A program made the translations under genes and the position numbers. From Streptomyces sp. NBC_00461 (GTDB lineage: Bacteria; Actinomycetota; Actinomycetes; Streptomycetales; Streptomycetaceae), in the NCBI RefSeq assembly GCF_036013935.1, contig NZ_CP107902.1:8961001-9025000 (forward strand): DNA of 64,000 bases. Direction: 5' to 3'. Every line of letters starts with the position of its first letter. Positions within the stretch are counted from its first letter, which is position 1. Positions 1-64,000 of the stretch are shown one piece after another. The notes beneath the pieces were generated by a model that made no database searches, was not told where the DNA came from, and saw nothing but the letters and a program-made list of their open reading frames with translations.

Positions 1-827
1 ATGCAGGTCTGCACACCCTCCTCTCCGAGGCTGGGCAGGACGTCGGAGACATAGGCCAGGTAGGGCCGGTGCGGACCGACGAACAGCACACCGCCGCGAC
101 GGTGACCGAGACGAGGGTCGGCGTACAGGAGGTGGGCGGTGCGGTGCAGGGCGACGACGGTCTTGCCGGTGCCCGGGCCGCCGTCGACGACGAGGGCGCC
201 GCGCGATCCCGCCCGGATGATGGCGTCCTGGTCCGCCTGGATGGTGGCGAGCACGTCCCGCATCCGGGACGACCGGTTGGCGCCGAGGCTGGCGACGAAC
301 GCGGACTGGTCGTCGAGCGCCGCGTGCCCTTCGAGGCCGTCGGCGGTGAACACCTCGTCCCAGTAGTCGCTGATCCGGCCGCGGGTCCAGCGATACCGGC
401 GGCGGCTGGCCAGCCCCATCGGACTGGCGTGGGTCGCCGCGAAGAAGGGCGCAGCCGCCGGGGAGCGCCAGTCGATCAGCAGTCGGCGGCCCTCGCTGTC
501 GGTAAGGCCCAGTCGTCCGACGTACACGGGCTCGGGGTCGTCCGATGGGACCATGTGCCCGAGACACAGGTCCAGGCCGAAGCGGCGCAGGGTACGCAGC
601 CGACTGTTCAGCCGGTGGACCTCGATGTCCCGGTCCATCGCCTCCTGGCCCATACCGGCGGGCGCCCTGAGCTCGGCGTCGAGGCGGTCGGACAGTTCGG
701 CGATCGTCTGCTCGAGGCACTGGGCGATGGCTGCGAAGTGCTGCTCGTCGCGGCCGGTCAGCGCCGGGTCGGCCTTGGCGGAGAGGCGGTCGGGAAGATC
801 GAACGCACTGGTGGTGAGGGGGTTCAT
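1..827 (-). CDS. helR: HelR/HelD-type RNA polymerase-recycling helicase, N-terminal part
   Basis: Partial gene; the first 275 codons are present (ATG at 827) and the rest lies beyond base 1. An N-terminal coiled-coil-like segment (about residues 20-85) is followed by a conserved block (YVGRLGLTD, LLIDWRSPAAAPFF) and a UvrD-like Walker A motif GGPGTGKT near residue 216. This order is typical of HelD/HelR ATPases, which bind RNA polymerase and release it from stalled or drug-blocked complexes. The rifamycin-associated element about 220 bp upstream points to HelR, the actinomycete branch that dislodges rifamycins. Family confidence is high; the HelR assignment rests on motif plus promoter element. 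Confidence 0.87.
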   Translation of the reverse strand, partial: MNPLTTSAFDLPDRLSAKADPALTGRDEQHFAAIAQCLEQTIAELSDRLDAELRAPAGMGQEAMDRDIEVHRLNSRLRTLRRFGLDLCLGHMVPSDDPEPVYVGRLGLTDSEGRRLLIDWRSPAAAPFFAATHASPMGLASRRRYRWTRGRISDYWDEVFTADGLEGHAALDDQSAFVASLGANRSSRMRDVLATIQADQDAIIRAGSRGALVVDGGPGTGKTVVALHRTAHLLYADPRLGHRRGGVLFVGPHRPYLAYVSDVLPSLGEEGVQTC

Positions 828-1046
828 GTCATCGGCTCCGATCTGAGGTCGTTCCCGCGGGGTCCTGCGACGCGCACAGGCGCAGCGGCAGCCGCACCGC
901 GGCGCCGGGCGCGCGCGTCCGCGGCGCGAGTCCCGCCCGGGGCTCGACGTCACCGAGCGCCCCATGAACCGACAACAAAACACGCACTTCTTGGATCTCC
1001 CGTTTCCGCAGGTTCTGGCCTCGGCCTGCGATTCTGCGCCATGACC

Positions 1047-1066
1047 GGGGCCTTGCCGCAAGCCCC
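1047..1066 (-). promoter_or_regulatory. Rifamycin-associated element (RAE) upstream of helR
   Basis: Read on the minus strand the site is GGGGCTTGCGGCAAGGCCCC, an imperfect inverted repeat matching the RAE as I recall it from promoters of rifamycin-inducible genes (rph, rgt, rox, helR) in actinomycetes. It lies upstream of and points toward helR. A TATAGC hexamer just upstream on the same strand (about 1072-1077) is a plausible -10. Rifamycin-inducible expression of helR is inferred. Confidence 0.82.
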
Positions 1067-1090
1067 CCAGTGCGCTATACGTTGAAAGTG

Positions 1091-1125
1091 GCAAGGAGTG
1101 GAGAACTCCTTGCCTTTGCTTTTTC
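1091..1125 (+). terminator. Hairpin with T-rich tail upstream of helR promoter
   Basis: Perfect 9-bp stem (GCAAGGAGT / ACTCCTTGC, 1091-1099 and 1105-1113) with a 5-nt loop, followed on the plus strand by CTTTGCTTTTT. This is a textbook intrinsic terminator in plus orientation, although no plus-strand gene is visible to its left. It may stop antisense transcription arising in the helR promoter region. Confidence 0.55.
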
Positions 1126-1145
1126 ACCGCCCGATACGCCTGACT

Positions 1146-1174
1146 TGCCCCTGCCCCTGCCCTTGCCCCTGCCC
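1146..1174. repeat. CCCCTG hexamer tandem repeat
   Basis: About five degenerate units of CCCCTG/CCCTTG in a row, between the terminator-like hairpin and the TetR gene stop. A low-complexity repeat with no visible role. Confidence 0.6.
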
Positions 1175-1251
1175 GACATGGCCGACGCGGCGGTGGCGAC
1201 GGTCGTCGACCGGTTGCCGGCGGGTTGCGTCCGCCGTCCTCGGCGACCGAG

Positions 1252-1842
1252 TCAGTCCGGCCGGCGTAGCCCCGCGATGAGGAGTTCGACCAGTCGGCGT
1301 GCGTCGTAGTGCGGATCGCTGTCCGCGCCCACGCAGAGGTTTCCGACGCCGCGCATGAGCTCGTAGGCCTCCAGGTCGGATCGAATCTCTCCCGACTCGG
1401 CTGCCGCGTCGAGGAGTTGGGTGCACACGGGCACGAGGCGGTCGAGGAAGTAGGCGTGCAGCGTGTCGAAGCCGGCGTTGTCGGACCGCAGCACGGCGGC
1501 GAGTCCGTGCTTGGTGACCAGGAAGTCCACGAAGAGGTTGATCCATTTCCCCAGAGCGGCGTGGGGGGTCGGACTGCTCGCCAGCAGGGCCGGACCGGCC
1601 TCGGCGCAGGCCTCCACCTGGTGCCGGTAGACGGCGATGATGAGGTCCGCTCTGGTCGGGAAGTGGCGGTAGATCGTGCCCAGCCCGACACCGGCCTCGG
1701 CCGCGATGTCCCGTACCGGTGCTTCCACGCCGGACGCGACGAAGACCGCGGCGGCCGCGTCGAGCAGGGTCTCCTTGTTGCGCCGGGCGTCCGCCCGCTT
1801 GGACCGGGCGGCCTGCCCCGCGCCCTCGCCGCTGTCGTTCAT
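1252..1842 (-). CDS. TetR-family transcriptional regulator
   Basis: 196 aa. An N-terminal basic stretch precedes a TetR helix-turn-helix at about residues 20-65 (VRDIAAEAGVGLGTIYRHFP); the C-terminal ligand domain is variable, as usual for the family. ATG at 1842 was chosen because GGAGG lies 10 nt upstream; the frame stays open much farther upstream but there is read-through antisense to the aldo-keto reductase. Transcribed divergently from the AKR gene at 2029 across two identical-core palindromes, so it probably represses itself and the AKR/LLM operon. Confidence 0.9.
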   Translation of the reverse strand: MNDSGEGAGQAARSKRADARRNKETLLDAAAAVFVASGVEAPVRDIAAEAGVGLGTIYRHFPTRADLIIAVYRHQVEACAEAGPALLASSPTPHAALGKWINLFVDFLVTKHGLAAVLRSDNAGFDTLHAYFLDRLVPVCTQLLDAAAESGEIRSDLEAYELMRGVGNLCVGADSDPHYDARRLVELLIAGLRRPD

Positions 1843-1875
1843 CGCGCCGCTGCCTCCATGCCTGGGCTTGTAAAG

Positions 1876-1914
1876 CGGAACAGTGTTCCGTATTGTTTCC
1901 GGAACGAGGTTCCG
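1876..1914. promoter_or_regulatory. Twin palindromic TetR operators
   Basis: Two perfect 6-3-6 palindromes, CGGAACAGTGTTCCG (1876-1890) and CGGAACGAGGTTCCG (1900-1914), share arms CGGAAC/GTTCCG and lie 24 bp centre to centre in the divergent intergenic region. Spacing and symmetry suit two TetR dimers. Binding by the adjacent TetR is inferred. Confidence 0.8.
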
Positions 1915-2028
1915 TTTGCTCATGATGCCAGAGCAAGGGGCCCGGAAACCACTGCGCGCGCACTGCCACCGCGCGCTGTCACCGCACGCACTGTCACCAC
2001 GCTTCATCCGCGATGGAGGAACACAGTC

Positions 2029-3048
2029 ATGCAGTACCGCACCTTGGGCCGCACCGGTGTGCAGGTCAGCTCGCTCGCGCTCGGCGCGATGAACTTCGGT
2101 GCCATAGGGCGCACCACACAGGACGAGGCCACCGCCATCGTCGACGCCGCCCTCGAAGGCGGGATCAACCTCATCGACACCGCCGACATGTACAGCGACG
2201 GCGAGTCGGAGGAGATGGTCGGCAAAGCCATCGCCGGCCGCCGAGACGACATCGTGCTGGCCACGAAGGCGAGCATGCCGATGGGCAATGAGCGCAACCA
2301 CCAAGGCAGTTCGCGCCGCTGGCTGGTCACCGAACTGGACAACAGCCTGCGCCGTCTCGGTGTCGACCACGTCGATCTCTACCAGATCCACCGGTGGGAC
2401 CCCGACACCGGCGACGAGGAGACGCTGTCGGCCCTGACCGACCTGCAACGCGCGGGAAAGATCCGCTACTTCGGCTCCTCGACCTTCCCCGCGTACCGCA
2501 TCGTGCAGGCCCAGTGGGCCGGACGCGAGCACCACCTGAGCCGTTACGTCACCGAACAGCCCAGCTACTCGATGCTGCAGCGCGGGATCGAGGCCCATGT
2601 ACTGCCCGTTACCCAGGAGTACGGGCTCGGTGTGCTGGTGTGGAGCCCGCTGGCCTCCGGCTGGCTGTCGGGCGCGATACGCGCGGGCCAGGAGATCACC
2701 ACCAGCCGCTCGACGTTCATGCCGCAACGCTTCGACATCGCCGTCCCCGCCAACCGGGCCAGGCTCGATGCCGTCGAGCGGTTGGCCGAGATCGCCGACG
2801 GAGCCGGCCTGACCATGATCCAGCTCGCGCTCGGGTTCGTGACCGCGCACCCCGCCGTGACGAGCGCGCTCATCGGCCCCCGCACGACGGACCACCTGCA
2901 CGCGCAGCTCGCCGCCGCGGACACCGTGCTCCCCGCCGACGTACTCGACGCGATCGACGCGGTCGTCCCTCCCGGCACCGACCTTGCCGCGCACGAGAAG
3001 TTCGACACTCCGCCCGCGCTGCTCGATCCGTCCCTCCGGCGGCGTTGA
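2029..3048 (+). CDS. Aldo/keto reductase
   Basis: 339 aa, usual length for the YajO/Tas-like aldo-keto reductase group (NADPH-dependent carbonyl reduction in the cytosol). The catalytic tetrad is visible: Asp50 and Tyr55 (DTADMY), Lys80 (LATK), His121 (YQIHRW). A C-terminal cofactor segment (SALIGPRTTDHL) is also present. GGAGG lies upstream of ATG 2029. First gene after the twin operators; the LLM gene follows 104 bp downstream and may be co-transcribed. Substrate unknown. Confidence 0.9.
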   Translation: MQYRTLGRTGVQVSSLALGAMNFGAIGRTTQDEATAIVDAALEGGINLIDTADMYSDGESEEMVGKAIAGRRDDIVLATKASMPMGNERNHQGSSRRWLVTELDNSLRRLGVDHVDLYQIHRWDPDTGDEETLSALTDLQRAGKIRYFGSSTFPAYRIVQAQWAGREHHLSRYVTEQPSYSMLQRGIEAHVLPVTQEYGLGVLVWSPLASGWLSGAIRAGQEITTSRSTFMPQRFDIAVPANRARLDAVERLAEIADGAGLTMIQLALGFVTAHPAVTSALIGPRTTDHLHAQLAAADTVLPADVLDAIDAVVPPGTDLAAHEKFDTPPALLDPSLRRR

Positions 3049-3050
3049 GC

Positions 3051-3135
3051 GGCTGCGCGAACCGAGTCCGGCAGCCACCGGATTCCCGGTGGCTGCGCGA
3101 ACCGAGTCGGGTATCCATCGGACTCCCGGCGGCTG
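3051..3135. repeat. 40-bp tandem repeat, two copies plus partial
   Basis: The unit beginning GGCTGCGCGAACCGAGTC starts at 3051 and again at 3091; the two 40-bp copies match at 34 of 40 positions, and a third partial copy (GGCTG) follows. It fills the AKR-LLM gap. Probably a local duplication; no function seen. Confidence 0.75.
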
Positions 3136-3152
3136 AAAGGAGCCGTAGTGCC

Positions 3153-4049
3153 ATGTCGCCCACCAGCGGTGTGCCAGGCCACGCGTCACCCCTTCGTTTC
3201 GGGATCATGACCGCCCCCATGCAGGTCGACTACCAGGACGTCCTGCGCGTGTGGCGCGAGGCGGACGCGATCCCGCAGATCGAGCATGCGTGGCTGTTCG
3301 ATCACCTCATGCCCATCGGCGGCGACCCGGGCGGACCGGCCTACGAGGGCTGGACACTGCTCTCGGCCCTCGCCGCCCAGACCCGGCGCCTGCGGCTCGG
3401 CCTGCTGGTGACCAGCAACCGGTTCAGGCCGCCCGCGATGCTGGCCAAGATCGCCACGACCGTCGACATCGTCTCCGACGGCCGGCTCGACTTCGGCATC
3501 GGCGTCGGCTCACGGCCCCATCCTCCCGAGGCCCGCCGTGAGTACGCGGCACACGGACTGCCCTTCCACGACATCGCCCACGCAGTGGGGAGCCTCGCCG
3601 AAGCCTGCACGGTGATACGGCGGTTGTGGACCGAGACCGAGCCGTTCGACTTCTCCGGCACCTACGTCCAGCTCACCGGAGCGTTCGGCAACCCCAAACC
3701 CGTACAGCGTCCCCACCCGCCGATCCTGATCGGCGGACGCTCCTCCGCGACACTGCGCGTGGCCGCCGAGCATGCCGACCTGTGGAACATCCCGGGCGGC
3801 GACATCGACGACGTCGTCCGCCGCAGCGCTCTGCTGGACCGCTACTGCACCGAGATCGGGCGCGACCCCGCCTCCCCCACCCGCTCGATCCACCTGTCCG
3901 TCTCCTACGACCGGCCCGGCCTCACACGGGCTGCGATCGGCGAGGCGATCGACGCCGGTTTCCGGCACATCGTCCTCGGCCTCTCGGCGCCCTATCCCGC
4001 CGACGTCGCACACTGGGTCGCCGACCAGCTCATCAGCAAGTGGGCCTGA
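3153..4049 (+). CDS. LLM-class flavin-dependent oxidoreductase
   Basis: 298 aa. The N-terminal strand FGIMTAP, the HAWLFDHLMP segment, the LGLLVTSNRFRPPAMLAK region and the distal PHPPILIGG block are typical of luciferase-like TIM-barrel oxidoreductases using F420 or FMN. A Shine-Dalgarno (GAAAGGAG) precedes ATG 3153. Likely the second gene of the TetR-controlled AKR unit. Cofactor (F420 favoured by similarity to actinomycete members) and substrate are not determinable here. Confidence 0.88.
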   Translation: MSPTSGVPGHASPLRFGIMTAPMQVDYQDVLRVWREADAIPQIEHAWLFDHLMPIGGDPGGPAYEGWTLLSALAAQTRRLRLGLLVTSNRFRPPAMLAKIATTVDIVSDGRLDFGIGVGSRPHPPEARREYAAHGLPFHDIAHAVGSLAEACTVIRRLWTETEPFDFSGTYVQLTGAFGNPKPVQRPHPPILIGGRSSATLRVAAEHADLWNIPGGDIDDVVRRSALLDRYCTEIGRDPASPTRSIHLSVSYDRPGLTRAAIGEAIDAGFRHIVLGLSAPYPADVAHWVADQLISKWA

Positions 4050-4095
4050 TCCTGATTCCTGCGTCAACACCGGGCAGGAGTACGGGACTTGGTCG

Positions 4096-4413
4096 TCATC
4101 GTCCGCGTCGGGTGCGGGTCGACGTCGGTACCGCCAGGTTCTCGGCCCGGTGGACTATGACGTTGAACGCGCCGTGGTCGCGCTCGATGTGCCCGTCGAG
4201 CAGGACGGCGGGGGCTTCGAGCAGGGTGCGGCGGCAGCGTTCCCACACGGGTGGTGAGAAGACCAGGTTGACCATGCCGGTCTCGTCCTCCAGGGCGCCG
4301 AAGGCAACTCCGTTGGCGGTGGGCGGGCGTTGGAGGTATTTGGCGAGCCCGCCGAGTCGTACGCGGGTCTGGTCGGCCATGGCGCGGACGGCCGCCGCGG
4401 GCAGTGCGCCCAA
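4096..4413 (-). pseudogene. Error-prone DNA polymerase DnaE2, C-terminal OB-fold fragment
   Basis: 105 codons resembling the last OB-fold domain of DnaE-type polymerases (VRLGGLAKYLQRPPTANGV, FGALEDETGMVNLVF). The expected roughly 950 residues of catalytic region are missing. Just upstream the coding match continues in another frame (about 4414-4460, MNLATLIDL), so at least one frameshift is present. Read as a decayed dnaE2 (imuC) tail rather than a working gene. Confidence 0.65.
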
Positions 4414-4710
4414 GTGCTCAAGTCGATGAGGGTGGCCAGATTCATGATCGACACGACTCCCGATGCGTGAACGGTGCTCGTCAGGACAGCGAGCACCGCG
4501 GGTCCCGGGGCCAGGCCGCCCCTCAGGCAGGAGCGGACTCGGTCACCGGCACCTCGGCGCCCGGCGCGCAGCTCCACGCTGTCGAGGCCTGCGGCGTATG
4601 CGCGGGGATCGTCCCGCCCGCCGGGACCTGACCGCGCCGATGATTGGCGGCGTCCCGCCGGGTCTACAGCTCATGGAGACCGGTCAGGATCGTGATCACG
4701 GGAGGTCGAA

Positions 4711-5283
4711 GTGTCCACATCAGTGCTCGACATGTCGATGTCGCTCGACGGGTACATCGCCGACCCCGAGGACTTCCTCGGCGGCGACGACGGGGAGCGA
4801 CTGCACAAATGGGCCGACACCGACACCGGCTCGGGTCGCCCGTCGGCGCCGGTCGCACAGTTCATGGACGAGTGGACGGCGGCCGGTGCGGTGCTCGTGG
4901 GACGGCGCACCGCCGAGCTCATGGATCACTGGGGCGGCGATCACGGGGGTCTTCCCATTTTCGTGCCCAGCCACCGCCTGCCCGGCCCGGCCGCCCGTTG
5001 GGGCTATCCGCTGGTGACGTACGTGCTCGACGGGATCGAGAGCGCGATGGCCCAGGCCAAGGCCGCCGCCGGGGACAAGGACGTCCAGGTGCGCGGCGCG
5101 TACACGGCGCAACGCGCGCTCGAGGCCGGAGTGCTGGACGAGGTGCAGATCCACCAGATCCCGGTGCTGCTCGGGCGTGGCCGGCGGTTGTTCGACGTCC
5201 TGCCGGCGGAGATCGAGTTGGAGATCCTCCGGGTGATCGACACCCCTCAAGCCACCCACATCCGCTACCGCGTCCGCCGGTGA
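4711..5283 (+). CDS. Dihydrofolate reductase-family (RibD C-terminal-like) protein
   Basis: 190 aa from GTG 4711, with GGAGG ending 5 nt upstream. MSMSLDGYIA, VLVGRRTAELM and the distal EVQIHQIPVLLGRGRRLF are hallmarks of the DHFR/RibD-C superfamily, which binds NADPH in small reductases. Members of this group (YwjB/YyaP-like) are widespread in Streptomyces with unknown substrates. Stand-alone gene. Confidence 0.87.
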   Translation: MSTSVLDMSMSLDGYIADPEDFLGGDDGERLHKWADTDTGSGRPSAPVAQFMDEWTAAGAVLVGRRTAELMDHWGGDHGGLPIFVPSHRLPGPAARWGYPLVTYVLDGIESAMAQAKAAAGDKDVQVRGAYTAQRALEAGVLDEVQIHQIPVLLGRGRRLFDVLPAEIELEILRVIDTPQATHIRYRVRR

Positions 5284-5343
5284 GTGGGGCGGCCGCCAGC
5301 CCGGTGGGAAGCGCACGGTCACGCCTGGCCATGGACGCCTGCA

Positions 5344-5446
5344 CCCGGGGAGCGGGCCGGTGTGGCGAGTGGTGTCCTGAACAGATGCGGGTACCTCGGC
5401 GGGGCCCTTGCCATGGCGGACTACAGTGCGTTGATCACCGACTCGG
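5344..5446 (+). pseudogene. MFS transporter C-terminal fragment
   Basis: Codons read GERAGVASGVLNRCGYLGG then ALAMADYSALI, matching the common R-(A/L)-G-x-ASG-x-LN...GGALG segment of DHA2 exporters. No start and no flanking membrane helices are present. It lies immediately upstream of the SDR gene; a small relic. Confidence 0.4.
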
Positions 5447-5505
5447 CGCCGCGACCAGCCTCGACGCCGACACACAGAAGTGACCGTCCGGACAAAGGAA
5501 GAGCC

Positions 5506-6171
5506 ATGACCACCATCGCCGTCATCGGAGCCGGACCGGGTCTGGGCGCCGCGGTCGGCCGCCGCTTCGGCCGTGAGGGCTTCGACGTGGCGCTCGTCTC
5601 CCGTAATCACCAGCGGACGAACGCCCTCGCCGCCGACCTGGCCGACGCCGGCGTCACGGCACGCGGCTACGCCGCCGACGTACGCGACCCGAAGTCCCTC
5701 GTGGCGGCCCTCGACGCGGCGCACACGGAGCTCGGCCCGATCGAGGTCCTGCAGTACAGCCCGGTCCCGCAGCGGGACTTCATGCTTCCGGTGCTGGAGA
5801 CCACCCACATCGGCCTCGTCGGACCGATCGAGTTCTCCGTCTACGGGCCCGTAGCAGCCGTCCGGCAGGTGCTGCCCGGCATGCGCGCGCTGGGCCGAGG
5901 CACCGTCCTGTTCGTCAACGGCGGCAGCGCGGTCGTCCCGCACCCCGACCGGGCCGGCACGTCCATCGCCTTCGCCGCGGAGAGCGCGTACGGCCATCTT
6001 CTGCACGACACGCTGGCCGACGAGGGCATCCACGTCGGCCAGCTGATCATCCCCGGCGCGATCATCCCCGGGCACCACAGGAAGGATCCGGCCGTCCTCG
6101 CGGACACGCTCTGGGAGATGCACCACGACCGGCACGGCTTCCGGCACTTCGCCGACGACCTCGACTCCTGA
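5506..6171 (+). CDS. Atypical SDR-family NAD(P)-binding protein
   Basis: 221 aa. The Rossmann motif IAVIGAGPGLGAAVGRRFGREG is at the very N-terminus. The usual NNAG is replaced by YSP, and the Tyr-x-x-x-Lys catalytic pair is not found in the region GTSIAFAAESAYGHLLH, so it may bind nucleotide without classical SDR catalysis. A close paralogue lies at 35825-36496 in this window. GGAAGAG precedes ATG 5506. Function unknown. Confidence 0.84.
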   Translation: MTTIAVIGAGPGLGAAVGRRFGREGFDVALVSRNHQRTNALAADLADAGVTARGYAADVRDPKSLVAALDAAHTELGPIEVLQYSPVPQRDFMLPVLETTHIGLVGPIEFSVYGPVAAVRQVLPGMRALGRGTVLFVNGGSAVVPHPDRAGTSIAFAAESAYGHLLHDTLADEGIHVGQLIIPGAIIPGHHRKDPAVLADTLWEMHHDRHGFRHFADDLDS

Positions 6172-6182
6172 CGAGGGAGCCG

Positions 6183-6521
6183 CTACGCGTCGCGTCCGCG
6201 TGACGAGGCCGCTCCTGCTGTGGTGAGTGGACCGGCGGTCTCGGGATGGGGCGCGCCGAGCGCCCAGTCGAGCGGGGAGCGGCCCGTCCCGTGGTCTTCC
6301 CGCAGGTTCGGATCGGCGCCGTACGCCGGTAACGCGCGCACCGTCTCGGTGTGCCCCCGGCATGCGGCCGCGCACAATGGCGTGCCCTCGGAGCCGAGTC
6401 CGCCGCTCTCGGTGTCAGGGACGGCTCCGGCCGCCATCAGCAGACGGGCGATCTCGGCTTCTCCGTTCACCGATGCCACATACAGGGGCGTGGTGCCCTC
6501 GCGGTCGCCCCGCGGGCGGCG
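6183..6521 (-). pseudogene. Ankyrin-repeat protein, 5'-truncated
   Basis: About 110 codons with two to three ankyrin units (GTTPLYVASVNGEAEIARLL, GTPLCAAACRGHTETVRAL, SPLDWALGAPHPETA). No start codon opens the ankyrin match: the frame is open upstream only by running into the molybdoenzyme gene. The N-terminal repeats appear to have been lost when the 6545 gene end was joined here. Confidence 0.65.
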
Positions 6522-6544
6522 GTGGTCGGGCCGGTTACCGGCCG

Positions 6545-8854
6545 TCAGGCCGAGGAGGCCGCCGACTGCGTGTCCGGCCGCTCCAGGCGGACGATCACGC
6601 TCTTCGAGGTCGGCGTGTTGCTGATGTCCGCGACGCTGTCGAGGGGCACCAGGACATTCGTTTCCGGGTAGTACGCGGCGGCCGAACCCGGCGGTGTGGA
6701 GTAGCCGACGACGCGGAAGCCGTCCGCGCGGCGCTCCGAACCGTCGGACCAGATGCTGACCAGGTCGACAAGGCTGCCGTCCGCGAGACCGAGGTCGGCG
6801 AGGTCCGCCGGGTTCACGAGGACGACGCGGCGGCCTCCCTTGATGCCCCGGTAGCGGTCGTCCATCGCGTAGGGAACCGTGTTCCACTGGTCGTGCGAGC
6901 GCAGTGTCTGCAGGACGAGGTGGCCTTTGGGCGCCTGGAGCATCGTGAAGTCGTTGACGCTGAAGACGGCCTTGCCGCTGGGCGTGCGGAACACCTTCTC
7001 GTTGACGGGGTTGGGCAGGCGGAAGCCGCCGGGGCGCCGCACCCGCTCGTTGAAGTCCTGGAATCCGTCGACGACTTGGGCGATACGGTCACGGACGAGG
7101 TCGTAGTCGGCCTCGAAGTCCGTCCAGGGGATGTCCGGTTCGCAGCCCAGGACCCTGTGGGCGAGGCGGCTGATGATGGACACCTCGCTCAGGAGGTGGG
7201 CGGAGGCGGGGGCGAGTCGGCCGCGCGTGGCGTGGACCTCGCTCATGGAGTCCTCGACCGTCATGAACTGCTCGCCGCCCGTCTGCACGTCCCGGTCGCT
7301 GCGGCCGAGCGTCGGCAGGATCAGCGCGGTGCGTCCGCACACCGCGTGGGACCGGTTCAGCTTGGTCGAAATGTGCGCGGTCAGACGGCAGTTGCGCATG
7401 GCGCGCTCGGTGGCGTCACTGTCCGGCGTGGCCCGGACGAAGTTGCCCGCGACGCCGAGGAAGAGCTTCGCCCGGCCGTCGAGCATGGCCCGGATGGAGT
7501 CGACGGAGTCCAGTCCGTGCGCTGTCGGCGCGGTGAAGTGGAACTCCCGGCCCAGCCGGTTGAGGAAGGCCTGGGGCATGCGTTCCCAGATGCCCATGGT
7601 GCGGTCGCCCTGGACGTTGCTGTGCCCGCGGACCGGGCACACGCCCGCGCCCGGACGGCCGATGTTGCCGCGCAGCAGAAGGAAGTTGACGACCTCCCTG
7701 ATGGTCGGCACGCCGTGCTTGTGCTGGGTCAGGCCCATGGCCCAGCAGACGATGACACTGCGGCTGGCCAACACCCGCTCGTGCACCTGCTCGATCTCGT
7801 CCCGGCTCAGGCCGGTGGCTTCCAGGACGGCGTCCCAGGACGTTTCGCGGATGTGCTCGACGAAGGCGTCGTAGCCGGTGGTGTGCTCCTCGATGAACTC
7901 CCGGTCCAGGACCGTCCCCGGCTCCTTGTCCTCCGCTTCGAGGAGCAGCAGGTTCAGCGCCTGGAACAGGGCCAGGTCGCCGCCGGGCCGTATCTGCAGG
8001 AACTGGTCGGCGATGTCGGTGCCGCGGCCGATGACGCCGCGCGCCTTCTGCGGGTGCTTGAAGCGCAGCAGTCCCGCTTCGGGCAGCGGATTGACGGCGA
8101 CGACCTGGCCGCCGCGGCGCTTGGTCTCCTCCAGCGCGGACAGCATGCGCGGGTGGTTGGTGCCGGGGTTCTGCCCGACGACGAAGACCAGGTCGGCGTT
8201 GTACAGGTCGTCGAGGCTGACGCTGCCCTTGCCGATGCCCAGGGTCTCGTTCAGTGCCGAACCGCTGGACTCGTGGCACATGTTGGAGCAGTCCGGCAGG
8301 TTGTTGGTGCCGAAGGCGCGCGCGAAGAGCTGGAGCAGGAAGGCCGGTTCGTTGGCCAGCCGCCCGGACGTGTAGAACAGCGCCTCGTCCGGGTGGGCCA
8401 GGCCGCGCAGCTCGTCGGCGAGCAGGTCCAGGGCCTCGTCCCAGCCGATCGGCTCGTAGTGGGTCGCGCCCTCGCGCAGCACCATCGGCTCGGTCAGCCG
8501 GCCCTGCTGGTTGAGCCAGTAGTCGGACTTTCGGCTCAGCTCGTCGACCGAGTGCTGCCGGAAGAAGTCCGCGGTCACCCGCCGCGAGGTGGCCTCGTCG
8601 CTGATGTGCTTCGCGCCGTTCTCGCAGTACTCGTTGCGGTGCCGCTGACCCGGTGCGGGCTCGGGCCAGGCACAGCCCGGGCAGTCGAAGCCCTTCGCCT
8701 GGTTGATGTTCAGCAGGGTCAGCGCGGTGCGCTTCGGCGAGGTCTGGCCCAGCGCGTACTTCAGGGCGTGGACGACCGCGGGGGCACCGGTGGCCCACGT
8801 CTTGGGAGCCGTCACGGACAGCTCGCCCTCGTCCGGTTCGTCGAAGTCCCGCAT
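6545..8854 (-). CDS. FdhF/YdeP-family molybdopterin oxidoreductase
   Basis: 769 aa, family length. It has the CPGC segment near the N-terminus, then a molybdopterin domain with NMCHESSGSAL (about residue 195), VVGQNPGTNHPR and a C-terminal dinucleotide-binding barrel (GSLVDLVSIWSDG). These match the YdeP/FdhF-like group of putative formate-dehydrogenase-like or acid-stress oxidoreductases with bis-MGD cofactor. ATG 8854 is preceded by GGAGAGGG; the frame stays open upstream but antisense to the LysR gene. Divergent from that LysR gene, its likely regulator. Confidence 0.9.
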   Translation of the reverse strand: MRDFDEPDEGELSVTAPKTWATGAPAVVHALKYALGQTSPKRTALTLLNINQAKGFDCPGCAWPEPAPGQRHRNEYCENGAKHISDEATSRRVTADFFRQHSVDELSRKSDYWLNQQGRLTEPMVLREGATHYEPIGWDEALDLLADELRGLAHPDEALFYTSGRLANEPAFLLQLFARAFGTNNLPDCSNMCHESSGSALNETLGIGKGSVSLDDLYNADLVFVVGQNPGTNHPRMLSALEETKRRGGQVVAVNPLPEAGLLRFKHPQKARGVIGRGTDIADQFLQIRPGGDLALFQALNLLLLEAEDKEPGTVLDREFIEEHTTGYDAFVEHIRETSWDAVLEATGLSRDEIEQVHERVLASRSVIVCWAMGLTQHKHGVPTIREVVNFLLLRGNIGRPGAGVCPVRGHSNVQGDRTMGIWERMPQAFLNRLGREFHFTAPTAHGLDSVDSIRAMLDGRAKLFLGVAGNFVRATPDSDATERAMRNCRLTAHISTKLNRSHAVCGRTALILPTLGRSDRDVQTGGEQFMTVEDSMSEVHATRGRLAPASAHLLSEVSIISRLAHRVLGCEPDIPWTDFEADYDLVRDRIAQVVDGFQDFNERVRRPGGFRLPNPVNEKVFRTPSGKAVFSVNDFTMLQAPKGHLVLQTLRSHDQWNTVPYAMDDRYRGIKGGRRVVLVNPADLADLGLADGSLVDLVSIWSDGSERRADGFRVVGYSTPPGSAAAYYPETNVLVPLDSVADISNTPTSKSVIVRLERPDTQSAASSA

Positions 8855-9010
8855 CGATGACCACGCCCTCTCCACTCGCAGCACACTCTTCGCCCGCGCG
8901 TCGGGCCAGGTCAAAGCGGAAGTTCCTATCGCCTGAGAGGCCACACCGATCACGGCACCGTGACGGAGGCCACCGGTGCCGTACGGGCCGGTGCGGTGGA
9001 TCATTGGAAC

Positions 9011-9925
9011 GTGCTGCTCCGCCAACTCGAGTACCTCGTCGCCCTCGCCCGCGCCCGCCACTTCGCGAAGGCGGCGGGGGCCTGCTACGTCTCCCAGCCG
9101 GCCCTGTCCGAGGGCATCCGGAAACTGGAGGAGGAGCTCGGCATCCCCCTGGTCCGGCGAGGGCGCAGGTTCGACGGATTCACACCGGAGGGCGAGCGTG
9201 TCGTCCTGTGGGCGCAGCGCATACTGGCCGACCGGGACGCGATGCAGGGCGAGATCCAGGCACTGCGAGCCGGGCTGAGTGGCCGGCTGCGCATCGGGAC
9301 CGTCCCGACCGCGTCCACGGCGGTCGCGCTGCTGACCCAGCCGTTCTGCGCGGCCAACCCGCTGGCGACGGTCCAGGTCTTCGCCGACCTGCAGGCCGAG
9401 GACATCGTGAACAGGCTCCGGACGTACGAACTCGACGCCGCGGTGACGTACCACAGCTCCGTCGTGGCACACGACTTCAAGTTCGTCCCCCTGTACCGGG
9501 AACGCTACGTACTCCTGATGCAGCGCTCCGCCCCCGACGCGGGCCCCGCCGAGATCTCCTGGGAGGAGGCGGCCCGCTATCCCCTGTGCCTGCTGCACCC
9601 CATGATGCAGGGGCGCCAGGTCCTCGACGCGGTGTTCGAGGCGGTGGGCGCCGCCGTGACCCCGCGGGTCGAGACCGATTCGATCGCCTCCCTGTTCGCG
9701 CAGGTCAGAGCCGGTCAATGGGCGAGCGTCGTGCCGCACGCCTGGCTCCACGTCTTCGGCGTCCCCGCAGGCATGCACGCCGTCCCCCTGGTCAGCCCGG
9801 TCCGCACGGAACGCATCGGCCTGGTCCTCCCGGCCCGCGAGCCCGTCTCGGTGATCGGCCAGGCCCTCATCGACGCCATCGGTCAGGCAGGCGTCGCCGC
9901 GACACTGGAGAGGTTGCCCGACTGA
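9011..9925 (+). CDS. LysR-family transcriptional regulator
   Basis: 304 aa from GTG 9011, which places the HTH (FAKAAGACYVSQPALSEGI) at residues 17-40 as in homologues; GGTGGA lies about 10 nt upstream. A GTG at 8960 would add 17 residues and is less likely. The substrate-binding domain follows (IGTVPTASTAV, LYRERYVLLMQ). Divergent partner of the FdhF/YdeP gene, a pairing often seen in Streptomyces; probably controls it. Confidence 0.88.
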   Translation: MLLRQLEYLVALARARHFAKAAGACYVSQPALSEGIRKLEEELGIPLVRRGRRFDGFTPEGERVVLWAQRILADRDAMQGEIQALRAGLSGRLRIGTVPTASTAVALLTQPFCAANPLATVQVFADLQAEDIVNRLRTYELDAAVTYHSSVVAHDFKFVPLYRERYVLLMQRSAPDAGPAEISWEEAARYPLCLLHPMMQGRQVLDAVFEAVGAAVTPRVETDSIASLFAQVRAGQWASVVPHAWLHVFGVPAGMHAVPLVSPVRTERIGLVLPAREPVSVIGQALIDAIGQAGVAATLERLPD

Positions 9926-9927
9926 CC

Positions 9928-9958
9928 AGCCAGGTGCGCCGCCGCCTGCGACCTGGCT
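9928..9958 (+). terminator. GC-rich hairpin after the LysR gene
   Basis: AGCCAGGT (9928-9935) pairs perfectly with ACCTGGCT (9951-9958), directly after the LysR stop codon. There is no long U tract, as is common for Streptomyces terminators. Confidence 0.55.
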
Positions 9959-10160
9959 TCACAGAATGCCCACACGACCCCAAGCCGAACTTTAAACCTC
10001 AAGCGCTAGGCTCGCTTCCCCTCCCACAGGCACATGACCCCCTACATGAGGCGCCAACTCGGCTGCACCACCGCCTGAGAAACCGGCTCGGCCCTGACGG
10101 TCGTGCACGCCGGGTGGCCCGGGGCCGCGACACGGCGGGTGCTGTGTCTAGGGTGCGGAG

Positions 10161-10940
10161 ATGACCTCGCAGACCTACCTCTCCGCATTGTTCTCGCTGG
10201 ACGGCCGAGTCGCCGTGGTGACCGGCGGCAGTTCCGGCATCGGGCGGGCGATCGCCGGGGCCCTCGCCCGTGCCGGGGCGAGCGTCGTGGTGGTGGCGCG
10301 CAAGGAGGCGGAACTGGCCGCCACGGTCGATGAGTTGACGGCCGACGGCTGCCGGGCGGCCTGGGTGGGCGGCGACCTCGGCAGCCGCGACGGCGTGCGG
10401 GCGGCGGCCGAGAAGGCGGCCGAGGCCTTCGGGGAACCCGACATCCTCGTCAACAGCGCGGGCGTCAACCTGCGGCCGCCGATGGGGGAGTTGGGCGAGG
10501 AGGTCTGGGACACCACGATGGCGGTGAACCTGGAGGCGCCCTATCTGCTGGGCCAGCGCTTCGGACCCGGCATGGCCGAACGGGGCTTCGGGCGCATCAT
10601 CCACATCACCTCCCAGCAGGCGCACCGGGCTTTCGTTCAGAGCGGCGCCTACGGGGTGTCCAAGGGGGCGCTGGAGTCGCTGGCCCGGTCACAGGCCGAG
10701 GCCTGGTCGCCGCACGGCGTCACCTGCAACACGCTCGTGCCCGGTTTCGTGATGACGCCGCTCAACGAGCGCCTGTCGTCCGACCCCGAGAAGGTCGCGG
10801 CCCTGGCCGCCCGCACGATGGTCGGGCGCAACGGCCTCGCCGAGGACTTCGCGGGCGCAGCCGTGTTCCTGGCGAGCCGCGCCTCCGCGTACGTCACGGG
10901 GCAGGCCCTCTTCGTCGACGGTGGATTGTCTGTTCACTGA
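10161..10940 (+). CDS. SDR-family oxidoreductase
   Basis: 259 aa classical SDR. It has TGGSSGIG cofactor motif (residues 21-28), NSAG, and catalytic Ser151, Tyr164, Lys168 (SGAYGVSKG). It ends VDGG as usual. ATG 10161 follows TAGGGT by 6 nt with only GGAG abutting the start, so a leaderless transcript is plausible. Resembles gluconate 5-dehydrogenase-like SDRs, but substrate cannot be assigned. Confidence 0.9.
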   Translation: MTSQTYLSALFSLDGRVAVVTGGSSGIGRAIAGALARAGASVVVVARKEAELAATVDELTADGCRAAWVGGDLGSRDGVRAAAEKAAEAFGEPDILVNSAGVNLRPPMGELGEEVWDTTMAVNLEAPYLLGQRFGPGMAERGFGRIIHITSQQAHRAFVQSGAYGVSKGALESLARSQAEAWSPHGVTCNTLVPGFVMTPLNERLSSDPEKVAALAARTMVGRNGLAEDFAGAAVFLASRASAYVTGQALFVDGGLSVH

Positions 10941-10990
10941 CGCAACTGTGAGCCGATGAGCAGCGCTTTCACCTCGGCCCGGCGCCCAGC

Positions 10991-11021
10991 TATAGTCAAC
11001 AATGCGAATAGGCAATTAGTC
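10991..11021. promoter_or_regulatory. Promoter and TAGTC-type operator upstream of the SGNH gene
   Basis: TATAGT (10991-10996) is a good -10. Overlapping and following it are TAGTCAA (10993-10999) and TTAGTC (11016-11021). The same TAGTC/GACTA word recurs twice before the PadR gene at 11863-11880, suggesting one regulator acts at both sites. Confidence 0.45.
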
Positions 11022-11062
11022 CTCCCTTGTCGGCGTGACGCCGGCGGGGCGGAAGGCGGACG

Positions 11063-11881
11063 GTGCTCGTGGCAGACAACGGATATCTGCGGTACGTCGC
11101 CCTGGGCGACAGCCACACCGAAGGCGTCGGCGACGGCGACGACGTCCGGGGGCTGCGCGGCTGGGCGGACCGGCTCGCCGAGCACATCGCCGAGGAGAGT
11201 CGGGGGCTGCTGTACGCCAACCTCGCCGTGCGGGGGCGGCTGGCCGGGCAGGTGCGCGCCGGGCAGCTGGCGCCCGCCCTGGCGCTGCGGCCCGACCTCG
11301 CCACGGTCGTCGCCGGCGTCAATGACGTGCTGCGACCCCGGTTCGACGCGGACGAGGTCGCCGGTCACCTGGAGGCCATGTTCGCCGCGCTCACCGGGCA
11401 GGGCGCCCGTGTCGCGACGCTCACCTTCCCCGACATCGGCCGGATCGCCCCCTCGGCCCGGCTGCTCGCACCACGCGTCGTCGCCCTGAACGCCCGCATC
11501 CGGGAGGCGGCCCAGCGGCACGGCGTCGTGATGGTCGACTCGGCGCCCCACCCGGCGGTGACCGACGCCCGGATGTGGAGCGCCGACCGACTGCACGCCA
11601 GCCCGCGCGGCCACGCCCTCATCGCGGCCGCGGTCGCCCACGCCCTGGACCTCCCGGGCAGCGACGACAGCTGGACACGGCCCCTGCCTCCCGACGCGAT
11701 GGCGCGCACCGGCCTGCGAGTCATCGGTGCCGAACTGCGCTGGGCCGGCGGCTTCCTGGGCCCCTGGATCGTGCGGCGGGTACGGGGCCGCTCGTCCGGC
11801 GACGGGCGCCTGGCCAAGCGGCCCGAGTTGCTCCCGGTGACCGCGTTCACGGAGGGCCTCGATAGTCGCCCTCTTGACTAA
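11063..11881 (+). CDS. SGNH/GDSL hydrolase
   Basis: 272 aa. The catalytic Ser lies in block I (ALGDSHTEG, Ser about 17), block III gives GVNDV, and block V the His in DRLHASPRGH. An esterase/lipase-like fold with no signal peptide, therefore cytosolic. GTG 11063 follows GGAAGG; GTG 11069 is an alternative. The PadR gene begins 25 bp downstream and both share TAGTC motifs, suggesting PadR control. Confidence 0.9.
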   Translation: MLVADNGYLRYVALGDSHTEGVGDGDDVRGLRGWADRLAEHIAEESRGLLYANLAVRGRLAGQVRAGQLAPALALRPDLATVVAGVNDVLRPRFDADEVAGHLEAMFAALTGQGARVATLTFPDIGRIAPSARLLAPRVVALNARIREAAQRHGVVMVDSAPHPAVTDARMWSADRLHASPRGHALIAAAVAHALDLPGSDDSWTRPLPPDAMARTGLRVIGAELRWAGGFLGPWIVRRVRGRSSGDGRLAKRPELLPVTAFTEGLDSRPLD

Positions 11882-11898
11882 TCAACAAGCTGATAAAT
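11863..11898. promoter_or_regulatory. PadR promoter with TAGTC/GACTA inverted repeat
   Basis: TAGTC (11863-11867) and GACTA (11876-11880) form an 8-bp-spaced inverted repeat overlapping the SGNH stop. GATAAA (11892-11897) is a possible -10 about 8 nt before the ATG, implying a leaderless mRNA. The motif matches that before the SGNH gene, so autoregulation by PadR is likely. Confidence 0.42.
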
Positions 11899-11905
11899 TG
11901 GGCGA

Positions 11906-12514
11906 ATGGCTCTGCGTAACGCGGTGATGGCCGCGCTTCTGGAGGGCGAGGCCTCCGGATACGACCTCGCGAAAGGCTTCGAGGCCTCGGTCGCCAACTT
12001 CTGGATGGCCACCCCCCAGCAGCTCTACCGCGAGCTGGAGCGCATGGAGAGCGAGGGGCTCGTCTCCGCCCGGGTCGTCCAGCAGGAGCGCCGCCCCAAC
12101 AAGCGGCTCTTCTCGCTCACCGAGACCGGACTCGGGGTCCTGCGCGACTACGTCGGCGAGACCCCGGTCAAACCGCTGGCCCTGCGCGACGAGCTGATGG
12201 TCAAGGTCCAGTGCGTCGACATCGGAGACGTCGCGGAGTTCGACGCCGTACGGGCTGCGGTCGCCGAGCGCCACGAGCGGGCCACCGCCAAGCTGGCCCG
12301 CTACCGGCGCATGCAGGAGCGCATGCTGGACGGCCGCAGCGAGGAGGACTACCTCGCCACCGCCGAGCGCATCGGCCCCTACCTCACCCTGCTGGGCGGG
12401 ATCGCCCTGGAGCAGGCGAACCTCCAGTGGGGCGAGACCGTCCTCGATCGGCTCGAACGGCGTTCCTCGGCACGCGGCGGCCCGGCGCTGGACCGCCCCG
12501 GTCTCCGCCGGTGA
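11906..12514 (+). CDS. PadR-family transcriptional regulator
   Basis: 202 aa. N-terminal PadR winged helix (SGYDLAKGF, PQQLYRELERMESEGLV) at residues 5-75, then the AphA-like C-terminal helical dimerisation domain (RRMQERMLDG). No ribosome-binding site precedes ATG 11906 and the -10-like GATAAA lies at leaderless distance. Follows the SGNH hydrolase gene, its probable target. Confidence 0.9.
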   Translation: MALRNAVMAALLEGEASGYDLAKGFEASVANFWMATPQQLYRELERMESEGLVSARVVQQERRPNKRLFSLTETGLGVLRDYVGETPVKPLALRDELMVKVQCVDIGDVAEFDAVRAAVAERHERATAKLARYRRMQERMLDGRSEEDYLATAERIGPYLTLLGGIALEQANLQWGETVLDRLERRSSARGGPALDRPGLRR

Positions 12515-12565
12515 CCTTTTGACCGGTCGACTTCCTGAGCGGTTTGTGCGGCAACCCGCGCAGCT

Positions 12566-12592
12566 CCAGGACGGCATGGCCGGCTGTCCTGG
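12566..12592. terminator. Hairpin between convergent PadR and HATPase genes
   Basis: CCAGGAC (12566-12572) pairs with GTCCTGG (12586-12592) between the two convergent stops at 12514 and 12619. Probably serves both transcripts. Confidence 0.45.
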
Positions 12593-12618
12593 CATCGCAC
12601 CTCGCAGGGGGTGATGTG

Positions 12619-13101
12619 CTACCTGCGCTGCGCCTGCGGAGCCTGGATCGTCGCACTCACCGATCTCGATGACGGCATGCCGGCGACGGAACGCGGACCC
12701 GGATGATGACGTACCACCGCCCAGACGGTCTTGCCCTGCCGCCCCCGGGGCCGTACTCCCCAGGTCTGGGCGAGCTGGTCGACGAGGTGCAGACCGCGCC
12801 CCTTCTCGTCGTCCGCCGTCGGCACCTCGTGCAGGACGGGCGGCGCGGAACTCTCGTCGGAGACGGCTATGAAACAGGAGCCGTCGGCCCGCGCCGTCAC
12901 CGCCATCTCGAACTCGCGCTCAAGGATGGGTCCGTGACGGACGACGTTCGCCGCCAGCTCGGAGGCCAGCAGGACGACCCTCTCCGTCATGTCCTCACCC
13001 TTGCCGTACCCCCAGGCGGCCAGATGTTGCCGCACCCGGTACCGGGCGAAGCCGACCGAAGCCGGATGGCGGGGAAGCCGGAACGTCTCCCGTCTCAGCA
13101 C
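12619..13101 (-). CDS. Anti-sigma-type ATP-binding protein (HATPase_c)
   Basis: 160 aa. RsbW/SpoIIAB-like Bergerat fold: N box ELAANVVRHG, then VSDESSAPP and the G-box DDEKGRGLHLVDQLA. Streptomyces encodes dozens of these regulators, usually lacking a dedicated sigma partner nearby. GTG 13101 is preferred because GGGAGGG ends 6 nt before it; ATG 13107 abuts that ribosome-binding site directly and would be poorly placed. Confidence 0.85.
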   Translation of the reverse strand: MLRRETFRLPRHPASVGFARYRVRQHLAAWGYGKGEDMTERVVLLASELAANVVRHGPILEREFEMAVTARADGSCFIAVSDESSAPPVLHEVPTADDEKGRGLHLVDQLAQTWGVRPRGRQGKTVWAVVRHHPGPRSVAGMPSSRSVSATIQAPQAQRR

Positions 13102-13563
13102 ACGCATCCCTCCCGATGACACCGAAAACGCTCGACACTGGAAGAAGCGCACAGTGACAGATGATTGTCACACCGCACACGATGCGCGGCTGAATCTGGC
13201 CATATCTGGACCGTCGGTAACGCGGGACGGCTGCCTGGCCCCGCTCGCGTCGAGGCGCCGTGACAGAAGTCCGGGCCGTGTCGAGCCGTCAAGAAGCAAG
13301 CAGCTCAAGGCTGGTGGGGGCCGGCGGCTTCGGTACTCCGGGACGCGGGTCCCGGTCACCGTGCCACCCCCGGGTGACCGTCCGGGCAGCTGTTCGTTCT
13401 CGGACAGAATGGCTGACGTGCGCGCTTCGGCCGGCGGCCGGCGCCTCCCCAGCCGTCGAACTCGGCGCCCGGACGCGGAACCCGCTGCGAGGTGCCGTGC
13501 CAAAATGGACCCGCCGTTCCTCCTGCTCAGCCGTCCCGCCGACACGTCCGCCGAGGTTGATCC
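13102..13563. other. Intergenic region without recognised gene
   Basis: 460 bp between divergent HATPase and TetR genes. Several overlapping frames are open, as expected at this GC content, but none has a plausible start plus conserved motif. Presumably holds both promoters; no clear palindrome was found. Confidence 0.5.
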
Positions 13564-14217
13564 GTGACCAAGCCCGCCGCCGCCCGTGAGCCGCTGCGCC
13601 GCAACTCGCGGTCGAACAGGGCACGCATCCTGGCCACGGCCCGACAGGAGCTCGGGCGCAATCCCGACGTCACCCTGGAGGAACTCGCGCGAGCCGCAGG
13701 TGTCGTACGGCGCACGCTCTTCGGTCATTTCCCCGGCCGCGCGGCCCTGCTGGAGGCACTCACCGAAGAGGCGTCCGAGACGCTGCGGCTGGCGCTCGTG
13801 CGCGGGGCACGGCCCGAGGAGCCGGCCGAGAGGGCGCTCGCTTACTTCGTGCTCTCCCTGTGGCCGGTGGGCGACCGCTATCGGATGCTGCTGGGGCTGG
13901 CCCGGCGTGACCTGGGTGCGGAGCGCGTGACCGAGGTCCTGGCCCCGGCCCGTGAGGTCGCCACGGCCATCCTGGCGCGAGGACAGCGGGACGGTGTCTT
14001 TCACTCGCATCTGCCGCCCGCCGTGCTGAGCGCGGGACTTGAGGGGATGACGGTCGCGCTGCTGGAGGATGTGAACACCGGGGCGCTGGAGGACGACGGG
14101 ACCCGTACGGCCGTGGCCACGCTCATCGCGGCAGGCGTGCCGGAGAAGCGGGCGACCGCAGTGGTCGAGGAGGTCGCGGCGACCGTGCCGCCCGGGGAGC
14201 CCGTCCCGGAGGCGTGA
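13564..14217 (+). CDS. TetR-family transcriptional regulator
   Basis: 217 aa from GTG 13564. HTH VTLEELARAAGVVRRTLFGH at about residues 38-57, C-terminal ligand domain not assignable. The downstream acyltransferase gene begins 127 bp later on the same strand; the DHA2 exporter at 15793 with its operator pair is another possible target. Confidence 0.88.
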   Translation: MTKPAAAREPLRRNSRSNRARILATARQELGRNPDVTLEELARAAGVVRRTLFGHFPGRAALLEALTEEASETLRLALVRGARPEEPAERALAYFVLSLWPVGDRYRMLLGLARRDLGAERVTEVLAPAREVATAILARGQRDGVFHSHLPPAVLSAGLEGMTVALLEDVNTGALEDDGTRTAVATLIAAGVPEKRATAVVEEVAATVPPGEPVPEA

Positions 14218-14343
14218 GCCCCGCAGAGGTGAGGGCCCGGCAGAGGTGACGTCCGGTTCCGGGTGATCTCATACCGGGCACGGATCGGTTGCGGCCCGGA
14301 CTTCTGGCCCTCTCGACGGCGGGGCTGCGGAAGCATGCGACGC

Positions 14344-15681
14344 ATGAGCCGAGACCGCTACGTCGACTTCCTGCGTGCGTGGGCGATCGTCCTGGTCGTG
14401 CTCGGCCACTGGCTGATCACCGCCCTGATGCACGGGCCCGACGGCGAACTCACCGCGCCGGAGCTGCTGGCGCGTGTGCCCTGGACCCAGTGGCTGACCC
14501 TGCTGTTCCAGATCATGCCGCTGTTCTTCCTGGCCGGAGGTCATGCGGCGGGCGGCTCCTGGGTGCGGACACGCTCGGCGGGCGGTACGGCGGCCGGCTG
14601 GGTGGGGCGGCGGGCCGTGCGCCTGCTGCTGCCGACAGCCCTCTACAGCGGCCTGGTCCTGCTCGCCGTCGCGGTCTGCGCGGCGGTCGGCGCGGATCCG
14701 GGCACCCTCGCCCTCGTCGGGTGGGCCATGGCCATGCAGTTCTGGTTCCTGCCGGTGTATCTGCTCCTCAGCGCCCTGACGCCGGTGCTGCACGCGGCGC
14801 ACCGGCGTTGGGGGCTCGCCGTCCCCGTGGCCATGGCCGCCTTCGCCCTGATCGCCGACGCGCTGGTTCTCACGGTGCACGCACCCTACGTCGGCCTGCT
14901 CGACCACGTACTCGTCTGGGGCGTCGCCTACCAACTGGGCTTCTGCTGGCGCGACGGCCTGCTGACCGAACACCGGCCGCTGCTGCCGGCGATGATGGCC
15001 GCGGGCGGCGCACTCGCCTACGCGGCGCTGGTCGCCGTCGGCCCCTTCCCGGTCAGCCTGATCCTGGTGACCGGTCAGACGCCCAGCAACACCGATCCGC
15101 CGTCCGCGGCGATGCTGTCCTGGGCGGTCGCCCAGGTGGGCGCCTGTCTGCTCGCCGCACCGGCGCTGCGGCGCGTCCTGGAACACGAGCGTGTGTGGCG
15201 GGTGGTGCGCCGCATGGGCGGCGTCAGCATGACGCTGTACCTGTGGCACATGCTGCCGGTGCTGGTGGCCGCCGCCGCGTTCTACCTCACCGGCCTCGCG
15301 CCCGAGCCCGCCCTCGGATCGGCGGACTGGTGGGCCCTGCGAGCGCCCTGGCTCCTGGTGCTCGGCGTCGTCCTGAGCGTCGCGGTGTCGGCGCTACGGC
15401 CGTGGGAGGGCAACCTGATCAAGTGGTACGAGCGGGCCCGCCCCGACACCGGCCCGTACCGCGTCTGGCTGCTGTGGCCGGGCCTGGCCTCCGGCGCCCT
15501 CGCCCTGACCCGCTTCGCCACGCGCGGCTTCGCCTACGACGGCCGATTCCCCGCGCTGCCCGCACTGGGCCTGGCCGCGGGCACGGCACTGGTACTGCTC
15601 CACCGGCGGCCCGCCGACGACAGCACCGAGCACCGCGAAAACGCCGAAGACGCCGAAGACGCGTTGGAGGAGGCGGCCTGA
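14344..15681 (+). CDS. Membrane acyltransferase (acyltransferase 3 family)
   Basis: 445 aa, about ten membrane helices. The family signature is at the N-terminus (RYVDFLRAWAIVLVVLGH, with the conserved R and H) and LYLWHMLPVL later. These proteins transfer acyl groups to extracytoplasmic sugars or lipids. The C-terminus ends in a Glu/Asp-rich tail. ATG 14344 was chosen by spacing from GGAAG; ATG 14335 would add three residues. Confidence 0.87.
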   Translation: MSRDRYVDFLRAWAIVLVVLGHWLITALMHGPDGELTAPELLARVPWTQWLTLLFQIMPLFFLAGGHAAGGSWVRTRSAGGTAAGWVGRRAVRLLLPTALYSGLVLLAVAVCAAVGADPGTLALVGWAMAMQFWFLPVYLLLSALTPVLHAAHRRWGLAVPVAMAAFALIADALVLTVHAPYVGLLDHVLVWGVAYQLGFCWRDGLLTEHRPLLPAMMAAGGALAYAALVAVGPFPVSLILVTGQTPSNTDPPSAAMLSWAVAQVGACLLAAPALRRVLEHERVWRVVRRMGGVSMTLYLWHMLPVLVAAAAFYLTGLAPEPALGSADWWALRAPWLLVLGVVLSVAVSALRPWEGNLIKWYERARPDTGPYRVWLLWPGLASGALALTRFATRGFAYDGRFPALPALGLAAGTALVLLHRRPADDSTEHRENAEDAEDALEEAA

Positions 15682-15722
15682 CTCGGGCGCTGAGCCCGGC
15701 CGCGGTCACCGACCGGTGATAT

Positions 15723-15767
15723 TTGCCCATCGATGAGCAACAAACTAGTCTGCACATCGATGGGCAA
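15723..15767 (+). promoter_or_regulatory. Exporter promoter framed by two palindromic operators
   Basis: Two 18-bp near-palindromes of form TTGCNCATCGATGNGCAA occupy 15723-15740 and 15750-15767 (the second has one arm mismatch). Their outer arms form a 13-bp perfect inverted repeat. A promoter fits between them: -35 TTGCCC (15723-15728), 17-bp spacer, -10 TAGTCT (15746-15751). The first operator covers the -35 and the second the start site, an efficient repression design. Confidence 0.78.
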
Positions 15768-15792
15768 TTAACTCGACCGCTAGGAGCCACCG

Positions 15793-17415
15793 ATGCCCTC
15801 CCTTGCCAACACCCCCGTGGAGAAGATGGCCGGGCCCTACGCGCGGCGCTGGTGGGCCCTGCTGGTCCTGTGTCTGAGCCTGCTGATCGTGGTCATGGCG
15901 AACACATCGTTGATCGTGGCGGCGCCGGGCATGACGAAGGACCTCGGGCTGAGCAGCAGCGACCTGCAGTGGGTCATCGACGGCTACACCGTCCCGTACG
16001 CGGCGCTGATGCTGCTCCTGGGCTCGATCGGCGACAAGTACAGCCGCCGCGGCGCACTCGTCGCCGGCCTGGTGATCTTCGCCGGCGGTTCCGTGATGGG
16101 CAGCCTGGTCCACCAGACCGGCCTGGTCATCACGGCCCGGGCGATCATGGGTGTCGGTGCCGCGGTGGTGATGCCGGCCACGCTGTCACTGCTCGTCGCG
16201 ATCTTCCCCAGGAGTGAGCGCGCCAAGGCCATCACGGCCTGGACCGCCACCTCCGGGCTCGCGATCGCCGTGGGCCCCCTGGTTGCCGGGTACCTGCTGG
16301 GGGACCACGCCTGGGGCTCCACCTTCCTGATCAACGTCCCCATCGCCGTCGCCGCGGTCATCGGCGCCCTGACGCTGGTCCCGCCCTCCAGGGCGGCGAC
16401 GATGGGCCGTATCGACTACGTGGGCGGTCTGCTCTCCATCGTCTCCGTCGGCAGCCTGGTCTACGCGACCATCGAGGGCCCGCACTTCGGGTGGGGCGCC
16501 GGCCCGATCGCCGCCGCCGTGGTGGCAGGGCTTGGCCTGGTGGCCTTCGTCGCCTGGGAGTTGCGCCACCCGCACCCCATGCTGGACGTCCGCAGGTTCC
16601 GGCTGCGTCCCTTCAGCGGCTCCATGCTGGCGGTGCTGTTCTTCTTCTTCGGCACCTTCGGTGCGATCTACTACGCCACGCAGTTCCTGCAGTTCGTCCT
16701 CGGCTACGACGCCCTGGAGACCGGGGTACGGCTGCTGCCGCTGGCCGGTGCCGTCTTCGTCGGCGCCGCGATCACCGGCCGGCTGACGCCGAAGCTGGGG
16801 ATGAAGCCGATGGTGGCGGCCGGCATGGCGATCGGCACGTTCGGCGTCTTCCTGCTCACTCAGATCGACAAGAACTCGACGTACACCGACTTCCTGCCGA
16901 CGATGGCGCTCCTCGGCTTCGCGATCGGTCTGAGCGTGTCCCCGGCCACCGACACGATCATGGGTTCCTTCCCGGAGAGCGAGCTGGGCGTCGGCGGTGG
17001 AGCCAACGACACCGCGCTGGAGCTCGGCGGCTCCCTCGGCATCGCGATCCTCGGCTCGCTGCTCGGCACCGCCTACCGCGACAAGCTGACCGAGATGATC
17101 GGCGGCCACCTCCCGGCCGCCGCCCTGGACACCGCCAAGGACTCGGTGGGCGGCGGCCTGGCGGTCGCCGAAGAGGTCGCGAAGAACCCCACCGGCGGGG
17201 CGCAGCAGGCGCAGGCCCTGGTCGACGCCGTGCACGAGTCGTTCGCCCACGGCGTCGCCCGGACCAGTCTGATCGGCGGGATCATCATGGCCGCCGGAAC
17301 GCTGATCGTCCTCGCGGTGCTGCCCGGCCGCCGGACGGCCGGCGAGGCCCGTACCGCGGAGCCGTCGGTGTCGGTTGAGGCGAGCCGGGAGCCGGAGTTC
17401 ACGGACTCCCACTGA
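15793..17415 (+). CDS. DHA2-family MFS drug exporter (EmrB/QacA-like)
   Basis: 540 aa with 14 predicted helices. It carries the motif A equivalent GSIGDKYSRRGAL, the motif C-like GLAIAVGPLVAGYLLG, and a large C-terminal loop before the last helix, as in QacA/EmrB proton antiporters. The promoter holds twin palindromes. A MarR gene follows 72 bp downstream. Exports unknown hydrophobic compounds. Confidence 0.9.
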   Translation: MPSLANTPVEKMAGPYARRWWALLVLCLSLLIVVMANTSLIVAAPGMTKDLGLSSSDLQWVIDGYTVPYAALMLLLGSIGDKYSRRGALVAGLVIFAGGSVMGSLVHQTGLVITARAIMGVGAAVVMPATLSLLVAIFPRSERAKAITAWTATSGLAIAVGPLVAGYLLGDHAWGSTFLINVPIAVAAVIGALTLVPPSRAATMGRIDYVGGLLSIVSVGSLVYATIEGPHFGWGAGPIAAAVVAGLGLVAFVAWELRHPHPMLDVRRFRLRPFSGSMLAVLFFFFGTFGAIYYATQFLQFVLGYDALETGVRLLPLAGAVFVGAAITGRLTPKLGMKPMVAAGMAIGTFGVFLLTQIDKNSTYTDFLPTMALLGFAIGLSVSPATDTIMGSFPESELGVGGGANDTALELGGSLGIAILGSLLGTAYRDKLTEMIGGHLPAAALDTAKDSVGGGLAVAEEVAKNPTGGAQQAQALVDAVHESFAHGVARTSLIGGIIMAAGTLIVLAVLPGRRTAGEARTAEPSVSVEASREPEFTDSH

Positions 17416-17451
17416 CCACCGGGCGAACCGTGGCGCCACCGGGTTGAGTGA

Positions 17452-17481
17452 TTGAAGGTTCAAACTAGTGGTCGGTAGAGT
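17452..17481 (+). promoter_or_regulatory. marR promoter with TTGAA-GG-TTCAA palindrome
   Basis: TTGAAGGTTCAA (17452-17463) is a near-perfect palindrome overlapping a -35 (TTGAAG); TAGAGT at 17476-17481 is a -10 at 18-bp spacing. The ATG at 17488 is 7 nt beyond the -10, predicting a leaderless mRNA. The palindrome is a candidate MarR site. Confidence 0.6.
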
Positions 17482-17487
17482 GTGCCC

Positions 17488-17994
17488 ATGTCCACGACGC
17501 CACGCTGGCTCAACGCCGACGAACGACGGGCCTGGCTGGCCTACGTCGACTTCTCCACCCTGCTCGCCGACCATCTGAACCGGCAGCTGCGGCGTGACGC
17601 CGGTATGACGCACGCCGACTACAGCCTGCTCGCCCACCTCTCCTCCACGCCCGACGGTGTTCTCGGCATGTCCGAGCTGGCCCAACGGCTCAAGATCACT
17701 CGCAGCCGGCTCACCCACGCCGTGAACCGGTTGCGCGAAGTCGGCCTCGTGGACCGCAGGGAGGACCCTGACGACGGCCGCGGCCAGCTCGCCGTCCTCA
17801 CCGACGGGGGCAAGGCCCTGCTGGAGCGGGCCGCCCCGGGACATGTCGACGCCGTGCGCCGGGCCGTGTTCGACGCGCTCACCCCGGAACAGGTACGGCA
17901 GTTCGCGGAGATCGGTGAAGCCATCAGCGACGCCCTGCACCGGGCCGAGAGTGCCGAGACCGACCCGGCGGTGCTGCCGTGGCGGCGCCGGTAG
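17488..17994 (+). CDS. MarR-family transcriptional regulator
   Basis: 168 aa. Winged HTH core MSELAQRLKITRSRLTHAVNRL and the wing VDRREDPDDGRGQLAVLT identify MarR. Start ATG 17488 fits a leaderless transcript; GTG 17482 is possible but lies in the -10. Same strand and directly after the exporter, which it may co-control, although the exporter palindromes differ in sequence from that before marR. Confidence 0.9.
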   Translation: MSTTPRWLNADERRAWLAYVDFSTLLADHLNRQLRRDAGMTHADYSLLAHLSSTPDGVLGMSELAQRLKITRSRLTHAVNRLREVGLVDRREDPDDGRGQLAVLTDGGKALLERAAPGHVDAVRRAVFDALTPEQVRQFAEIGEAISDALHRAESAETDPAVLPWRRR

Positions 17995-18058
17995 TGACCG
18001 GTAGTGGCAGGTGACAGGCGAGAGGCAACAGGCCTGCAGGAAGCGGCCGTTGGAGGAG

Positions 18059-19759
18059 CTAGATGTGCTGGCTGTCGAGGCCTGTGCGTGCCGGCTCGGG
18101 GCGGTGGACGCCGCGTGGCCGGTAGCCGAGGTCGTCGGAACGGCCCAGCAGGTCAGCGAGATACCAGATGATCGCGAGCCACATCTCGGTCCCTTGAAGA
18201 CCCGGTTCGGGGCCGGGGCCCGTGGGCCCGAAGCCGAACCCCCGGCCGTCGTGCCAGCGGGGCAGGACGGCGGCCAGCTGCCCCTCGGCCCAGGCCCGGA
18301 TCTCGGCCGTACGGTAGCCGTCGCCCCCGGAGCCCGCACCGAGCTGTCGGCTGCACAGCCACAAGGGGTGGATTACGTCCAGCACGTTGCAGGCGTTCTC
18401 CCGGCCCGCACCGAAGTGGCGGGAGTCGCGGGCGTGGTCCAGAACCGCGTCCACGACCCGCTCCGGATACGGCACCGGCAGCCCGAACTGGGCGAAGGAG
18501 CCGCGCGTCAGCCGGTAGTAGCCGTTGACGACCTGCAACCGCCCGTCCTCGGGCGACGCGCTGCCCCACATGCCGGTCCACGGGTCGGCCCGGGTGACCA
18601 GCCAGCCGAACAACGCTTCCGGCGCACCGCCGTCCTGGCCGCCGCTCCCGTCCCCGTGCCGCAGATTCCAGTGCACGGCCGTGGCCCAGGCGTCGATCCA
18701 TGCACCGGCACCCCACACGCCGTCGCGCCACGGCAACTCCTCGACCCGCGTGATGAGTTGACGTGCCGTCATCTCTCGTGCCCCGCGCACCGGATGACGG
18801 AAGGAGGCGCCCAGCAGGTCGAGCGCGTAGCCGACCGACAGGATGTGGTAGAGCGCGGCACCCTCACCGATGAAGCCGTCGTCGTCCGCCGCAGGCGCCG
18901 GTTCGCCCAGTTCCGGCACCAGACCGGTCTGCGGATCCTGCGCGGTGTGCAGTCGCCGCACATGCTCGTCGGTGGTCAGCTGCTCGGGCGCCGAGCCCAG
19001 CAGCAGGCCGGCGATCTCCACGGCGTCGCAGTGCGCCCGCACGGTGGGTGTCCTACCGGGACGGTCGACGTACCGCTCGCCGTCCCAGCAGCGCGCGAGG
19101 ATGTCGGCCGCCTGCGCGCGGGCGGTGTCGGCGAACCGGGTCAGCGGGCCTTGGGGAGCCGGAGCGGTGGGAGTCGTGGTGGGGGAGTCCCGGCGGTCGC
19201 GGAGGGGACGTGCCGGATTCCCGGCCGCCACCGTCCACGCCGGGAGATCCTTGGTGACGACGGCTCCCGCGCCGATGACGCAGTGGTCCCCGATGGTCAC
19301 CCCGTCCACCACGACCACGTGCGAGCCGATCCACACGTCGTCCCCGACCTTGATCCCCCTGCTGCTGAGCGGCTGTTGGAAGACCGGACGATCGGGTGCC
19401 ATCGAATGGTTGAAGCCGAGCAGGGACGTGTGCGCGCCGATCCGTACGCCGTCGCCCAGCACGATCGTGCCCCGCACCGTGGTGAACGGGTTCAGCGTGC
19501 AGTCCGCTCCGGTGGTCAACTCCCCGGTGACATAGGCGTGCGCGGCGATGTACGAGTGGTCGCCCAGGCGCAACCGGTCCGGGAACACCGCCGCGGAATG
19601 GGCGACGTAGCACCGTTCGCCGATCCCGCTGTCCCCGCCGACTGCTTGCTGCCGCGCCCGCTGGGCATGCCGCTGCTCCTCGCTCGCGGCCTCGGCGAAC
19701 AGCCACGGACAGTGGTCGAAATGCCGTACAGACGCGTCCTGTTGGTGATCCAGATCCAT
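18059..19759 (-). CDS. Hexapeptide acetyltransferase fused to alpha/alpha-toroid domain
   Basis: 566 aa. The N-terminal 230 residues form a left-handed beta-helix with hexapeptide repeats (VRIGAHTSLLG, VWIGSHVVVVDGVTIGDHCVIGAGAVV) ending AGNPARPL, as in maltose O-acetyltransferase-type enzymes. After a Pro/Thr linker the remaining 330 residues are helical with Trp-rich segments (ALYHILSVGYALDLLG, GAWIDAWATAVHWNL, MWLAIIWYLADLLG) suggesting an alpha/alpha toroid of the glycosidase or terpene-cyclase type. ATG 19759 chosen as the first methionine before the helix. The fused function is unknown; no ligand can be named. Confidence 0.8.
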   Translation of the reverse strand: MDLDHQQDASVRHFDHCPWLFAEAASEEQRHAQRARQQAVGGDSGIGERCYVAHSAAVFPDRLRLGDHSYIAAHAYVTGELTTGADCTLNPFTTVRGTIVLGDGVRIGAHTSLLGFNHSMAPDRPVFQQPLSSRGIKVGDDVWIGSHVVVVDGVTIGDHCVIGAGAVVTKDLPAWTVAAGNPARPLRDRRDSPTTTPTAPAPQGPLTRFADTARAQAADILARCWDGERYVDRPGRTPTVRAHCDAVEIAGLLLGSAPEQLTTDEHVRRLHTAQDPQTGLVPELGEPAPAADDDGFIGEGAALYHILSVGYALDLLGASFRHPVRGAREMTARQLITRVEELPWRDGVWGAGAWIDAWATAVHWNLRHGDGSGGQDGGAPEALFGWLVTRADPWTGMWGSASPEDGRLQVVNGYYRLTRGSFAQFGLPVPYPERVVDAVLDHARDSRHFGAGRENACNVLDVIHPLWLCSRQLGAGSGGDGYRTAEIRAWAEGQLAAVLPRWHDGRGFGFGPTGPGPEPGLQGTEMWLAIIWYLADLLGRSDDLGYRPRGVHRPEPARTGLDSQHI

Positions 19760-19847
19760 GAGCCGAACGGTAGGCAGCCAGACGCCCGCCGGGAAGGGGC
19801 CGTAGTGGGAAGCATGACTGTCAGAGGCTCGCCGTACTCTCCGGCAG

Positions 19848-19990
19848 ATGACCCTGGAGCGGCTGCTGCACCCGCAGGTGGCGCTGAACCCGCCGTTGGC
19901 CGCCGAGGTGTGGGTCTTCGACAGCACGCCGACGCAGGTCCTGCTGGTGCGGCACCGCCGGCGGGAATGGGTGCCGCCCGGCGTTCATTG
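19848..19990 (+). pseudogene. NUDIX hydrolase N-terminal fragment
   Basis: About 48 codons (MTLERLLHPQVALNPPLAAE, VLLVRHRRREWVPPG) match the start of a Streptomyces NUDIX hydrolase, but the Nudix box GX5EX7REUXEEXGU is absent: the match stops just where it should begin. 20.0-20.19 kb carries no recognisable continuation. Truncated gene. Confidence 0.6.
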
Positions 19991-20188
19991 GGCAAGTCGG
20001 TTGTCGGGCAATGATGTGTCGGCTGCCCCGAACTCCGCCTCGCGGCCCGCCCGACAGGGATCAGGCCGTCGAGGACGTCGACGACGAACTGGGACGCGGG
20101 GCATGGCTTCGAACTCGTCTCGTGAGTCGTCGTTCAGCACCGTGTACGTATCAGGTGACGGATGCTCAGCGATGGCTGGGCCCGCCGG

Positions 20189-20482
20189 TCAGTCGATGCC
20201 TTCGATGATGCGGAAGTCGCGCTCGAAGCCGTCGGGGAGGGCCACCAGCGCCTTCTGGTATGCCTCGCTCTCGTATGCCGCGACGGCCTGTTCAAGGCTG
20301 TCGAACTCGATCAGAACGACGCGTTGCGTGATTCCGGCCTCGTGGGCGACGACTCGACCGCCACGGGACAGGACGCGCCCGCCCCCAGCCTGGACAGCCG
20401 GACGGGCCAGCTTGCCGTAGGCAGTCAGCGTCTCAGGGTCCGAAATGGCGGGGTAGACACTGACCCAGTAGCCCTTAGCCAT
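20189..20482 (-). CDS. DUF1330 small protein
   Basis: 97 aa. GYWVSVYPAISDPETLTAYG at the N-terminus and VVLIEFDSLEQAVAAYES later are typical of DUF1330, a ferredoxin-like alpha/beta barrel family of unknown function, often in redox or catabolic contexts. AGGAGG lies 5 nt before ATG 20482. Divergent from a LysR gene, its probable regulator. Confidence 0.88.
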   Translation of the reverse strand: MAKGYWVSVYPAISDPETLTAYGKLARPAVQAGGGRVLSRGGRVVAHEAGITQRVVLIEFDSLEQAVAAYESEAYQKALVALPDGFERDFRIIEGID

Positions 20483-20670
20483 GGAAACCTCCTGTGTTCG
20501 GCCGGACACGTCCGCCTTCGAAGTGACACTCAGATCGATCGATCCCGGCGACGGGTATTGCGGTCAGTTGGATCGTCATATGCGCAGGTTAGGGCTTGCT
20601 GTGCGGTCGAGGGAAAGACCGGTACGGGATAGACTCAGAACGGATCGTTATCAATCGGCAGGGAGGGCAT

Positions 20671-21573
20671 GTGGCGCCGGATACGGTGAGCCTGCGGTAC
20701 TTCCTGGTGCTGGCGCAGGAGTTGAACTTCACCCGCGCGGCCGCGCAGATCGGTATCGCACAGCCGGCACTCAGCGCCCGGATGCGCCGATTAGAGGCGG
20801 AACTCGGTACGGCCCTGCTGGTCCGCAACACGCGTAGCGTCGTATTGACCACGGCCGGTGCGGCTTTGGCGGAGTCCGCGCCGCCCGCGCTGGCGGCACT
20901 GGACCGGGCGTGGGACACCGCCCGAAGCGCGGCGGTCGGTGAACTGGGCACGCTGCGCATCGGATACAGCCTCAGCACCGGGGCCGAGACGGTACCGGCC
21001 CTGGTGGACAGGCTGATTCGCGGCAACAGCGGACTCGAGGTCGGCGCGGTCCCGATGGCGACACCGGAGATCTCCCCCGCGGTCGCCGACGGCCGCATCG
21101 ATGCCGGGATCACCCGCGGTGAACAGCCGGGCCGTGGCGTGCGCCGATTCCTGCTGCGGCGTATGCGCATCGGGGTCCAGCTGGCGCAGCACCATCCGCT
21201 GGCCGAACACCCGGAGATCGAGATCGCCGACGCGGCCGCGTATCCGCTACGGCTCCCGGACCGTGCGGCCAACCCCGTGATCCACGATCAGCTGTCCGCA
21301 CTGTTCCGAGACGCCCGACCACACCCCCGATTCCACACGCCCGCAGTCTCTTTCGACATGTCTCAGCGCGACCTGCGCGACGGGGTCACCCTCGCCCCGG
21401 CCGGAGAAGCCGCGGCCACGGCATCACCGGCCGGTCTCACCTGGCGACCGCTGCGAGGCGCGCCCAGCCTGACGATCCACCTGGTCCTCCCACGCGAGCA
21501 GTCGCCACTGCACCGTCGCATCCGTGCCGTCGCCAAAACCCTGGCGCGCGAGCTGCACTGGCTGCCGGACTGA
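20671..21573 (+). CDS. LysR-family transcriptional regulator
   Basis: 300 aa from GTG 20671, which GGGAGGG precedes; upstream alternatives lack a ribosome-binding site. HTH LNFTRAAAQIGIAQPALSA at residues 17-35, substrate-binding domain after residue 85. Divergent from DUF1330 gene. Substrate-binding residues do not allow an effector to be named. Confidence 0.88.
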   Translation: MAPDTVSLRYFLVLAQELNFTRAAAQIGIAQPALSARMRRLEAELGTALLVRNTRSVVLTTAGAALAESAPPALAALDRAWDTARSAAVGELGTLRIGYSLSTGAETVPALVDRLIRGNSGLEVGAVPMATPEISPAVADGRIDAGITRGEQPGRGVRRFLLRRMRIGVQLAQHHPLAEHPEIEIADAAAYPLRLPDRAANPVIHDQLSALFRDARPHPRFHTPAVSFDMSQRDLRDGVTLAPAGEAAATASPAGLTWRPLRGAPSLTIHLVLPREQSPLHRRIRAVAKTLARELHWLPD

Positions 21574-22094
21574 CGCGCAAGAGGTCAAGCGAGACGGACG
21601 CCTGCGGTGGCGAGGCCGAAGACCCTGCGCCCGGCGGACTTCGCGGTGATGACGACGACGGTGGTCTTGCTGAATGTCCGACACGACCAGCCGACACCGA
21701 ACCGGACAAGCACGGGTAACCGGCGGGAACGCCCGCCGTCCACGGCGTCCATGACGTCGGTCAATGCTTAACGCCAACCACTGTTCCATTGCTCTTACCG
21801 ACGCCAATTGCATCGGATGCGAATAGGCGACACCCGTCCTGGAAGCGGGCTCAGAACCGAATAGAAGCGGTCCCGCGAGGGGTGTTGGCCTCGCAAGTAC
21901 GGTAGTGGTCTTGTCGGCGGACATCTGCGGGTCTCACTCCATCGAGCGATTGAACTGCGAAGACTCTCCCGAGTTGCAGCTGATGCGAAATTCTCGCGTC
22001 AGATGCGATAGACGGAGAGCAATGGCGGATGGGTGGGGATGGTCTCGTTCCAGGGTCTGCTCGGCTGCACCTGATTGACGGTCTGCCGCTGCTG
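21574..22094. other. Degraded intergenic region
   Basis: No intact gene. On the minus strand two short stretches resemble a dehydrogenase start (MSADKTTTV at 21924-21898 and KTTVVVITAKSAG around 21640-21680), both without continuation. Probably junk at the edge of the mobile-element region. Confidence 0.4.
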
Positions 22095-22496
22095 CGGCCG
22101 GACGAGCAGACGACGTCACCGACGACGAGACCACCGTCATCGTCCAGTTGGGAGACCCGCCGTCCCTGCTGCCGGAGCCTGTCGCCGACCTGATGCGGGC
22201 ATACATCCAGTCCACCAGACCTGCCCTACGCCAGCAGCAGAAGTTCACGGTGGCTCTTCCCCGGCCGCCGGCCCGGACAGCCGATGAACCCGGTCAGCCT
22301 CCAAGTCCATCTGCGTGAGATCGGCGTTCCTCCACAGCGTGACAGGGCCTCCACGATCCGACAGCTCCTCCTCCAGGCCGCGGCCCCCGTCATCGCGAAG
22401 GCACTCGGCACCACGACAAGACCGCCACCCGACTGGTCACCGAAGTCGGCGGCACCTGGAGCCGATACGCCCCCGGCGACCACACACGGTGATTGA
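22095..22496 (+). pseudogene. Relic of large tyrosine-recombinase-like integrase, C-terminal part
   Basis: Reading TVIVQLGDPPSLLPEPVADL ... RAYIQSTRPALRQQQ, then after a frame change PGRPMNPVSLQVHLREIGVP ... IRQLLLQAAAPVIAKALG and finally GTWSRYAPGDH. This is the C-terminal layout of the large Streptomyces recombinases that end in a degenerate HxxR/Tyr region. At least two frameshifts. Its continuation style matches the intact protein at 27252-29624, so it is a relic of a related element. Confidence 0.55.
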
Positions 22497-22552
22497 CTGG
22501 CCGATCAATCACCGCCGCGCGGGCCTTGCACGCTGGGTAAGGCGGTCGACGG

Positions 22553-23509
22553 TCAGGCGACGGCCGGCTGAACCGTCAAGGTTCCTTCGGCGGTGTCGAG
22601 CGTGGCCTGAGTGCCGAGCGGGATGGTCGGAGGATGCAGGCCGTGTCCGGCAGGGAGCCCGCCGAGAACAGGAACACCCAGGCGAGTCAGCCGGTCACGC
22701 AGGACGTCGGCGATGCCCCATCCCCCCAGGGTTGGATCATCGGCATCCTGGTCGAAGCCGATGAACTGGCCAAGTGCGACACCGCACAGCCCCTCCAGGG
22801 CCCCAGTACGGGTCAGCTGGGTCAGTGCGCGGTCGACCTCTCCCAGCCCTGTACCTCTCTGGTGTTCGAGAAAGAGGATCGCCCCCTCAAGGCTCGGCAG
22901 ACCGGCTCCGGCTTCGGTGCGGATCACGTCAAGGTTGCCGCCGACCAAGACGCCGGTCGCGGTGCCCTCGACGGTGACCGCCGCGCTGGCTTGGCTGGTG
23001 TCCCGGTGGATGATCACGGGGTCAGTGGTCATCAGCGCGCGGCGAAGGGCTTCGGCCGACGCCGGCCCGGACCAGTCGTCGCTCCAGTTGGCGAACGGGC
23101 CATGCAGCGAGGACAGACCGCATCGCGCCCACAGGGCAAGGTGGAGGTGGGTGATGTCGCTGAAGCCGACCAAGGGTTTTGGGTCGCGCCGCAGGGCGTC
23201 GATGTCCAGGTCGTCGACGATGCGGTATGCGCCTTTGCCGCCCCGGGTGGCAATCACCCCGCGGACTCCCGGGTCACCGAACGCGGAGTTCAGGTCGAAG
23301 AGGCGATCCTCATCTCGGCCAGCCATATACCCCCATTGGTCGAAGACGTGCTCGCCCAACTCGACCCGCAGCCCCCATGACGTCAGTAGCTCGACGCCAC
23401 GGGCGACTCCTTCGCGGCTGGGTGGACTGGCTGGAGAGACGATCCGCACTCGATTCCCGGGCCGTAACCGCGGCGATTGCACGGTCTGATGACTGTCGCA
23501 GGTGTCCAT
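22553..23509 (-). CDS. LD-carboxypeptidase / MccF-like peptidase (S66)
   Basis: 318 aa, S66 length. Catalytic triad visible as Ser117 in GFSDIT, Glu215 in LFLEHQ and His289 in LPAGHG. An N-terminal Rossmann-like domain (RIVSPASPP) is linked to a C-terminal barrel. S66 enzymes cleave L,D-peptide bonds in muropeptides or hydrolyse microcin C-like nucleotide-peptides. No signal peptide, therefore cytosolic. An intact gene stranded among mobile-element relics; which of the two substrates applies is open. Confidence 0.9.
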   Translation of the reverse strand: MDTCDSHQTVQSPRLRPGNRVRIVSPASPPSREGVARGVELLTSWGLRVELGEHVFDQWGYMAGRDEDRLFDLNSAFGDPGVRGVIATRGGKGAYRIVDDLDIDALRRDPKPLVGFSDITHLHLALWARCGLSSLHGPFANWSDDWSGPASAEALRRALMTTDPVIIHRDTSQASAAVTVEGTATGVLVGGNLDVIRTEAGAGLPSLEGAILFLEHQRGTGLGEVDRALTQLTRTGALEGLCGVALGQFIGFDQDADDPTLGGWGIADVLRDRLTRLGVPVLGGLPAGHGLHPPTIPLGTQATLDTAEGTLTVQPAVA

Positions 23510-23697
23510 GCCGGGATCTTCCTACACCCGCCGAGCCGAAGGTGCGCCGTCTACATCAATCACTACCGTCAATGCAGCCAGGCCGCCGTCAGCGAATACG
23601 CGACACCTGAACATGCGAGCTCACCAGTCCCGAGGCCGGGCCACTCACCACGGGCTGCCGATTCGGCTACCGTCCGTTGATCCTTCGCGGAGGCTGG

Positions 23698-24000
23698 TCA
23701 GGCGCGGGTGGGGTCGGTGGCGAAGTGTTCGGGGTGGGTGGCGCGGGTGTGGGCGACGGCGGAGATGGCGAACAGGTGCATGAGGTGGAGGGGGTCGGCG
23801 GTGTGGCGGGCCTCGTCGAGGATGCGGTCGACGCGCAGCCTGGTGGGGGTCAGGCCGGTGGGGACGATGAGCTCCCGGAGCATTGTTCACGGGCGGTCCG
23901 GCGGGGGCCGGCGGCGGTCACCCGGCTGACGATCAGGTGGGGGTTGTGCAGCGGGGCCAGCGCCGGGAGCGTTCGCGCAGCATCGCGTCGATCACCCTCA
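23698..24000 (-). pseudogene. Relic of large zinc-ribbon recombinase, 3' end
   Basis: The last 50 codons (RVDRILDEARHTADPLHLMH ... ATHPEHFATDPTRA) align closely with the end of the intact recombinase at 27252-29624 (ADRILDEARQTADPVHLVRL). Upstream codons IDAMLRERSRRWP and HLIVSRVTAAG continue the alignment in other frames, so it is frameshifted and 5'-truncated. Opposite orientation to the intact copy. Confidence 0.65.
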
Positions 24001-24204
24001 TTCGGGCCGCCCGCGTCGACGTGCAGGGGGAAGACGGGTGACGTTGGCGGAACTGGAGTACGCACGGGTTCATGCATCGTCACCAGGGCTGTGATCGGGC
24101 GAAGCCAGCAGGTAGAAGACCAGTGTTCGAGGTGTCCCTCAAGGGTGTGAGATTCCCGCAATCACTCGCAGATTCCGCGAGCGACCTTCGTAATCTGCTG
24201 CTTC

Positions 24205-24231
24205 ATGGGGGAATCCGAAACCCGTTCCCTA
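24205..24231 (+). pseudogene. First nine codons of the tyrosine recombinase split by the IS
   Basis: ATG 24205 begins MGESETRSL, ending at the TA target duplication. Joining 24231 to 25790 continues in frame as APGRDAVGLAEVFSLHTYRS into the recombinase gene at 25934. This is therefore the severed 5' tip, giving a restored protein of 383 aa. Confidence 0.7.
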
Positions 24232-24295
24232 AGGGCCGTCCCGTAAATGATCTTTAGCGCGAGAGAGTGAGATCGGCTGACTGGCGGACCGCTCT

Positions 24296-25063
24296 CTATC
24301 CGGCGAGGGCGAGGTTGTGCAGGCGGGCGATGCCGCACATGGCGTGGTAGACACCGTCACCTTTGAGACGGCAGTCTCGCAGTATTTTCCAGCCCTTCAT
24401 GCGCGCGAAGACGTGCTCGACGCGGGCGCGGACTTGTTTGTGAGACTTGTTGTGCTCCTCTTTCCATGCGGTCAACTCCTCGCCCTTGCGGCGACGGTGT
24501 GGCATCACCAGGCCGGTACCGGGGTAGTCGCCGTCGGCAATCGTCGTTGTGGCGCCGACAGCAGCCTTTGCACCGGATTCCTCCCACGCCTTGCAGTCGT
24601 TGCGGTTGCCGGGCACGGGCCGACCGACCAGGACGACGAGACGGGTATCGGCGTCGATGACGACCTGATGGTTGGTGGAGTACCGATAGTTCTTGGACTG
24701 CTCGGCCACCGTGTGGTCGCGGGTCGGCACCAGAGTGCCATCCACGATCAGCACGGCGTCCCTTGCAAACCGCTTGCGCGGCTGCAGCGCGAGCTTCGGC
24801 CCCAGGTCGTCGATGATGCGGTCGGCGGCCGACTTCGACACCCCGAACAACAGGGCGAGCTGGCGCATCGTCAAGTTGGTTCGCCAGTACGCCGCGACCA
24901 GCAGCGCCCGATCTTCCAGAGACAGGCTCCACGGCCGCCCCCTGCGAACCGCGTCTGCGCCCGCACGCCGCAGCACGGTCACCAGCTTGGCGAACTGGCG
25001 CGGGTTGAGCCCGGTGAACGGGGCTATCCAGGACGACTCCGACGCCGTGATCACACCAGCCAC
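24296..25063 (-). CDS. IS5-family transposase
   Basis: 255 aa, apparently intact. N-terminal HTH-like region (MRQLALLFGVSKSAADRI), then a DDE nuclease with Asp in LIVDGTLVP, Asp in TIADGDYPGTG and Glu in RARVEHVFARMKGW. The stop lies 64 bp inside the left repeat. Starts only 8 bp after the HAD stop on the same strand, so the two are probably co-transcribed from the right end. Confidence 0.92.
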   Translation of the reverse strand: MAGVITASESSWIAPFTGLNPRQFAKLVTVLRRAGADAVRRGRPWSLSLEDRALLVAAYWRTNLTMRQLALLFGVSKSAADRIIDDLGPKLALQPRKRFARDAVLIVDGTLVPTRDHTVAEQSKNYRYSTNHQVVIDADTRLVVLVGRPVPGNRNDCKAWEESGAKAAVGATTTIADGDYPGTGLVMPHRRRKGEELTAWKEEHNKSHKQVRARVEHVFARMKGWKILRDCRLKGDGVYHAMCGIARLHNLALAG

Positions 25064-25070
25064 ACCGTGA

Positions 25071-25772
25071 TCATCCCACTCCGGCTGATCCCTCCAGCCG
25101 GGCGAAGGCGAGGTTATCGGGGACCGCTTCGCGCAGGCTCGCGAAGTGACGGTGTACGCCGGCCACCGCAGCCGCGGTGTTGACGCCCCACACCGTCATA
25201 CCGGCCCGCAGCCCTGCTTCGACTCCGGACGGGGCGTCCTCAATGACCAGGCAGTTCTCGGGCCGGACACCGAGTTGCTCGGCGGCCAACAGGTAGGGCA
25301 CGGGCGAGGGTTTGCCTTCTTCCACTGCGGCGGCGTCCACGATGACGCGCGGGATGCGCAGGCCCGTCCGAGCAAATCGCCTGCGCACCCGGTGCTCGTA
25401 GTTGGAGGTCACGAGCGCCCACGCCCCCGACGGCAGGGTGCCCAGCAGCTGCGACGCGCCGTCGAACGCCGCATAGACGCCGGACCGGACGTCCTCGTCC
25501 TCCAGTTCGTGCAGCGCAGCCAGGCACTCCCTTGGGTCCTGGTCCGGAGCCACCTTTGCGAAGGTCTCCATCGGCCGTGTCCGCAGGGCCACCCGATAGA
25601 CCTCAGTCGCGTCCAGTCCGTATCGCCCCGCCCAACTTGCCCAGACCCGACGCTGGTTGTCCACAGCGTCGATCAACGTGCCGTCGACGTCGAAGAGGAC
25701 GCACTTCCTGGGGCCGGGCTGCACACGCTCACTGGTCACGCCGTGATCATGCCAGGAGGGCCTGAAGATCAT
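25071..25772 (-). CDS. HAD-family phosphatase (beta-phosphoglucomutase-like) carried in IS
   Basis: 233 aa from ATG 25772, which lies inside the right terminal repeat; GTG 25739 is an alternative start (222 aa). All HAD motifs are present: LFDVDGTL, VTSN, the Lys in EEGKPSP, and VIEDAPSG. A CbbY/phosphoglycolate-phosphatase-like enzyme. It lies between transposase and right inverted repeat, so it moves with the element. Whether it is accidental cargo or a selected passenger is unknown. Confidence 0.88.
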   Translation of the reverse strand: MIFRPSWHDHGVTSERVQPGPRKCVLFDVDGTLIDAVDNQRRVWASWAGRYGLDATEVYRVALRTRPMETFAKVAPDQDPRECLAALHELEDEDVRSGVYAAFDGASQLLGTLPSGAWALVTSNYEHRVRRRFARTGLRIPRVIVDAAAVEEGKPSPVPYLLAAEQLGVRPENCLVIEDAPSGVEAGLRAGMTVWGVNTAAAVAGVHRHFASLREAVPDNLAFARLEGSAGVG

Positions 25773-25933
25773 TTACGGGACGGCCCTTAGCCCCTGGACG
25801 TGACGCGGTAGGTCTGGCAGAGGTCTTCTCTCTTCACACCTACCGATCGAGCCGCTCGGGACAGCGGGACGAGCAGTCGTACTTCTTCGACACGCTCGCG
25901 GAGTATCAGTGGGCGCGGGATGCGGCCGGGCTG

Positions 25934-26914
25934 ATGCCCGCGTCGATCGACCAACTGGTCAAGCCGGTGATCGAACTGTGCGACCACTACGACGTCGTGC
26001 CGTGGCAGCTCACGCCGACGGCGTTGGACCGGTACTTCGCCGGGCCGGGCAAGAGGGCACGGTCGACGGTCCTATCAAAGATCAGCAAGATCGATGCATA
26101 CTTCGCGTTCCTGGAGCAGCGGTATGCCGGAGAGATCCACCGTCTGTTCGGCGCGATCGTGGAGTCGCCCGTCGATCCGTTCAATCGGCCTCGTCACCGT
26201 GGGGACTTCGGGCTGCGGGTGCCTCCCTCGCAGCGAGCCATGCGGGAGTTCTTCGCCGCGTGGCAGGATGCTCTGCCGCAATCCCGCAAGGAGGCCGTGG
26301 CCTGCCGGGACTACGTGATGGCGAAGATCGCCTATCTGTCCGGGGTGCGGGCGGCGGAGCTGTGTGGCGTCGCGATGGGGGATGTGCACTGGGAGTCGGG
26401 GCGTTGGGGCCGGTTCGTCGTGCAGGGCAAGGGCGCTCGCGGGTCCGGGCCGCGGCCGCGGGAGGCCTTCCTTTTCGAGGAGGGCCGCCAGCTGTTGTGG
26501 TGGTACGTGGAGGAGGTGCGGGGCACGTTCCGGGACGATCCGGAGCATTCGAGGGCGCCGCTGTTTCCCTCCGAGCGGCTGCCGAAGCCTGTGGTGGCGC
26601 TCAACATGCCCATCGCGCCGGTGGTCGTCCCGGCGACATTCCGGCGGGCGCTGAAGACGGCGTCGCGGCTGTTTCTTCCGGGTCCGGTGGCGGAGCTGTT
26701 CCCGCATCTGCTGCGGCACGCGTGCGCGACCCACAACTACGAGCGGGGGATGACGTTGTGGGAGGTGCAGCGGTTGCTCGGGCACGTTTGGACGACCACC
26801 ACGGTCAATTACCTGGCGACGGCTCAGGCCGATCCAGAGCAGGCGGACCGCTGGCGGCAGTCGGCGGCGCGGGCCGGGCAGCGACTGGTCGCGGATAGGG
26901 GGAGTTTGCGATGA
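25934..26914 (+). CDS. Tyrosine recombinase, first gene of trio (5' end displaced by IS)
   Basis: 326 aa from ATG 25934. Catalytic residues: Arg in SGVRAAELCGV, Lys in VQGKGARG, HLLRHACATH (HxxR), the second His in LLGHVWTTTTVNYLA and Tyr in VNYLA. The frame is open upstream to 25790 and joins the nine codons left of the IS, so about 57 N-terminal residues of the SAM-like DNA-binding region are lost. The ATG lacks a strong ribosome-binding site, and function after insertion is doubtful. Followed with ATGA overlap by the HTH gene. Confidence 0.85.
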   Translation: MPASIDQLVKPVIELCDHYDVVPWQLTPTALDRYFAGPGKRARSTVLSKISKIDAYFAFLEQRYAGEIHRLFGAIVESPVDPFNRPRHRGDFGLRVPPSQRAMREFFAAWQDALPQSRKEAVACRDYVMAKIAYLSGVRAAELCGVAMGDVHWESGRWGRFVVQGKGARGSGPRPREAFLFEEGRQLLWWYVEEVRGTFRDDPEHSRAPLFPSERLPKPVVALNMPIAPVVVPATFRRALKTASRLFLPGPVAELFPHLLRHACATHNYERGMTLWEVQRLLGHVWTTTTVNYLATAQADPEQADRWRQSAARAGQRLVADRGSLR

Positions 26915-27237
26915 AGTGGAATCTGCGCTGGGCGGCGGCCAAGCGCGACATCTGGCGGCCGGTCGATCTGCAGGCGGCCTTCGCGACAGTGGGGTTCACG
27001 CCGTCACTGAGCAAAGTCGCCGCGTTGTGGGGCGGCACCCCGGTGACGGTGCGGCTGGACGACCTGGACAAGATCTGCGCGTCGCTTCAGTGCACGGTGG
27101 CCGATCTGATGGAGGCCGAGCCGGTGGCCACCGCGGCGGGCCATGAGGAACAGGAGCGGGCGGTCGGCGGCGAGACGGGGCCTGTGCGTCCGGTGCCGCG
27201 CAAAGAGGGTCCGCGCAGACTGATGCCGCCGAACTGA
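26911..27237 (+). CDS. Small Cro/C1-type HTH protein of the recombinase trio
   Basis: 108 aa. The first 70 residues (MKWNLRWAAAKRDIWRPVDL ... RLDDLDKICASLQCTVADLM) match the short Xre-like HTH found between paired tyrosine recombinases in actinobacteria. A charged, probably disordered tail follows. ATGA overlap with the recombinase and 14 bp before the next gene show one operon. It may play the DNA-binding accessory role of TnpC in Tn554-like systems. Confidence 0.85.
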   Translation: MKWNLRWAAAKRDIWRPVDLQAAFATVGFTPSLSKVAALWGGTPVTVRLDDLDKICASLQCTVADLMEAEPVATAAGHEEQERAVGGETGPVRPVPRKEGPRRLMPPN

Positions 27238-27251
27238 CCTGGAGGGCTCGG

Positions 27252-29624
27252 GTGGTGGTGCGTCAGTGCGCACTCTGCATGGACTGGGCAGTGCCCCGGC
27301 TGCTCAGCGGGCTGTGCTGGAGCTGTTTCGGCTGGCTGGACAACCGTACGGAGACGGCGCGGTGCCCACGGTGCTGCCGGTTCGGGCGTGTGGACGGCGA
27401 CGGGCTGTGCCGGCCGTGCGTGATCGCGGTGCGCGAGGAGATCCAGGCCGGATTCGAGGCCGTCTTCCCGGCCGCCACCCAGCTGCACCTGTATGTACCC
27501 GGCCTTGGGTTGCGGTCGGCCTGGAACTTGCCGAGGCCCCGGGGCGCGGCCGACCCCTCTCTCGGCCCGCGCAAGGCGAGGCAGTTGGTGGACGATCCGC
27601 GGATCTGTCCCGCGGTCGTGCGCGGCCAGCAGACGCTGTTTCCCGTCCGACGGCGCTTCGAGCGAAGCGATGCCCTGCGGATCAGTGCCCGGACATGGCC
27701 CGAGGAGCCAATCCTGCAGGTGCTTGCCGAGCAGCGGGCGGCGACAAAGGGCCTGTCGGCGTCGTGGTCGAACATGGTGATGCGGCTGGTCCGGTGCGCA
27801 CTGGCGATCAGGGACGCCGAGGGCGAGGCCATGGTCGCGCCGGAGATGCTCGATCAGGTGCGGTTGCCGCTGAAGGCAGCGGCTGCCGAGATCCTTGCTC
27901 AAGCCGGGATGCTGCGGCCACGTATGGCACCGCCGCCCGCGCCGTGGCCGGTGCGATCCTGCGCGGACTGCGGGTGCTGGGGCATCACCAAGGCCCGGTG
28001 CCGCGGCTGCGCCGAGTGGCGGCAGAAACCTGGACGCTATCCGCCGGGAAAGTGCCCGCGATGCCGGCGGGACGCTCTGCCCCTCCATGCCGACGAAGAC
28101 CTGTGCCGCGCATGCCTGGCCTACGTGCGCGAGTCCGGGCTCGAAACGACCAAGCAGTCCTTCTCCCAGCTCGCCTTCGCCGGACCGCTCGCGCACCAGC
28201 TCAAACGGCGTCCTGGGGAACTCGGGTTCGTCGTGCACAACCAGTCGGGCCCTCTCATGCGGGCGCGGGCGCGAGCCCGCGAAACAGCCGCCCGGGAAGG
28301 CGGTACGGCCAAGTCGGCACCGGTTGCACCGGGGCAGACGACGCTGTTCTCGATGCCCCGCAAGTGGCCGCGGGATCAGATCCTGGACCGCGCCGAGCTG
28401 GCGGTCCAGGCGCAGGAGTTGCTGCACGAGTTCACCGCCGACTACCCGCAGGTTTGGGTTACCGACAAGCACAGCGTGCCGGGCAGCGCGACCGTCGTCC
28501 TGCACACCCTGCTGGCCCGGCTGGGTCCGCACACGCCGATCCCCGAACGCGACGTACGCTCTTTGGCCGACACCGTGGCGGCCGGTCCCGCCGCCACCCG
28601 CCGGGTGATCTCGTTCCTCAGCGAGCACGCCCTGCTGGAGCCGGACGAACTCTCCGAAACGCCCGGGCAGCTCCTGGCTGATGTACGGCGTCCAGCTATG
28701 CCACGCGTCCGCGACCTGGACCAGGAGCGACGCGAGCGGCACGATGCACGTGCCCTGAGCACACAGATCACGCAACTGCCCGAGCCTATGGCGGACCAAC
28801 TCCATGCCTGGGTGCGCGTCATGCGCGGCCACGGCCGCTACCAGCACCCGCCGGCCGACTTCCGGCGCATTCGCCGCTACCTATACGTCGCGTCGCCCGC
28901 CCTGACCTCATGGGCGAGGGCCGGGCAGGACCTGCGGCAGATCACTGCCGATCACATACAGGCCGAACTCGCTCGGCACCAGGGAAATGTAGCTCACGGA
29001 CTCCTCAGCGTGCTGCGGAGCATCTTCCGGGCCCTGAAACAGGAACGGGTGATCTTCCACAACCCCACCGCTGGGATGCGACTGCCCGCTGGCACCCATC
29101 TCCCGCTGCCGCTGTCCAGCGACCGGCTGGCCGGGGCGCTGGACCGGCTCGACGGCCCCGCCGCAAGGCTCATCGTCGGCCTGGTCGCCATCCACGCTGT
29201 CCGCGCCGTGGAGGTCGCCCGGCTCGACCTGGCCGACGCAGACCTGAGCCGCCGGACCCTAGCAGTGCACCGGGGCGAGCACATCCACGTCGTCTACCTT
29301 GACGACCTCAGTACCCACCTCGTCGCCGACTGGCTGCGCGAGCGGCGCCTCCGCTGGCCCCAGGCCACCAACTCGCACCTGCTCATCACCTCCCAGTCCT
29401 ACCGGCACCCAGCCTCACCGCAGCTCAGCTACTGCGCGCTGCGGGCCGCGTTCGACCAGATCGGGCTGCTGCCACGGCAGGTATGGGCCGACCGCATCCT
29501 GGACGAGGCCCGACAGACCGCCGATCCGGTCCACCTCGTGCGCCTCTTCGGCATCCACCCCAGCATCGCCGTGAAGTACGTACACGCCGCGCACCCGGAC
29601 AAGACCCTGTCCCGGATCCGCTGA
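27252..29624 (+). CDS. Large zinc-ribbon tyrosine-recombinase-like protein, third gene of trio
   Basis: 790 aa. At least two zinc-ribbon regions: CALCMDWAV...CWSC and CPRC...CRPC in the first 60 residues, then CADCGC...CRGC and CPRC...CRAC near 235-290. The C-terminal half holds a core-binding helix bundle and a catalytic-like domain with Arg in HAVRAVEVARL; the HxxR box is poorly kept and the region ends DRILDEARQTADPVHLVRLF ... KYVHAAHP, with a candidate Tyr. GGAGGG precedes GTG 27252. Probably partners the first recombinase. Confidence 0.85.
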   Translation: MVVRQCALCMDWAVPRLLSGLCWSCFGWLDNRTETARCPRCCRFGRVDGDGLCRPCVIAVREEIQAGFEAVFPAATQLHLYVPGLGLRSAWNLPRPRGAADPSLGPRKARQLVDDPRICPAVVRGQQTLFPVRRRFERSDALRISARTWPEEPILQVLAEQRAATKGLSASWSNMVMRLVRCALAIRDAEGEAMVAPEMLDQVRLPLKAAAAEILAQAGMLRPRMAPPPAPWPVRSCADCGCWGITKARCRGCAEWRQKPGRYPPGKCPRCRRDALPLHADEDLCRACLAYVRESGLETTKQSFSQLAFAGPLAHQLKRRPGELGFVVHNQSGPLMRARARARETAAREGGTAKSAPVAPGQTTLFSMPRKWPRDQILDRAELAVQAQELLHEFTADYPQVWVTDKHSVPGSATVVLHTLLARLGPHTPIPERDVRSLADTVAAGPAATRRVISFLSEHALLEPDELSETPGQLLADVRRPAMPRVRDLDQERRERHDARALSTQITQLPEPMADQLHAWVRVMRGHGRYQHPPADFRRIRRYLYVASPALTSWARAGQDLRQITADHIQAELARHQGNVAHGLLSVLRSIFRALKQERVIFHNPTAGMRLPAGTHLPLPLSSDRLAGALDRLDGPAARLIVGLVAIHAVRAVEVARLDLADADLSRRTLAVHRGEHIHVVYLDDLSTHLVADWLRERRLRWPQATNSHLLITSQSYRHPASPQLSYCALRAAFDQIGLLPRQVWADRILDEARQTADPVHLVRLFGIHPSIAVKYVHAAHPDKTLSRIR

Positions 29625-29703
29625 CCGGGGGACACCGCTCCGCACCCACGGCACGCGGTGGAAGACGTCCACCATGCCTTCGACCTGGTCCCTGCCGGAT
29701 CCG

Positions 29704-29790
29704 ATGCTCGCCACACCCACCTCCGATCCCATCCTTCCTTCCGATCATGCGGCGGAGCCCAAGTGGGACGGCTACCGGGCACTCGTGGGC
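29704..29790 (+). pseudogene. ATP-dependent DNA ligase N-terminal scrap
   Basis: MLATPTSDPILPSDHAAEPK then WDGYRALV is the start of an ATP-dependent DNA ligase including the nucleotidyl-lysine motif (EPKWDGYR). The match breaks off at a GGGCCGGT repeat and the frame continues into a TetR C-terminus. A fusion scrap. Confidence 0.6.
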
Positions 29791-29820
29791 CGGTGGGCCG
29801 GTGGGCCGATGGCCGCGTGC

Positions 29821-30084
29821 TCCGTGTGCGACGCCGATCCGGACAGGACGCTGCACGTGAGCAGGCTGATTCTGGACACGCCGGCCCTACTGGCCCGGTT
29901 CCTGGAGCGGCAGTCGCAGTGGCAGGCCGAGATGGTCGGCATCCTCGCCCGGCGCACGGGACTCGATCCCGACGCCGGCCTGCGCCCCGCCCTCGCCGCC
30001 GGCGTCGCCCTCACCGCGTTCCAGACCGCGCTGCGCCGCTGGGTGGACAGCGACGGCACCAAGCCGATGGACGAGCTGGTCGAT
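29821..30084 (+). pseudogene. TetR-family regulator, C-terminal fragment
   Basis: About 88 codons (HVSRLILDTPALLARFLERQ, LAAGVALTAFQTALRRWVDS, TKPMDELVD) match the ligand-binding half of a TetR regulator. The DNA-binding domain is absent; the fragment is fused in frame to ligase codons upstream and overlaps a second TetR downstream. Confidence 0.6.
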
Positions 30085-30616
30085 CCTCGACGCGGCGACC
30101 CGCATCTTGGAGGAGACGGGGCGCGAGGACGCGCTGTCCCTGCGCGGGGTCGCCCGCGAGGTCGGCATTTCCGCGCCCAGCGTCTACCGGCACTTCAAGG
30201 ACAAGGGCGACCTGGTCTCCACCGTCCTCGATGCCGCCTACCGCGCACTGGCCGTCGCGATGAGCGAGGCCGGCGAGTCGGCCGCCGCCGCAGGCGCGGA
30301 CCCGTGGGCGCGCGTGCGGGCCACCGTCACGGCCTACCGCAGGTTCGCCATCGACAAGCCCCGCCGCTACCAGCTGATGTTCAGCCTGGAGTACGAGCCC
30401 GAGCGTCGGTCCTCCGCCGACCACCCCATCGACACCGTGCTCCAGGCGTGGACCGATACGGCCGACGCCTACCTCACCCAAGCAGCCCCGGGCCGCCGGG
30501 CGGAGGCGCAGGACTTGGGTATCCACCTGTGGACCGCCCTGCACGGCCAGCTCGTCCTGTGGCGCACCCTGCCGAGCCCCGTCGCCGGCAGCGAAGACGT
30601 CCTGATCGAACTGTGA
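30083..30616 (+). pseudogene. TetR-family regulator lacking its first helix
   Basis: 178 codons starting ILDAATRILEETGREDALSL with a good HTH (GVAREVGISAPSVYRHFKDK) and a complete ligand domain to the stop at 30616. The usual basic N-terminus and start are missing because the gene is joined to the preceding TetR fragment at 30083. TTG 30107 could start a 169-aa product that lacks helix 1, so DNA binding is doubtful. Confidence 0.6.
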
Positions 30617-30724
30617 GGAGTCCCTGCTGCGACGCCTCCTCCCGACACCGGAGACTCCGAGCCCACCGAGTGACAGGCCAGGAAGGCTTCCCGCTCCCGG
30701 AAGGCATGCGGAAGCACCCGATCA

Positions 30725-30946
30725 CTCGTTGAGCGCGGCCAGTTCGGCGGCGTCTGGGCGCAGAACGCGGCCCACAAGGCCGCGGGCATCGCCGGCGCCA
30801 GGGTGCTGCAGGACGTCAAGCTGTCCATCGCCGGTTCCGTGGTCCGTTTCGCCGAGACGCACCCCTCCGACGACGCCGAGGTCGCCACGCAGCTGGTCGA
30901 GGTCATCGGTCGGATCCACGGCGAGGCCGCGTCCACCGCCGCCTGA
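30725..30946 (+). pseudogene. NAD(P)H-dependent FMN reductase-like C-terminal fragment
   Basis: 73 codons (FGGVWAQNAAHKAAGIAGAR ... GEAASTAA) resembling the last helix-strand units of NADPH-dependent FMN reductases, where GVWAQ...LGIAGARVV is conserved. No start codon in frame. Ends just before a bidirectional terminator. Confidence 0.45.
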
Positions 30947-30964
30947 TCGATGTACGCATGATCG

Positions 30965-30993
30965 AGGGCCGAAGCCGCATAGGCTCCGGCCCT
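30965..30993. terminator. Bidirectional hairpin between convergent relics
   Basis: AGGGCCGAAGCC (30965-30976) pairs with GGCTCCGGCCCT (30982-30993), one mismatch, loop of 5. Followed by TTCTTCC on the plus strand. Lies between the FMN-reductase-like tail and the LLM relic. Confidence 0.6.
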
Positions 30994-31041
30994 TCTTCCG
31001 GTTCCCGGCCTCAGCTCGCTCGCTCTTTCCGTTCCCCGGCC

Positions 31042-31330
31042 TCAGCCCAGCTCGGCCGCGCGCCGCACCGCCGTGGCCACGAACTGCTCGATCCAGGCCG
31101 CCTGCTCACCCGTGCGCGGACCCAGCATCACCGTCTCGATGCCGAACTTGGCGTAGCCCTCGATGTCCCGGACGAACGTCTCGACGACGTTCTCGGCCGG
31201 AGCGTCGCCCATGCAGATCGGAGTCGAACATCTCCGGCACGTGCTCGGCCGAGGCTCCGGCCAGCGCCTCGTGCCACCACAGGACCGGGCCGCGCAAGAC
31301 CGCTCCCAGCCCTCGACCACTCTGTTGCTC
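31042..31330 (-). pseudogene. LLM-class oxidoreductase, 3' fragment
   Basis: The last 55 codons (ENVVETFVRDIEGYAKFGIE ... WIEQFVATAVRRAAELG) are an LLM flavoprotein C-terminus. The preceding part (VLWWHEALAGASAEHVPEMF) continues in another frame, showing a frameshift, and nothing further upstream matches. Truncated and frameshifted. Confidence 0.6.
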
Positions 31331-31801
31331 GGCAGACCGTTGCCTCGCCCGCGAGGCAGAGGCTGGGGCCATCAGCTTGCTCACTGCGCCGTGGCGCGGT
31401 CGTCCATGGACAGGAAGGAACTCGCCACAAGACCAGGCTCGGCGGATTCCTGCGCGACGCGAGTAGTACGCCTTCGATTCCCGCGCCGGCCGGATCACCG
31501 AAGTCCGCGACTGCTACACCTTCACGCCGCTCCGCGCCGACGGCCGGTCCCAGGTCGAGCTCGAGAACTTCGACTGCGGCGCCTGCTGGGGCTACCGCCC
31601 GTCCTGCCCGGTGCATCGCCCGCATGCAGACGCCGAGTACGCCAGGAGCGGTGGTGCACAGGCCACCGGCTGCACAGTGACTCGCCGACAAAGCAGGCCG
31701 CTGCAGGAGCCGGCACCCGCGGTCGGCCGTTCTCGGGTCGAGGCCGCACACCTGGTGTCAGTGTGCGGCCCCTGGATGGTTGGCTCGCCGGAAGGACGGA
31801 C
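31331..31801. other. Intergenic region with a possible SnoaL-like scrap
   Basis: No intact gene. The plus-strand codons near 31470-31540 read YAFDSRAGRITEVRDCYTF, reminiscent of the last strand of SnoaL/NTF2-like proteins, without start or upstream body. Otherwise nothing recognised. Confidence 0.35.
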
Positions 31802-32296
31802 TCAGCCGGCCAGTGCGTGGAAGCCGCGTTGGAAGTAGACGGTCGCCGGGTCCTGTCCGAGTCGGACGTCGTGCACGCGTCCCACCAGGATGGTGTGGTC
31901 GCCGGAGACGTGACGGTCGTATGCGGAGACGTGCAGGCGCACCGACGCGTCGGGTAGGTAGGGCACGCCCTCGGGGTCGAGGTGGAACTCGTCGCCGGCG
32001 AACTTGTCCGCGCCTCGGGTCGCGAACCGGCGGGCGAGCGGTTGGTGGCCGTCGTTGAGGATGTTGACGGTCCAGTGCGTGGAGCGCTCGAACACCGGGT
32101 GGCATTCGGCGGTCCGGGACAGGCACACCAGGACGAGCGGCGGTTCGGCCGAGACCGAGGAGAAGGCGCTCGCGGTGAACCCCCAGGGGCGTCCGTCCTC
32201 ATCCACCGTGGTCACGATGGTGACGCCGCTGGGAAATGAGGCCATGGCCTCCCGGAAGCGTCCGGCGAGTTCGAGGTCGTCGTCGGGTGCGGACAC
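31802..32296 (-). CDS. Flavin reductase (HpaC/HsaB-like)
   Basis: 164 aa from GTG 32296. FPSGVTIVTTVDEDGRPWGF, SAFSSVSAEPPLVLVCL and the GDHTILVGRV block are typical of short-chain flavin reductases that supply FMNH2 to a monooxygenase partner using NAD(P)H. Lies 55 bp downstream of the monooxygenase gene on the same strand, so a two-component system is clear. The ribosome-binding site is weak (AAGAG). Confidence 0.87.
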   Translation of the reverse strand: MSAPDDDLELAGRFREAMASFPSGVTIVTTVDEDGRPWGFTASAFSSVSAEPPLVLVCLSRTAECHPVFERSTHWTVNILNDGHQPLARRFATRGADKFAGDEFHLDPEGVPYLPDASVRLHVSAYDRHVSGDHTILVGRVHDVRLGQDPATVYFQRGFHALAG

Positions 32297-32351
32297 GGGA
32301 GTTTCTCTTCTTGTACCGCGCCGGGCGAGGCGGTCATTGCCGGCGAGCCTG

Positions 32352-33554
32352 TCAGACACGGACGTAGACCTCCATGCCGGGGACTTCTCCGGCCAGGTGG
32401 TAGCCGCCGACGAAGTACTGTGCCGCATCGACCTTGGGGTCGTGCTGGGAGAAGGTGCGGATGTTGCGCCAGAAACGGTCGATGTTGTACTTGGCGGCGG
32501 CGCTGCGGGTCCCGGTGAGGTCGACGATCCCGGACGCGACCTCGACGGCGATGCTGGTCGCGGCGGTCTTGGCGGAGAGCGCGTCGATCATGAGCTGGGC
32601 GATCTCGGTTTTGTCGTGGGCGTTCTCCACGGCACGGACGAGTTCCATCAGCAGGGCTCGGGCCGCGTCCAGCTTGATGCGGAACTCGCCTATGCGCCGG
32701 CGGACGAACGGGTCGGTCTGGATCGAGTCGTAGATCTTCACGGTGGGAGTGGTGGAGGCCCTGACGTAGTCGATCGCCGCGTCCAGTGCCCCGTAGGCAG
32801 GGCCGAGAACGATGATCGCCTGGCCGGCCTGTGCCATGGGGAACAGCAGGGGGTCGCGCGTGGCCTGGACGGTGTACCAGCCGTCGGGGACGAAGACGTC
32901 GTCGTAGGTGATGCGCTGGCTCTGGGTGCCGCGCATGCCCATGACGTCCCAGTCGCCGTGGAGGCGAACGGCCAGGGCGTCGAGCGGGATCAGGGCGGTG
33001 ACCAGGGACGTCGAGCCCTCCAGTTGGGCGGAGACGCTCGCGTAGCCCTCGGCTGCGCTGCCGCTGTTGCTGTTGAAGGACTTGGTGCCCTTGACCAGCA
33101 CGCCGCCGTCGACCTTGCGCGCGGTGGTCGGGCCGGTGGCGACACCGGTCTCGGAGGCGGACGCGACGAAGCGGAACCTCCGGCCGGTGGCGATGTCATC
33201 TGCCACCTGACGCTTGGTCGCTTCGGGAAGATCGCTGCTGAAGAGCTCGGCCAGGACGACGGAGCCGACGACGGTGTTGAGCAGGACGGCGGCGTCTCCT
33301 CGACCGATAGACAGATAGATCTTGTACAGGGCCTCCAGGCCGAACGCGACGCTGCCGTCGCTGTACCCGCCGTATGCGGCCGGGACCTGCAGACGCCAGA
33401 AGCCGGCTTCATTGAGCAGCTTCATCGCCTCCGTCGGGTCCTCACTCAGGCTGTCCGAGCGGTTGCCGATTTCAGCCAGCCTGGGAACGAGTTCCGCAGC
33501 TTTGTCAACAAGCTCCTGAATTTCACTGTCCATGATTTTCGACTTCTGTCCCAT
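32352..33554 (-). CDS. Acyl-CoA-dehydrogenase-fold flavin monooxygenase (HsaA/DszC-like)
   Basis: 400 aa. N-terminal helical domain (RLQVPAAYGGYSDG), central beta domain (SASETGVATGP, KSFNSNSGSA, WDVMGMRGTQSQ) and C-terminal helix bundle with FWRNIRTFSQHDP near the end. The catalytic Glu of true acyl-CoA dehydrogenases is not evident, and the neighbouring flavin reductase indicates a group D monooxygenase. GAGGAG precedes ATG 33554. Divergent from a LysR gene. Substrate (aromatic, sulfur or nitrogen compound) unknown. Confidence 0.88.
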   Translation of the reverse strand: MGQKSKIMDSEIQELVDKAAELVPRLAEIGNRSDSLSEDPTEAMKLLNEAGFWRLQVPAAYGGYSDGSVAFGLEALYKIYLSIGRGDAAVLLNTVVGSVVLAELFSSDLPEATKRQVADDIATGRRFRFVASASETGVATGPTTARKVDGGVLVKGTKSFNSNSGSAAEGYASVSAQLEGSTSLVTALIPLDALAVRLHGDWDVMGMRGTQSQRITYDDVFVPDGWYTVQATRDPLLFPMAQAGQAIIVLGPAYGALDAAIDYVRASTTPTVKIYDSIQTDPFVRRRIGEFRIKLDAARALLMELVRAVENAHDKTEIAQLMIDALSAKTAATSIAVEVASGIVDLTGTRSAAAKYNIDRFWRNIRTFSQHDPKVDAAQYFVGGYHLAGEVPGMEVYVRV

Positions 33555-33632
33555 GGCTTTCTCCTCAGAACGGCGGCACCGGGAAATTCCTCGGGTTGAC
33601 CGCGCCATGAGCATCACGGTATGAGTGACTAT

Positions 33633-33683
33633 CCATAGAAGCAAATAGCTCTTCTGCGTGCGTGCTATAGAATGCTTCTATGG
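33633..33683. promoter_or_regulatory. Long inverted repeat in LysR/monooxygenase intergenic region
   Basis: CCATAGAAGC (33633-33642) and GCTTCTATGG (33674-33683) are perfectly complementary, and inner ATAGC/GCTAT (33645-33649, 33664-33668) extends the symmetry. It lies between the divergent starts at 33554 and 33703, where a LysR tetramer would bind its two half-sites. Confidence 0.7.
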
Positions 33684-33702
33684 GTCACGTGAGGAGAAAC
33701 CG

Positions 33703-34623
33703 ATGAACCTGCGCCAGTACGAATACGCCTTGGCCATGGCCGAAGAGGGCTCTGTCACTGCGGCCGCCGCCCGGCTCGGCGTCGCCCAGCCCACGGTCTC
33801 CCATCAGGTCGCGGCGCTGGAGAAGGATCTCGGCGTCCGCATCTTCACCCGGATCCCACGCGGAGTCGCGGTGACCGTCGCCGGGCGGGCCTTCCTCAAA
33901 GAGGCCGAGATCGCCGTGAGCGCCGCCCGCCGCGCCCGCGCCGCGGCACGTGCCAGCGGAGGCGATCTGACGGGCGAACTCCTCGTGGTCGCCTCAACCG
34001 GCCTGGCGACCAACCAGCTTGCCGCCGCCCTGGGAGAGTTGCGGCGCATCCATCCGCGCCTTCATGTGACTCTCGTGGAAGAACCCACGCCGGTGGAGAT
34101 GGAACACCTCGACCACCTGGGTACGGTCGATCTGGTGCTGTACCACCACCTCGCACCCGAGTGCGGCTACGACGTCCACGAACTGGGCGAGGAGCCGTAT
34201 GCCGTGATCCTTCCTCCCCAACACCCCCTGCACCGGGCAGACTCCGTACGACTGGAGGACCTGGCCGGCGAGGGCTGGGTGCGGTTCACCCGTGGCGGCC
34301 TCCTGGACGAACAGATCGGCCAGGTTCTCAGGCGCGTCGGGATCACTCCCTCGACCGTGGCACGCGCCTCTCAGATCGCCACGGCGGTACAACTGGTCGC
34401 GCATGGCCTGGGTGTGACCATGGTCCCCGCCTCCACCGTCCCGCCCCCCTATACCCAGCTGGCCAGGCCGCTGGCCCCCGCCCTCTCCGAACGGGTCCTG
34501 GTCGGCGTGCGTCACGACCCGGGGCCAGCCGAAACCGCCCTGCTGGACCTCCTTCGCCAACAGGACTGGTCAACGCCCGCTGCCTTCAGCAGCGCGCGGG
34601 CCCTTGCCGCCTCCTCGGCGTGA
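33703..34623 (+). CDS. LysR-family transcriptional regulator
   Basis: 306 aa. N-terminal HTH (GSVTAAAARLGVAQPTVSHQ) at residues 15-36, then a substrate-binding domain (ELLVVASTGLAT, VDLVLYHHLAP). GAGGAG precedes ATG 33703. Divergent from the two-component monooxygenase operon and separated from it by the symmetric site, so very likely its regulator. Confidence 0.9.
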   Translation: MNLRQYEYALAMAEEGSVTAAAARLGVAQPTVSHQVAALEKDLGVRIFTRIPRGVAVTVAGRAFLKEAEIAVSAARRARAAARASGGDLTGELLVVASTGLATNQLAAALGELRRIHPRLHVTLVEEPTPVEMEHLDHLGTVDLVLYHHLAPECGYDVHELGEEPYAVILPPQHPLHRADSVRLEDLAGEGWVRFTRGGLLDEQIGQVLRRVGITPSTVARASQIATAVQLVAHGLGVTMVPASTVPPPYTQLARPLAPALSERVLVGVRHDPGPAETALLDLLRQQDWSTPAAFSSARALAASSA

Positions 34624-34639
34624 CGCCGACCGGGCTTCC

Positions 34640-34760
34640 GTGCGCCGCTGAGGAATATCGAGTGTCTTGTCGTCGCGGGTGGCCAGCCCCCGCCATTCCT
34701 TGAACTTGTTGATGGCGCGCTCGACTGTGTTGCGGTCTTTGCAGAGCGTGGCGTCGTGGC
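34640..34760 (-). pseudogene. IS5-family transposase C-terminal relic
   Basis: 40 codons reading CKDRNTVERAINKFKEWRGL then ATRDDKT, the distal DDE glutamate region of IS5-group transposases (NTVERxxNxxKxWRGxATR). The rest is absent. Different from the intact IS5 at 24296. Confidence 0.65.
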
Positions 34761-34983
34761 TGCTTTACCTGATGCATGTCAGCAGCGAGGACCCGGAGGT
34801 GGTCGGGATGTGCGAATGCTTCGCCGACGAGGCGGCATTCGAGCGCGCCGTGTCACTGATGACAAGCGGAGGTCACCAAACGTCTCCACGAACTCTGCAT
34901 CGCAGGGACGGAGGTGTACCGGCTCGGCCTGGTCGCCGGGAAGGGGCTCCCTCGGCGCCTTGAGACAACGCGCGTGCCGACGG

Positions 34984-35676
34984 TCAGGCGCCGCAGGCCC
35001 CGTTTCCGCCGAGGCTGATCATGGCGCGGTACAGCTGCTCCCCGGTGAGCGGCGGTGCCGGCAGTGGGTGGGCGCGGTCGGTTCGGAAGCCGTCGAGCAG
35101 GAGGTAGAGGTGGCGGCGCCAGGCGTTTGGGGCGATGGCGTGGGTGGCCTCGGTGACGCGGCTGTGCGACCAGATGACGAAGGCGAGGTCCTGGGGGGTG
35201 AGGTCGGGGCGCAGGCTGCCCTGCTCCTGGGCACGCTCGACGATGTGTACGCCGAGTTCGCGGATGCGGGTCTGGGTGCCTGCCAGGCAGGCGCTCTCCG
35301 GCAGTCGTATGGAGGCCAGGTCGTTGAACCCCCGGTCCTGTGACTGGAGTTCGCACATGGTCTCCAGGAAGTGGCACAGCCCCGCCCAGGCGTCGTCCAT
35401 GGTGACGGCCTTCTCGGCGGCCTCCCGCCAGGCGGCCAGCTTCCCGGCGAAGGTTGCCTGCACCAGGTCCAGCCGGGTGGGGAAGTGCCGGTACAGCGTG
35501 CCGATGGCCAGCCCGGCCCGCTTGGCCACCTGCTCCAGGGATGCCTCCAGGCCCTGCTCGGCGAAGCAGGAGCGGGCCGCGGTGAGCAGGGCCTCGCGAT
35601 TGCGCTGCGCGTCGCGCCGCAGGGGGCGGGCAGGGGCCGGGTTTTCGGCGGAGGCGGACGGACGGTCGATGGCCAT
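34984..35676 (-). CDS. TetR-family transcriptional regulator
   Basis: 230 aa. HTH ASLEQVAKRAGLAIGTLYRH at about residues 45-64 after a basic N-terminus; the C-terminal domain resembles the SbtR-like group. Divergent from the SDR/F420-type reductase operon, with a 19-bp-arm inverted repeat between them. ATG 35676. Confidence 0.9.
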   Translation of the reverse strand: MAIDRPSASAENPAPARPLRRDAQRNREALLTAARSCFAEQGLEASLEQVAKRAGLAIGTLYRHFPTRLDLVQATFAGKLAAWREAAEKAVTMDDAWAGLCHFLETMCELQSQDRGFNDLASIRLPESACLAGTQTRIRELGVHIVERAQEQGSLRPDLTPQDLAFVIWSHSRVTEATHAIAPNAWRRHLYLLLDGFRTDRAHPLPAPPLTGEQLYRAMISLGGNGACGA

Positions 35677-35696
35677 GCCACTCAGCCTATCAACCG

Positions 35697-35746
35697 GAGG
35701 GCAGCCTCATGTTCTCTGCTACGCTCCAGAACATGAGGCTACCCTC
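35697..35746. promoter_or_regulatory. Long TetR operator-like inverted repeat
   Basis: Arms at 35697-35715 and 35728-35746 are complementary at 18 of 19 positions (core AGCCTCATGTTCT / AGAACATGAGGCT is perfect), 12-bp spacer. Centred between the TetR start (35676) and the SDR start (35825). Could bind two TetR dimers. Confidence 0.78.
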
Positions 35747-35824
35747 GACTTTCAGTCCTGACCGCTGTCGTGGCGGGAGGTGCCCCTCATCGATCCGACC
35801 CGTCCGACCACAGGAGCACCACCC

Positions 35825-36496
35825 ATGCCCGTCATCGCCGTCATCGGGGCAGGCCCAGGCCTGGGCCTGTCCATCGCCCGCCGCTTCGGAAGGGAGGGTT
35901 TCCAGGTCGCCCTGGTCTCCCGGACCCAGGACAAGCTCGACGCGCTCGCCGCACGGCTCGCCGAGGACGGCATCGAGGCCGCAGGCTTCGCCGCGGACGT
36001 GACGCGTCCCGACTCGCTGCAGTCGGCGCTCGCCGCGGTCGCCGACCGGTTCGGGGCCGTCGACGTACTGGAGTACTCGCCCGCCGACCCCACGTTCGCC
36101 GGCGCCGCCGCCGTCGACGCCACGGCGCAGGACCTCCACAAGCAGCTCGACTACTACCTGTACGGAGCGGTTGCCGCGGTCCGTCAGGTGCTGCCCGCCA
36201 TGCTCGAACGCGGCAGTGGCACCCTGCTGTTCTCCACGGGTGCCTCCTCCATCCGGCCGATCGGCGGCGCGTTCGGCAGCATCGGCGTCGCGGCGGCGGC
36301 CCTGCGCAACTACGCCATGGCCCTGGGCATCGACCTCGCCGAGCACGGGGTGCACGCCGCGCACGTGGCGATCGGGGTGTTCATCGGCAGCGGTCCCGGC
36401 ACCGAGCCCGAGACCATCGCCGAGCACTACTGGGACGCCTACACCAAGCGCGACCAGGCCGAGATCGTCCACACCGCCCCTGGCGGCATCAGATGA
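35825..36496 (+). CDS. Atypical SDR-family NAD(P)-binding protein
   Basis: 223 aa. N-terminal VIAVIGAGPGLGLSIARRFG dinucleotide motif. As in the paralogue at 5506 the NNAG motif becomes YSP and no Tyr-x-x-x-Lys follows the Ser of TGASSIRPIGG. AGGAG precedes ATG 35825. Its TGA overlaps the next start (ATGA), so the two proteins are translationally coupled. Controlled presumably by the divergent TetR. Confidence 0.85.
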   Translation: MPVIAVIGAGPGLGLSIARRFGREGFQVALVSRTQDKLDALAARLAEDGIEAAGFAADVTRPDSLQSALAAVADRFGAVDVLEYSPADPTFAGAAAVDATAQDLHKQLDYYLYGAVAAVRQVLPAMLERGSGTLLFSTGASSIRPIGGAFGSIGVAAAALRNYAMALGIDLAEHGVHAAHVAIGVFIGSGPGTEPETIAEHYWDAYTKRDQAEIVHTAPGGIR

Positions 36497-36996
36497 GCAC
36501 CTCCGGCACACCCGCGGCGAACACGGCCGCGCCACCCTTGGTGAAGATCTTCCGAGCCGCCAACAAGGTCGTACGGCCGCTGCTCGCCTCCCGCTTCCAC
36601 AAACCGCTGAGCGGACGCCTGATGCTGCTCACGTACAAGGGGCACAAAACGGGTCGCGAATTCACGGTCCCCATCGGCTACTTCGACTGGGATCCCGGCA
36701 CGGTGCTCGCCATGTCCTCCCAGCTCGGCTGGATCCCCAGCATGCGCCAAGGGGCCACCGTCCGGCTGCGCATCCGGGGCCAGGACCACGACGCCGTCCC
36801 CATGGTCGTCGAGGACCCTGAGGAAGTCGCCGCCCTGCTGGGTGAGTTCGGCCGGCGCAAAGGACCCAAGGCCGCCAAGGGGCTGATGCTCGGCCTCCCA
36901 AGCGACCGGCAGCCCACCGACGACGAGCTGCGCACGGCCGCCGCGAAGACCCGCTTGGTCTGCTTCCGGATGGAGCCCGAGCGGCCGGGCCGGTAG
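36493..36996 (+). CDS. Nitroreductase/deazaflavin (F420)-dependent reductase family protein
   Basis: 167 aa. LMLLTYKGHKTGREFTVPIG and the split-barrel continuation (VRLRIRGQDHDAVPMVV) match the Ddn-like family (TIGR00026/nitroreductase_DUF385), F420H2-dependent reductases of quinones or nitro compounds. Coupled to the preceding SDR gene by ATGA. F420 use is inferred from the family. Confidence 0.85.
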   Translation: MSTSGTPAANTAAPPLVKIFRAANKVVRPLLASRFHKPLSGRLMLLTYKGHKTGREFTVPIGYFDWDPGTVLAMSSQLGWIPSMRQGATVRLRIRGQDHDAVPMVVEDPEEVAALLGEFGRRKGPKAAKGLMLGLPSDRQPTDDELRTAAAKTRLVCFRMEPERPGR

Positions 36997-37052
36997 CACT
37001 TGTGAAGCGCCGGTTGCACATCGCCCGGCCCGGGGAAAGCCCCCCCGGCTTC

Positions 37053-37217
37053 ACTAACCCCGTCAAGTTCACCGACGGCAACCCCTACGGAACCTCGCAC
37101 GTGACCGGTGCCCAGGGAGAGATCCCCGTCGACAGCACGGCCCGCGTCTCTGGCGCCTACCAGGGCAAGCGGATCGCCAACGTCGCCAGGACCCTCAAGG
37201 CCGGCCGCGCGGCGTGA
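37053..37217 (+). pseudogene. WrbA/flavodoxin-like C-terminal fragment
   Basis: 54 codons (VKFTDGNPYGTSHVTGAQGE ... VARTLKAGRAA) match the end of NAD(P)H:quinone oxidoreductase-type flavodoxins, where GNPYGTSHV is conserved. Upstream codons (GTG 37002 onward) do not match, so it is a fused 3' scrap. Confidence 0.55.
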
Positions 37218-37300
37218 CGCTCACCCGGGCGGGGCCGGAAAAGAAGTCCCGGGCACCGTGCCACGAGGCGCGGGACCGGAAGTTCGCAACAAAGGAGTTT

Positions 37301-37312
37301 CTGACATGTCAG
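37301..37312. promoter_or_regulatory. 12-bp palindrome spanning an SDR start codon
   Basis: CTGACATGTCAG is perfectly symmetric around the ATG at 37306. Could be an operator or chance; no promoter is visible. Confidence 0.25.
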
Positions 37313-38055
37313 TTCCCCAGACACACACGGACCGAGTGGCCGTTGTCACCGGCGCCGGACGCGGCATCGGCCAGGCCATCGCCGTCGACCTCGCCGCACG
37401 CGGCGCGAGCGTCGTCGCGGTCGACCTCAACAGCCCCGAGGAAACCGTCGCCTTGCTCGCCGACAAAGGACACCCGGTGCTGGGTCTCACAGGCGACGTG
37501 TCCAATCCCGACCAGACCGCGGCCGTGGGCAAGGAGGTCGCCGACCGGTTCGGGCGGGCGGACATCCTGGTCAACAACGCCGGCATTTGCCCCTTCCTCG
37601 ACATCGAGGAGCTGGACTACGACACCTGGCGGCGCGTCATCGCGGTCAACCTCGACTCGCAGTTCCTCATGGTCAAGGCCCTGCTGCCGACCGTGAAGAA
37701 GAGCGGCTGGGGCCGCATCGTCAACGTGACCTCCAACTCAATCGTCACCAACGCGCCCAGCATGTCCCACTATATGGCGAGCAAGATGGGCAACATCGGC
37801 TTCAGCCGCGGACTGGCCAACGACCTCGCCCCGTTCGGCATCACCGTCAACGCGGTCGGCGCGACCCTGACCATCACACCCGGCGTCCTGAATGCCCACC
37901 CGCAGGAAGCCCTCACGGCGGCCGCACAGTCCCAGGCCATCAAGCGCAACGGGCTGCCGGAAGACTTGACCGGCACCATTGCCTTCCTCACCAGCGACGA
38001 CGCTGCCTTCGTGACTGGCCAGACCATCATGGCCGATGGCGGCTACGCCCGCTGA
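37306..38055 (+). CDS. SDR-family oxidoreductase
   Basis: 249 aa classical SDR. TGAGRGIG cofactor motif at 15-22, NNAG at 90-93, catalytic Ser143, Tyr156 and Lys160 (SHYMASKMG). Ends MADGGYAR. AAAGGAG precedes ATG 37306. Resembles beta-ketoacyl or alcohol SDRs; substrate not assignable. Lies between WrbA and transposase relics. Confidence 0.9.
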   Translation: MSVPQTHTDRVAVVTGAGRGIGQAIAVDLAARGASVVAVDLNSPEETVALLADKGHPVLGLTGDVSNPDQTAAVGKEVADRFGRADILVNNAGICPFLDIEELDYDTWRRVIAVNLDSQFLMVKALLPTVKKSGWGRIVNVTSNSIVTNAPSMSHYMASKMGNIGFSRGLANDLAPFGITVNAVGATLTITPGVLNAHPQEALTAAAQSQAIKRNGLPEDLTGTIAFLTSDDAAFVTGQTIMADGGYAR

Positions 38056-38079
38056 TCCACGTTGAGCGGCCGTAGGCGC

Positions 38080-38268
38080 GCTGGTCGCAAGCGCCACCGG
38101 ACCGAGGCGCGGCTGCGGATCGCGACCTGGATCACCGGCTTCTACAACGGCCGTCGGCTACACAGCGTGTGTGGATATCAGAGCCCGATCGACTACGAGC
38201 ACGACCACCAGGCCAACTCCGCCTTGGAGCTGGCCGCTAAGAAGATCTCCACAGTTCGAGGGGATTGA
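38080..38268 (+). pseudogene. IS3-family transposase (OrfB) C-terminal relic
   Basis: Codons HRTEARLRIATWITGFYNGR then RLHSVCGYQSPIDYE are the terminal part of IS3-group OrfB (distal Glu/W-I-xx-YNxxRxH). The catalytic Asp region and OrfA are absent. Confidence 0.7.
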
Positions 38269-38271
38269 CAT

Positions 38272-38758
38272 TGGCGCGGTGCGCGCGTATGACGTGATCC
38301 GGATGCTGTCGAGGGACGGGCGGCCGACCCCGCTGGGGGACGCGATCGCGCACTACGGGCGGATCGCCAAGTCCCTGCACATCCTGCGGCTGGCCGACGA
38401 GCCCGGCTACCGCCGCCAGATCAAGGCGCAGGCCAACCTCTAGGAGGGCCGCCACGCACTCGCCCGGAAGATCTTCCACGGCTGCTCGGGGCAGCTCTAC
38501 CAGCGCTGCCAGGACGGTGTGGAGGACCAGCTCGGCGCGCTCGGCCTGGTCCTCAACGCCGTCGTCCTCTTCAACACGAGGTACATGGACGCCGCGGTGG
38601 ACCAGCTGCGGGCGGACGGGTTCGACGTCCGCGACGAGGACGTCGCCCGCCTCTCGCCGTTCGTGCGACGGCACATCAACATGCTGGGCCGGTACTCGTT
38701 CAAGCTGCCCGGCGGTATGCGCCCGCTGCGCGACAAGGACGCTGCCGACGACGAGTGA
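38272..38758 (+). pseudogene. Tn3-family transposase C-terminal relic with amber stop
   Basis: About 160 codons matching the end of Tn3-family TnpA (MLSRDGRPTPLGDAIAHYGR, EGRHALARKIFHG, DQLGALGLVLNAVVLFNTRY, ARLSPFVRRHINMLG). One frame throughout but interrupted by TAG at 38441-38443, one base from the expected Gln codon. The roughly 800 upstream residues are missing. Confidence 0.75.
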
Positions 38759-38849
38759 GGTCGTACGGCGGCGCGTCGTGGTCGCCACCATCTTGACCTA
38801 GGCGTCCGTGCTGGCCAGAGCCCCGCAGCTGGTTCCGCGAGTCGTCACA

Positions 38850-38960
38850 CCGGCCCGGGGCCGCTACGGCTTCGCGGACCCGCTCGGCGGCCCGTCGGCG
38901 GGCCCGGTACGCCTTCTGTCGGCAGGCGGGGCGGTCGTAGAGGGCGTCCCGGCGGTGGCC
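38850..38960 (-). pseudogene. Zinc-ribbon-like scrap (CRQKAYRARRRA)
   Basis: Codons RPACRQKAYRARRRAAERV resemble the tail of short Streptomyces zinc-ribbon proteins (CxxACRQ-AYRARR). The upstream Cys pair is not clear and no good start is visible. Weak call. Confidence 0.3.
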
Positions 38961-38987
38961 GCGACGGCGGCGTACCCCCACGGTCGG

Positions 38988-39557
38988 TCAGCGGGCGGTG
39001 AGCCCGGTGAGCAGGAGGGCGAGCCATCGGGCGCGGGCGGTGGGTGGCTGGTCGGCGGGGAGGGTGGAGAGCATCAGGTACAGGTCGTCGAGGGTGAAGT
39101 CGGCGCGCAGACCGCCCTGGGCTTGTGCGGTGCGGATGAGTGGACCGAGAGCCTGGGTGACGCGGGTCTCCACCTCCTGCTTGGCGGGGTGGGCTGCGTG
39201 GTCGGCGCCGAGCGCGTACGCGGCTGCTTTGACGGCGCGGTTGTGGGCGACGGTGTCCATCACGCGGCTGAGGAAGCCGGTGAGCTCCGCCATGGCGGGT
39301 GAACCCTGGCTCTCGCGTTGCAGGCACTCTTCGGCGTCGTCGGCGAGTGTTTCGAACGAGGTGGCGACCACGGCTGTGACCAGGTCGCTCTTGTTCGGGA
39401 AGTGCTTGTACAGGGTGCCGACCGCGACGCCCGCGGCAGCGGCGATCTGCTCCATCGACACCTCGGGCCCGTGCTCGGTGATCTGCTCATGCGCCGCGGT
39501 CATGATCCGGGTGCGGTTGCGGGCCGCGTCGGCACGCAGCGGTCGGGGTGAGGTCAT
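38988..39557 (-). CDS. TetR-family transcriptional regulator
   Basis: 189 aa from ATG 39557 (GGAGGG 5 nt upstream). HTH VSMEQIAAAAGVAVGTLYKH at about residues 33-52; SbtR-like C-terminal domain. Divergent from the aldo-keto reductase at 39611. The 53-bp intergenic gap contains GTGAA-6-TTCAC (39586-39601), a possible operator. Confidence 0.9.
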   Translation of the reverse strand: MTSPRPLRADAARNRTRIMTAAHEQITEHGPEVSMEQIAAAAGVAVGTLYKHFPNKSDLVTAVVATSFETLADDAEECLQRESQGSPAMAELTGFLSRVMDTVAHNRAVKAAAYALGADHAAHPAKQEVETRVTQALGPLIRTAQAQGGLRADFTLDDLYLMLSTLPADQPPTARARWLALLLTGLTAR

Positions 39558-39610
39558 GGAGCCCTCCGGGACCATTTGACGAAAGGTGAATGGTGCTTCA
39601 CTCTATCGGC

Positions 39611-40534
39611 ATGGCGATCATGACACGTGCCCTCGGGCACACCGACACGGACGTGACCATCCTCGGCTACGGCGCTATGGAACTGGGCGGGCTGCGCAGG
39701 GGGCCAGAACTGACCGACGAGGACGCCGGCCGGCTGCTCAACGCGGTCCTCGACGGCGGCATCAACCTGATCGACACCTCGCCCGACTACGGCCGCAGCG
39801 AAGAGCTCATCGGCACGCACCTCGCCCACCGCAGGGACGAGTTCTTTCTCGCCTCCAAGTGTGGCTGCCCGATCGAGCCGCCCGCCGACACGCCGCCGCC
39901 CTACCCGCACGACTACAGCCAGGCGAACGTCCGCGCCGATGTCGAGCAGTCGCTGCGCCGGCTCCGGACCGATCGCCTCGACCTGGTCCAGGTGCACATG
40001 TCACCGAGCCGGGCCACGCTCGAAGAGAACCGCACCGTCGAGATGCTCAAGGAACTACAGGCCGAGGGCAAGGTCCGCTTCATCGGCATGTCGGGCATCC
40101 TGCCCAACCTGCCCGACCACCTTGCGATGAACGTCTTCGACGCTTTTCAGATCCCTTACTCGGCCGTGCAACGCGATCACGAGAACCTCATTACCGAGGC
40201 GGCGGACAAGGGCACCGGCACGCTCATCCGCGGCGGGGCCGCTCGCGGCGCGGCGTCGCAGGAGAAGAACTGGACCGTCGGTCCGCTCGCCCAGCAGCCG
40301 GGTGTCGGCCAGCGCAACTGGGAGACGTCGGGCATCGAGGACCTCATCGACCAGGCAGGCATCGACAAGCAGGAGTTCATCCTCCGCTTCACGCTCAGCC
40401 ACCCCGGCCTGTCTACCACGATCGTCGGCACCGCGAACCCGGCCCACCTGGCGGGCAACATCGCCATCGCGGAAAAGGGCCCGCTACCGTCCGACCTCTA
40501 CGAGGAAGCCAAGAAGCGCCTCCCGATGGGGTAA
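39611..40534 (+). CDS. Aldo/keto reductase
   Basis: 307 aa. AKR tetrad: Asp and Tyr in [16 protein letters not shown], Lys in LASKCG, His in VQVHMS. C-terminal [12 protein letters not shown] binds the cofactor phosphate. No clear ribosome-binding site; ATG 39611 and ATG 39620 are both possible, GTG 39590 is unlikely because it falls in the presumed operator. Regulated by the divergent TetR. Confidence 0.87.
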
Positions 40535-40545
40535 AACTTGCCGGT

Positions 40546-40704
40546 GTGAGCGAGTGGGTGCTGCACCTGGACATGGACCAGTTCCTCGCCGCCGTCGAGC
40601 AACTGCGTCACCCGGAGCTACGCGGGAAGCCAGTCGTGGTCGGTGGGGACGGCGACCCGACCAAGCGCGGCGTGGTGTCGACCGCGTCTTACGAGGCACG
40701 GGTA
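40546..40704 (+). pseudogene. DNA polymerase IV (dinB) 5' stub
   Basis: [20 protein letters not shown] ... [20 protein letters not shown] then ASYEAR is the palm start of Y-family DinB including the catalytic DMDQF. The match ends at about codon 53 and a short unrelated tail follows. Marks a recombination boundary. Confidence 0.7.
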
Positions 40705-40752
40705 CGTCGTCGTCGTTGCCCTCGTCCCGCTCCTGTTGGAACGCGGTACACC

Positions 40753-41064
40753 TCACCAGCCAGGCCGCCTGGGCCCTAGGAGGTCCGGTGGGTAGCCCTT
40801 TGCACGGAGCCAGGCGTCAAGGGCGAGAGCGACGATGTCACCGTGAGGGATGTCGGTGTCGGCGTTGCAGCGGCGGATCCGGCGCTGGAACTGAAGAACT
40901 TCAGGGACGGCGTGGTTGAGCTGCCCTCGTTTGGTGTGCCGGTCTTTGATGACGTTCAGGGTGTCCGGGTGCGGCGTAAGAGCGTCGTCGGTTGGCTGGA
41001 ACTCGGCGTCGAGGGCGTCGGCGATTTCACGCAGTCGGCGGGCGTAGGGGGAGTGATCAGGCAC
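40753..41064 (-). CDS. Small protein sharing the C-terminal domain of the adjacent ParB-like protein
   Basis: 103 aa from GTG 41064. The last 45 residues ([39 protein letters not shown]) match the end of the 42895-43737 protein (LKLKRRIKRFALDNELDHLP, IGDIVSVALDEWLTARGF). The N-terminus is a predicted coiled coil ([15 protein letters not shown]). The IS1182-type element ends 27 bp upstream of its start. Possibly a DNA-binding partition protein. Confidence 0.6.
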
Positions 41065-41091
41065 GAGAGCTGCTCCGGTCGGTCCGGCTAG

Positions 41092-42791
41092 AAGGCTGCT
41101 GAAAATCTTGTTGTGGGGCTGTCCGGCCGGAGGCCGGGCGGCCCTTTTGGCTATGCGGTGGCCGGGGCGAGTTGCCAGGTGGTGTTGGTCCGGGTGAGTC
41201 CGAGGGTGATCAGTCGGCGGAGGTTGAGGGCGGCGGCGCGGTGGTGGAGCCAGATGTTGTTGGCGATGATGCCGCGGTGGCGGACTCGGCGGTTGCCCTT
41301 GGCGACGAGCCAGGCGATGGCACGTTCGACCGGGGGCCGCCATCGGCGGTATTCGGCCTGCCAGACGGGGTCGGCCGCCTCTCGGCGGGCGGCGGTCAGC
41401 AGTTCGTGCTGGGGATGGATGTTGAGGGTGCGTCCGGTCTTGGAGGTGGTGCAGCGCCCGTGCAGGGGGCAGCCGGCGCAGACACTCTTGAACTGGGCGG
41501 TGCGGGCGCCGTCCGCTTTGACCTGGCCGAGGTTGGCGGTGCGTCCGGCCGGACAGGTCGCGGTGCCGGCCGCTGGGTCGATACGGAAGTCGTCGATGGT
41601 GAAGCCGCCGGGGACGGCCTGCCGCAGCGGCGGTGGCTTGATGACCAGGCTGTGGCCGTCGGCCTGTAAGTGTGCGCGCAGGTCGCCTGTGCCGTAGGCG
41701 GAGTCGCCGAGCACGGTTAACTCGCCGTCCTCGTCGGCCAGCAGATCGCAGGCAACGGCGGCCTCGTGGTTGCCGGGACCGTAGCCGCTGGTCAGGGCGA
41801 CGGCGGTGAACAGACCGCTCTCCGGTTCGAAGGACACATGCCCTTTGAAGCCGTCCTGGTGGCGCGTGCGGTTCTTGTGGATGTGCCGGGCGTCGGGATC
41901 GACGGTCGACACGGTCCGGTCCGCCACCGTGCGCCTGGCGATGCGCCAGCGTCCGTCGCGTCCGTCGGAGTCCTCGGCGGGTTCCACGTCCTGGCCCGCG
42001 ACCAGGGCAAGCAGGCCGACCGCGTTCGCCGCCTTCTCGCCCAGGTTCTGCTCGGGCAGGTGCCCGAGCAGGTTAAGGGCATCCGTGACCAGCGCATCGA
42101 CCAGCGCGGCGCGGGCGGCCTCGTCGTCCCAGGCGATCTTCGGTTTGCCCGGGTCGGTGTAGTCGTGCGCCCGGCAGTGCTCCGCGGCCGTCTCCCCGGC
42201 GCCGGGGACCTCGCGGATCACCCGGCGGACGGCGGAGATGATCTGGGTGACGGTGTCCTGGGTGGCCACCGCGTCATCGAGCACGGTGGAGTCCAGCGCG
42301 CGCCGCTGCTTGCCCTTGAGCACGCCGGTCGCGGCCACGACTTCCTTGACCTTGGTGAAGATCCGCGTCGGATCGGCCGAGTGACGCAGGCGGCGCCGAA
42401 AGTACGTCAACAGCGAGGGATCAAATGCGGTGTCGTACAGGCCGAGCCCGCAAGCGGCCTTCCACCGCAGGTCACACCGCAGTTCCTGGACCGTCTCGAA
42501 GTCCGACAGCCCCTGCAGGCTCTGCAGAACCACCGTCGCGGCCAGCACCTGCGGCGGCAGACTCGGCCGTCCGTTGGACGACGGATACATGTCCGCGAAC
42601 ATCCCCGGCGGGAACAACGCCTCGCGATGCTCGGCCAGGAACGCGAACACACTGCCTGCCGGGATCAACTCCCGGCAGCTTTCCCAGACATCCGGCCCGA
42701 CCATCTCGCCAGCCCATTCACCCTGCATGCCCATAAGACTGGCCCCGACTCCACCGAGCCGGGGCCAGAACCCGAGATTTTCAGCAGCCTT
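41092..42791. mobile_element. IS1182-type insertion sequence
   Basis: 1700 bp with 17-bp-plus terminal inverted repeats (left AAGGCTGCTGAAAATCTT, right complement differs only at the inner end) and flanked on both sides by CTAG (41088-41091, 42792-42795), a probable 4-bp target duplication. Carries one intact transposase gene. Inserted at the edge of a 22-bp palindrome next to the par genes. Confidence 0.85.
41151..42734 (-). CDS. IS1182-family transposase
   Basis: 527 aa, apparently full length. N-terminal DUF772-like domain (LPPQVLAATVVLQSLQGLSD, CDLRWKAACGLGL, TYFRRRLR), DDE domain (ALDSTVLDDA, VLGDSAYGTGDLR, ERAIAWLVAKGNRRVRHRG) and a zinc-binding insert CAGCPLHGRC. Start ATG 42734 lies 57 bp inside the right repeat. 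Likely active. Confidence 0.93.
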   Translation of the reverse strand: MGMQGEWAGEMVGPDVWESCRELIPAGSVFAFLAEHREALFPPGMFADMYPSSNGRPSLPPQVLAATVVLQSLQGLSDFETVQELRCDLRWKAACGLGLYDTAFDPSLLTYFRRRLRHSADPTRIFTKVKEVVAATGVLKGKQRRALDSTVLDDAVATQDTVTQIISAVRRVIREVPGAGETAAEHCRAHDYTDPGKPKIAWDDEAARAALVDALVTDALNLLGHLPEQNLGEKAANAVGLLALVAGQDVEPAEDSDGRDGRWRIARRTVADRTVSTVDPDARHIHKNRTRHQDGFKGHVSFEPESGLFTAVALTSGYGPGNHEAAVACDLLADEDGELTVLGDSAYGTGDLRAHLQADGHSLVIKPPPLRQAVPGGFTIDDFRIDPAAGTATCPAGRTANLGQVKADGARTAQFKSVCAGCPLHGRCTTSKTGRTLNIHPQHELLTAARREAADPVWQAEYRRWRPPVERAIAWLVAKGNRRVRHRGIIANNIWLHHRAAALNLRRLITLGLTRTNTTWQLAPATA

Positions 42792-42792
42792 C

Positions 42793-42814
42793 TAGGCGGA
42801 TAGCTATCCGCCTA
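42793..42814. repeat. 22-bp perfect palindrome beside the par genes
   Basis: Two 11-bp halves (TAGGCGGATAG and its complement) with no spacer. The IS1182-type element inserted at its CTAG left edge. Located downstream of parB-like; possible centromere or resolution site. Confidence 0.7.
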
Positions 42815-42834
42815 CTGGGCTATTGGAATAGTCG

Positions 42835-42881
42835 GCACGAGGGGCGGCCGCGCCTCGGCGTGGGTTGGCCGCCCCTCGTGC
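42835..42881 (-). terminator. Strong hairpin after the par operon
   Basis: GCACGAGGGGCGGCC (42835-42849) pairs perfectly over 15 bp with GGCCGCCCCTCGTGC (42867-42881), 14 bp beyond the parB-like stop codon on the minus strand. Confidence 0.7.
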
Positions 42882-42894
42882 ACTGCAGTCCGGC

Positions 42895-43737
42895 TCAGAA
42901 GCCGCGAGCGGTGAGCCACTCGTCCAACGCGACGGAGACGATGTCGCCGATCGGCAGGTGATCGAGTTCGTTGTCCAGTGCGAAGCGTTTGATCCGCCTC
43001 TTCAGCTTCAGTGCAGCGGGGACCGACGAGTCGAGGCTCTCGCGCGCGATGATGCGCTGGTTGAGAACGACGGCGGCCTCAGGAATGTCCTTGGGACGGC
43101 CGGATCCCTGAGCCCACGGTGTTCCTTCGCTGGCCGCTACTTGCGATTGCACGTCCTGTTCCTGGTGAGCCTGTGGAACATCGGTCCTCACCGGAAACCC
43201 GTTGCCGCCTGCCGCCGGAGGAGCTACCGGGCGAAGCGCCACCTCGGCGGCCGAGGCTGCGCCAGGGGCCGCGGACAGACCGTGCTGCGGAACGGGCTCG
43301 ATCGGCTGCGTGGGCTGGACCGCATGTGCTGCGGGCTCGGGAGCCGGGAGCACACGCGGCACCCGCGTCTCCATTGGCTCCCCAGCGGATTCCATCCTCG
43401 CCTCCGGGGCGCCGACGCCCAGCTGGCCAGCGTCTGGCTCCGGCACGAGGCCGCTCCGCGTGACCTCAACGGTCGGCTGGGTGGAGGGCTCCGCCACTTC
43501 GGGCGCCGTCTCGGTCCGGCCCCGTGCCGATGCCTCGGCGGGAACGGCGGAAGGTGCGGGCTGCACCTGCGGCTCGCTGGCAGGGGGATGGCCGTCGTCC
43601 TGGGGGGTGGCCTGTTCGGCGGCGTACTGCTCGGGGGTGAGCTCGGCGGCCGGGGGAGGGTGCGGCGGGGTCGCCTTCTTGGCCCCTGCGAGGGTGCGGC
43701 CGGTGCGGCGGGCCGGGGGTTTCATTGGCTCGGTCAT
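42895..43737 (-). CDS. ParB-like partition-associated protein
   Basis: 280 aa. A long Pro/Ala/Glu-rich, probably disordered N-terminal two-thirds is followed by a basic C-terminal domain (VVLNQRIIARESLDSSVPAA, LKLKRRIKRFALDNELDHLP) of ribbon-helix-helix-like size. Its start overlaps the parA stop (43734-43737), the standard parAB arrangement. Not homologous to chromosomal ParB; resembles accessory centromere-binding proteins of actinomycete plasmids. Name is by context. Confidence 0.65.
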   Translation of the reverse strand: MTEPMKPPARRTGRTLAGAKKATPPHPPPAAELTPEQYAAEQATPQDDGHPPASEPQVQPAPSAVPAEASARGRTETAPEVAEPSTQPTVEVTRSGLVPEPDAGQLGVGAPEARMESAGEPMETRVPRVLPAPEPAAHAVQPTQPIEPVPQHGLSAAPGAASAAEVALRPVAPPAAGGNGFPVRTDVPQAHQEQDVQSQVAASEGTPWAQGSGRPKDIPEAAVVLNQRIIARESLDSSVPAALKLKRRIKRFALDNELDHLPIGDIVSVALDEWLTARGF

Positions 43738-44357
43738 GCCGTGAGCTCCTTCATCAGTTCGGCGTACTCGCTCAGTTCGGTGGGGATCTCGCCGAAGGCC
43801 TCCATGTAGTGCACCCAGGAGTGGATGACGGTCTCGGCGAGGGGGAACGGCTCGTCGCGGTCCGGGCCGATGCCCTCGCCCTGGGCGGGCTCCAGCAGCT
43901 TGTCCTTGGCCGTGCGGGGCAGGCTTGTGCGGTCGTCGGCCTTGACCAGGACTACGTTGGCGGTGACGTCGCGCTCGTTGCGGGCGGCGGCGCGCTCGGC
44001 CTCGTCGAAGGTGGCCACGAGCTTGCGGCGCTCGATCTTGGTGGGGGCGACCGGCACGAGCAGCAGGTTCGCCTCGGTGACCGCCTCGTGGAAGATGCGG
44101 GCGCTGCCGCCGCCGGCGTCGACCACGATTGCGCCGAACTCGGCGCGCTTGGCCCGGATGTACTCGGCGATGTCATCGAACGGGTACCGCTCGACGATCA
44201 GGTTGGCCGGGATCTCGAAGCCGGCGGCCTGGGGAACCTTGAACCAGTCGTAGGCGGACTGGCTGGTGGCGTCGGCGTCCAGGAGCAGTGTGGGCAGGCC
44301 GAGGACACGCGCTTCAGCGCCCCGGGCATCCGTTGGCACCGAGACCCACGGGATCAC
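43734..44357 (-). CDS. ParA-family partition ATPase lacking Walker A
   Basis: 207 aa. LLLDADATSQSAYDWFKVPQ, IVVDAGGGSARIFHEAV and LLLVPVAPTKIERRKL are ParA/MinD segments (Walker A prime and B areas). The KGGVGKT loop and about 40 N-terminal residues are missing; nothing upstream to 44515 supplies them. ATP binding should be lost, so it is a 5'-truncated gene or a non-ATPase variant. Coupled to the parB-like gene. Confidence 0.75.
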   Translation of the reverse strand: MIPWVSVPTDARGAEARVLGLPTLLLDADATSQSAYDWFKVPQAAGFEIPANLIVERYPFDDIAEYIRAKRAEFGAIVVDAGGGSARIFHEAVTEANLLLVPVAPTKIERRKLVATFDEAERAAARNERDVTANVVLVKADDRTSLPRTAKDKLLEPAQGEGIGPDRDEPFPLAETVIHSWVHYMEAFGEIPTELSEYAELMKELTA

Positions 44358-44515
44358 TGCTGTTGCAGGCTCTGACCGCCGGGAACTCGTCGTAACTCAC
44401 CGGCTTGCACGAACCCCCGAGGCGGCGATCTTGTAGCGCTCGGGGCGGAGGTCCAGCATCTGGAATTCCAGGGGCTCGGTGGAAGTCCGTCAAGCCGCTG
44501 GGCCGTGGCTGCTGT

Positions 44516-45055
44516 TCAGCGGGCTGCGCGGATCATCACGGTGAGGACGGGCGAGGCCACTGACGGCTGGCTCTGCCCGACGTCCTCGTACCCCCACGAC
44601 TTGTAGAGCGCGTGGACCTTTCCGTCCCCAGCAGCCGGGTTGACCATGAGGGTTACGAAGGGCTCGTCACGTGTGGCGAGGAGGGCGTCGTGGATACGCC
44701 GGGCAGTGCCGGTCTTCCGCCAGGCCGGCCGGACGCCGATCTCCTTCAGGGCTACGACCGGACGCTCGGTGTACTTCTCGGCCGGCGTCGGGCTGGTGCG
44801 CTGCCAGTACCGGTCGCCGTGCTCGATGGTGTTGCCGTAGGCGTAGCCGACGGGATGTCTGTCCGCGTACGCGAGGACAGCCGCGAACCCCGGCTCGGTG
44901 CTGTGCCGGTCCAGGCGTTCGCCGAACGCGGTGACCGCGTAGTTCGGCAGGTGGAGGAGTGGGGCGCGCACTTCGGCGTACACGTCGAGGAGGTCGCCGC
45001 GGGCGGTGTCGAGGTTGGTGAAGGTGCGCAGTTCGATGGCGGGCGCCGTGGTCAT
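44516..45055 (-). CDS. GNAT-family N-acetyltransferase
   Basis: 179 aa. GNAT core with VVALKEIGVRPAWRKTGTAR (beta4 and the acetyl-CoA pyrophosphate loop, R-x-x-G-x-A) and LYKSWGYEDV. Its ATG overlaps the XRE/TPR stop (ATGA at 45052-45055), so it is co-translated with the regulator. Could acetylate the lanthipeptide, its precursor or a self-toxicity target; no evidence distinguishes these. Confidence 0.85.
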   Translation of the reverse strand: MTTAPAIELRTFTNLDTARGDLLDVYAEVRAPLLHLPNYAVTAFGERLDRHSTEPGFAAVLAYADRHPVGYAYGNTIEHGDRYWQRTSPTPAEKYTERPVVALKEIGVRPAWRKTGTARRIHDALLATRDEPFVTLMVNPAAGDGKVHALYKSWGYEDVGQSQPSVASPVLTVMIRAAR

Positions 45056-46338
45056 GCGGCCATCCTCCAGGTGGCGGAGTGCTCGGTCCAGGTCTGCACG
45101 CTGGAGCTTTCCGGCGCGGTGGCGCGCAGGGCGGCACCGAACTCCTGCAGCATGCGGGTGACCCGGGCGTGCTGGGTAGCCGCCTCGGCGGGGACCTTCA
45201 TCGCGGTGGCCGTGGCGGTGTCGGGGGCGCCCTGTGCGAGCTGGGCGTGCGCGAGCCGGGTCGTGGTGATGGCCCGGGAGCGGATCATGTGGGGCCGGAG
45301 GGCGGACAGGCAGCGGTGGGCGTGGTACTCGGCGGTGGAGTAGTCGCCGAGCGCCAAGTGCGCTGACAGTGCCAGGGAGTCCAGTTCAGCCTGGTCGTAG
45401 AAGGCGAGCATCCACACCGGCCGGTAGTCGGCGGGGTCTGCGCGCAGCATGGCGTCCTGCGCCTGCTCGAAGGCCCGGCGGGTGCCGGTGCGGTCCTGTG
45501 CTGCGCCGTGGATGGCGCCTTGGCGGGCCAGGCCGAGGGATGCGAAGAGAGGGTCTCGGCGGGTGAGGTGCAGGTTGCGGGCGACGTCGTTGGCGGCGAA
45601 TGCGTCCGCGGGACGGCCCATGTGCCGGTACATGGTGCCTGCGTGGCTCCAGATGCGGAACTTGATCGCCTGGTCGCCGGACATCTCGGCGAGGGCCTGG
45701 GCCTCACGCATGTGCGCCTTGGCGATGTCGTAGCGCCGGCCGTCGATGGCGGCCCACATCGCTGAGGAACGGAACGCCGCTGCGGAGGCGTAGAGGCTGC
45801 TGCGTACCCGTTGGCTGGCGCTGCCCGCGTTCTGGAGATTCAGGGCCTCGTCGGCGAGCGCGGCGGCCCGCTGCTCGATGCCGAGTTGGCCGCCGTGGCG
45901 GTGGTCGCTGGCGATGATCTCGGCGAAGCGCTTCTGTAGACGGTCGACGTCGCTCATGCCGATGCGGCGCGGGGATGCGGTGCCGGGAGCGGCGGCTGCC
46001 GCGGCGGCAGCCGCCGCGATGCCTCCGACGAGGGTACGGCGCTTCATGTCGGGGTCCTCCTGCTGCGGTGGGGCTGGGCTGGACGGAGTCCGGCCCCGTG
46101 GCACGAACCCTAGAGCGACGGCGGGCAGGCCGCTGACGTCCTCAAGTGCCTTGCGGGTAGCCGATTTGGGCCATGTGACCCGGCCTGCTTTCCAGTCCCG
46201 GACCGATGAACCGTCGAGGCCGCCATGTCTCCCGGTCAGTTCCTCTAAGGCCCTGTTCACAGTGTCAGCAAGGCTGTTGGAGCTGTAGCCGTGTTCGGCC
46301 ATCCACGCCTCGAGAACGGTGTTGCGCGTGGTGTCCAT
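45052..46338 (-). CDS. XRE/TPR-type regulator of the lanthipeptide locus
   Basis: 428 aa. N-terminal DNA-binding segment (SSNSLADTVNRALEELTGRH, VRDWKAGRVTWPKSATRKAL) of the kind common in Streptomyces specialised-metabolite regulators. An internal MKRRTLVGG plus polyalanine linker (about 97-118) precedes a C-terminal TPR-like array (ADAFAANDVARNLHL, AEYHAHRCLSALRPH). Divergent from the FxLD operon; probable pathway regulator. The linker resembles a Tat-like segment but is internal and probably not exported. Confidence 0.8.
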   Translation of the reverse strand: MDTTRNTVLEAWMAEHGYSSNSLADTVNRALEELTGRHGGLDGSSVRDWKAGRVTWPKSATRKALEDVSGLPAVALGFVPRGRTPSSPAPPQQEDPDMKRRTLVGGIAAAAAAAAAAPGTASPRRIGMSDVDRLQKRFAEIIASDHRHGGQLGIEQRAAALADEALNLQNAGSASQRVRSSLYASAAAFRSSAMWAAIDGRRYDIAKAHMREAQALAEMSGDQAIKFRIWSHAGTMYRHMGRPADAFAANDVARNLHLTRRDPLFASLGLARQGAIHGAAQDRTGTRRAFEQAQDAMLRADPADYRPVWMLAFYDQAELDSLALSAHLALGDYSTAEYHAHRCLSALRPHMIRSRAITTTRLAHAQLAQGAPDTATATAMKVPAEAATQHARVTRMLQEFGAALRATAPESSSVQTWTEHSATWRMAA

Positions 46339-46578
46339 GTCCGCACGGTAGTCCTCACCTCCCTTGCCCCGCCAGGTAAAGAGAAGGTCAAATCGCCCTA
46401 GGTTCTTCAGATGGACGGACGGCTGATCACCCTAACCACCGTGCGCAGAAGGGGAGTTGTCTTGGTGTCGGTCGCCCGCTACGCCCACCGTGCGGGCGGC
46501 TGTTGACGGCCCGGCCCGCCCCTGAGGTCCCCCGCAGGGGTGGGCTGGGCGCCGAGACGACACGAAGGCTCAACCCCA

Positions 46579-47025
46579 ATGACGAGTCTCATTAAGCCAG
46601 TTCAGGCCGCCCCAACCGGCCACCCCGCCTATAGTCAGACCTTCCCGTGCGAGCCGTCCACGGCCCAAATCGGCCGCAAGCTCGTCCATGACGTCCTCGG
46701 CGTATGGCACCTCGACAACCTGGCCGACGTCACCGCATTGATCATCTCGGAGCTGATCGCGAATGCCGTCAGGCACACCCCGTGCGACTCGATCCGCCTG
46801 ATTATTGGGCGACCGAGTGCGACACGGGTTCGCGTTGGGGTGGTGGACCGGGCGCCATCACGTTTGCCGGTGCTCGGGCAGGTCGGGGGAGACGACGAGT
46901 CAGGCCGCGGCCTGCTCCTGATCGACGGCATCGCCGACCGCTGGGGCTATGACCTGCACGGCCCGGAGGAGCGCCCACGGTGCAAAGAGGTCTGGGCCGA
47001 ACTCTTTATGAAGGGCGACGAGTGA
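46579..47025 (+). CDS. Anti-sigma-type ATP-binding protein (HATPase_c)
   Basis: 148 aa. Bergerat motifs: N box ELIANAVRHTP, VVDRAPSRLP and G box DDESGRGLLLIDGIADRWG. First gene of the plus-strand operon; overlaps the next gene by GTGA (47022-47025). GAAGG lies 11 nt before ATG 46579. Such proteins frequently precede lanthipeptide clusters in Streptomyces; role there is unknown. Confidence 0.85.
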   Translation: MTSLIKPVQAAPTGHPAYSQTFPCEPSTAQIGRKLVHDVLGVWHLDNLADVTALIISELIANAVRHTPCDSIRLIIGRPSATRVRVGVVDRAPSRLPVLGQVGGDDESGRGLLLIDGIADRWGYDLHGPEERPRCKEVWAELFMKGDE

Positions 47026-47240
47026 AGCCGGTCGTGGCGACCTCGCCCGTGCCGGACGTCGCTCGCCTACGACTCCGCCAGCAGATGGCTATGGAGTGTG
47101 CACGCTGCGCCCGGTACCTGGGAGCGAGCGGCGAGATCTTGGGCGAAGTACGTCATCGGGGCCTGCTGTTCCAGCTCTGGGTGTGCGGGCCCACCTGCCG
47201 GTCGCCCACCCCTGGACCGCGGACGGGGGCCGAGACATGA
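47022..47240 (+). CDS. Small Cys-rich hypothetical protein
   Basis: 72 aa from GTG 47022 coupled to the ATP-binding protein (GTGA) and to the next gene (ATGA at 47237-47240). CARCARYLGASG and WVCGPTC hold two Cys pairs that could bind zinc. A recurrent small protein in Streptomyces regulator operons; no function assigned. Confidence 0.7.
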   Translation: MKPVVATSPVPDVARLRLRQQMAMECARCARYLGASGEILGEVRHRGLLFQLWVCGPTCRSPTPGPRTGAET

Positions 47241-47443
47241 CCCAGCTCCCCGGCATGCAGGCGCACTGGGTCACCGGTGACTGCTGGCTCGGGTGCGAGC
47301 GCACCGGAGTGCCCGTGATCTGGCTCGGCCCACTGCAGTGGGACGGGCAGCACGCCCCGGTCCACGCCTGCGAGCCGTGCCTCGACCGGCTCAAGGCTCA
47401 GGCGCTCGCCTACTTCATGGAGCGGAGGCCGGCTGCCGTGTGA
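47237..47443 (+). CDS. Small hypothetical protein
   Basis: 68 aa. LPGMQAHWVTGDCWLGCER, the central VIWLGPLQWDG and HACEPCLDRL hold four Cys in two pairs. Translationally coupled to the preceding gene. Ends 93 bp before the precursor peptide, with no terminator between. Family unknown. Confidence 0.7.
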   Translation: MTQLPGMQAHWVTGDCWLGCERTGVPVIWLGPLQWDGQHAPVHACEPCLDRLKAQALAYFMERRPAAV

Positions 47444-47536
47444 GCAGACTCCCGTCTCCGGCCGTGCGGACTGTGTCGTACGGCCGGAGGCGGGCACCAC
47501 CGCACAACAACATCCCAACCACTCAGAGGAGTTGGC

Positions 47537-47716
47537 ATGACACGCAGCACCGTAGTACCGAGCGGCACTCATGTGAGCCAGCAGACCCCGAGGACGTCGG
47601 ACGGCTTCGACCTGGACGTGTCCCTCGTCGAGGTCGCCGACCCCGCGGGTCTGGTCAACCTGACCGACGACAACTGCGGGACCACCTGCGGCGCCTGCAC
47701 CACCAACGTCGCCTGA
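47537..47716 (+). CDS. FxLD-family lanthipeptide precursor peptide
   Basis: 59 aa. The leader holds the defining FDLD (residues 24-27, F-x-L-D) in DGFDLDVSLVEVADPAG; the C-terminal core after about residue 41 is NLTDDNCGTTCGACTTNVA. It has three Cys (47, 51, 54) and five Thr (43, 49, 50, 55, 56), enough for two or three methyllanthionine rings, and Asp44/Asp45 lie between Thr43 and Cys47. AGAGGAG sits 6 nt before ATG 47537. Followed by a hairpin and then lanB, lanC and the FxLD methyltransferase. Cleavage site not determined. Confidence 0.93.
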   Translation: MTRSTVVPSGTHVSQQTPRTSDGFDLDVSLVEVADPAGLVNLTDDNCGTTCGACTTNVA

Positions 47717-47738
47717 CCCGAGGCTTCACGTCGCTCCG

Positions 47739-47778
47739 GGCTGGTGCCGCCGCGCCCTGTGGTGTGGCGGCACCAGCC
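47739..47778 (+). terminator. Hairpin between precursor and lanB genes (likely attenuator)
   Basis: GGCTGGTGCCGCC (47739-47751) pairs perfectly over 13 bp with GGCGGCACCAGCC (47766-47778), 14-nt loop, 22 bp after the precursor stop. No U run. Expected to stop part of the transcription or stabilise the precursor mRNA, so that peptide exceeds enzymes. Confidence 0.7.
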
Positions 47779-47805
47779 GCCCGTCCCTCACCTACGGAGG
47801 TAGTG

Positions 47806-48025
47806 GTGGCTGCTCCGCGCCCAGCGTTCCGAACCGGCACGATCGCTCTCGTTACGCGCCGTTGCCCGGCCGACACTGCCGTGTCCTCCGCTTCCGGACC
47901 TCAACGATCACTCTTCCAACGGGTCCGCCACCCGTGTCGCCTGGCTGCGCGCGGTCTGGGCGAGCGCCGACCTCGCCGAAGCCCTGGAACACGCCAGCCC
48001 GGTCCTGGCCGCGCAGGTACGGACC
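47806..48025 (+). other. LanB 5' coding region in two frames (apparent +1 frameshift)
   Basis: GTG 47806 (GGAGG 5 nt upstream) opens VAAPRPAFRTGTIALV, a plausible LanB N-terminus, but that frame stops at 48042. The next frame, without any start codon before 48026, reads PPLPDLNDHSSNGSATRVAW and continues LRAVWASADLAEALEHASPV, clearly LanB, into the long gene. The frames differ by +1, so one extra base (or lost two) lies at about 47855-47900. Confidence 0.65.
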
Positions 48026-50890
48026 GTGTGCACGGCCGATGAGCCGTCAACGCGCGACGTCCGGCGTGCGGCACTGTCCGTGGCCCGCTACCTATTGCGC
48101 TCCCAGCACCGGGCGACGCCGTTCGGGCTCTTCGCCGGTGTGACCGTCGCGGAATTCGGTCCGCAGGCGAGCGCACGCTGGGGTGCGGAGCACGTGGCCG
48201 TCGGCCATGCGGGCGCAGAGTGGTTGGCCGCCCTCGTCGAGAGGCTGGAGTCCTACCCCGACCTCCTCGAACGGCTGCCGGTGGTCGTCAACAACACCGT
48301 GACGAGCCGCGGGGACCGGCTCATCGTGCCGTTTCAATCCGATGCCCAGGACGATCGGACTCGCGCGGTTGAGGCGTCCCTGGCCCTCACCGAGCCCGTA
48401 CGCGCGGTCCTCGCCGCAACGCGGGCGCCGGTCCGGGTCGGTGTGCTCGCGCACAAGCTCCAGGCGGAGTTCCCCGAGGCCGGACCGGAGAAGGTGCGCC
48501 AGCTGCTGGTAGAGCTCATCCAGCGGCGTGTCCTGATCACGAGCTTGCACACACCCGGCACCGAGACCGACGCCCTCGGGTATCTACTCGACCGACTCGA
48601 CGCGATCGACACCGACAGCCTCCCCCCGGTCGCGGAGATGCTGCGCGAGCTACGGGCGATCCGGACCGGCCTCAATGAGTGCACTTCGCGGGGCGGGCGG
48701 GACAGCGTCGCAGCGCGGATGAGGGCCCTCGTGCCAGGTCTGCGCCGCCACCCTGTCGCGCTCGACCTGCGCCTGGACGCGCAGCTCGTACTGCCGGACG
48801 CGGTCGCCCGCGAGATCGAGCGCGCGGCCCTGATCCTGACCCGAGTCAGCGCCCGCCCGTACGGCACCGCGGCGTGGGGCACCTACCACCAGCGATTCTA
48901 CGAGCGGTACGGCATCGGCACGATGGTGCCGCTCCAGGAAGTCGTCGCGGACAGTGGCACTGGCTACCCCGAGGGCTACCCAGGCACCCCGCCCGGCGCC
49001 CGTCGACCTCGCGTCTCCGCTCGGGATGACGCCCTCGTACGGTTGGCGCAGGCTGCCGCGCTCGACGGCCGTGACGAGGTGGTCCTCACCGACGAGTTGA
49101 TCGAAGCCCTGGACGTAGGGCCCGACGAACCCCGGGTGCCGCCACACCTGGAGGTGGCGGTGCGCGTCCACGCGGCAAGCGTTGGCGAGCTACAGCGCGG
49201 GCAGTTCCGGCTGGAGGTCGTGAGCGTGTCTCGCGGCGCCGGCGTCTCCACAGGCCGGTTCCTCAGCGTCCTGGGCACCGCCGACCGTGAGGCCCTGGCC
49301 GCCGAGCTGGCTGACCTTCCGAGCGCTGACAGGAACACCGTGCCCGCGCAGCTGTCCTTTCCGCCGCTCCTGCCCGAGAGCGCCCACATCACACGCGCCC
49401 CGCGAGTCCTGCCCGTCGTGATCAGCCTCCAGGAACACCGAGCCCTCGCCGACGATGTCCTCACACCTGCGGACCTGGCGGTGGGGTGCGACGGCCGCCG
49501 CCTGTACCTGGTCGCCCCCGAGCGCGGCCAGCGCATCGAGGCCGCCGGGATGCACGCGCTTAACCTCCACACGCACACTCCGCCGCTGGTGCGATTCCTC
49601 ACCGAGTTGTCGCGTGCTCAATGCGCGCAGGTCACCGTCTTCGACTGGGGCGCTGCGGCGTCGATGCCGTTCCTACCGCGCCTGCGGTGCGGGCGCACGG
49701 TGTTTGCCCCGGCCCGCTGGCGTCTGGAGGCGACCGAGCAGCCTGGTCGCGCACGCCCTCGGGCCGAATGGGACTCCGCCCTCACCGACTGGCGGGCTCG
49801 GCGGCGGCTACCTCGGTGGGTCTACCTCGTGGAGGACGACCGGCGTCTCTTCCTTGACCTCGACGAGGCCGGCCACCGGACGCTGCTGCGCCAGCACCTC
49901 GACCGAGTGGGCCTGGCCGTGCTCGTCGAGGCGGCGGAACCGGGGGCGTTCGGTTGGTGCGACGGTCGCGCCCACGAGATAGTGGTGCCGCTCAAGGCCA
50001 TCCGGCCGCCGGCGTGGCCGGCGCTTCCCGCCCCCACCCCGGCTCGCGCCCTCTCCCCAGCCCAGATGCAGACCCCGGCCGCTTCGTCGGTGTTGCTGGC
50101 CACCTTGTATGGAGACGCTCGCCGCCAGGACACCCTGCTCTCCTGCCACTTGCCCGATCTGCTCGAACGGCTCGGTGGCCCGCCGTGGTGGTTCATCCGC
50201 TTCCGCGACCCCGAGCAGCACTTGCGTCTGCGCATCGCGCTACCCACGCCGGAGGCGTTCGCCGAGACGACTCGAACCGTGAGCGCGTGGGTCGACGAGC
50301 TGCGCGGCGCCGGTCTGCTGGCGGACTTGCGGTACCCCACCTCCTATCGGGAGATGGGCCGTTGGGGATCCGGCCCTGCATGGGACGCGGCCGAGGAAGT
50401 GTTCCGGGCGGACTCGCGCGCCATCCTGGCCCAGCTCGCGCAGCCGCGGCGCCCACACGAGCGCACGCTGGTGGCCGCACACACTGTCTCTATCGCCTCC
50501 GCCTTCCTCGGCAGCACCCAAGCCGGGATGCGCTGGCTGATCGACCACATCCCGCCCACAGCGCCCGTACCCGTACCGCGCCCGCAGTTCACCGATGCCG
50601 TACGCTTCGCTGACCCTGGCGACGCCTGGGCGGCATTGCGCGGCGCCCCCGGAGGAGCGGCGATCGTGTCGGGGTGCGCCGATCGCGACGCGGCGCTCGC
50701 CGCGTACCGGCGGCACCTGCCAGGTCCCCACACGCAGGGCATCGCCCTCGATGACGTCCTGACCTCGCTGCTGCACGTTCATTTTGTACGGCACATCGCG
50801 GTGAACTTCCCCGAAGAAGAGGTTTGCCTCTACCTCGCTCGCGCTGCCGCCCTGGCCTGGACCGCCCGCACCACTGGGAGGACACGATGA
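48026..50890 (+). CDS. Class I lanthipeptide dehydratase (LanB), full-length type
   Basis: 954 aa in this frame from GTG 48026; about 1028 aa if joined to the frame-shifted N-terminus at 47806. Glutamylation domain (SVARYLLRSQHRATPFGLFA) is followed by a C-terminal SpaB_C-like elimination domain (PPWWFIRFRDPEQHLRLRI, HIAVNFPEEEVCLYLARAAA). LanB uses glutamyl-tRNA to glutamylate Ser/Thr then eliminates glutamate, giving Dha/Dhb. Overlaps lanC by ATGA. Without the upstream frame about 74 residues are missing and there is no clear ribosome-binding site, so the frameshift may matter. Confidence 0.88.
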   Translation: MCTADEPSTRDVRRAALSVARYLLRSQHRATPFGLFAGVTVAEFGPQASARWGAEHVAVGHAGAEWLAALVERLESYPDLLERLPVVVNNTVTSRGDRLIVPFQSDAQDDRTRAVEASLALTEPVRAVLAATRAPVRVGVLAHKLQAEFPEAGPEKVRQLLVELIQRRVLITSLHTPGTETDALGYLLDRLDAIDTDSLPPVAEMLRELRAIRTGLNECTSRGGRDSVAARMRALVPGLRRHPVALDLRLDAQLVLPDAVAREIERAALILTRVSARPYGTAAWGTYHQRFYERYGIGTMVPLQEVVADSGTGYPEGYPGTPPGARRPRVSARDDALVRLAQAAALDGRDEVVLTDELIEALDVGPDEPRVPPHLEVAVRVHAASVGELQRGQFRLEVVSVSRGAGVSTGRFLSVLGTADREALAAELADLPSADRNTVPAQLSFPPLLPESAHITRAPRVLPVVISLQEHRALADDVLTPADLAVGCDGRRLYLVAPERGQRIEAAGMHALNLHTHTPPLVRFLTELSRAQCAQVTVFDWGAAASMPFLPRLRCGRTVFAPARWRLEATEQPGRARPRAEWDSALTDWRARRRLPRWVYLVEDDRRLFLDLDEAGHRTLLRQHLDRVGLAVLVEAAEPGAFGWCDGRAHEIVVPLKAIRPPAWPALPAPTPARALSPAQMQTPAASSVLLATLYGDARRQDTLLSCHLPDLLERLGGPPWWFIRFRDPEQHLRLRIALPTPEAFAETTRTVSAWVDELRGAGLLADLRYPTSYREMGRWGSGPAWDAAEEVFRADSRAILAQLAQPRRPHERTLVAAHTVSIASAFLGSTQAGMRWLIDHIPPTAPVPVPRPQFTDAVRFADPGDAWAALRGAPGGAAIVSGCADRDAALAAYRRHLPGPHTQGIALDDVLTSLLHVHFVRHIAVNFPEEEVCLYLARAAALAWTARTTGRTR

Positions 50891-52155
50891 CCGCGCAGGC
50901 CGGGCTGGACCTGGCCTACGCCGTCGCCGAGCAGCTCGCCGACCCCCACACGGCGTACCTTGGACCAGCGGTCTCTCGTCGGCAGCACCTTGCCTATGGC
51001 TTGCCCGGCATCGCGCTCCTGCACATCGAGCGGGCTGCGGCAGACCTGGGGCCGTGGCAGCGCGCCCATGACTGGCTCGCCGCCGCATCCCGCGAACCGC
51101 TCACCAGCGGCCACGACAGCCACCCCTTCTACGGGGCGCCCGCCTTCGCGCACGCTCTGGCCTGCGCCGCCGATCACCTGCCCGGCGCCTACCAGCGCTC
51201 GCTTGACACTCTCGATCGACAAATGACTGACGACGTGAGCCGCCGCGTCGACGCCGCACACCGCCGCATCGACGCCGGACTCCTCCCAGCGCTCGCGGAG
51301 TTCGACACCATTCGAGGCCTGAGCGGATACGGCTCCTACCTCCTGCGCCGCAACCCTGGGAGCGCCGCCCTGCGTGCCGTACTCGACTACTGCGTACGCC
51401 TCACCGAACCGATTACACACGACGGCGAGATCTTGCCCGGTTGGTGGACGGACACGGGGCCCTCGGGCCGCCCGGACGACCGTTTTCGAGGCGGACACGC
51501 CAACAACGGCATGGCGCACGGCATCGGCGGCGTGCTCGCGCTCCTGGCGCTCGCCGCCACGCAGGGCACCTTCGTCGACGGCCACGACGACGCACTGGGC
51601 CGGATCCTGCTGTGGCTGGACCGATGCCGAGAGGACACCGGCCGAGGCCCGGCGTGGCCGTACTGGGTCAGCCGGGACGAGCTGCGCACCGGCCGCCTCA
51701 CCTCGTCCACGCCGACGCGGCCGTCATGGTGCTACGGCACCGCAGGCCTCGCCCGCGCCCAGCAACTCGCCGCACTCGCCCGCGGCGACGACAGCCGCCA
51801 GCTGGACGCCGAGAACGCGCTCGTGGCCGCCCTCACCAACCCCGCTCAGCTCAAGGCCACGACGGACAAGGCCCTGTGCCACGGCTTCGCCGGCATCGCC
51901 CACGTCGCCGCCCGTGCGGCCGACGACGCCCACCCCTCGACCGCCGGACAGCTCCGCGCCACGATCCCGGCACTCCTAGCCGCAGTCCACCCGCCGGACA
52001 CCGACCCCGCACACGCCGCCACGACCCTCATGCAGGACGAGGAGCGCGGACCCGGTCTCCTCGACGGCGCAGCCGGTATCGCACTGGCCGTCCTCGCGCC
52101 CAGCACCGCCGAACCGCCCCGATCCACCTGGGACGCCTGCCTACTCATCGCCTGA
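50887..52155 (+). CDS. Lanthionine cyclase (LanC)
   Basis: 422 aa. Zinc ligands visible as Cys282 in WCYG and Cys331/His332 in LCHG, plus MAHGIGG at 209-215, typical of LanC alpha/alpha toroids. Catalyses Michael addition of Cys onto Dhb/Dha. Translationally coupled to lanB (ATGA) and 25 bp before the methyltransferase gene. Confidence 0.92.
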   Translation: MTAQAGLDLAYAVAEQLADPHTAYLGPAVSRRQHLAYGLPGIALLHIERAAADLGPWQRAHDWLAAASREPLTSGHDSHPFYGAPAFAHALACAADHLPGAYQRSLDTLDRQMTDDVSRRVDAAHRRIDAGLLPALAEFDTIRGLSGYGSYLLRRNPGSAALRAVLDYCVRLTEPITHDGEILPGWWTDTGPSGRPDDRFRGGHANNGMAHGIGGVLALLALAATQGTFVDGHDDALGRILLWLDRCREDTGRGPAWPYWVSRDELRTGRLTSSTPTRPSWCYGTAGLARAQQLAALARGDDSRQLDAENALVAALTNPAQLKATTDKALCHGFAGIAHVAARAADDAHPSTAGQLRATIPALLAAVHPPDTDPAHAATTLMQDEERGPGLLDGAAGIALAVLAPSTAEPPRSTWDACLLIA

Positions 52156-52179
52156 CCCTCGAAACCGAAGGACACCCGC

Positions 52180-54270
52180 ATGCCCCCGGACCGCTCCGAC
52201 CGCTGGCAACAACACAACATCACCTTCGGCGACCGCGAGAGCGCCCAGCGCGCCATCGTCGAACGCATCGCCCCTGTCCTCCTCGCCGCCGAAAGGGACG
52301 GGCAGCTCACCGGCTGGTGGTTCATGAACAAGCAGCCCTGGCCGCTGCGGTACCGCGCGGACGAGCCTTCACCCGCCGTCGAAGCACTGCTGAGCGACCT
52401 CGTCCAGGACGGCACGGCCGTGTCATGGCTGCCCTACCTCTACGAACCCGAGACCCACGCCTTCGGCGGGACCCAGGCCATGGGCGTCGCCCACGACCTG
52501 TTCCACAAGGACAGCCGCCACCTGCTCACCTACCAACCAGGCCCGAGGCAGCTGGGACACCGGGAAACCACCGTGCTGCTGGCAAGCGTCATGATGCGGG
52601 CGGCCGGCCTGGACTGGTTCGAGCAGGGCGACGTATGGGTAAGGGTCGCCGCCCTCCGACCGACCAGCGGCCTTCTGCCCTCTGCGCGAGCCGCCGAACT
52701 GGCGCCCGCGATGCGGAAGCTGATGACGGTCGACGCCCAGAGCCTGTGCCGCCCGAACGGCCCGCTCGCCGAGCACAACGAGTGGGTCGCCTCGTTCGAG
52801 TGGGCGGGCACCGCGCTCGCCGACCTCGCAGGCCGAGGCGCCCTCACCCGCGGTCTGCGAGCCGTCATTGCCCACCACCTGATCTTTCACGCCAACCGCG
52901 CCGGTCTCCTCCGGGTCGACCAAAGCGCCATGTCCAACATCGCACGAGAGGTAATCATGGGAACGAGTGACAACACCGCGTCGACCGACGAGGCAACGTC
53001 CGAGGCGGCTAGCGTCAGGGCGGTGAATACCGACACGATCGCCACCCCCACGGCTGACGCCGAACGCCTCCGCAACGCCCTGGTCGACCAGCTTCGCGCG
53101 GACGGGCACGCCCGCACGACCGCAGTCGAGAAGGCGCTGCGGACTGTGCCCCGTCACGTGTTCGTGCCGGAGGCGTCGCTTGAAGACGCCTACGCCAACG
53201 CACCAGTGCACATCAAGTACGACACCGACGGTACATCGATCTCGTGCGCTTCCCAGCCGGGCGTCGTCGCCCTCATGCTGGACCAACTCGACGCCCAGCC
53301 CGGCGAGCGCATCCTCGAACTCGGCGCCGGCACCGGCTACAACGCCGCTCTCCTCGCCCACCTGGTCGGGGAGAGCGGGCACGTGACCACCCTCGATGTC
53401 GACGACGACCTTGTGGAGGGCGCTCGCGCACACCTGGCCGACGCCGGTCTCACCAACGTCGATGCCGTGACCCGCGACGGGGCCCTCGGCTACGCCGAAG
53501 GAGCACCGTACGACCGGATCATGGCCACCGTGGGCGCTCACGGCGTACCGCACGCCTGGATGCAACAACTCACCCCCGGCGGCCGGCTCCTCGTCCCCCA
53601 GCGCCTGAAGGGCACCGTCTCCCGGTCCATCGCCTACGAGCGGCGCGACGGTCGATGGGTGTCTCTCGGTAGCGAGATGAACACCTTCATGCCGCTCCGG
53701 CGGGGCATCGCCGACGACGACCGCCGCGTCATCCCGCTCAGCACAGACGGCACCGTCCGGCTTCAGGCCCCCGCCGGGCAGAACATCGACGCCGATGCCC
53801 TCGCCGGAGTCCTGGACCAGCCGCGCACCGAGGAGTGGACTGGCATGATGGTCCGCGCCATGGAATCGCCGGAGTGGATGGAACTTTTCGTCACCTGTTC
53901 CCTTCCCTCCGGCCTCATCCGGATGTTGTTCCCCCAGAACGCCAAGGGCACTCTGCTCACGGAGGACCCCTACCCCTCGTCGACCGCGGCCGTCGACAAG
54001 GGCGCCGTCACCTACCTGGCGCGACGCGTGTCGGAGAAGAAGACCCCCGAGGGCGACAAGCTCTGGGAGTTCGGCGTCATCGGCCACGGCCCCGGCAGCG
54101 ACGAACTCGCCACGAAGGTCGCCGACGCCATCCGCACCTGGGACCGCGAATACCGCGGCCGCGAGGCCACGTTCGAAATCCAGCCCCTCGACGCCCCCGC
54201 CATCGAGCAGCGCCCCGGACTCTTCGCTCTCGACACCCCGCTGAACCGCATCGTCGTCGACTGGCGGTGA
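52180..54270 (+). CDS. FxLD-system fusion: SpaB_C-like domain + isoaspartyl-type methyltransferase
   Basis: 696 aa. Residues 1 to about 255 form a thiopeptide-type SpaB_C-like domain (WQQHNITFGD, GWWFMNKQPWPLRYR, WLPYLYEPETHAFGG). Residues about 290-500 are a PCMT Rossmann methyltransferase: VPRHVFVPEASLEDAYANAP, SCASQPGVVALML, motif I ILELGAGTGYNAAL near 378. The last 195 residues are specific to this group. LanSA enzymes methylate a ring Asp of class I lanthipeptides, leading to succinimide/isoAsp. The N-terminal domain may bring an extra elimination or substrate-binding step. Confidence 0.9.
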   Translation: MPPDRSDRWQQHNITFGDRESAQRAIVERIAPVLLAAERDGQLTGWWFMNKQPWPLRYRADEPSPAVEALLSDLVQDGTAVSWLPYLYEPETHAFGGTQAMGVAHDLFHKDSRHLLTYQPGPRQLGHRETTVLLASVMMRAAGLDWFEQGDVWVRVAALRPTSGLLPSARAAELAPAMRKLMTVDAQSLCRPNGPLAEHNEWVASFEWAGTALADLAGRGALTRGLRAVIAHHLIFHANRAGLLRVDQSAMSNIAREVIMGTSDNTASTDEATSEAASVRAVNTDTIATPTADAERLRNALVDQLRADGHARTTAVEKALRTVPRHVFVPEASLEDAYANAPVHIKYDTDGTSISCASQPGVVALMLDQLDAQPGERILELGAGTGYNAALLAHLVGESGHVTTLDVDDDLVEGARAHLADAGLTNVDAVTRDGALGYAEGAPYDRIMATVGAHGVPHAWMQQLTPGGRLLVPQRLKGTVSRSIAYERRDGRWVSLGSEMNTFMPLRRGIADDDRRVIPLSTDGTVRLQAPAGQNIDADALAGVLDQPRTEEWTGMMVRAMESPEWMELFVTCSLPSGLIRMLFPQNAKGTLLTEDPYPSSTAAVDKGAVTYLARRVSEKKTPEGDKLWEFGVIGHGPGSDELATKVADAIRTWDREYRGREATFEIQPLDAPAIEQRPGLFALDTPLNRIVVDWR

Positions 54271-54286
54271 CGCCCCTTGCGTAGCG

Positions 54287-54323
54287 GACGGTGCCCGCCG
54301 GTGTACGGCTGGCGGGCACCGTC
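54287..54323 (+). terminator. Hairpin after the FxLD methyltransferase gene
   Basis: GACGGTGCCCGCC (54287-54299) pairs perfectly over 13 bp with GGCGGGCACCGTC (54311-54323), 11-nt loop, no U tract. Same design as the hairpin after the precursor. Confidence 0.65.
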
Positions 54324-54357
54324 GCCCCAGCACTTCTCACTCACGCCCGGGGAACTC

Positions 54358-55482
54358 ATGGACCCGCACGGACCCATAGCCCAGCGCTTTCCGCTCGTCG
54401 CCCGATTCCGGCCCGCCTGTCTTCCCCTGCCCGAACGCGTGGGCGGCCTTGTCGACCTCGCCGAGACGGTGGTGGAGAAGGGCGACCAAGGGCTCGCATC
54501 CGCCGTCTACAACCAGGCCGCGCTCATCGCCTCCGATCTCGGCCTGCCCGATCTCGCCCGCGAGATGTGTCACCAGCACGCCGCCGCCTACCTCGACGCG
54601 TGCCCCCTGCCCGGCATGAGCGCAATCCGGGGACTGGAACCGGTCGTCAACCTCGCCCGCCTCCAGATCCGCGCCGGCCACACCGACGAGGGACGCCAAC
54701 ACCTACTCGACCTGTACAAGGCCGTCGAGGCAGGCACAGCTGCCCGGTTCGAGGGCGTCGCCGTACCGGCGGACCTCACTGCGACCGACGAGGACCGCCA
54801 CGAGGTCCGCGCGTGGCTGTGGCGCGTGCTCCTCGCTGATGGGACCCGCACGCTTACCGCCAAGGGACGTTGGGCGGAGGCTCTGAGACACCTCGAGACT
54901 CACTGCGGCGTAGGCAAACGGATGCTCGACGGACGCCAAGTTGCCATACTTACTGCCCTCGTTGCAGGTGACACGGCACGGGCAGCTGTTCTCCTTGCTG
55001 AAACGATGCCCGGCGATCCGTGGGAGCAGGCCATCACGGCAGGCTTGACCGCCCTGTGCCGCCGCGGCGCCGAGCTGCCGGTCGAAGACCAACTGGCGGC
55101 GCTGGCGACCACCTATCTGGAGTGGCCGGCCGAACCTGGGATGACCGTCTTCGACACTCGGCTTGGCCTTACCGTCCTCGACGCGATCGGTTCCGCCGAG
55201 GCTCCTACAGCCCACCGCGTCGTCGAGGACCTCCACCGCAGGACGGCCGCCGCCGAAGACGGCTACGCGGCCCGCGAGAACCTGGCGCACCCTCTGTTCA
55301 CCTCGATCGCCACGGACAGGCAAACCCAGGACTGCCGCGCTCTCGTGCATGCCTGCGCCCTCGGGACAGGGACCATCCCGGACGAACTGCAAGAACAGCT
55401 GACGTCGGCTCTAAGCGCCAGCGACATCGTGATCCGGGACAGCCTTGCGCGCCCCTCCAATTCCGGGCGTACAACCCGGTGA
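54358..55482 (+). CDS. Helical-repeat accessory protein of the FxLD locus
   Basis: 374 aa. Alpha-helical with TPR-like pairs throughout (GLASAVYNQAALIASDLGLP, LARLQIRAGHTDEGRQHLLD, GRWAEALRHLETHC, ARAAVLLAETMPGDP). No enzymatic motif. ATG 54358 chosen: earlier start lacks ribosome-binding site and lies in the hairpin. Last gene of the plus-strand set; possible scaffold or immunity-related protein, but no evidence decides. Confidence 0.75.
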   Translation: MDPHGPIAQRFPLVARFRPACLPLPERVGGLVDLAETVVEKGDQGLASAVYNQAALIASDLGLPDLAREMCHQHAAAYLDACPLPGMSAIRGLEPVVNLARLQIRAGHTDEGRQHLLDLYKAVEAGTAARFEGVAVPADLTATDEDRHEVRAWLWRVLLADGTRTLTAKGRWAEALRHLETHCGVGKRMLDGRQVAILTALVAGDTARAAVLLAETMPGDPWEQAITAGLTALCRRGAELPVEDQLAALATTYLEWPAEPGMTVFDTRLGLTVLDAIGSAEAPTAHRVVEDLHRRTAAAEDGYAARENLAHPLFTSIATDRQTQDCRALVHACALGTGTIPDELQEQLTSALSASDIVIRDSLARPSNSGRTTR

Positions 55483-56693
55483 TCTGCATGAGTGATCAGC
55501 CAGGCACCCTCTTCCCTCAGGCAGTCGTGCGCGACCGGGATGTGTGCCCACCTCGGTCAGCTGATCACTGCAGTGCAGCAACGGCACTGGACCATCGGCG
55601 TCGCACGCATCGGTGACCGTCCGAGAAGTCGGCCGGATCCACGGCGGGGATCATCAAGGGGCGAGTGGGGCTGTGTGACGAGGCTCCGGCATTCGCCTAC
55701 GGCAGACGAGAAAATGGCCCACGGGACTGGAACCCCGTCCGCGATCATGTCAACGTACAACGACCCGGAAACACCAGGTCAGCCGTAGGGAGCGGCATTG
55801 AACGTCGGTCTGCAAAAGGGGCTGGCCGCTATGGCAGTACGCATCCCGCGCTGCTCGGTCTCACGACCGCGTCCCGCTCCGAGGAGGCCCACCTGTCGAG
55901 TCACACCTTCCAATTCGCCCTCATCACGCGCCCTGTCCCGCTCGACGCCGCGAACGCCTGGACTGCTCCGGAGGCGGAGGCTTTGGCGCCATTTCCAAGG
56001 CGCTGCCTCTCTGTGTCTGCACGCCAGGATCTTTTGGCGAGGATCTGCTGTAACGCGGACCCCGTCGTGGCCGAGAGGCCCTTACGTACATCGCTGCGCA
56101 CCGCAGCTCCGCAACGCGCCACGGCGCCTCGGTTGTTGGCGCTGTGAGGTCGTAGGCCGTGACCTCGATCGGTTCACCGGAGGCAGGCTGCCCGTGCTCG
56201 TCATGGATGGCGCACCTTCGCCCTCCGCTCGTACCGCCTGGCCTCGTGACCGAGGCGGAAAGGGCGCGATGAGCAGACCTTCGTAGTGCAGGGCGATACA
56301 TAGCAGAAGATCCCCGGTTACCGAAACCGGGGATCTTCCAGAGCATTGGTGGTGTTCGCATTCGGCTGTGCTTGGCGGTGGAGCCGTGGCGGACGCAGTT
56401 GGCAGAGTCGTACGCATCCGAGAGGAGATATTGAGTGGCTGTTGCCAGCTGCTGCTACATCAATGACCAAGCTTTCATGCCCACGGCCACTGTTGCTCGC
56501 TACGCAAGGTCTCCTTCCGGACCGCTCGCTTGTGCGCCGAAAGAAAATCATCCGTTGTATCGATGTGTGATACCTGGCTGTGTCTCGTCGTCTGATCCGG
56601 GACGGCGGCCGTGCAGAAATGGGATCTCTGCTGCATACGATGCATGCCTGGCTTTCCGGCATGAAGCCTTTCTTAATGTGAAGGTGATATTGC
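55483..56693. other. 1.2-kb region without recognised gene, upstream of xis/int
   Basis: Several weak open frames (for example plus strand near 55830-56146 reading FQFALITRPVPLDAANAW) have no motif, start or ribosome-binding site I can support. GC falls in 56.3-56.9 kb, and a clear terminator lies at 56306. Probably regulatory and degenerate sequence. Confidence 0.5.
56306..56338. terminator. Strong hairpin upstream of xis
   Basis: GAAGATCCCCGGTT (56306-56319) pairs perfectly over 14 bp with AACCGGGGATCTTC (56325-56338), 5-nt loop. No clear gene precedes it on the plus strand. Confidence 0.7.
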
Positions 56694-56891
56694 ATGGCTC
56701 GTCCTCCGGCGCTGAAGCTCACCGAGGTTCTCGCGGAGATTCGTATGAGTCCGTCGGCGTTCTACCGAATGCGCGCTCGCGGGCAGGCGCCCCGCATGAT
56801 CAAGTTGCCCAATGGTGAACTCCGGTGTCGTCGTGCTGACCTGGATGCCTGGTGGGACATGTGCGAGAGAGATACTGATAATTGGCGATGA
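56694..56891 (+). CDS. Excisionase-like HTH protein (Xis)
   Basis: 65 aa. TEVLAEIRMSPSAFYRMRAR and RMIKLPNGELRCRRADLDAW are the winged-helix of AlpA/Xis-type proteins used by actinomycete integrative elements. ATGA overlap with the integrase (56888-56891). Recombination directionality and probably self-regulation. Confidence 0.85.
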   Translation: MARPPALKLTEVLAEIRMSPSAFYRMRARGQAPRMIKLPNGELRCRRADLDAWWDMCERDTDNWR

Positions 56892-58276
56892 GTTACAATG
56901 TCCGTTTCTGGGACATACGGGAGCGCCCCGATCGGCGCAAGCCGTTTATGGTCCGGTGGACGGTCAACGGGCGCGAAAAATCAGAGTCATTCATGACCGT
57001 CGGGCTCGCCGACAGCAGGCGGTCAAAGCTGATGACCGCGGCGCGCGATGGTGAGCCCTTCGATGAGCGCACAGGGCTGCCAGCGTCCGAGCTGCGAGCT
57101 ATCAAGCAGCGGACGACATGGTATGACCTTGCGCACGAATACCTCGACCAGCGTTGGGACCGCACGCCGGGAAACACCCGCCGCACACTGGCCGACGCAT
57201 TCGCCACCATCACGCCTGCCCTTGTGCGTTCTGGCGTGACCTATCCGGAGCCGCGGGTGCTGCGGCGAGCGTTGTACTCCTGGGCGTTCAACAAGAAGGC
57301 GTGGGAGAAAGAGCCAGTTGAGGACTGGCGGCAGGCGCTGGACTGGATGAAGCGGAACTCCCTGCCTGTCAGCGCTCTCGCGGAAGCCGATGTGCTGCGA
57401 CGGGCACTGGACGCCCTGTGCCTCAAGCTGGACGGCAAAGAGGCTGCGGCCAAGACGGCACGGCGCAAGCGGGCTGCGTTCAACGAAGTCCTCAACATCG
57501 CTGTGGAGAAAGGTTACTTCACGGAGAATCCCCTCAACGGGCTCAGGTGGCACGCTCCAGCGGTCAACGAGGAAGTGGACCCGGCTGCCGTTCCTAATCC
57601 CGCCCAGATTGCCCGGCTGCTCACGGCGGTTGCCCAACAGCGCGGGCGCGGCCCTCACCTGGAGGCCTTCTTCGGCTGCATGTACTACGCGGCGATGCGG
57701 CCTGCGGAGGTCATCCATCTCCGGCTCGAACAGTGCCATCTGCCCGAGACCGGCTGGGGGATGCTCAACCTGTCGGGTGGCGTCGTCACATCAGGCAAAG
57801 AGTGGACGGACGGCGGTTCGGTGCACGAGGTGCACTCCCTCAAGCGCCGCGCGGCTACCGCGACCCGGCCTGTGCCCATCCCGCCGCAGTTCGTACGCAT
57901 GCTCCGCGGACACATCGAACGCTTCGGTGTGGCGCCGGACGGCCGACTGTTCCGGAACCAGGCCGGCAACTACGTGGACGCAGCTGCGTACGGCACAACG
58001 TGGGCGCGGGCACGGAAGTACGTCCTGACCCGTACAGAACTCGCCTCCAAGCTGGCAAAGCGGCCCTACGATCTCCGGCACGCCGGGATCTCGTTCTGGC
58101 TGTACTCCGGTGTGGACCCCGCCGAGTGCGCTCGTCGCGCGGGCCAAAGCATTGAGGTCCTCTTCCGCCACTACGCCAAATTCCTGGACGGCGTCCGAGA
58201 ACAGGCCAACCGCCTCATCGAGCAGTCCATGCAGGAGTGGGACCGCGTCAGCCAGGGCGCGGAGTCTGAAGGGTGA
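56888..58276 (+). CDS. Tyrosine integrase of an integrative element
   Basis: 462 aa. N-terminal AP2-like arm region, core-binding domain and catalytic residues: Arg in YAAMRPAEVIHLRL, His/Arg in YDLRHAG (HxxR), and Tyr in VLFRHYAKFLDG; full length. ATG 56888 is coupled to xis; TTG 56882 is an alternative. Typical of actinomycete integrative elements that insert in tRNA genes, but no tRNA or att duplicate was found nearby. Ends 162 bp before the aldehyde dehydrogenase gene. Confidence 0.9.
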   Translation: MSYNVRFWDIRERPDRRKPFMVRWTVNGREKSESFMTVGLADSRRSKLMTAARDGEPFDERTGLPASELRAIKQRTTWYDLAHEYLDQRWDRTPGNTRRTLADAFATITPALVRSGVTYPEPRVLRRALYSWAFNKKAWEKEPVEDWRQALDWMKRNSLPVSALAEADVLRRALDALCLKLDGKEAAAKTARRKRAAFNEVLNIAVEKGYFTENPLNGLRWHAPAVNEEVDPAAVPNPAQIARLLTAVAQQRGRGPHLEAFFGCMYYAAMRPAEVIHLRLEQCHLPETGWGMLNLSGGVVTSGKEWTDGGSVHEVHSLKRRAATATRPVPIPPQFVRMLRGHIERFGVAPDGRLFRNQAGNYVDAAAYGTTWARARKYVLTRTELASKLAKRPYDLRHAGISFWLYSGVDPAECARRAGQSIEVLFRHYAKFLDGVREQANRLIEQSMQEWDRVSQGAESEG

Positions 58277-58388
58277 GTCGGGATTTGGTCCGTGACTGGT
58301 CCGGAAGCACTGGTCAGGAGCGGGACAGCAGTGGGAGGAACTGGGAGTTATGGCGTAAGTCGGTCCTTGCCCCGGACGGGTCGAGAGG

Positions 58389-58430
58389 AAGGCGCCTGAC
58401 GGGCAAAAGCCCAGGTCAGGCGCCTTTTTT
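58389..58430. terminator. Bidirectional terminator between int and aldehyde dehydrogenase
   Basis: AAGGCGCCTGAC (58389-58400) pairs perfectly with GTCAGGCGCCTT (58415-58426), followed on the plus strand by TTTTTT. It serves convergent int and ALDH transcripts. Confidence 0.85.
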
Positions 58431-58437
58431 CGTGCCT

Positions 58438-59961
<1,524 letters not shown>

Positions 59962-60074
59962 GCTGGCCTGCCTCCTTCGAAGCGCTGCCCGCCGTTGGGC
60001 AGCTCCCGTCGGGAGGCTAGGGAAGGCGACGTTGCAACCACGTTGCGTGAATGCCGGGACGGGCCGCGTGCTCT

Positions 60075-61406
60075 CTACGCCGGCGCGCCTCGTCGCCGAC
60101 CTGCGGCGGCGGGCCAGTCGGCCGGTGCCGCCAACTCGCCCTCCAGCGCGGTCAGGCGTGCCCGGACGGCCGCTGTCGGGCGCACCGCAGCGAGTGCCCG
60201 CCATACGTCGAGGTCGTCCTCGCCCCACGGCGTGTGCGCCCAGTCGGCCAGCAGGTCGGGATCGCGGCGGGCGATCAGCGCCGTACGGAGGCCGTCGGCG
60301 AGGCGGTGCCTGAGCCGCACCACCGCCGGGGCCTGGGAACCCGGCAGCAACGGCCCCGCGTACGCCGTCGCGGCACCCGTGACCGCACCGCTCTCCAATC
60401 GCCGCTCCACGACAGCGACATCGCACTCGACGGGAACCGTCAGCCGGTAGGGCCGCGAGGACAGCAGACCCGGACCCAGCACCCTGCGCAGCCTGGCCAG
60501 TTCGGCGCGCAACGTCACCGGCGTCACCGACTCGTCCTCGTACAGCGCGCACAGCAGCTCGTCGCCGGTCAGCCCCTCGGGGTGACGCGCGAGCAGCACG
60601 AGGATCTCGCTGTGCCGGCGGCTGAGCCTGACCCTGCGCCCGCCGCACAGAAGCTGTGCCTCGTCCCGGCCCAGCGCCGTCAGCTCGGGCGTGTCGGCGG
60701 CGGGCCGCTCCGGGACGAGCAGCGCCAGCTGGGACTCGGCGGCCCGGGCGACCGCCTGTACGAAGCCCAGACTGTGCGGATGCGCGAGCCCGTCTCCGCC
60801 GGTGATGTCCACGGCACCGAGCACCCGCCCGGTGCGCGGATCGTGCACCGGAGCCGCCGCGCACGTCCACGGCTGCACGCGCCGGGCGAAATGCTCGGCC
60901 GCGAAGACCTGCACGGGCCGGTCGACGGCGACCGCGGTCCCCGGCGCGTTGGTCCCCATCGCCGTCTCCGCCCACCGGGCACCCGGCACGAAGTTCATCC
61001 GCCCCGCATGCCGCCGGGTCGCCGGATGCCCTTCGACCCACAGCAGTCTGCCGTGCGCGTCGCACACCGCCAGCAGATGCTCCCCGTCGGCAGCGAACGT
61101 CCCCATCAGCTCACGGAACAACGGCATCACCCGCGCCAGCGGATGCTCGGCCCGGTAGGCGCCGAGGTCACCGTCCGCGAGGTCCACACTCGCCGTGCCG
61201 TCGGGCCCCACGCCGGCCCGTGCGGAACGCCGCCACGACTCGGCCACCACCGAACGCACCGGCCGGGCCACCGTGCCCGCCTCGGTGAACGTCTCGTGCG
61301 CGCGACGCAGCATCCGCGCGTGCTCGGCAGGATCGGCCCCCGGCTCAAGGGCCACCCACGGATCGGTCAACCCGGCCTCCCCGGAAGGTGATGCGGCTGG
61401 GGACAT
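60075..61406 (-). CDS. GAF-domain transcriptional regulator (AcoR-like without sigma-54 domain)
   Basis: 443 aa from ATG 61406 (GGAG 5 nt upstream; GTG 61433 is an alternative). [10 protein letters not shown] and the GAF region ([40 protein letters not shown]) match the sensor of AcoR-type activators; the AAA domain is replaced by a C-terminal winged-helix/BTAD-like region ([33 protein letters not shown]). Likely activates the adjacent aldehyde dehydrogenase gene. Confidence 0.85.
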
Positions 61407-61490
61407 CGTCACTCCGGGTACGCCTACGGACAACCGTTTCGACCACGGTGACCCGAATGACGGTGCTGCCCTCGCGGTCGGCGGAAGAGG

Positions 61491-62090
61491 TCAGGCGAAG
61501 TTGACGAGTCTGATGTAGCGCGTCCAGTCCCAGTTGGGCCCGGGGTCGGTGTGGTCCGTGCCGGGCACCTCGTAGTGTCCGATGATGTGTGCCCGGTCCC
61601 TCGGGAGGCCGAATCTGGTGCAGATCGCCGCCGTGAGTCTCGCCGACTGTTCGTACAGTGCGTCGGTGAAGTAGGCGGGCCGGTCGACCCAGCCCTCGTG
61701 CTCGATGCCGATGCTGCGCGTGTTGTAGTCCCAGTTGCCCGCGTGCCAGGCGACGTCGGCCTCCCGGACGCACTGCGCGACATGTCCGTCGGCCGAGCGC
61801 ACCAGGTAGTGCGCGGACACCTGCTTCCGCGGGTTCTGGAAGATGGAGAGTGTGTCGGGGTAGGTCTCCTGTGTGACGTGGATGATCACGCGGTCTACGG
61901 GATAGGCCGTGGGGCGGTTCGACACCGTGTAGTTGGAGGTGGTCGCCGGCTGCCACTCGGCGGACGGGTAGTCGACCGCCTGGGCCCGCGCACCGGCCGG
62001 CGGGTCGGGAAGCAGCGTGTACGGGACGGCAGCGAGGGCTGCACCCTTTAAGAACCGTCGCCTGGTGGTGCCCGGTCTTGCCCGTTCCAT
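61491..62090 (-). CDS. Tat-exported N-acetylmuramoyl-L-alanine amidase
   Basis: 199 aa. Twin-arginine signal RRRFLKGAALAAVP (residues 10-23) with a likely cleavage near ARA-QA (35-38). Amidase_2 zinc site: His71 in VIIHVT, His180 and Asp182 in TDHTDPG, with SIGIEHEG between. Secreted peptidoglycan or muropeptide amidase. Monocistronic. Confidence 0.88.
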   Translation of the reverse strand: MERARPGTTRRRFLKGAALAAVPYTLLPDPPAGARAQAVDYPSAEWQPATTSNYTVSNRPTAYPVDRVIIHVTQETYPDTLSIFQNPRKQVSAHYLVRSADGHVAQCVREADVAWHAGNWDYNTRSIGIEHEGWVDRPAYFTDALYEQSARLTAAICTRFGLPRDRAHIIGHYEVPGTDHTDPGPNWDWTRYIRLVNFA

Positions 62091-62144
62091 GAAGCCGCGC
62101 CTTTCGGTCAGTGGGTGTGGCTCAGCTCGATCCGCGGGTGGGGC

Positions 62145-63158
62145 TCAGCCCTGCAGGGTCGCCGCGACCTCCCGCAGGTGCGTGTGCACCCCACGGTGAG
62201 TCTCGCGCGCGGGCAGCCACTGTTTGCGGATCTTGGCCACGCACGTGTAGTTGGTGTCGCACACGTTGGCCAACGGTGACTCGACCGCCTGGGTCGCGAA
62301 CTGGTACGCGTCCAGCTCGCTGAAGCCGTAGTCGCGCACCAGCCAATGCACCAGGTCGAGCTGGGATATCCGGAACGCGTCCTCCAACGGGCGTGCCGAT
62401 CCCGTCGAGATGATGTGCGTGTCCGACTCGATGCGCGGCCATGGTGTGGCGAGCCCCTTGAGCAACTCGACGATCGCCACGGTGTTCATCGCGCACTCGA
62501 CGGCGACGCCACAGGTCTCGCCCTCACCCTGCCGGGCGTGTCCGTCGCCCAGGCTGAGCAGCGCGCCCTCCACGTTCACCCCGAGGTAGCAGGTGACGCC
62601 GGCCCGCATCTCGGGCGTGTCCATGTTGCCGCCGTGCGCGTCGGGCACCAGGGCCGAGCGGACCTCGAGATTGGCAGGGGCCACCCCCACGGTGCCGTGC
62701 ATGGGGTCCATGGGCAGCTCGGCCTCGATGTCGCTGTCATGGGCCCGGAACAGCGCCGTGCGTCGGGTCCGGTCGAGCTGCCAGATCCACACGGTCTCCG
62801 GCAGCGGTGGCTGCAGTGTGGCCGTGGTGTGTGTGGAGGTGAGCGCGCCGAACAGGGGGACCGTGGTGGACGCGGCCCAGTCACGCGCCGGTTCGACCGA
62901 CACGAAGTGCACCGCGACCGTGTCACCCGGTTCGGCGCCTTCGACGTGGAAGGGGCCGGTCTGCGGATTGAGGAAGGGGAACTCGCATACCTCGGACACC
63001 AGGTCCTTCTCGGACCGCACCCGCCCGGCGAAGCAGTCCTCCGTGTACACGTCGAGGACCGTGCCGGGCGCGATGCGCGCCACGGGGGGTGCCCCGCCGA
63101 AGGTCCAGGCGTACTCGTTCGGTTCGGGCCGGACGGTCAGGATCCGGGGGTCGCTCAT
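62145..63158 (-). CDS. Acetamidase/formamidase family amidohydrolase
   Basis: 337 aa. FmdA_AmdA family: EPNEYAWTFG, VEPGDT-type EGAEPGDTVAVHF, the metal-site segment DAHGGNMDT and SLGDGHARQGEGET, and C-terminal YGFSELDAYQFA. Hydrolyses short amides to ammonia and acid. ATG 63158 overlaps the transporter stop (TGA 63155-63157), so uptake and hydrolysis are coupled. Confidence 0.9.
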   Translation of the reverse strand: MSDPRILTVRPEPNEYAWTFGGAPPVARIAPGTVLDVYTEDCFAGRVRSEKDLVSEVCEFPFLNPQTGPFHVEGAEPGDTVAVHFVSVEPARDWAASTTVPLFGALTSTHTTATLQPPLPETVWIWQLDRTRRTALFRAHDSDIEAELPMDPMHGTVGVAPANLEVRSALVPDAHGGNMDTPEMRAGVTCYLGVNVEGALLSLGDGHARQGEGETCGVAVECAMNTVAIVELLKGLATPWPRIESDTHIISTGSARPLEDAFRISQLDLVHWLVRDYGFSELDAYQFATQAVESPLANVCDTNYTCVAKIRKQWLPARETHRGVHTHLREVAATLQG

Positions 63159-64000
63159 GGGCGCGCTGCTCCGTTCTGCGAAAGGCCGGTGGGGGAGGGG
63201 TCGTCGAGGTGGACACGGGCGGTCTCGGCTATACGTCCGGGATGCCGCCGCATCAGCACCAGCAGCACCACGACACCGGCGGCCATCCACACTCCGACGA
63301 TCGGCCCGGCGTACGACACCGGGGCGGTCAGCTCGGTGACGAAGTCGAAGACGGGCAGGCCCGCCGCGGTGAGCAGCGCGGGTACGAACGCGGCGATGCC
63401 GAGCAGGGGCAGCAGCAGCTGCCGTACCGGTTTGAGCAACTCCCGTCTGCGGCGCAGGAAATAGCCGGCGCAGGCGAGGTTCACCACGATGTAGACGCCG
63501 ATCACGACGGTGACGATCACCGTGGCGAGGAGCAGGAAGGCGGTCACCGGGTCATAGCCCAGCCCCAGTCCCAGCACGGCGCCGACCGCCACCACGCTCT
63601 GCACGGCGATTCCGGCGACGGGGGAGCGGTGCTTCGGATGGAGCGTCGCGAACAGGCGGGGCAGGACGTGGATACGGGCCAGGGCGAAGGCCGTGCGCGT
63701 GGAGACGGTGGCGCACGCGTTGGCGTTGGCGATCGTGGAGTTCACCACGGCGAGGAAGACCAGCACCCAGAACAGGCCGAACGACGCCCGCGCCACGCCC
63801 TCCCAGGACGCCTCGCCGGACGCCCCGAACGTCGCGAACCGGTCCGGCCCGAAGTACACCGTCATGGCGTAGGTCGTGACCACGTAGAAGAGGCCGATCC
63901 CGAGGGCCGCGCCGAGGACCGCGCGGTGCATCGTCCGACGCGGGTCGCGCGTCTCCTCGGCGAGCGGTGCCGCCGCCTCGAATCCGGCGAAGGCCAGCAC
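63155..64000 (-). CDS. APC-family amino acid/amide permease, C-terminal part
   Basis: 281 codons; the 5' end lies beyond the right edge. LAFAGFEAAAPLAEETRDPR matches APC transporter helix 6-7, then about six further hydrophobic helices. Translationally coupled to the amidase, so it probably imports the amide substrate. Substrate not assignable. Confidence 0.88.
   Translation of the reverse strand: MLAFAGFEAAAPLAEETRDPRRTMHRAVLGAALGIGLFYVVTTYAMTVYFGPDRFATFGASGEASWEGVARASFGLFWVLVFLAVVNSTIANANACATVSTRTAFALARIHVLPRLFATLHPKHRSPVAGIAVQSVVAVGAVLGLGLGYDPVTAFLLLATVIVTVVIGVYIVVNLACAGYFLRRRRELLKPVRQLLLPLLGIAAFVPALLTAAGLPVFDFVTELTAPVSYAGPIVGVWMAAGVVVLLVLMRRHPGRIAETARVHLDDPSPTGLSQNGAARP

Follow-up and report, generated by a model that had tools for sequence, protein, structure and literature searches.

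A probable coi-type class I lanthipeptide locus with a fused lyase and methyltransferase in Streptomyces sp. NBC_00461

A class I lanthipeptide biosynthetic gene cluster of the coi type is very probably present in the window, i.e., the whole stretch of 64,000 nucleotides from Streptomyces sp. NBC_00461 that was analyzed. Genes for a precursor (LanA), a dehydratase (LanB), a cyclase (LanC), a fusion of a glutamyl lyase with an isoaspartate (isoAsp) O-methyltransferase, and a helical protein constitute the same gene set as the coi cluster of S. coelicolor A3(2), and the order of the coi accessions suggests that the gene order is the same as well. By analogy, the predicted product is a small ring-containing peptide of a type already characterized (the coi family). 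The preliminary description considered the activity of such a locus undescribed, which does not hold, since the coi cluster has been reported and the lyase CoiSA characterized (PMC9486935, PMC9011353). By itself, the window adds one orthologue to a widespread, partly characterized family and is of little significance; according to PMC9486935, no coi or olv product has been observed in its native host.

Gene content and conservation of the locus

Profile matches placed the precursor, LanB, LanC, the fusion, the regulator, the GNAT protein, and the HATPase where the preliminary description had located them (Table 1), and its central claim, that the locus is of the FxLD class I lanthipeptide type and has a methyltransferase directed at Asp, agrees with TIGR04363 and TIGR04364, the precursor and the fusion both scoring above the respective cut-offs. 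The two small Cys-rich open reading frames (ORFs) gave no family match in NCBIfam-type/Pfam profile searches, and their counterparts were recovered by protein searches. No transporter or protease family was found among the 20 ORFs scanned in the locus and its flanks; the published coi cluster is likewise described without a protease (PMC9486935). Two PF14028 domains were detected in the genome, both inside the locus.

Table 1. Features of the lanthipeptide locus, with positions counted from the first nucleotide of the window
Feature	Coordinates	Strand	Evidence
GNAT acetyltransferase-like protein	44516..45055	-	PF00583 22.3 bits (cut-off 20.7)
NsdA-family TPR-like regulator, divergent	45052..46338	-	NF053720 278 bits (cut-off 75)
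HATPase_c_2 domain protein	46579..47025	+	PF13581 32.2 bits (cut-off 27.4)
Small protein, two Cys pairs, zinc-knuckle-like by eye	47022..47240	+	Matches in 12/30 close loci
Small protein, two Cys pairs, zinc-knuckle-like by eye	47237..47443	+	Matches in 12/30 close loci
LanA precursor, 59 aa, FDLD leader	47537..47716	+	TIGR04363 (FxLD lanthipeptide) 46.9 bits (curated cut-off 30)
lanB, class I dehydratase	47803..50890	+	PF04738 683 bits; PF14028 118 bits
lanC, cyclase	50887..52155	+	PF05147 138 bits
CoiSA-type syn-glutamyl lyase/isoAsp O-methyltransferase fusion	52180..54270	+	TIGR03891 151 bits; TIGR04364 ("methyltransferase, FxLD system") 453 bits (cut-off 320); PCMT 160 bits
All-helical TPR-like protein, likely CoiH counterpart	54358..55482	+	

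Orthologous operons encoding LanA, LanB, LanC, the fusion, and the helical protein are widespread in Streptomyces. At E<=1e-60, 74 of 199 related genomes contained TIGR04364, against 0 of 14 controls, an occurrence far beyond chance. Loci were sampled as 40, and then 14, of the 66 listed non-window places, and 20 came from the upper part of the TIGR04364 genome list; the sets of 60 (L062-L121) and 80 (L122-L201) loci overlap, several entries of the two being the same contig. In the 30 close loci (L062-L091), whose fusion proteins are 66-94% identical to that of the window (five further matches of at least 66%, four of them partial, lie outside this set), the core operon was kept in all 30, save one absent precursor. 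The conservation of the neighborhood extends to the core operon and is partial for the remaining genes: the GNAT protein was matched in 15, the regulator in 17 (two weakly, at <40% identity), the HATPase in 18 (four equally weakly), and each small Cys-rich ORF in 12 of the 30. Conservation of the regulators and of the small Cys-rich proteins is confined to close relatives.

The lanC gene most likely starts at ATG 50887, and the motifs WCYG and CHG, the zinc ligands of LanC, are visible by eye in its product. The helical protein, most likely starting at ATG 54358, lies at the place expected for CoiH in 30/30 close loci and is, by position, a candidate CoiH counterpart. No NCBIfam family was found among 38 members, nor any PDB sequence match at E up to 10. 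Its fold was considered as a functional clue and set aside, as only generic TPR matches were obtained (best Foldseek E 7e-4, TM 0.14), of a quality commonly produced by helical repeats.

The fused lyase and methyltransferase domains

The fusion enzyme comprises a syn-glutamyl lyase domain (aa 9-259), a linker, an isoAsp O-methyltransferase domain (aa 298-506), and a C-terminal domain reaching residue 695. The extra N-terminal domain and the C-terminal extension pointed out previously are both present; the former (TIGR03891/PF14028) is not unexplained, as it resembles the syn-glutamyl lyase of CoiSA, and the latter is common to isoAsp methyltransferases associated with RiPPs, according to the descriptions in PMC10787088 and PMC13001092. 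The TIGR04364 match covers aa 294-695, i.e., the methyltransferase part only, and the model of the whole protein is of moderate confidence (pLDDT 70.5); its Foldseek matches were 1DL5 and MadB, of which the best, 1DL5, is a PIMT with an extra C-terminal domain, although the superposition was loose (rmsd 11 over 364 columns). Both lines of evidence point to a PIMT fold followed by an extra C-terminal domain, and conversion of Asp to isoAsp is predicted for this half, resembling OlvSA, which acts in this way on a core Asp.

Comparison of 268 lyase domains (duplicates included) gave a clear signature dividing anti- from syn-type domains. The equivalent of NisB Arg826 was Arg in 130/130 LanB lyase domains, 1/121 fused, and 0/17 standalone domains, whereas the Lys essential in CoiSA occupied its column in 119/121 fused domains (two are without it), 17/17 standalone, and 0/130 LanB domains; the equivalent of His961, located by motif spacing, was His in 125/130 LanB domains and 0/138 others. 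Numbering of NisB Arg784, Arg786, and Arg826 was taken from the alignment and that of His961 from its spacing to S958 and R966; these counts took forward-strand hits of at least 25 bits and at least 180 residues and were not deduplicated, so that loci fetched twice remain. The window fusion carries the syn-type signature (Lys for Tyr, a hydrophobic residue for Arg826, and no catalytic His), with Lys51 present, Ala at the Arg826 column, and Ile at the His961 position, while the window LanB lyase domain has Phe at the Tyr column where syn-lyases have Lys. Lys51 and Arg57 were invariant across 36 sequences, and the Lys is followed by its Arg pair after 6 and 8 residues, versus 5 and 7 in the published CoiSA numbering, a difference that counts against the coi-type reading; conservation of this pair proves little, since CoiSA remained active after loss of either Arg (PMC9486935).

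By analogy with CoiSA, the fused N-terminal domain is taken to be a syn-type glutamyl lyase, the likeness being based on described features and published numbering rather than percent identity. In CoiSA, the N-terminal domain acts as a syn-glutamyl lyase, with D-allo-L-methyllanthionine as the outcome, and CoiSA without Lys46 left glutamylated peptide (PMC9486935, PMC9011353). SptBb, the standalone syn-glutamyl lyase of the SapT system (PMC9890492, PMC9011353), which is related to the CoiSA lyase and yields (E)-Dhb (PMC9890492), shares the conserved Lys and the hydrophobic residue at Arg826; SptBb is not fused to a methyltransferase, and the SapT LanB is split. A fusion of an elimination domain with PIMT, together with a conserved core Asp, was also noted in Actinobacteria by the 2020 genome survey of Walker et al. 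(class I families I 1-4; PMC7268733), and the window shares both features. The same survey raised other chemistry as possible for the fused domain, and loss of the canonical Arg826 and His961 equivalents could indicate that this domain is binding, regulatory, or directed at something other than glutamate elimination, LanB alone performing all dehydrations. An inactive or non-lyase domain had been considered on the basis of these losses and was dropped because PMC9486935 reports the same residue differences together with lyase activity in CoiSA. A non-lyase role is very unlikely, as glutamate was eliminated from each of the three Thr residues when CoiSA(ED), which carries this signature too, was co-expressed (PMC9486935), and the fused domain is the sole lyase domain found in 20 related loci.

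These 20 loci (L095-L100, L116, L202-L214) form a sister group in which LanB consists of the glutamylation domain only, the methyltransferase-fused syn-lyase being the sole lyase found in 20/20 loci and the only PF14028 domain of the genome in 7/20 genomes. It is conceivable, with chances just short of even, that one bifunctional enzyme controls all dehydrations and the Asp modification in this group and that all rings derive from (E)-Dhb. Such a scheme is made less likely by the failure of CoiC to close all rings on peptide dehydrated by CoiSA(ED) alone (PMC9486935), and the sister-group cyclases would have to differ for that reason. According to the main text of PMC9486935, methyltransferase-fused syn-lyases accompany a full-length dehydratase, and two lyase domains in almost all cases were described in the earlier paper (PMC9011353); split-LanB fusions may already be listed in Table S6 of PMC9486935. 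With the fused syn-lyase presumably acting alone, the sister group would be a natural test of the co-evolution of lyase stereochemistry and cyclases. Both Arg784 and Arg786 were lost in 14/130 LanB lyase domains; the idea that LanB and standalone lyases of unfused loci form complementary active-site halves was rejected, as the standalone partners do not retain Arg786 in step.

Precursor peptide and proposed biosynthesis

The core of LanA is LTDDNCGTTCGACTTNVA, in which Asp45 lies within the conserved T43-x-D45-x-C47 motif (TDDNC in the window) and is therefore predicted to be the isoAsp site. The precursor pattern, for which either TxDxC or the Cys spacing sufficed and which is thereby biased toward the motif, identified precursors in 105/141 loci (window included); TxDxC occurred in 55/57 distinct precursors, partly selected by the search itself, and two distinct peptides were without it. 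Re-searching 30 of the 36 precursor-less loci recovered 4 and 14 more, every one retaining the core Asp, including one in which Asn replaces the motif Thr; no precursor was found in the remaining re-searched loci, some of which are truncated by contig ends. Conservation of the core Asp was also seen in a precursor comparison not selected by the TxDxC pattern. A search of the PDB for OlvA or a coi peptide gave no relevant match to the window precursor or core.

Gene content, conservation, and domain and active-site signatures were observed directly at this locus, and the chemical steps, ring topology, and step order that follow are drawn from characterized relatives. LanB would glutamylate core Thr residues with Glu-tRNA and its own anti-lyase domain would convert most glutamyl-Thr to (Z)-Dhb, while (E)-Dhb would arise at the C-terminal glutamyl-Thr through syn-elimination by the methyltransferase-fused lyase. 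LanC would next close three methyllanthionine rings, for which alignment to coi-type precursors predicts the pairs C47-Dhb43, C54-Dhb50, and, probably in the D-allo-L form, C51-Dhb56. The methyltransferase half would then methylate Asp45, inside the first ring, and the ester would presumably collapse to an aspartimide hydrolyzed mainly to isoAsp. Thr43, Thr50, Cys47, and Cys51 of CoiA1 match the window precursor in position (PMC9486935). Three precursors are present in coi and one was found in the window. Compared with coi-type cores, that of the window precursor has one residue fewer from C51 to the final Thr, which tightens the last ring by one residue, and positions 55 and 56 are both Thr; the third ring could therefore differ from that of coi-type peptides.

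The olv cluster of S. olivaceus NRRL B-3009 (OlvA/B/C/SA) also combines a class I LanB, LanC, an Asp-to-isoAsp methyltransferase, and a similar precursor with the same Asp motif, which could imply that the window peptide has only (Z)-derived rings and that the methyltransferase is the one tailoring enzyme. This is extremely improbable, as OlvSA is without the fused lyase that is present in the window with its key Lys; OlvA, moreover, has an extra Lan ring.

The apparent frame break in lanB

LanB contains a glutamylation domain and an anti-type glutamyl lyase domain. Its body ORF runs from 48026 to 50890, with no ATG, GTG, or TTG in the body frame before 48026, and the stretch homologous to the N-terminus of related LanB proteins is split over two reading frames with a junction near 47850. 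In 11 relatives, both N-terminal segments could be located next to each other (tblastn E<0.01), and they share one frame in 11/11 cases. The window gene thus appears to be frame-broken near its 5' end, in contrast to the full-length CoiB, although the anti-lyase residues are present. The description of the locus as complete is doubtful because of this break, which, if real, may leave the window copy without a product.

It is possible, though the less favored reading, that this is a decayed copy in which lanB is truly broken, the peptide stays undehydrated, and no product is made while the other genes are still intact. The lost stretch spans a conserved N-terminal Arg position (by position, and in our reading, R14 of NisB), and NisB R14A showed incomplete dehydration and blocked secretion. 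Against decay, the other genes of the operon have uninterrupted frames and are strongly conserved, and a single indel is also frequent as an assembly error. LanB ORFs of <940 residues also occur in six other loci, two of which belong to one genome; some of these ORFs, at least, lie at contig ends, and shortness by itself therefore says little. In the LanB protein search, whose database is clustered at 90%, nothing above 94% was listed, and the record nearest by fusion protein was that of Streptomyces canus (99%).

One more lanthipeptide locus of the coi family

The gene list of the preliminary description was borne out by translation and profile searches of the window, in which Pfam matches supported LanB, LanC, the GNAT protein and the HATPase, and the divergent regulator fell within the NsdA family. 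The nearest recorded match to the fusion protein is a Streptomyces canus protein (99% identity; NCBI name 'methyltransferase, FxLD system'). The locus adds another member to the family typified by the S. coelicolor A3(2) coi cluster.

Cluster and flanking features in the window, with family matches
Feature	Position	Strand	Match
LanA precursor, 59 residues	47537-47716		TIGR04363 'FxLD family lanthipeptide', 46.9 bits (cut-off 30)
Fusion, 696 residues	52180-54270	+	TIGR04364 'methyltransferase, FxLD system', 453 bits (cut-off 320), residues 294-695
Fusion, N-terminal lyase part	52180-54270	+	TIGR03891, 151 bits over residues 9-259
Transposase gene, ~2 kb left of cluster	41151-42734	-	DDE transposase
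Gene right of cluster	62145-63290	-	Acetamidase/formamidase family

TIGR04364 was detected at E<=1e-60 in 74 of 199 related genomes and none of 14 controls. Of 392 genomes of the genus, 62 held the entire fusion at E<=1e-120; in a scan of named genome contigs, 75 of the best 80 loci had Streptomyces in the title. Among 30 close loci (L062-L091, fusion identity 66-94%), LanB, LanC and the helical protein were found in all and the precursor in 29, whereas the NsdA-type regulator (17 loci, 2 matches weak), HATPase (18, 4 weak), GNAT (15) and small Cys proteins (12 each) were less frequent. Therefore, the conserved core consists of precursor, LanB, LanC, fusion and helical protein, with the upstream genes being part of the local branch.

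In 20 further loci chosen from the upper part of the TIGR04364 genome list (L102-L121), a separate lyase-type protein adjoined the methyltransferase in 16; it was in two pieces in L107 and within a longer ORF in L113, L116 had a fusion, and no separate lyase-type protein was seen in L120. The LanB lyase domains of L102-L108, L110, L113, L117-L119 and L121 have lost the Arg784/Arg786 pair and kept Arg826 and, with one exception, His961; another lyase-type ORF is also present in each locus.

The fused lyase domain

NisB variants R786A, R826A or H961A glutamylate without elimination (PMC4979651), and all three equivalents are retained in the aligned LanB of the window. In the fused domain the Arg pair is preserved (R57 and R59), with Ala at the R826 column and Ile at the H961 position; K51 of this domain stands at the NisB Tyr776 column, where the window's LanB has Phe. 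Across all loci, some fetched twice, the R826 equivalent is Arg in 130/130 LanB, 1/121 fused and 0/17 standalone lyase domains, and the K51 column holds Lys in 0/130, 119/121 and 17/17, respectively; an alignment of 36 sequences shows no variation at Lys51 or Arg57.

The pattern of K51, Ala and Ile is that described for CoiSA, the coi fusion, whose lyase has a hydrophobic residue replacing Arg826, no catalytic His and an important Lys (PMC9486935). The activity of the window's fusion had been called undescribed, which does not hold for the family, as lyase activity is reported for CoiSA. According to the same source, CoiSA with lyase-dead CoiB still eliminated all three glutamyl-Thr, the peptide being incompletely cyclised; with intact CoiB the product contained LL-, DL- and D-allo-L-MeLan, and CoiSA stayed active after mutation of the Arg pair or a conserved Glu. 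A related lyase, SptBb, produced (E)-Dhb by NMR evidence (PMC9890492), and the same research group assigned 426 lyase domains, from Actinobacteria only, to the cluster holding lyases of this kind (PMC9011353).

LanB: an apparent frame break in the window, and a sister group without the LanB lyase domain

The preliminary description considered the locus complete, which an apparent break in the lanB frame makes doubtful. In relatives, the residues before the window's GTG 48026 extend upstream into a typical LanB N-terminus. In the window (47803-48100) this homology is divided between two frames near 47850: its first 17 residues share the frame of GTG 47803, while those that follow are read in that of the lanB body. 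Relatives have intact lanB copies, with both pieces in one frame in all 11 where side-by-side placement worked; the window's break could be genuine or could stem from faulty assembly. Judged by position, the missing part would contain the conserved N-terminal Arg corresponding to NisB R14, whose Ala mutant dehydrates incompletely (PMC4341554).

Another 21 fetched loci of the genus have fusions 42-46% identical to the window's (one listed at 47%). LanB has no lyase domain in 19 of them (L095-L100, L202-L214; L101 and L215 differ), nor in a twentieth locus from another genus, L116. In these 20 loci, whose cores are mostly of the MCSTGD[TN]CGSSCPSAC type, the fused domain is the only lyase found; the LanB match is itself partial in L202 and L208. 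It is the sole PF14028 match of the genome in 7 of the 20 (G339, G274, G116, G293, G099, G447, G430), G293 being 85% complete and the G116 and G099 assemblies comprising hundreds of contigs. Since methyltransferase-fused syn-lyases accompany a full-length dehydratase, as the main text of PMC9486935 gives it, and two lyase domains occur 'in almost all cases' (PMC9011353), this sister group looks like an exception to the published pattern. CoiC is reported not to close all rings of the peptide dehydrated by the CoiSA lyase domain alone (PMC9486935), thus the sister-group cyclases would have to differ.

Methyltransferase and precursors

OlvSA, from a cluster without a fused lyase, is described as methylating the core Asp once rings are formed, giving an aspartimide and then, by hydrolysis, mostly isoAsp (PMC13001092). 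The methyltransferase was said to carry extra parts at both ends, and both are present: the N-terminal domain is a CoiSA-like lyase, and the C-terminal extension is a domain common to RiPP-associated PIMTs and the Thermotoga PIMT (PMC10787088), whose structure 1DL5 best matched a moderate-quality model of the fusion. T-x-D-x-C, the TxDGC motif of PMC10787088, occurs in 55 of 57 distinct precursors found by a search pattern that leans towards it, and is T43-D-D45-N-C47 in the window. By analogy with the coi pairs C47-43, C55-50 and C51-57 (PMC9486935), the window's rings would be C47-43, C54-50 and C51-56. The precursors of L092-L094 are spaced as in the coi subfamily proper, with three FxLD peptides in each locus, one of them having an SDGG core in place of TxDxC. 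The leader motif is FxLN, not FxLD, in L083-L089, L176, L183-L185 and L187.
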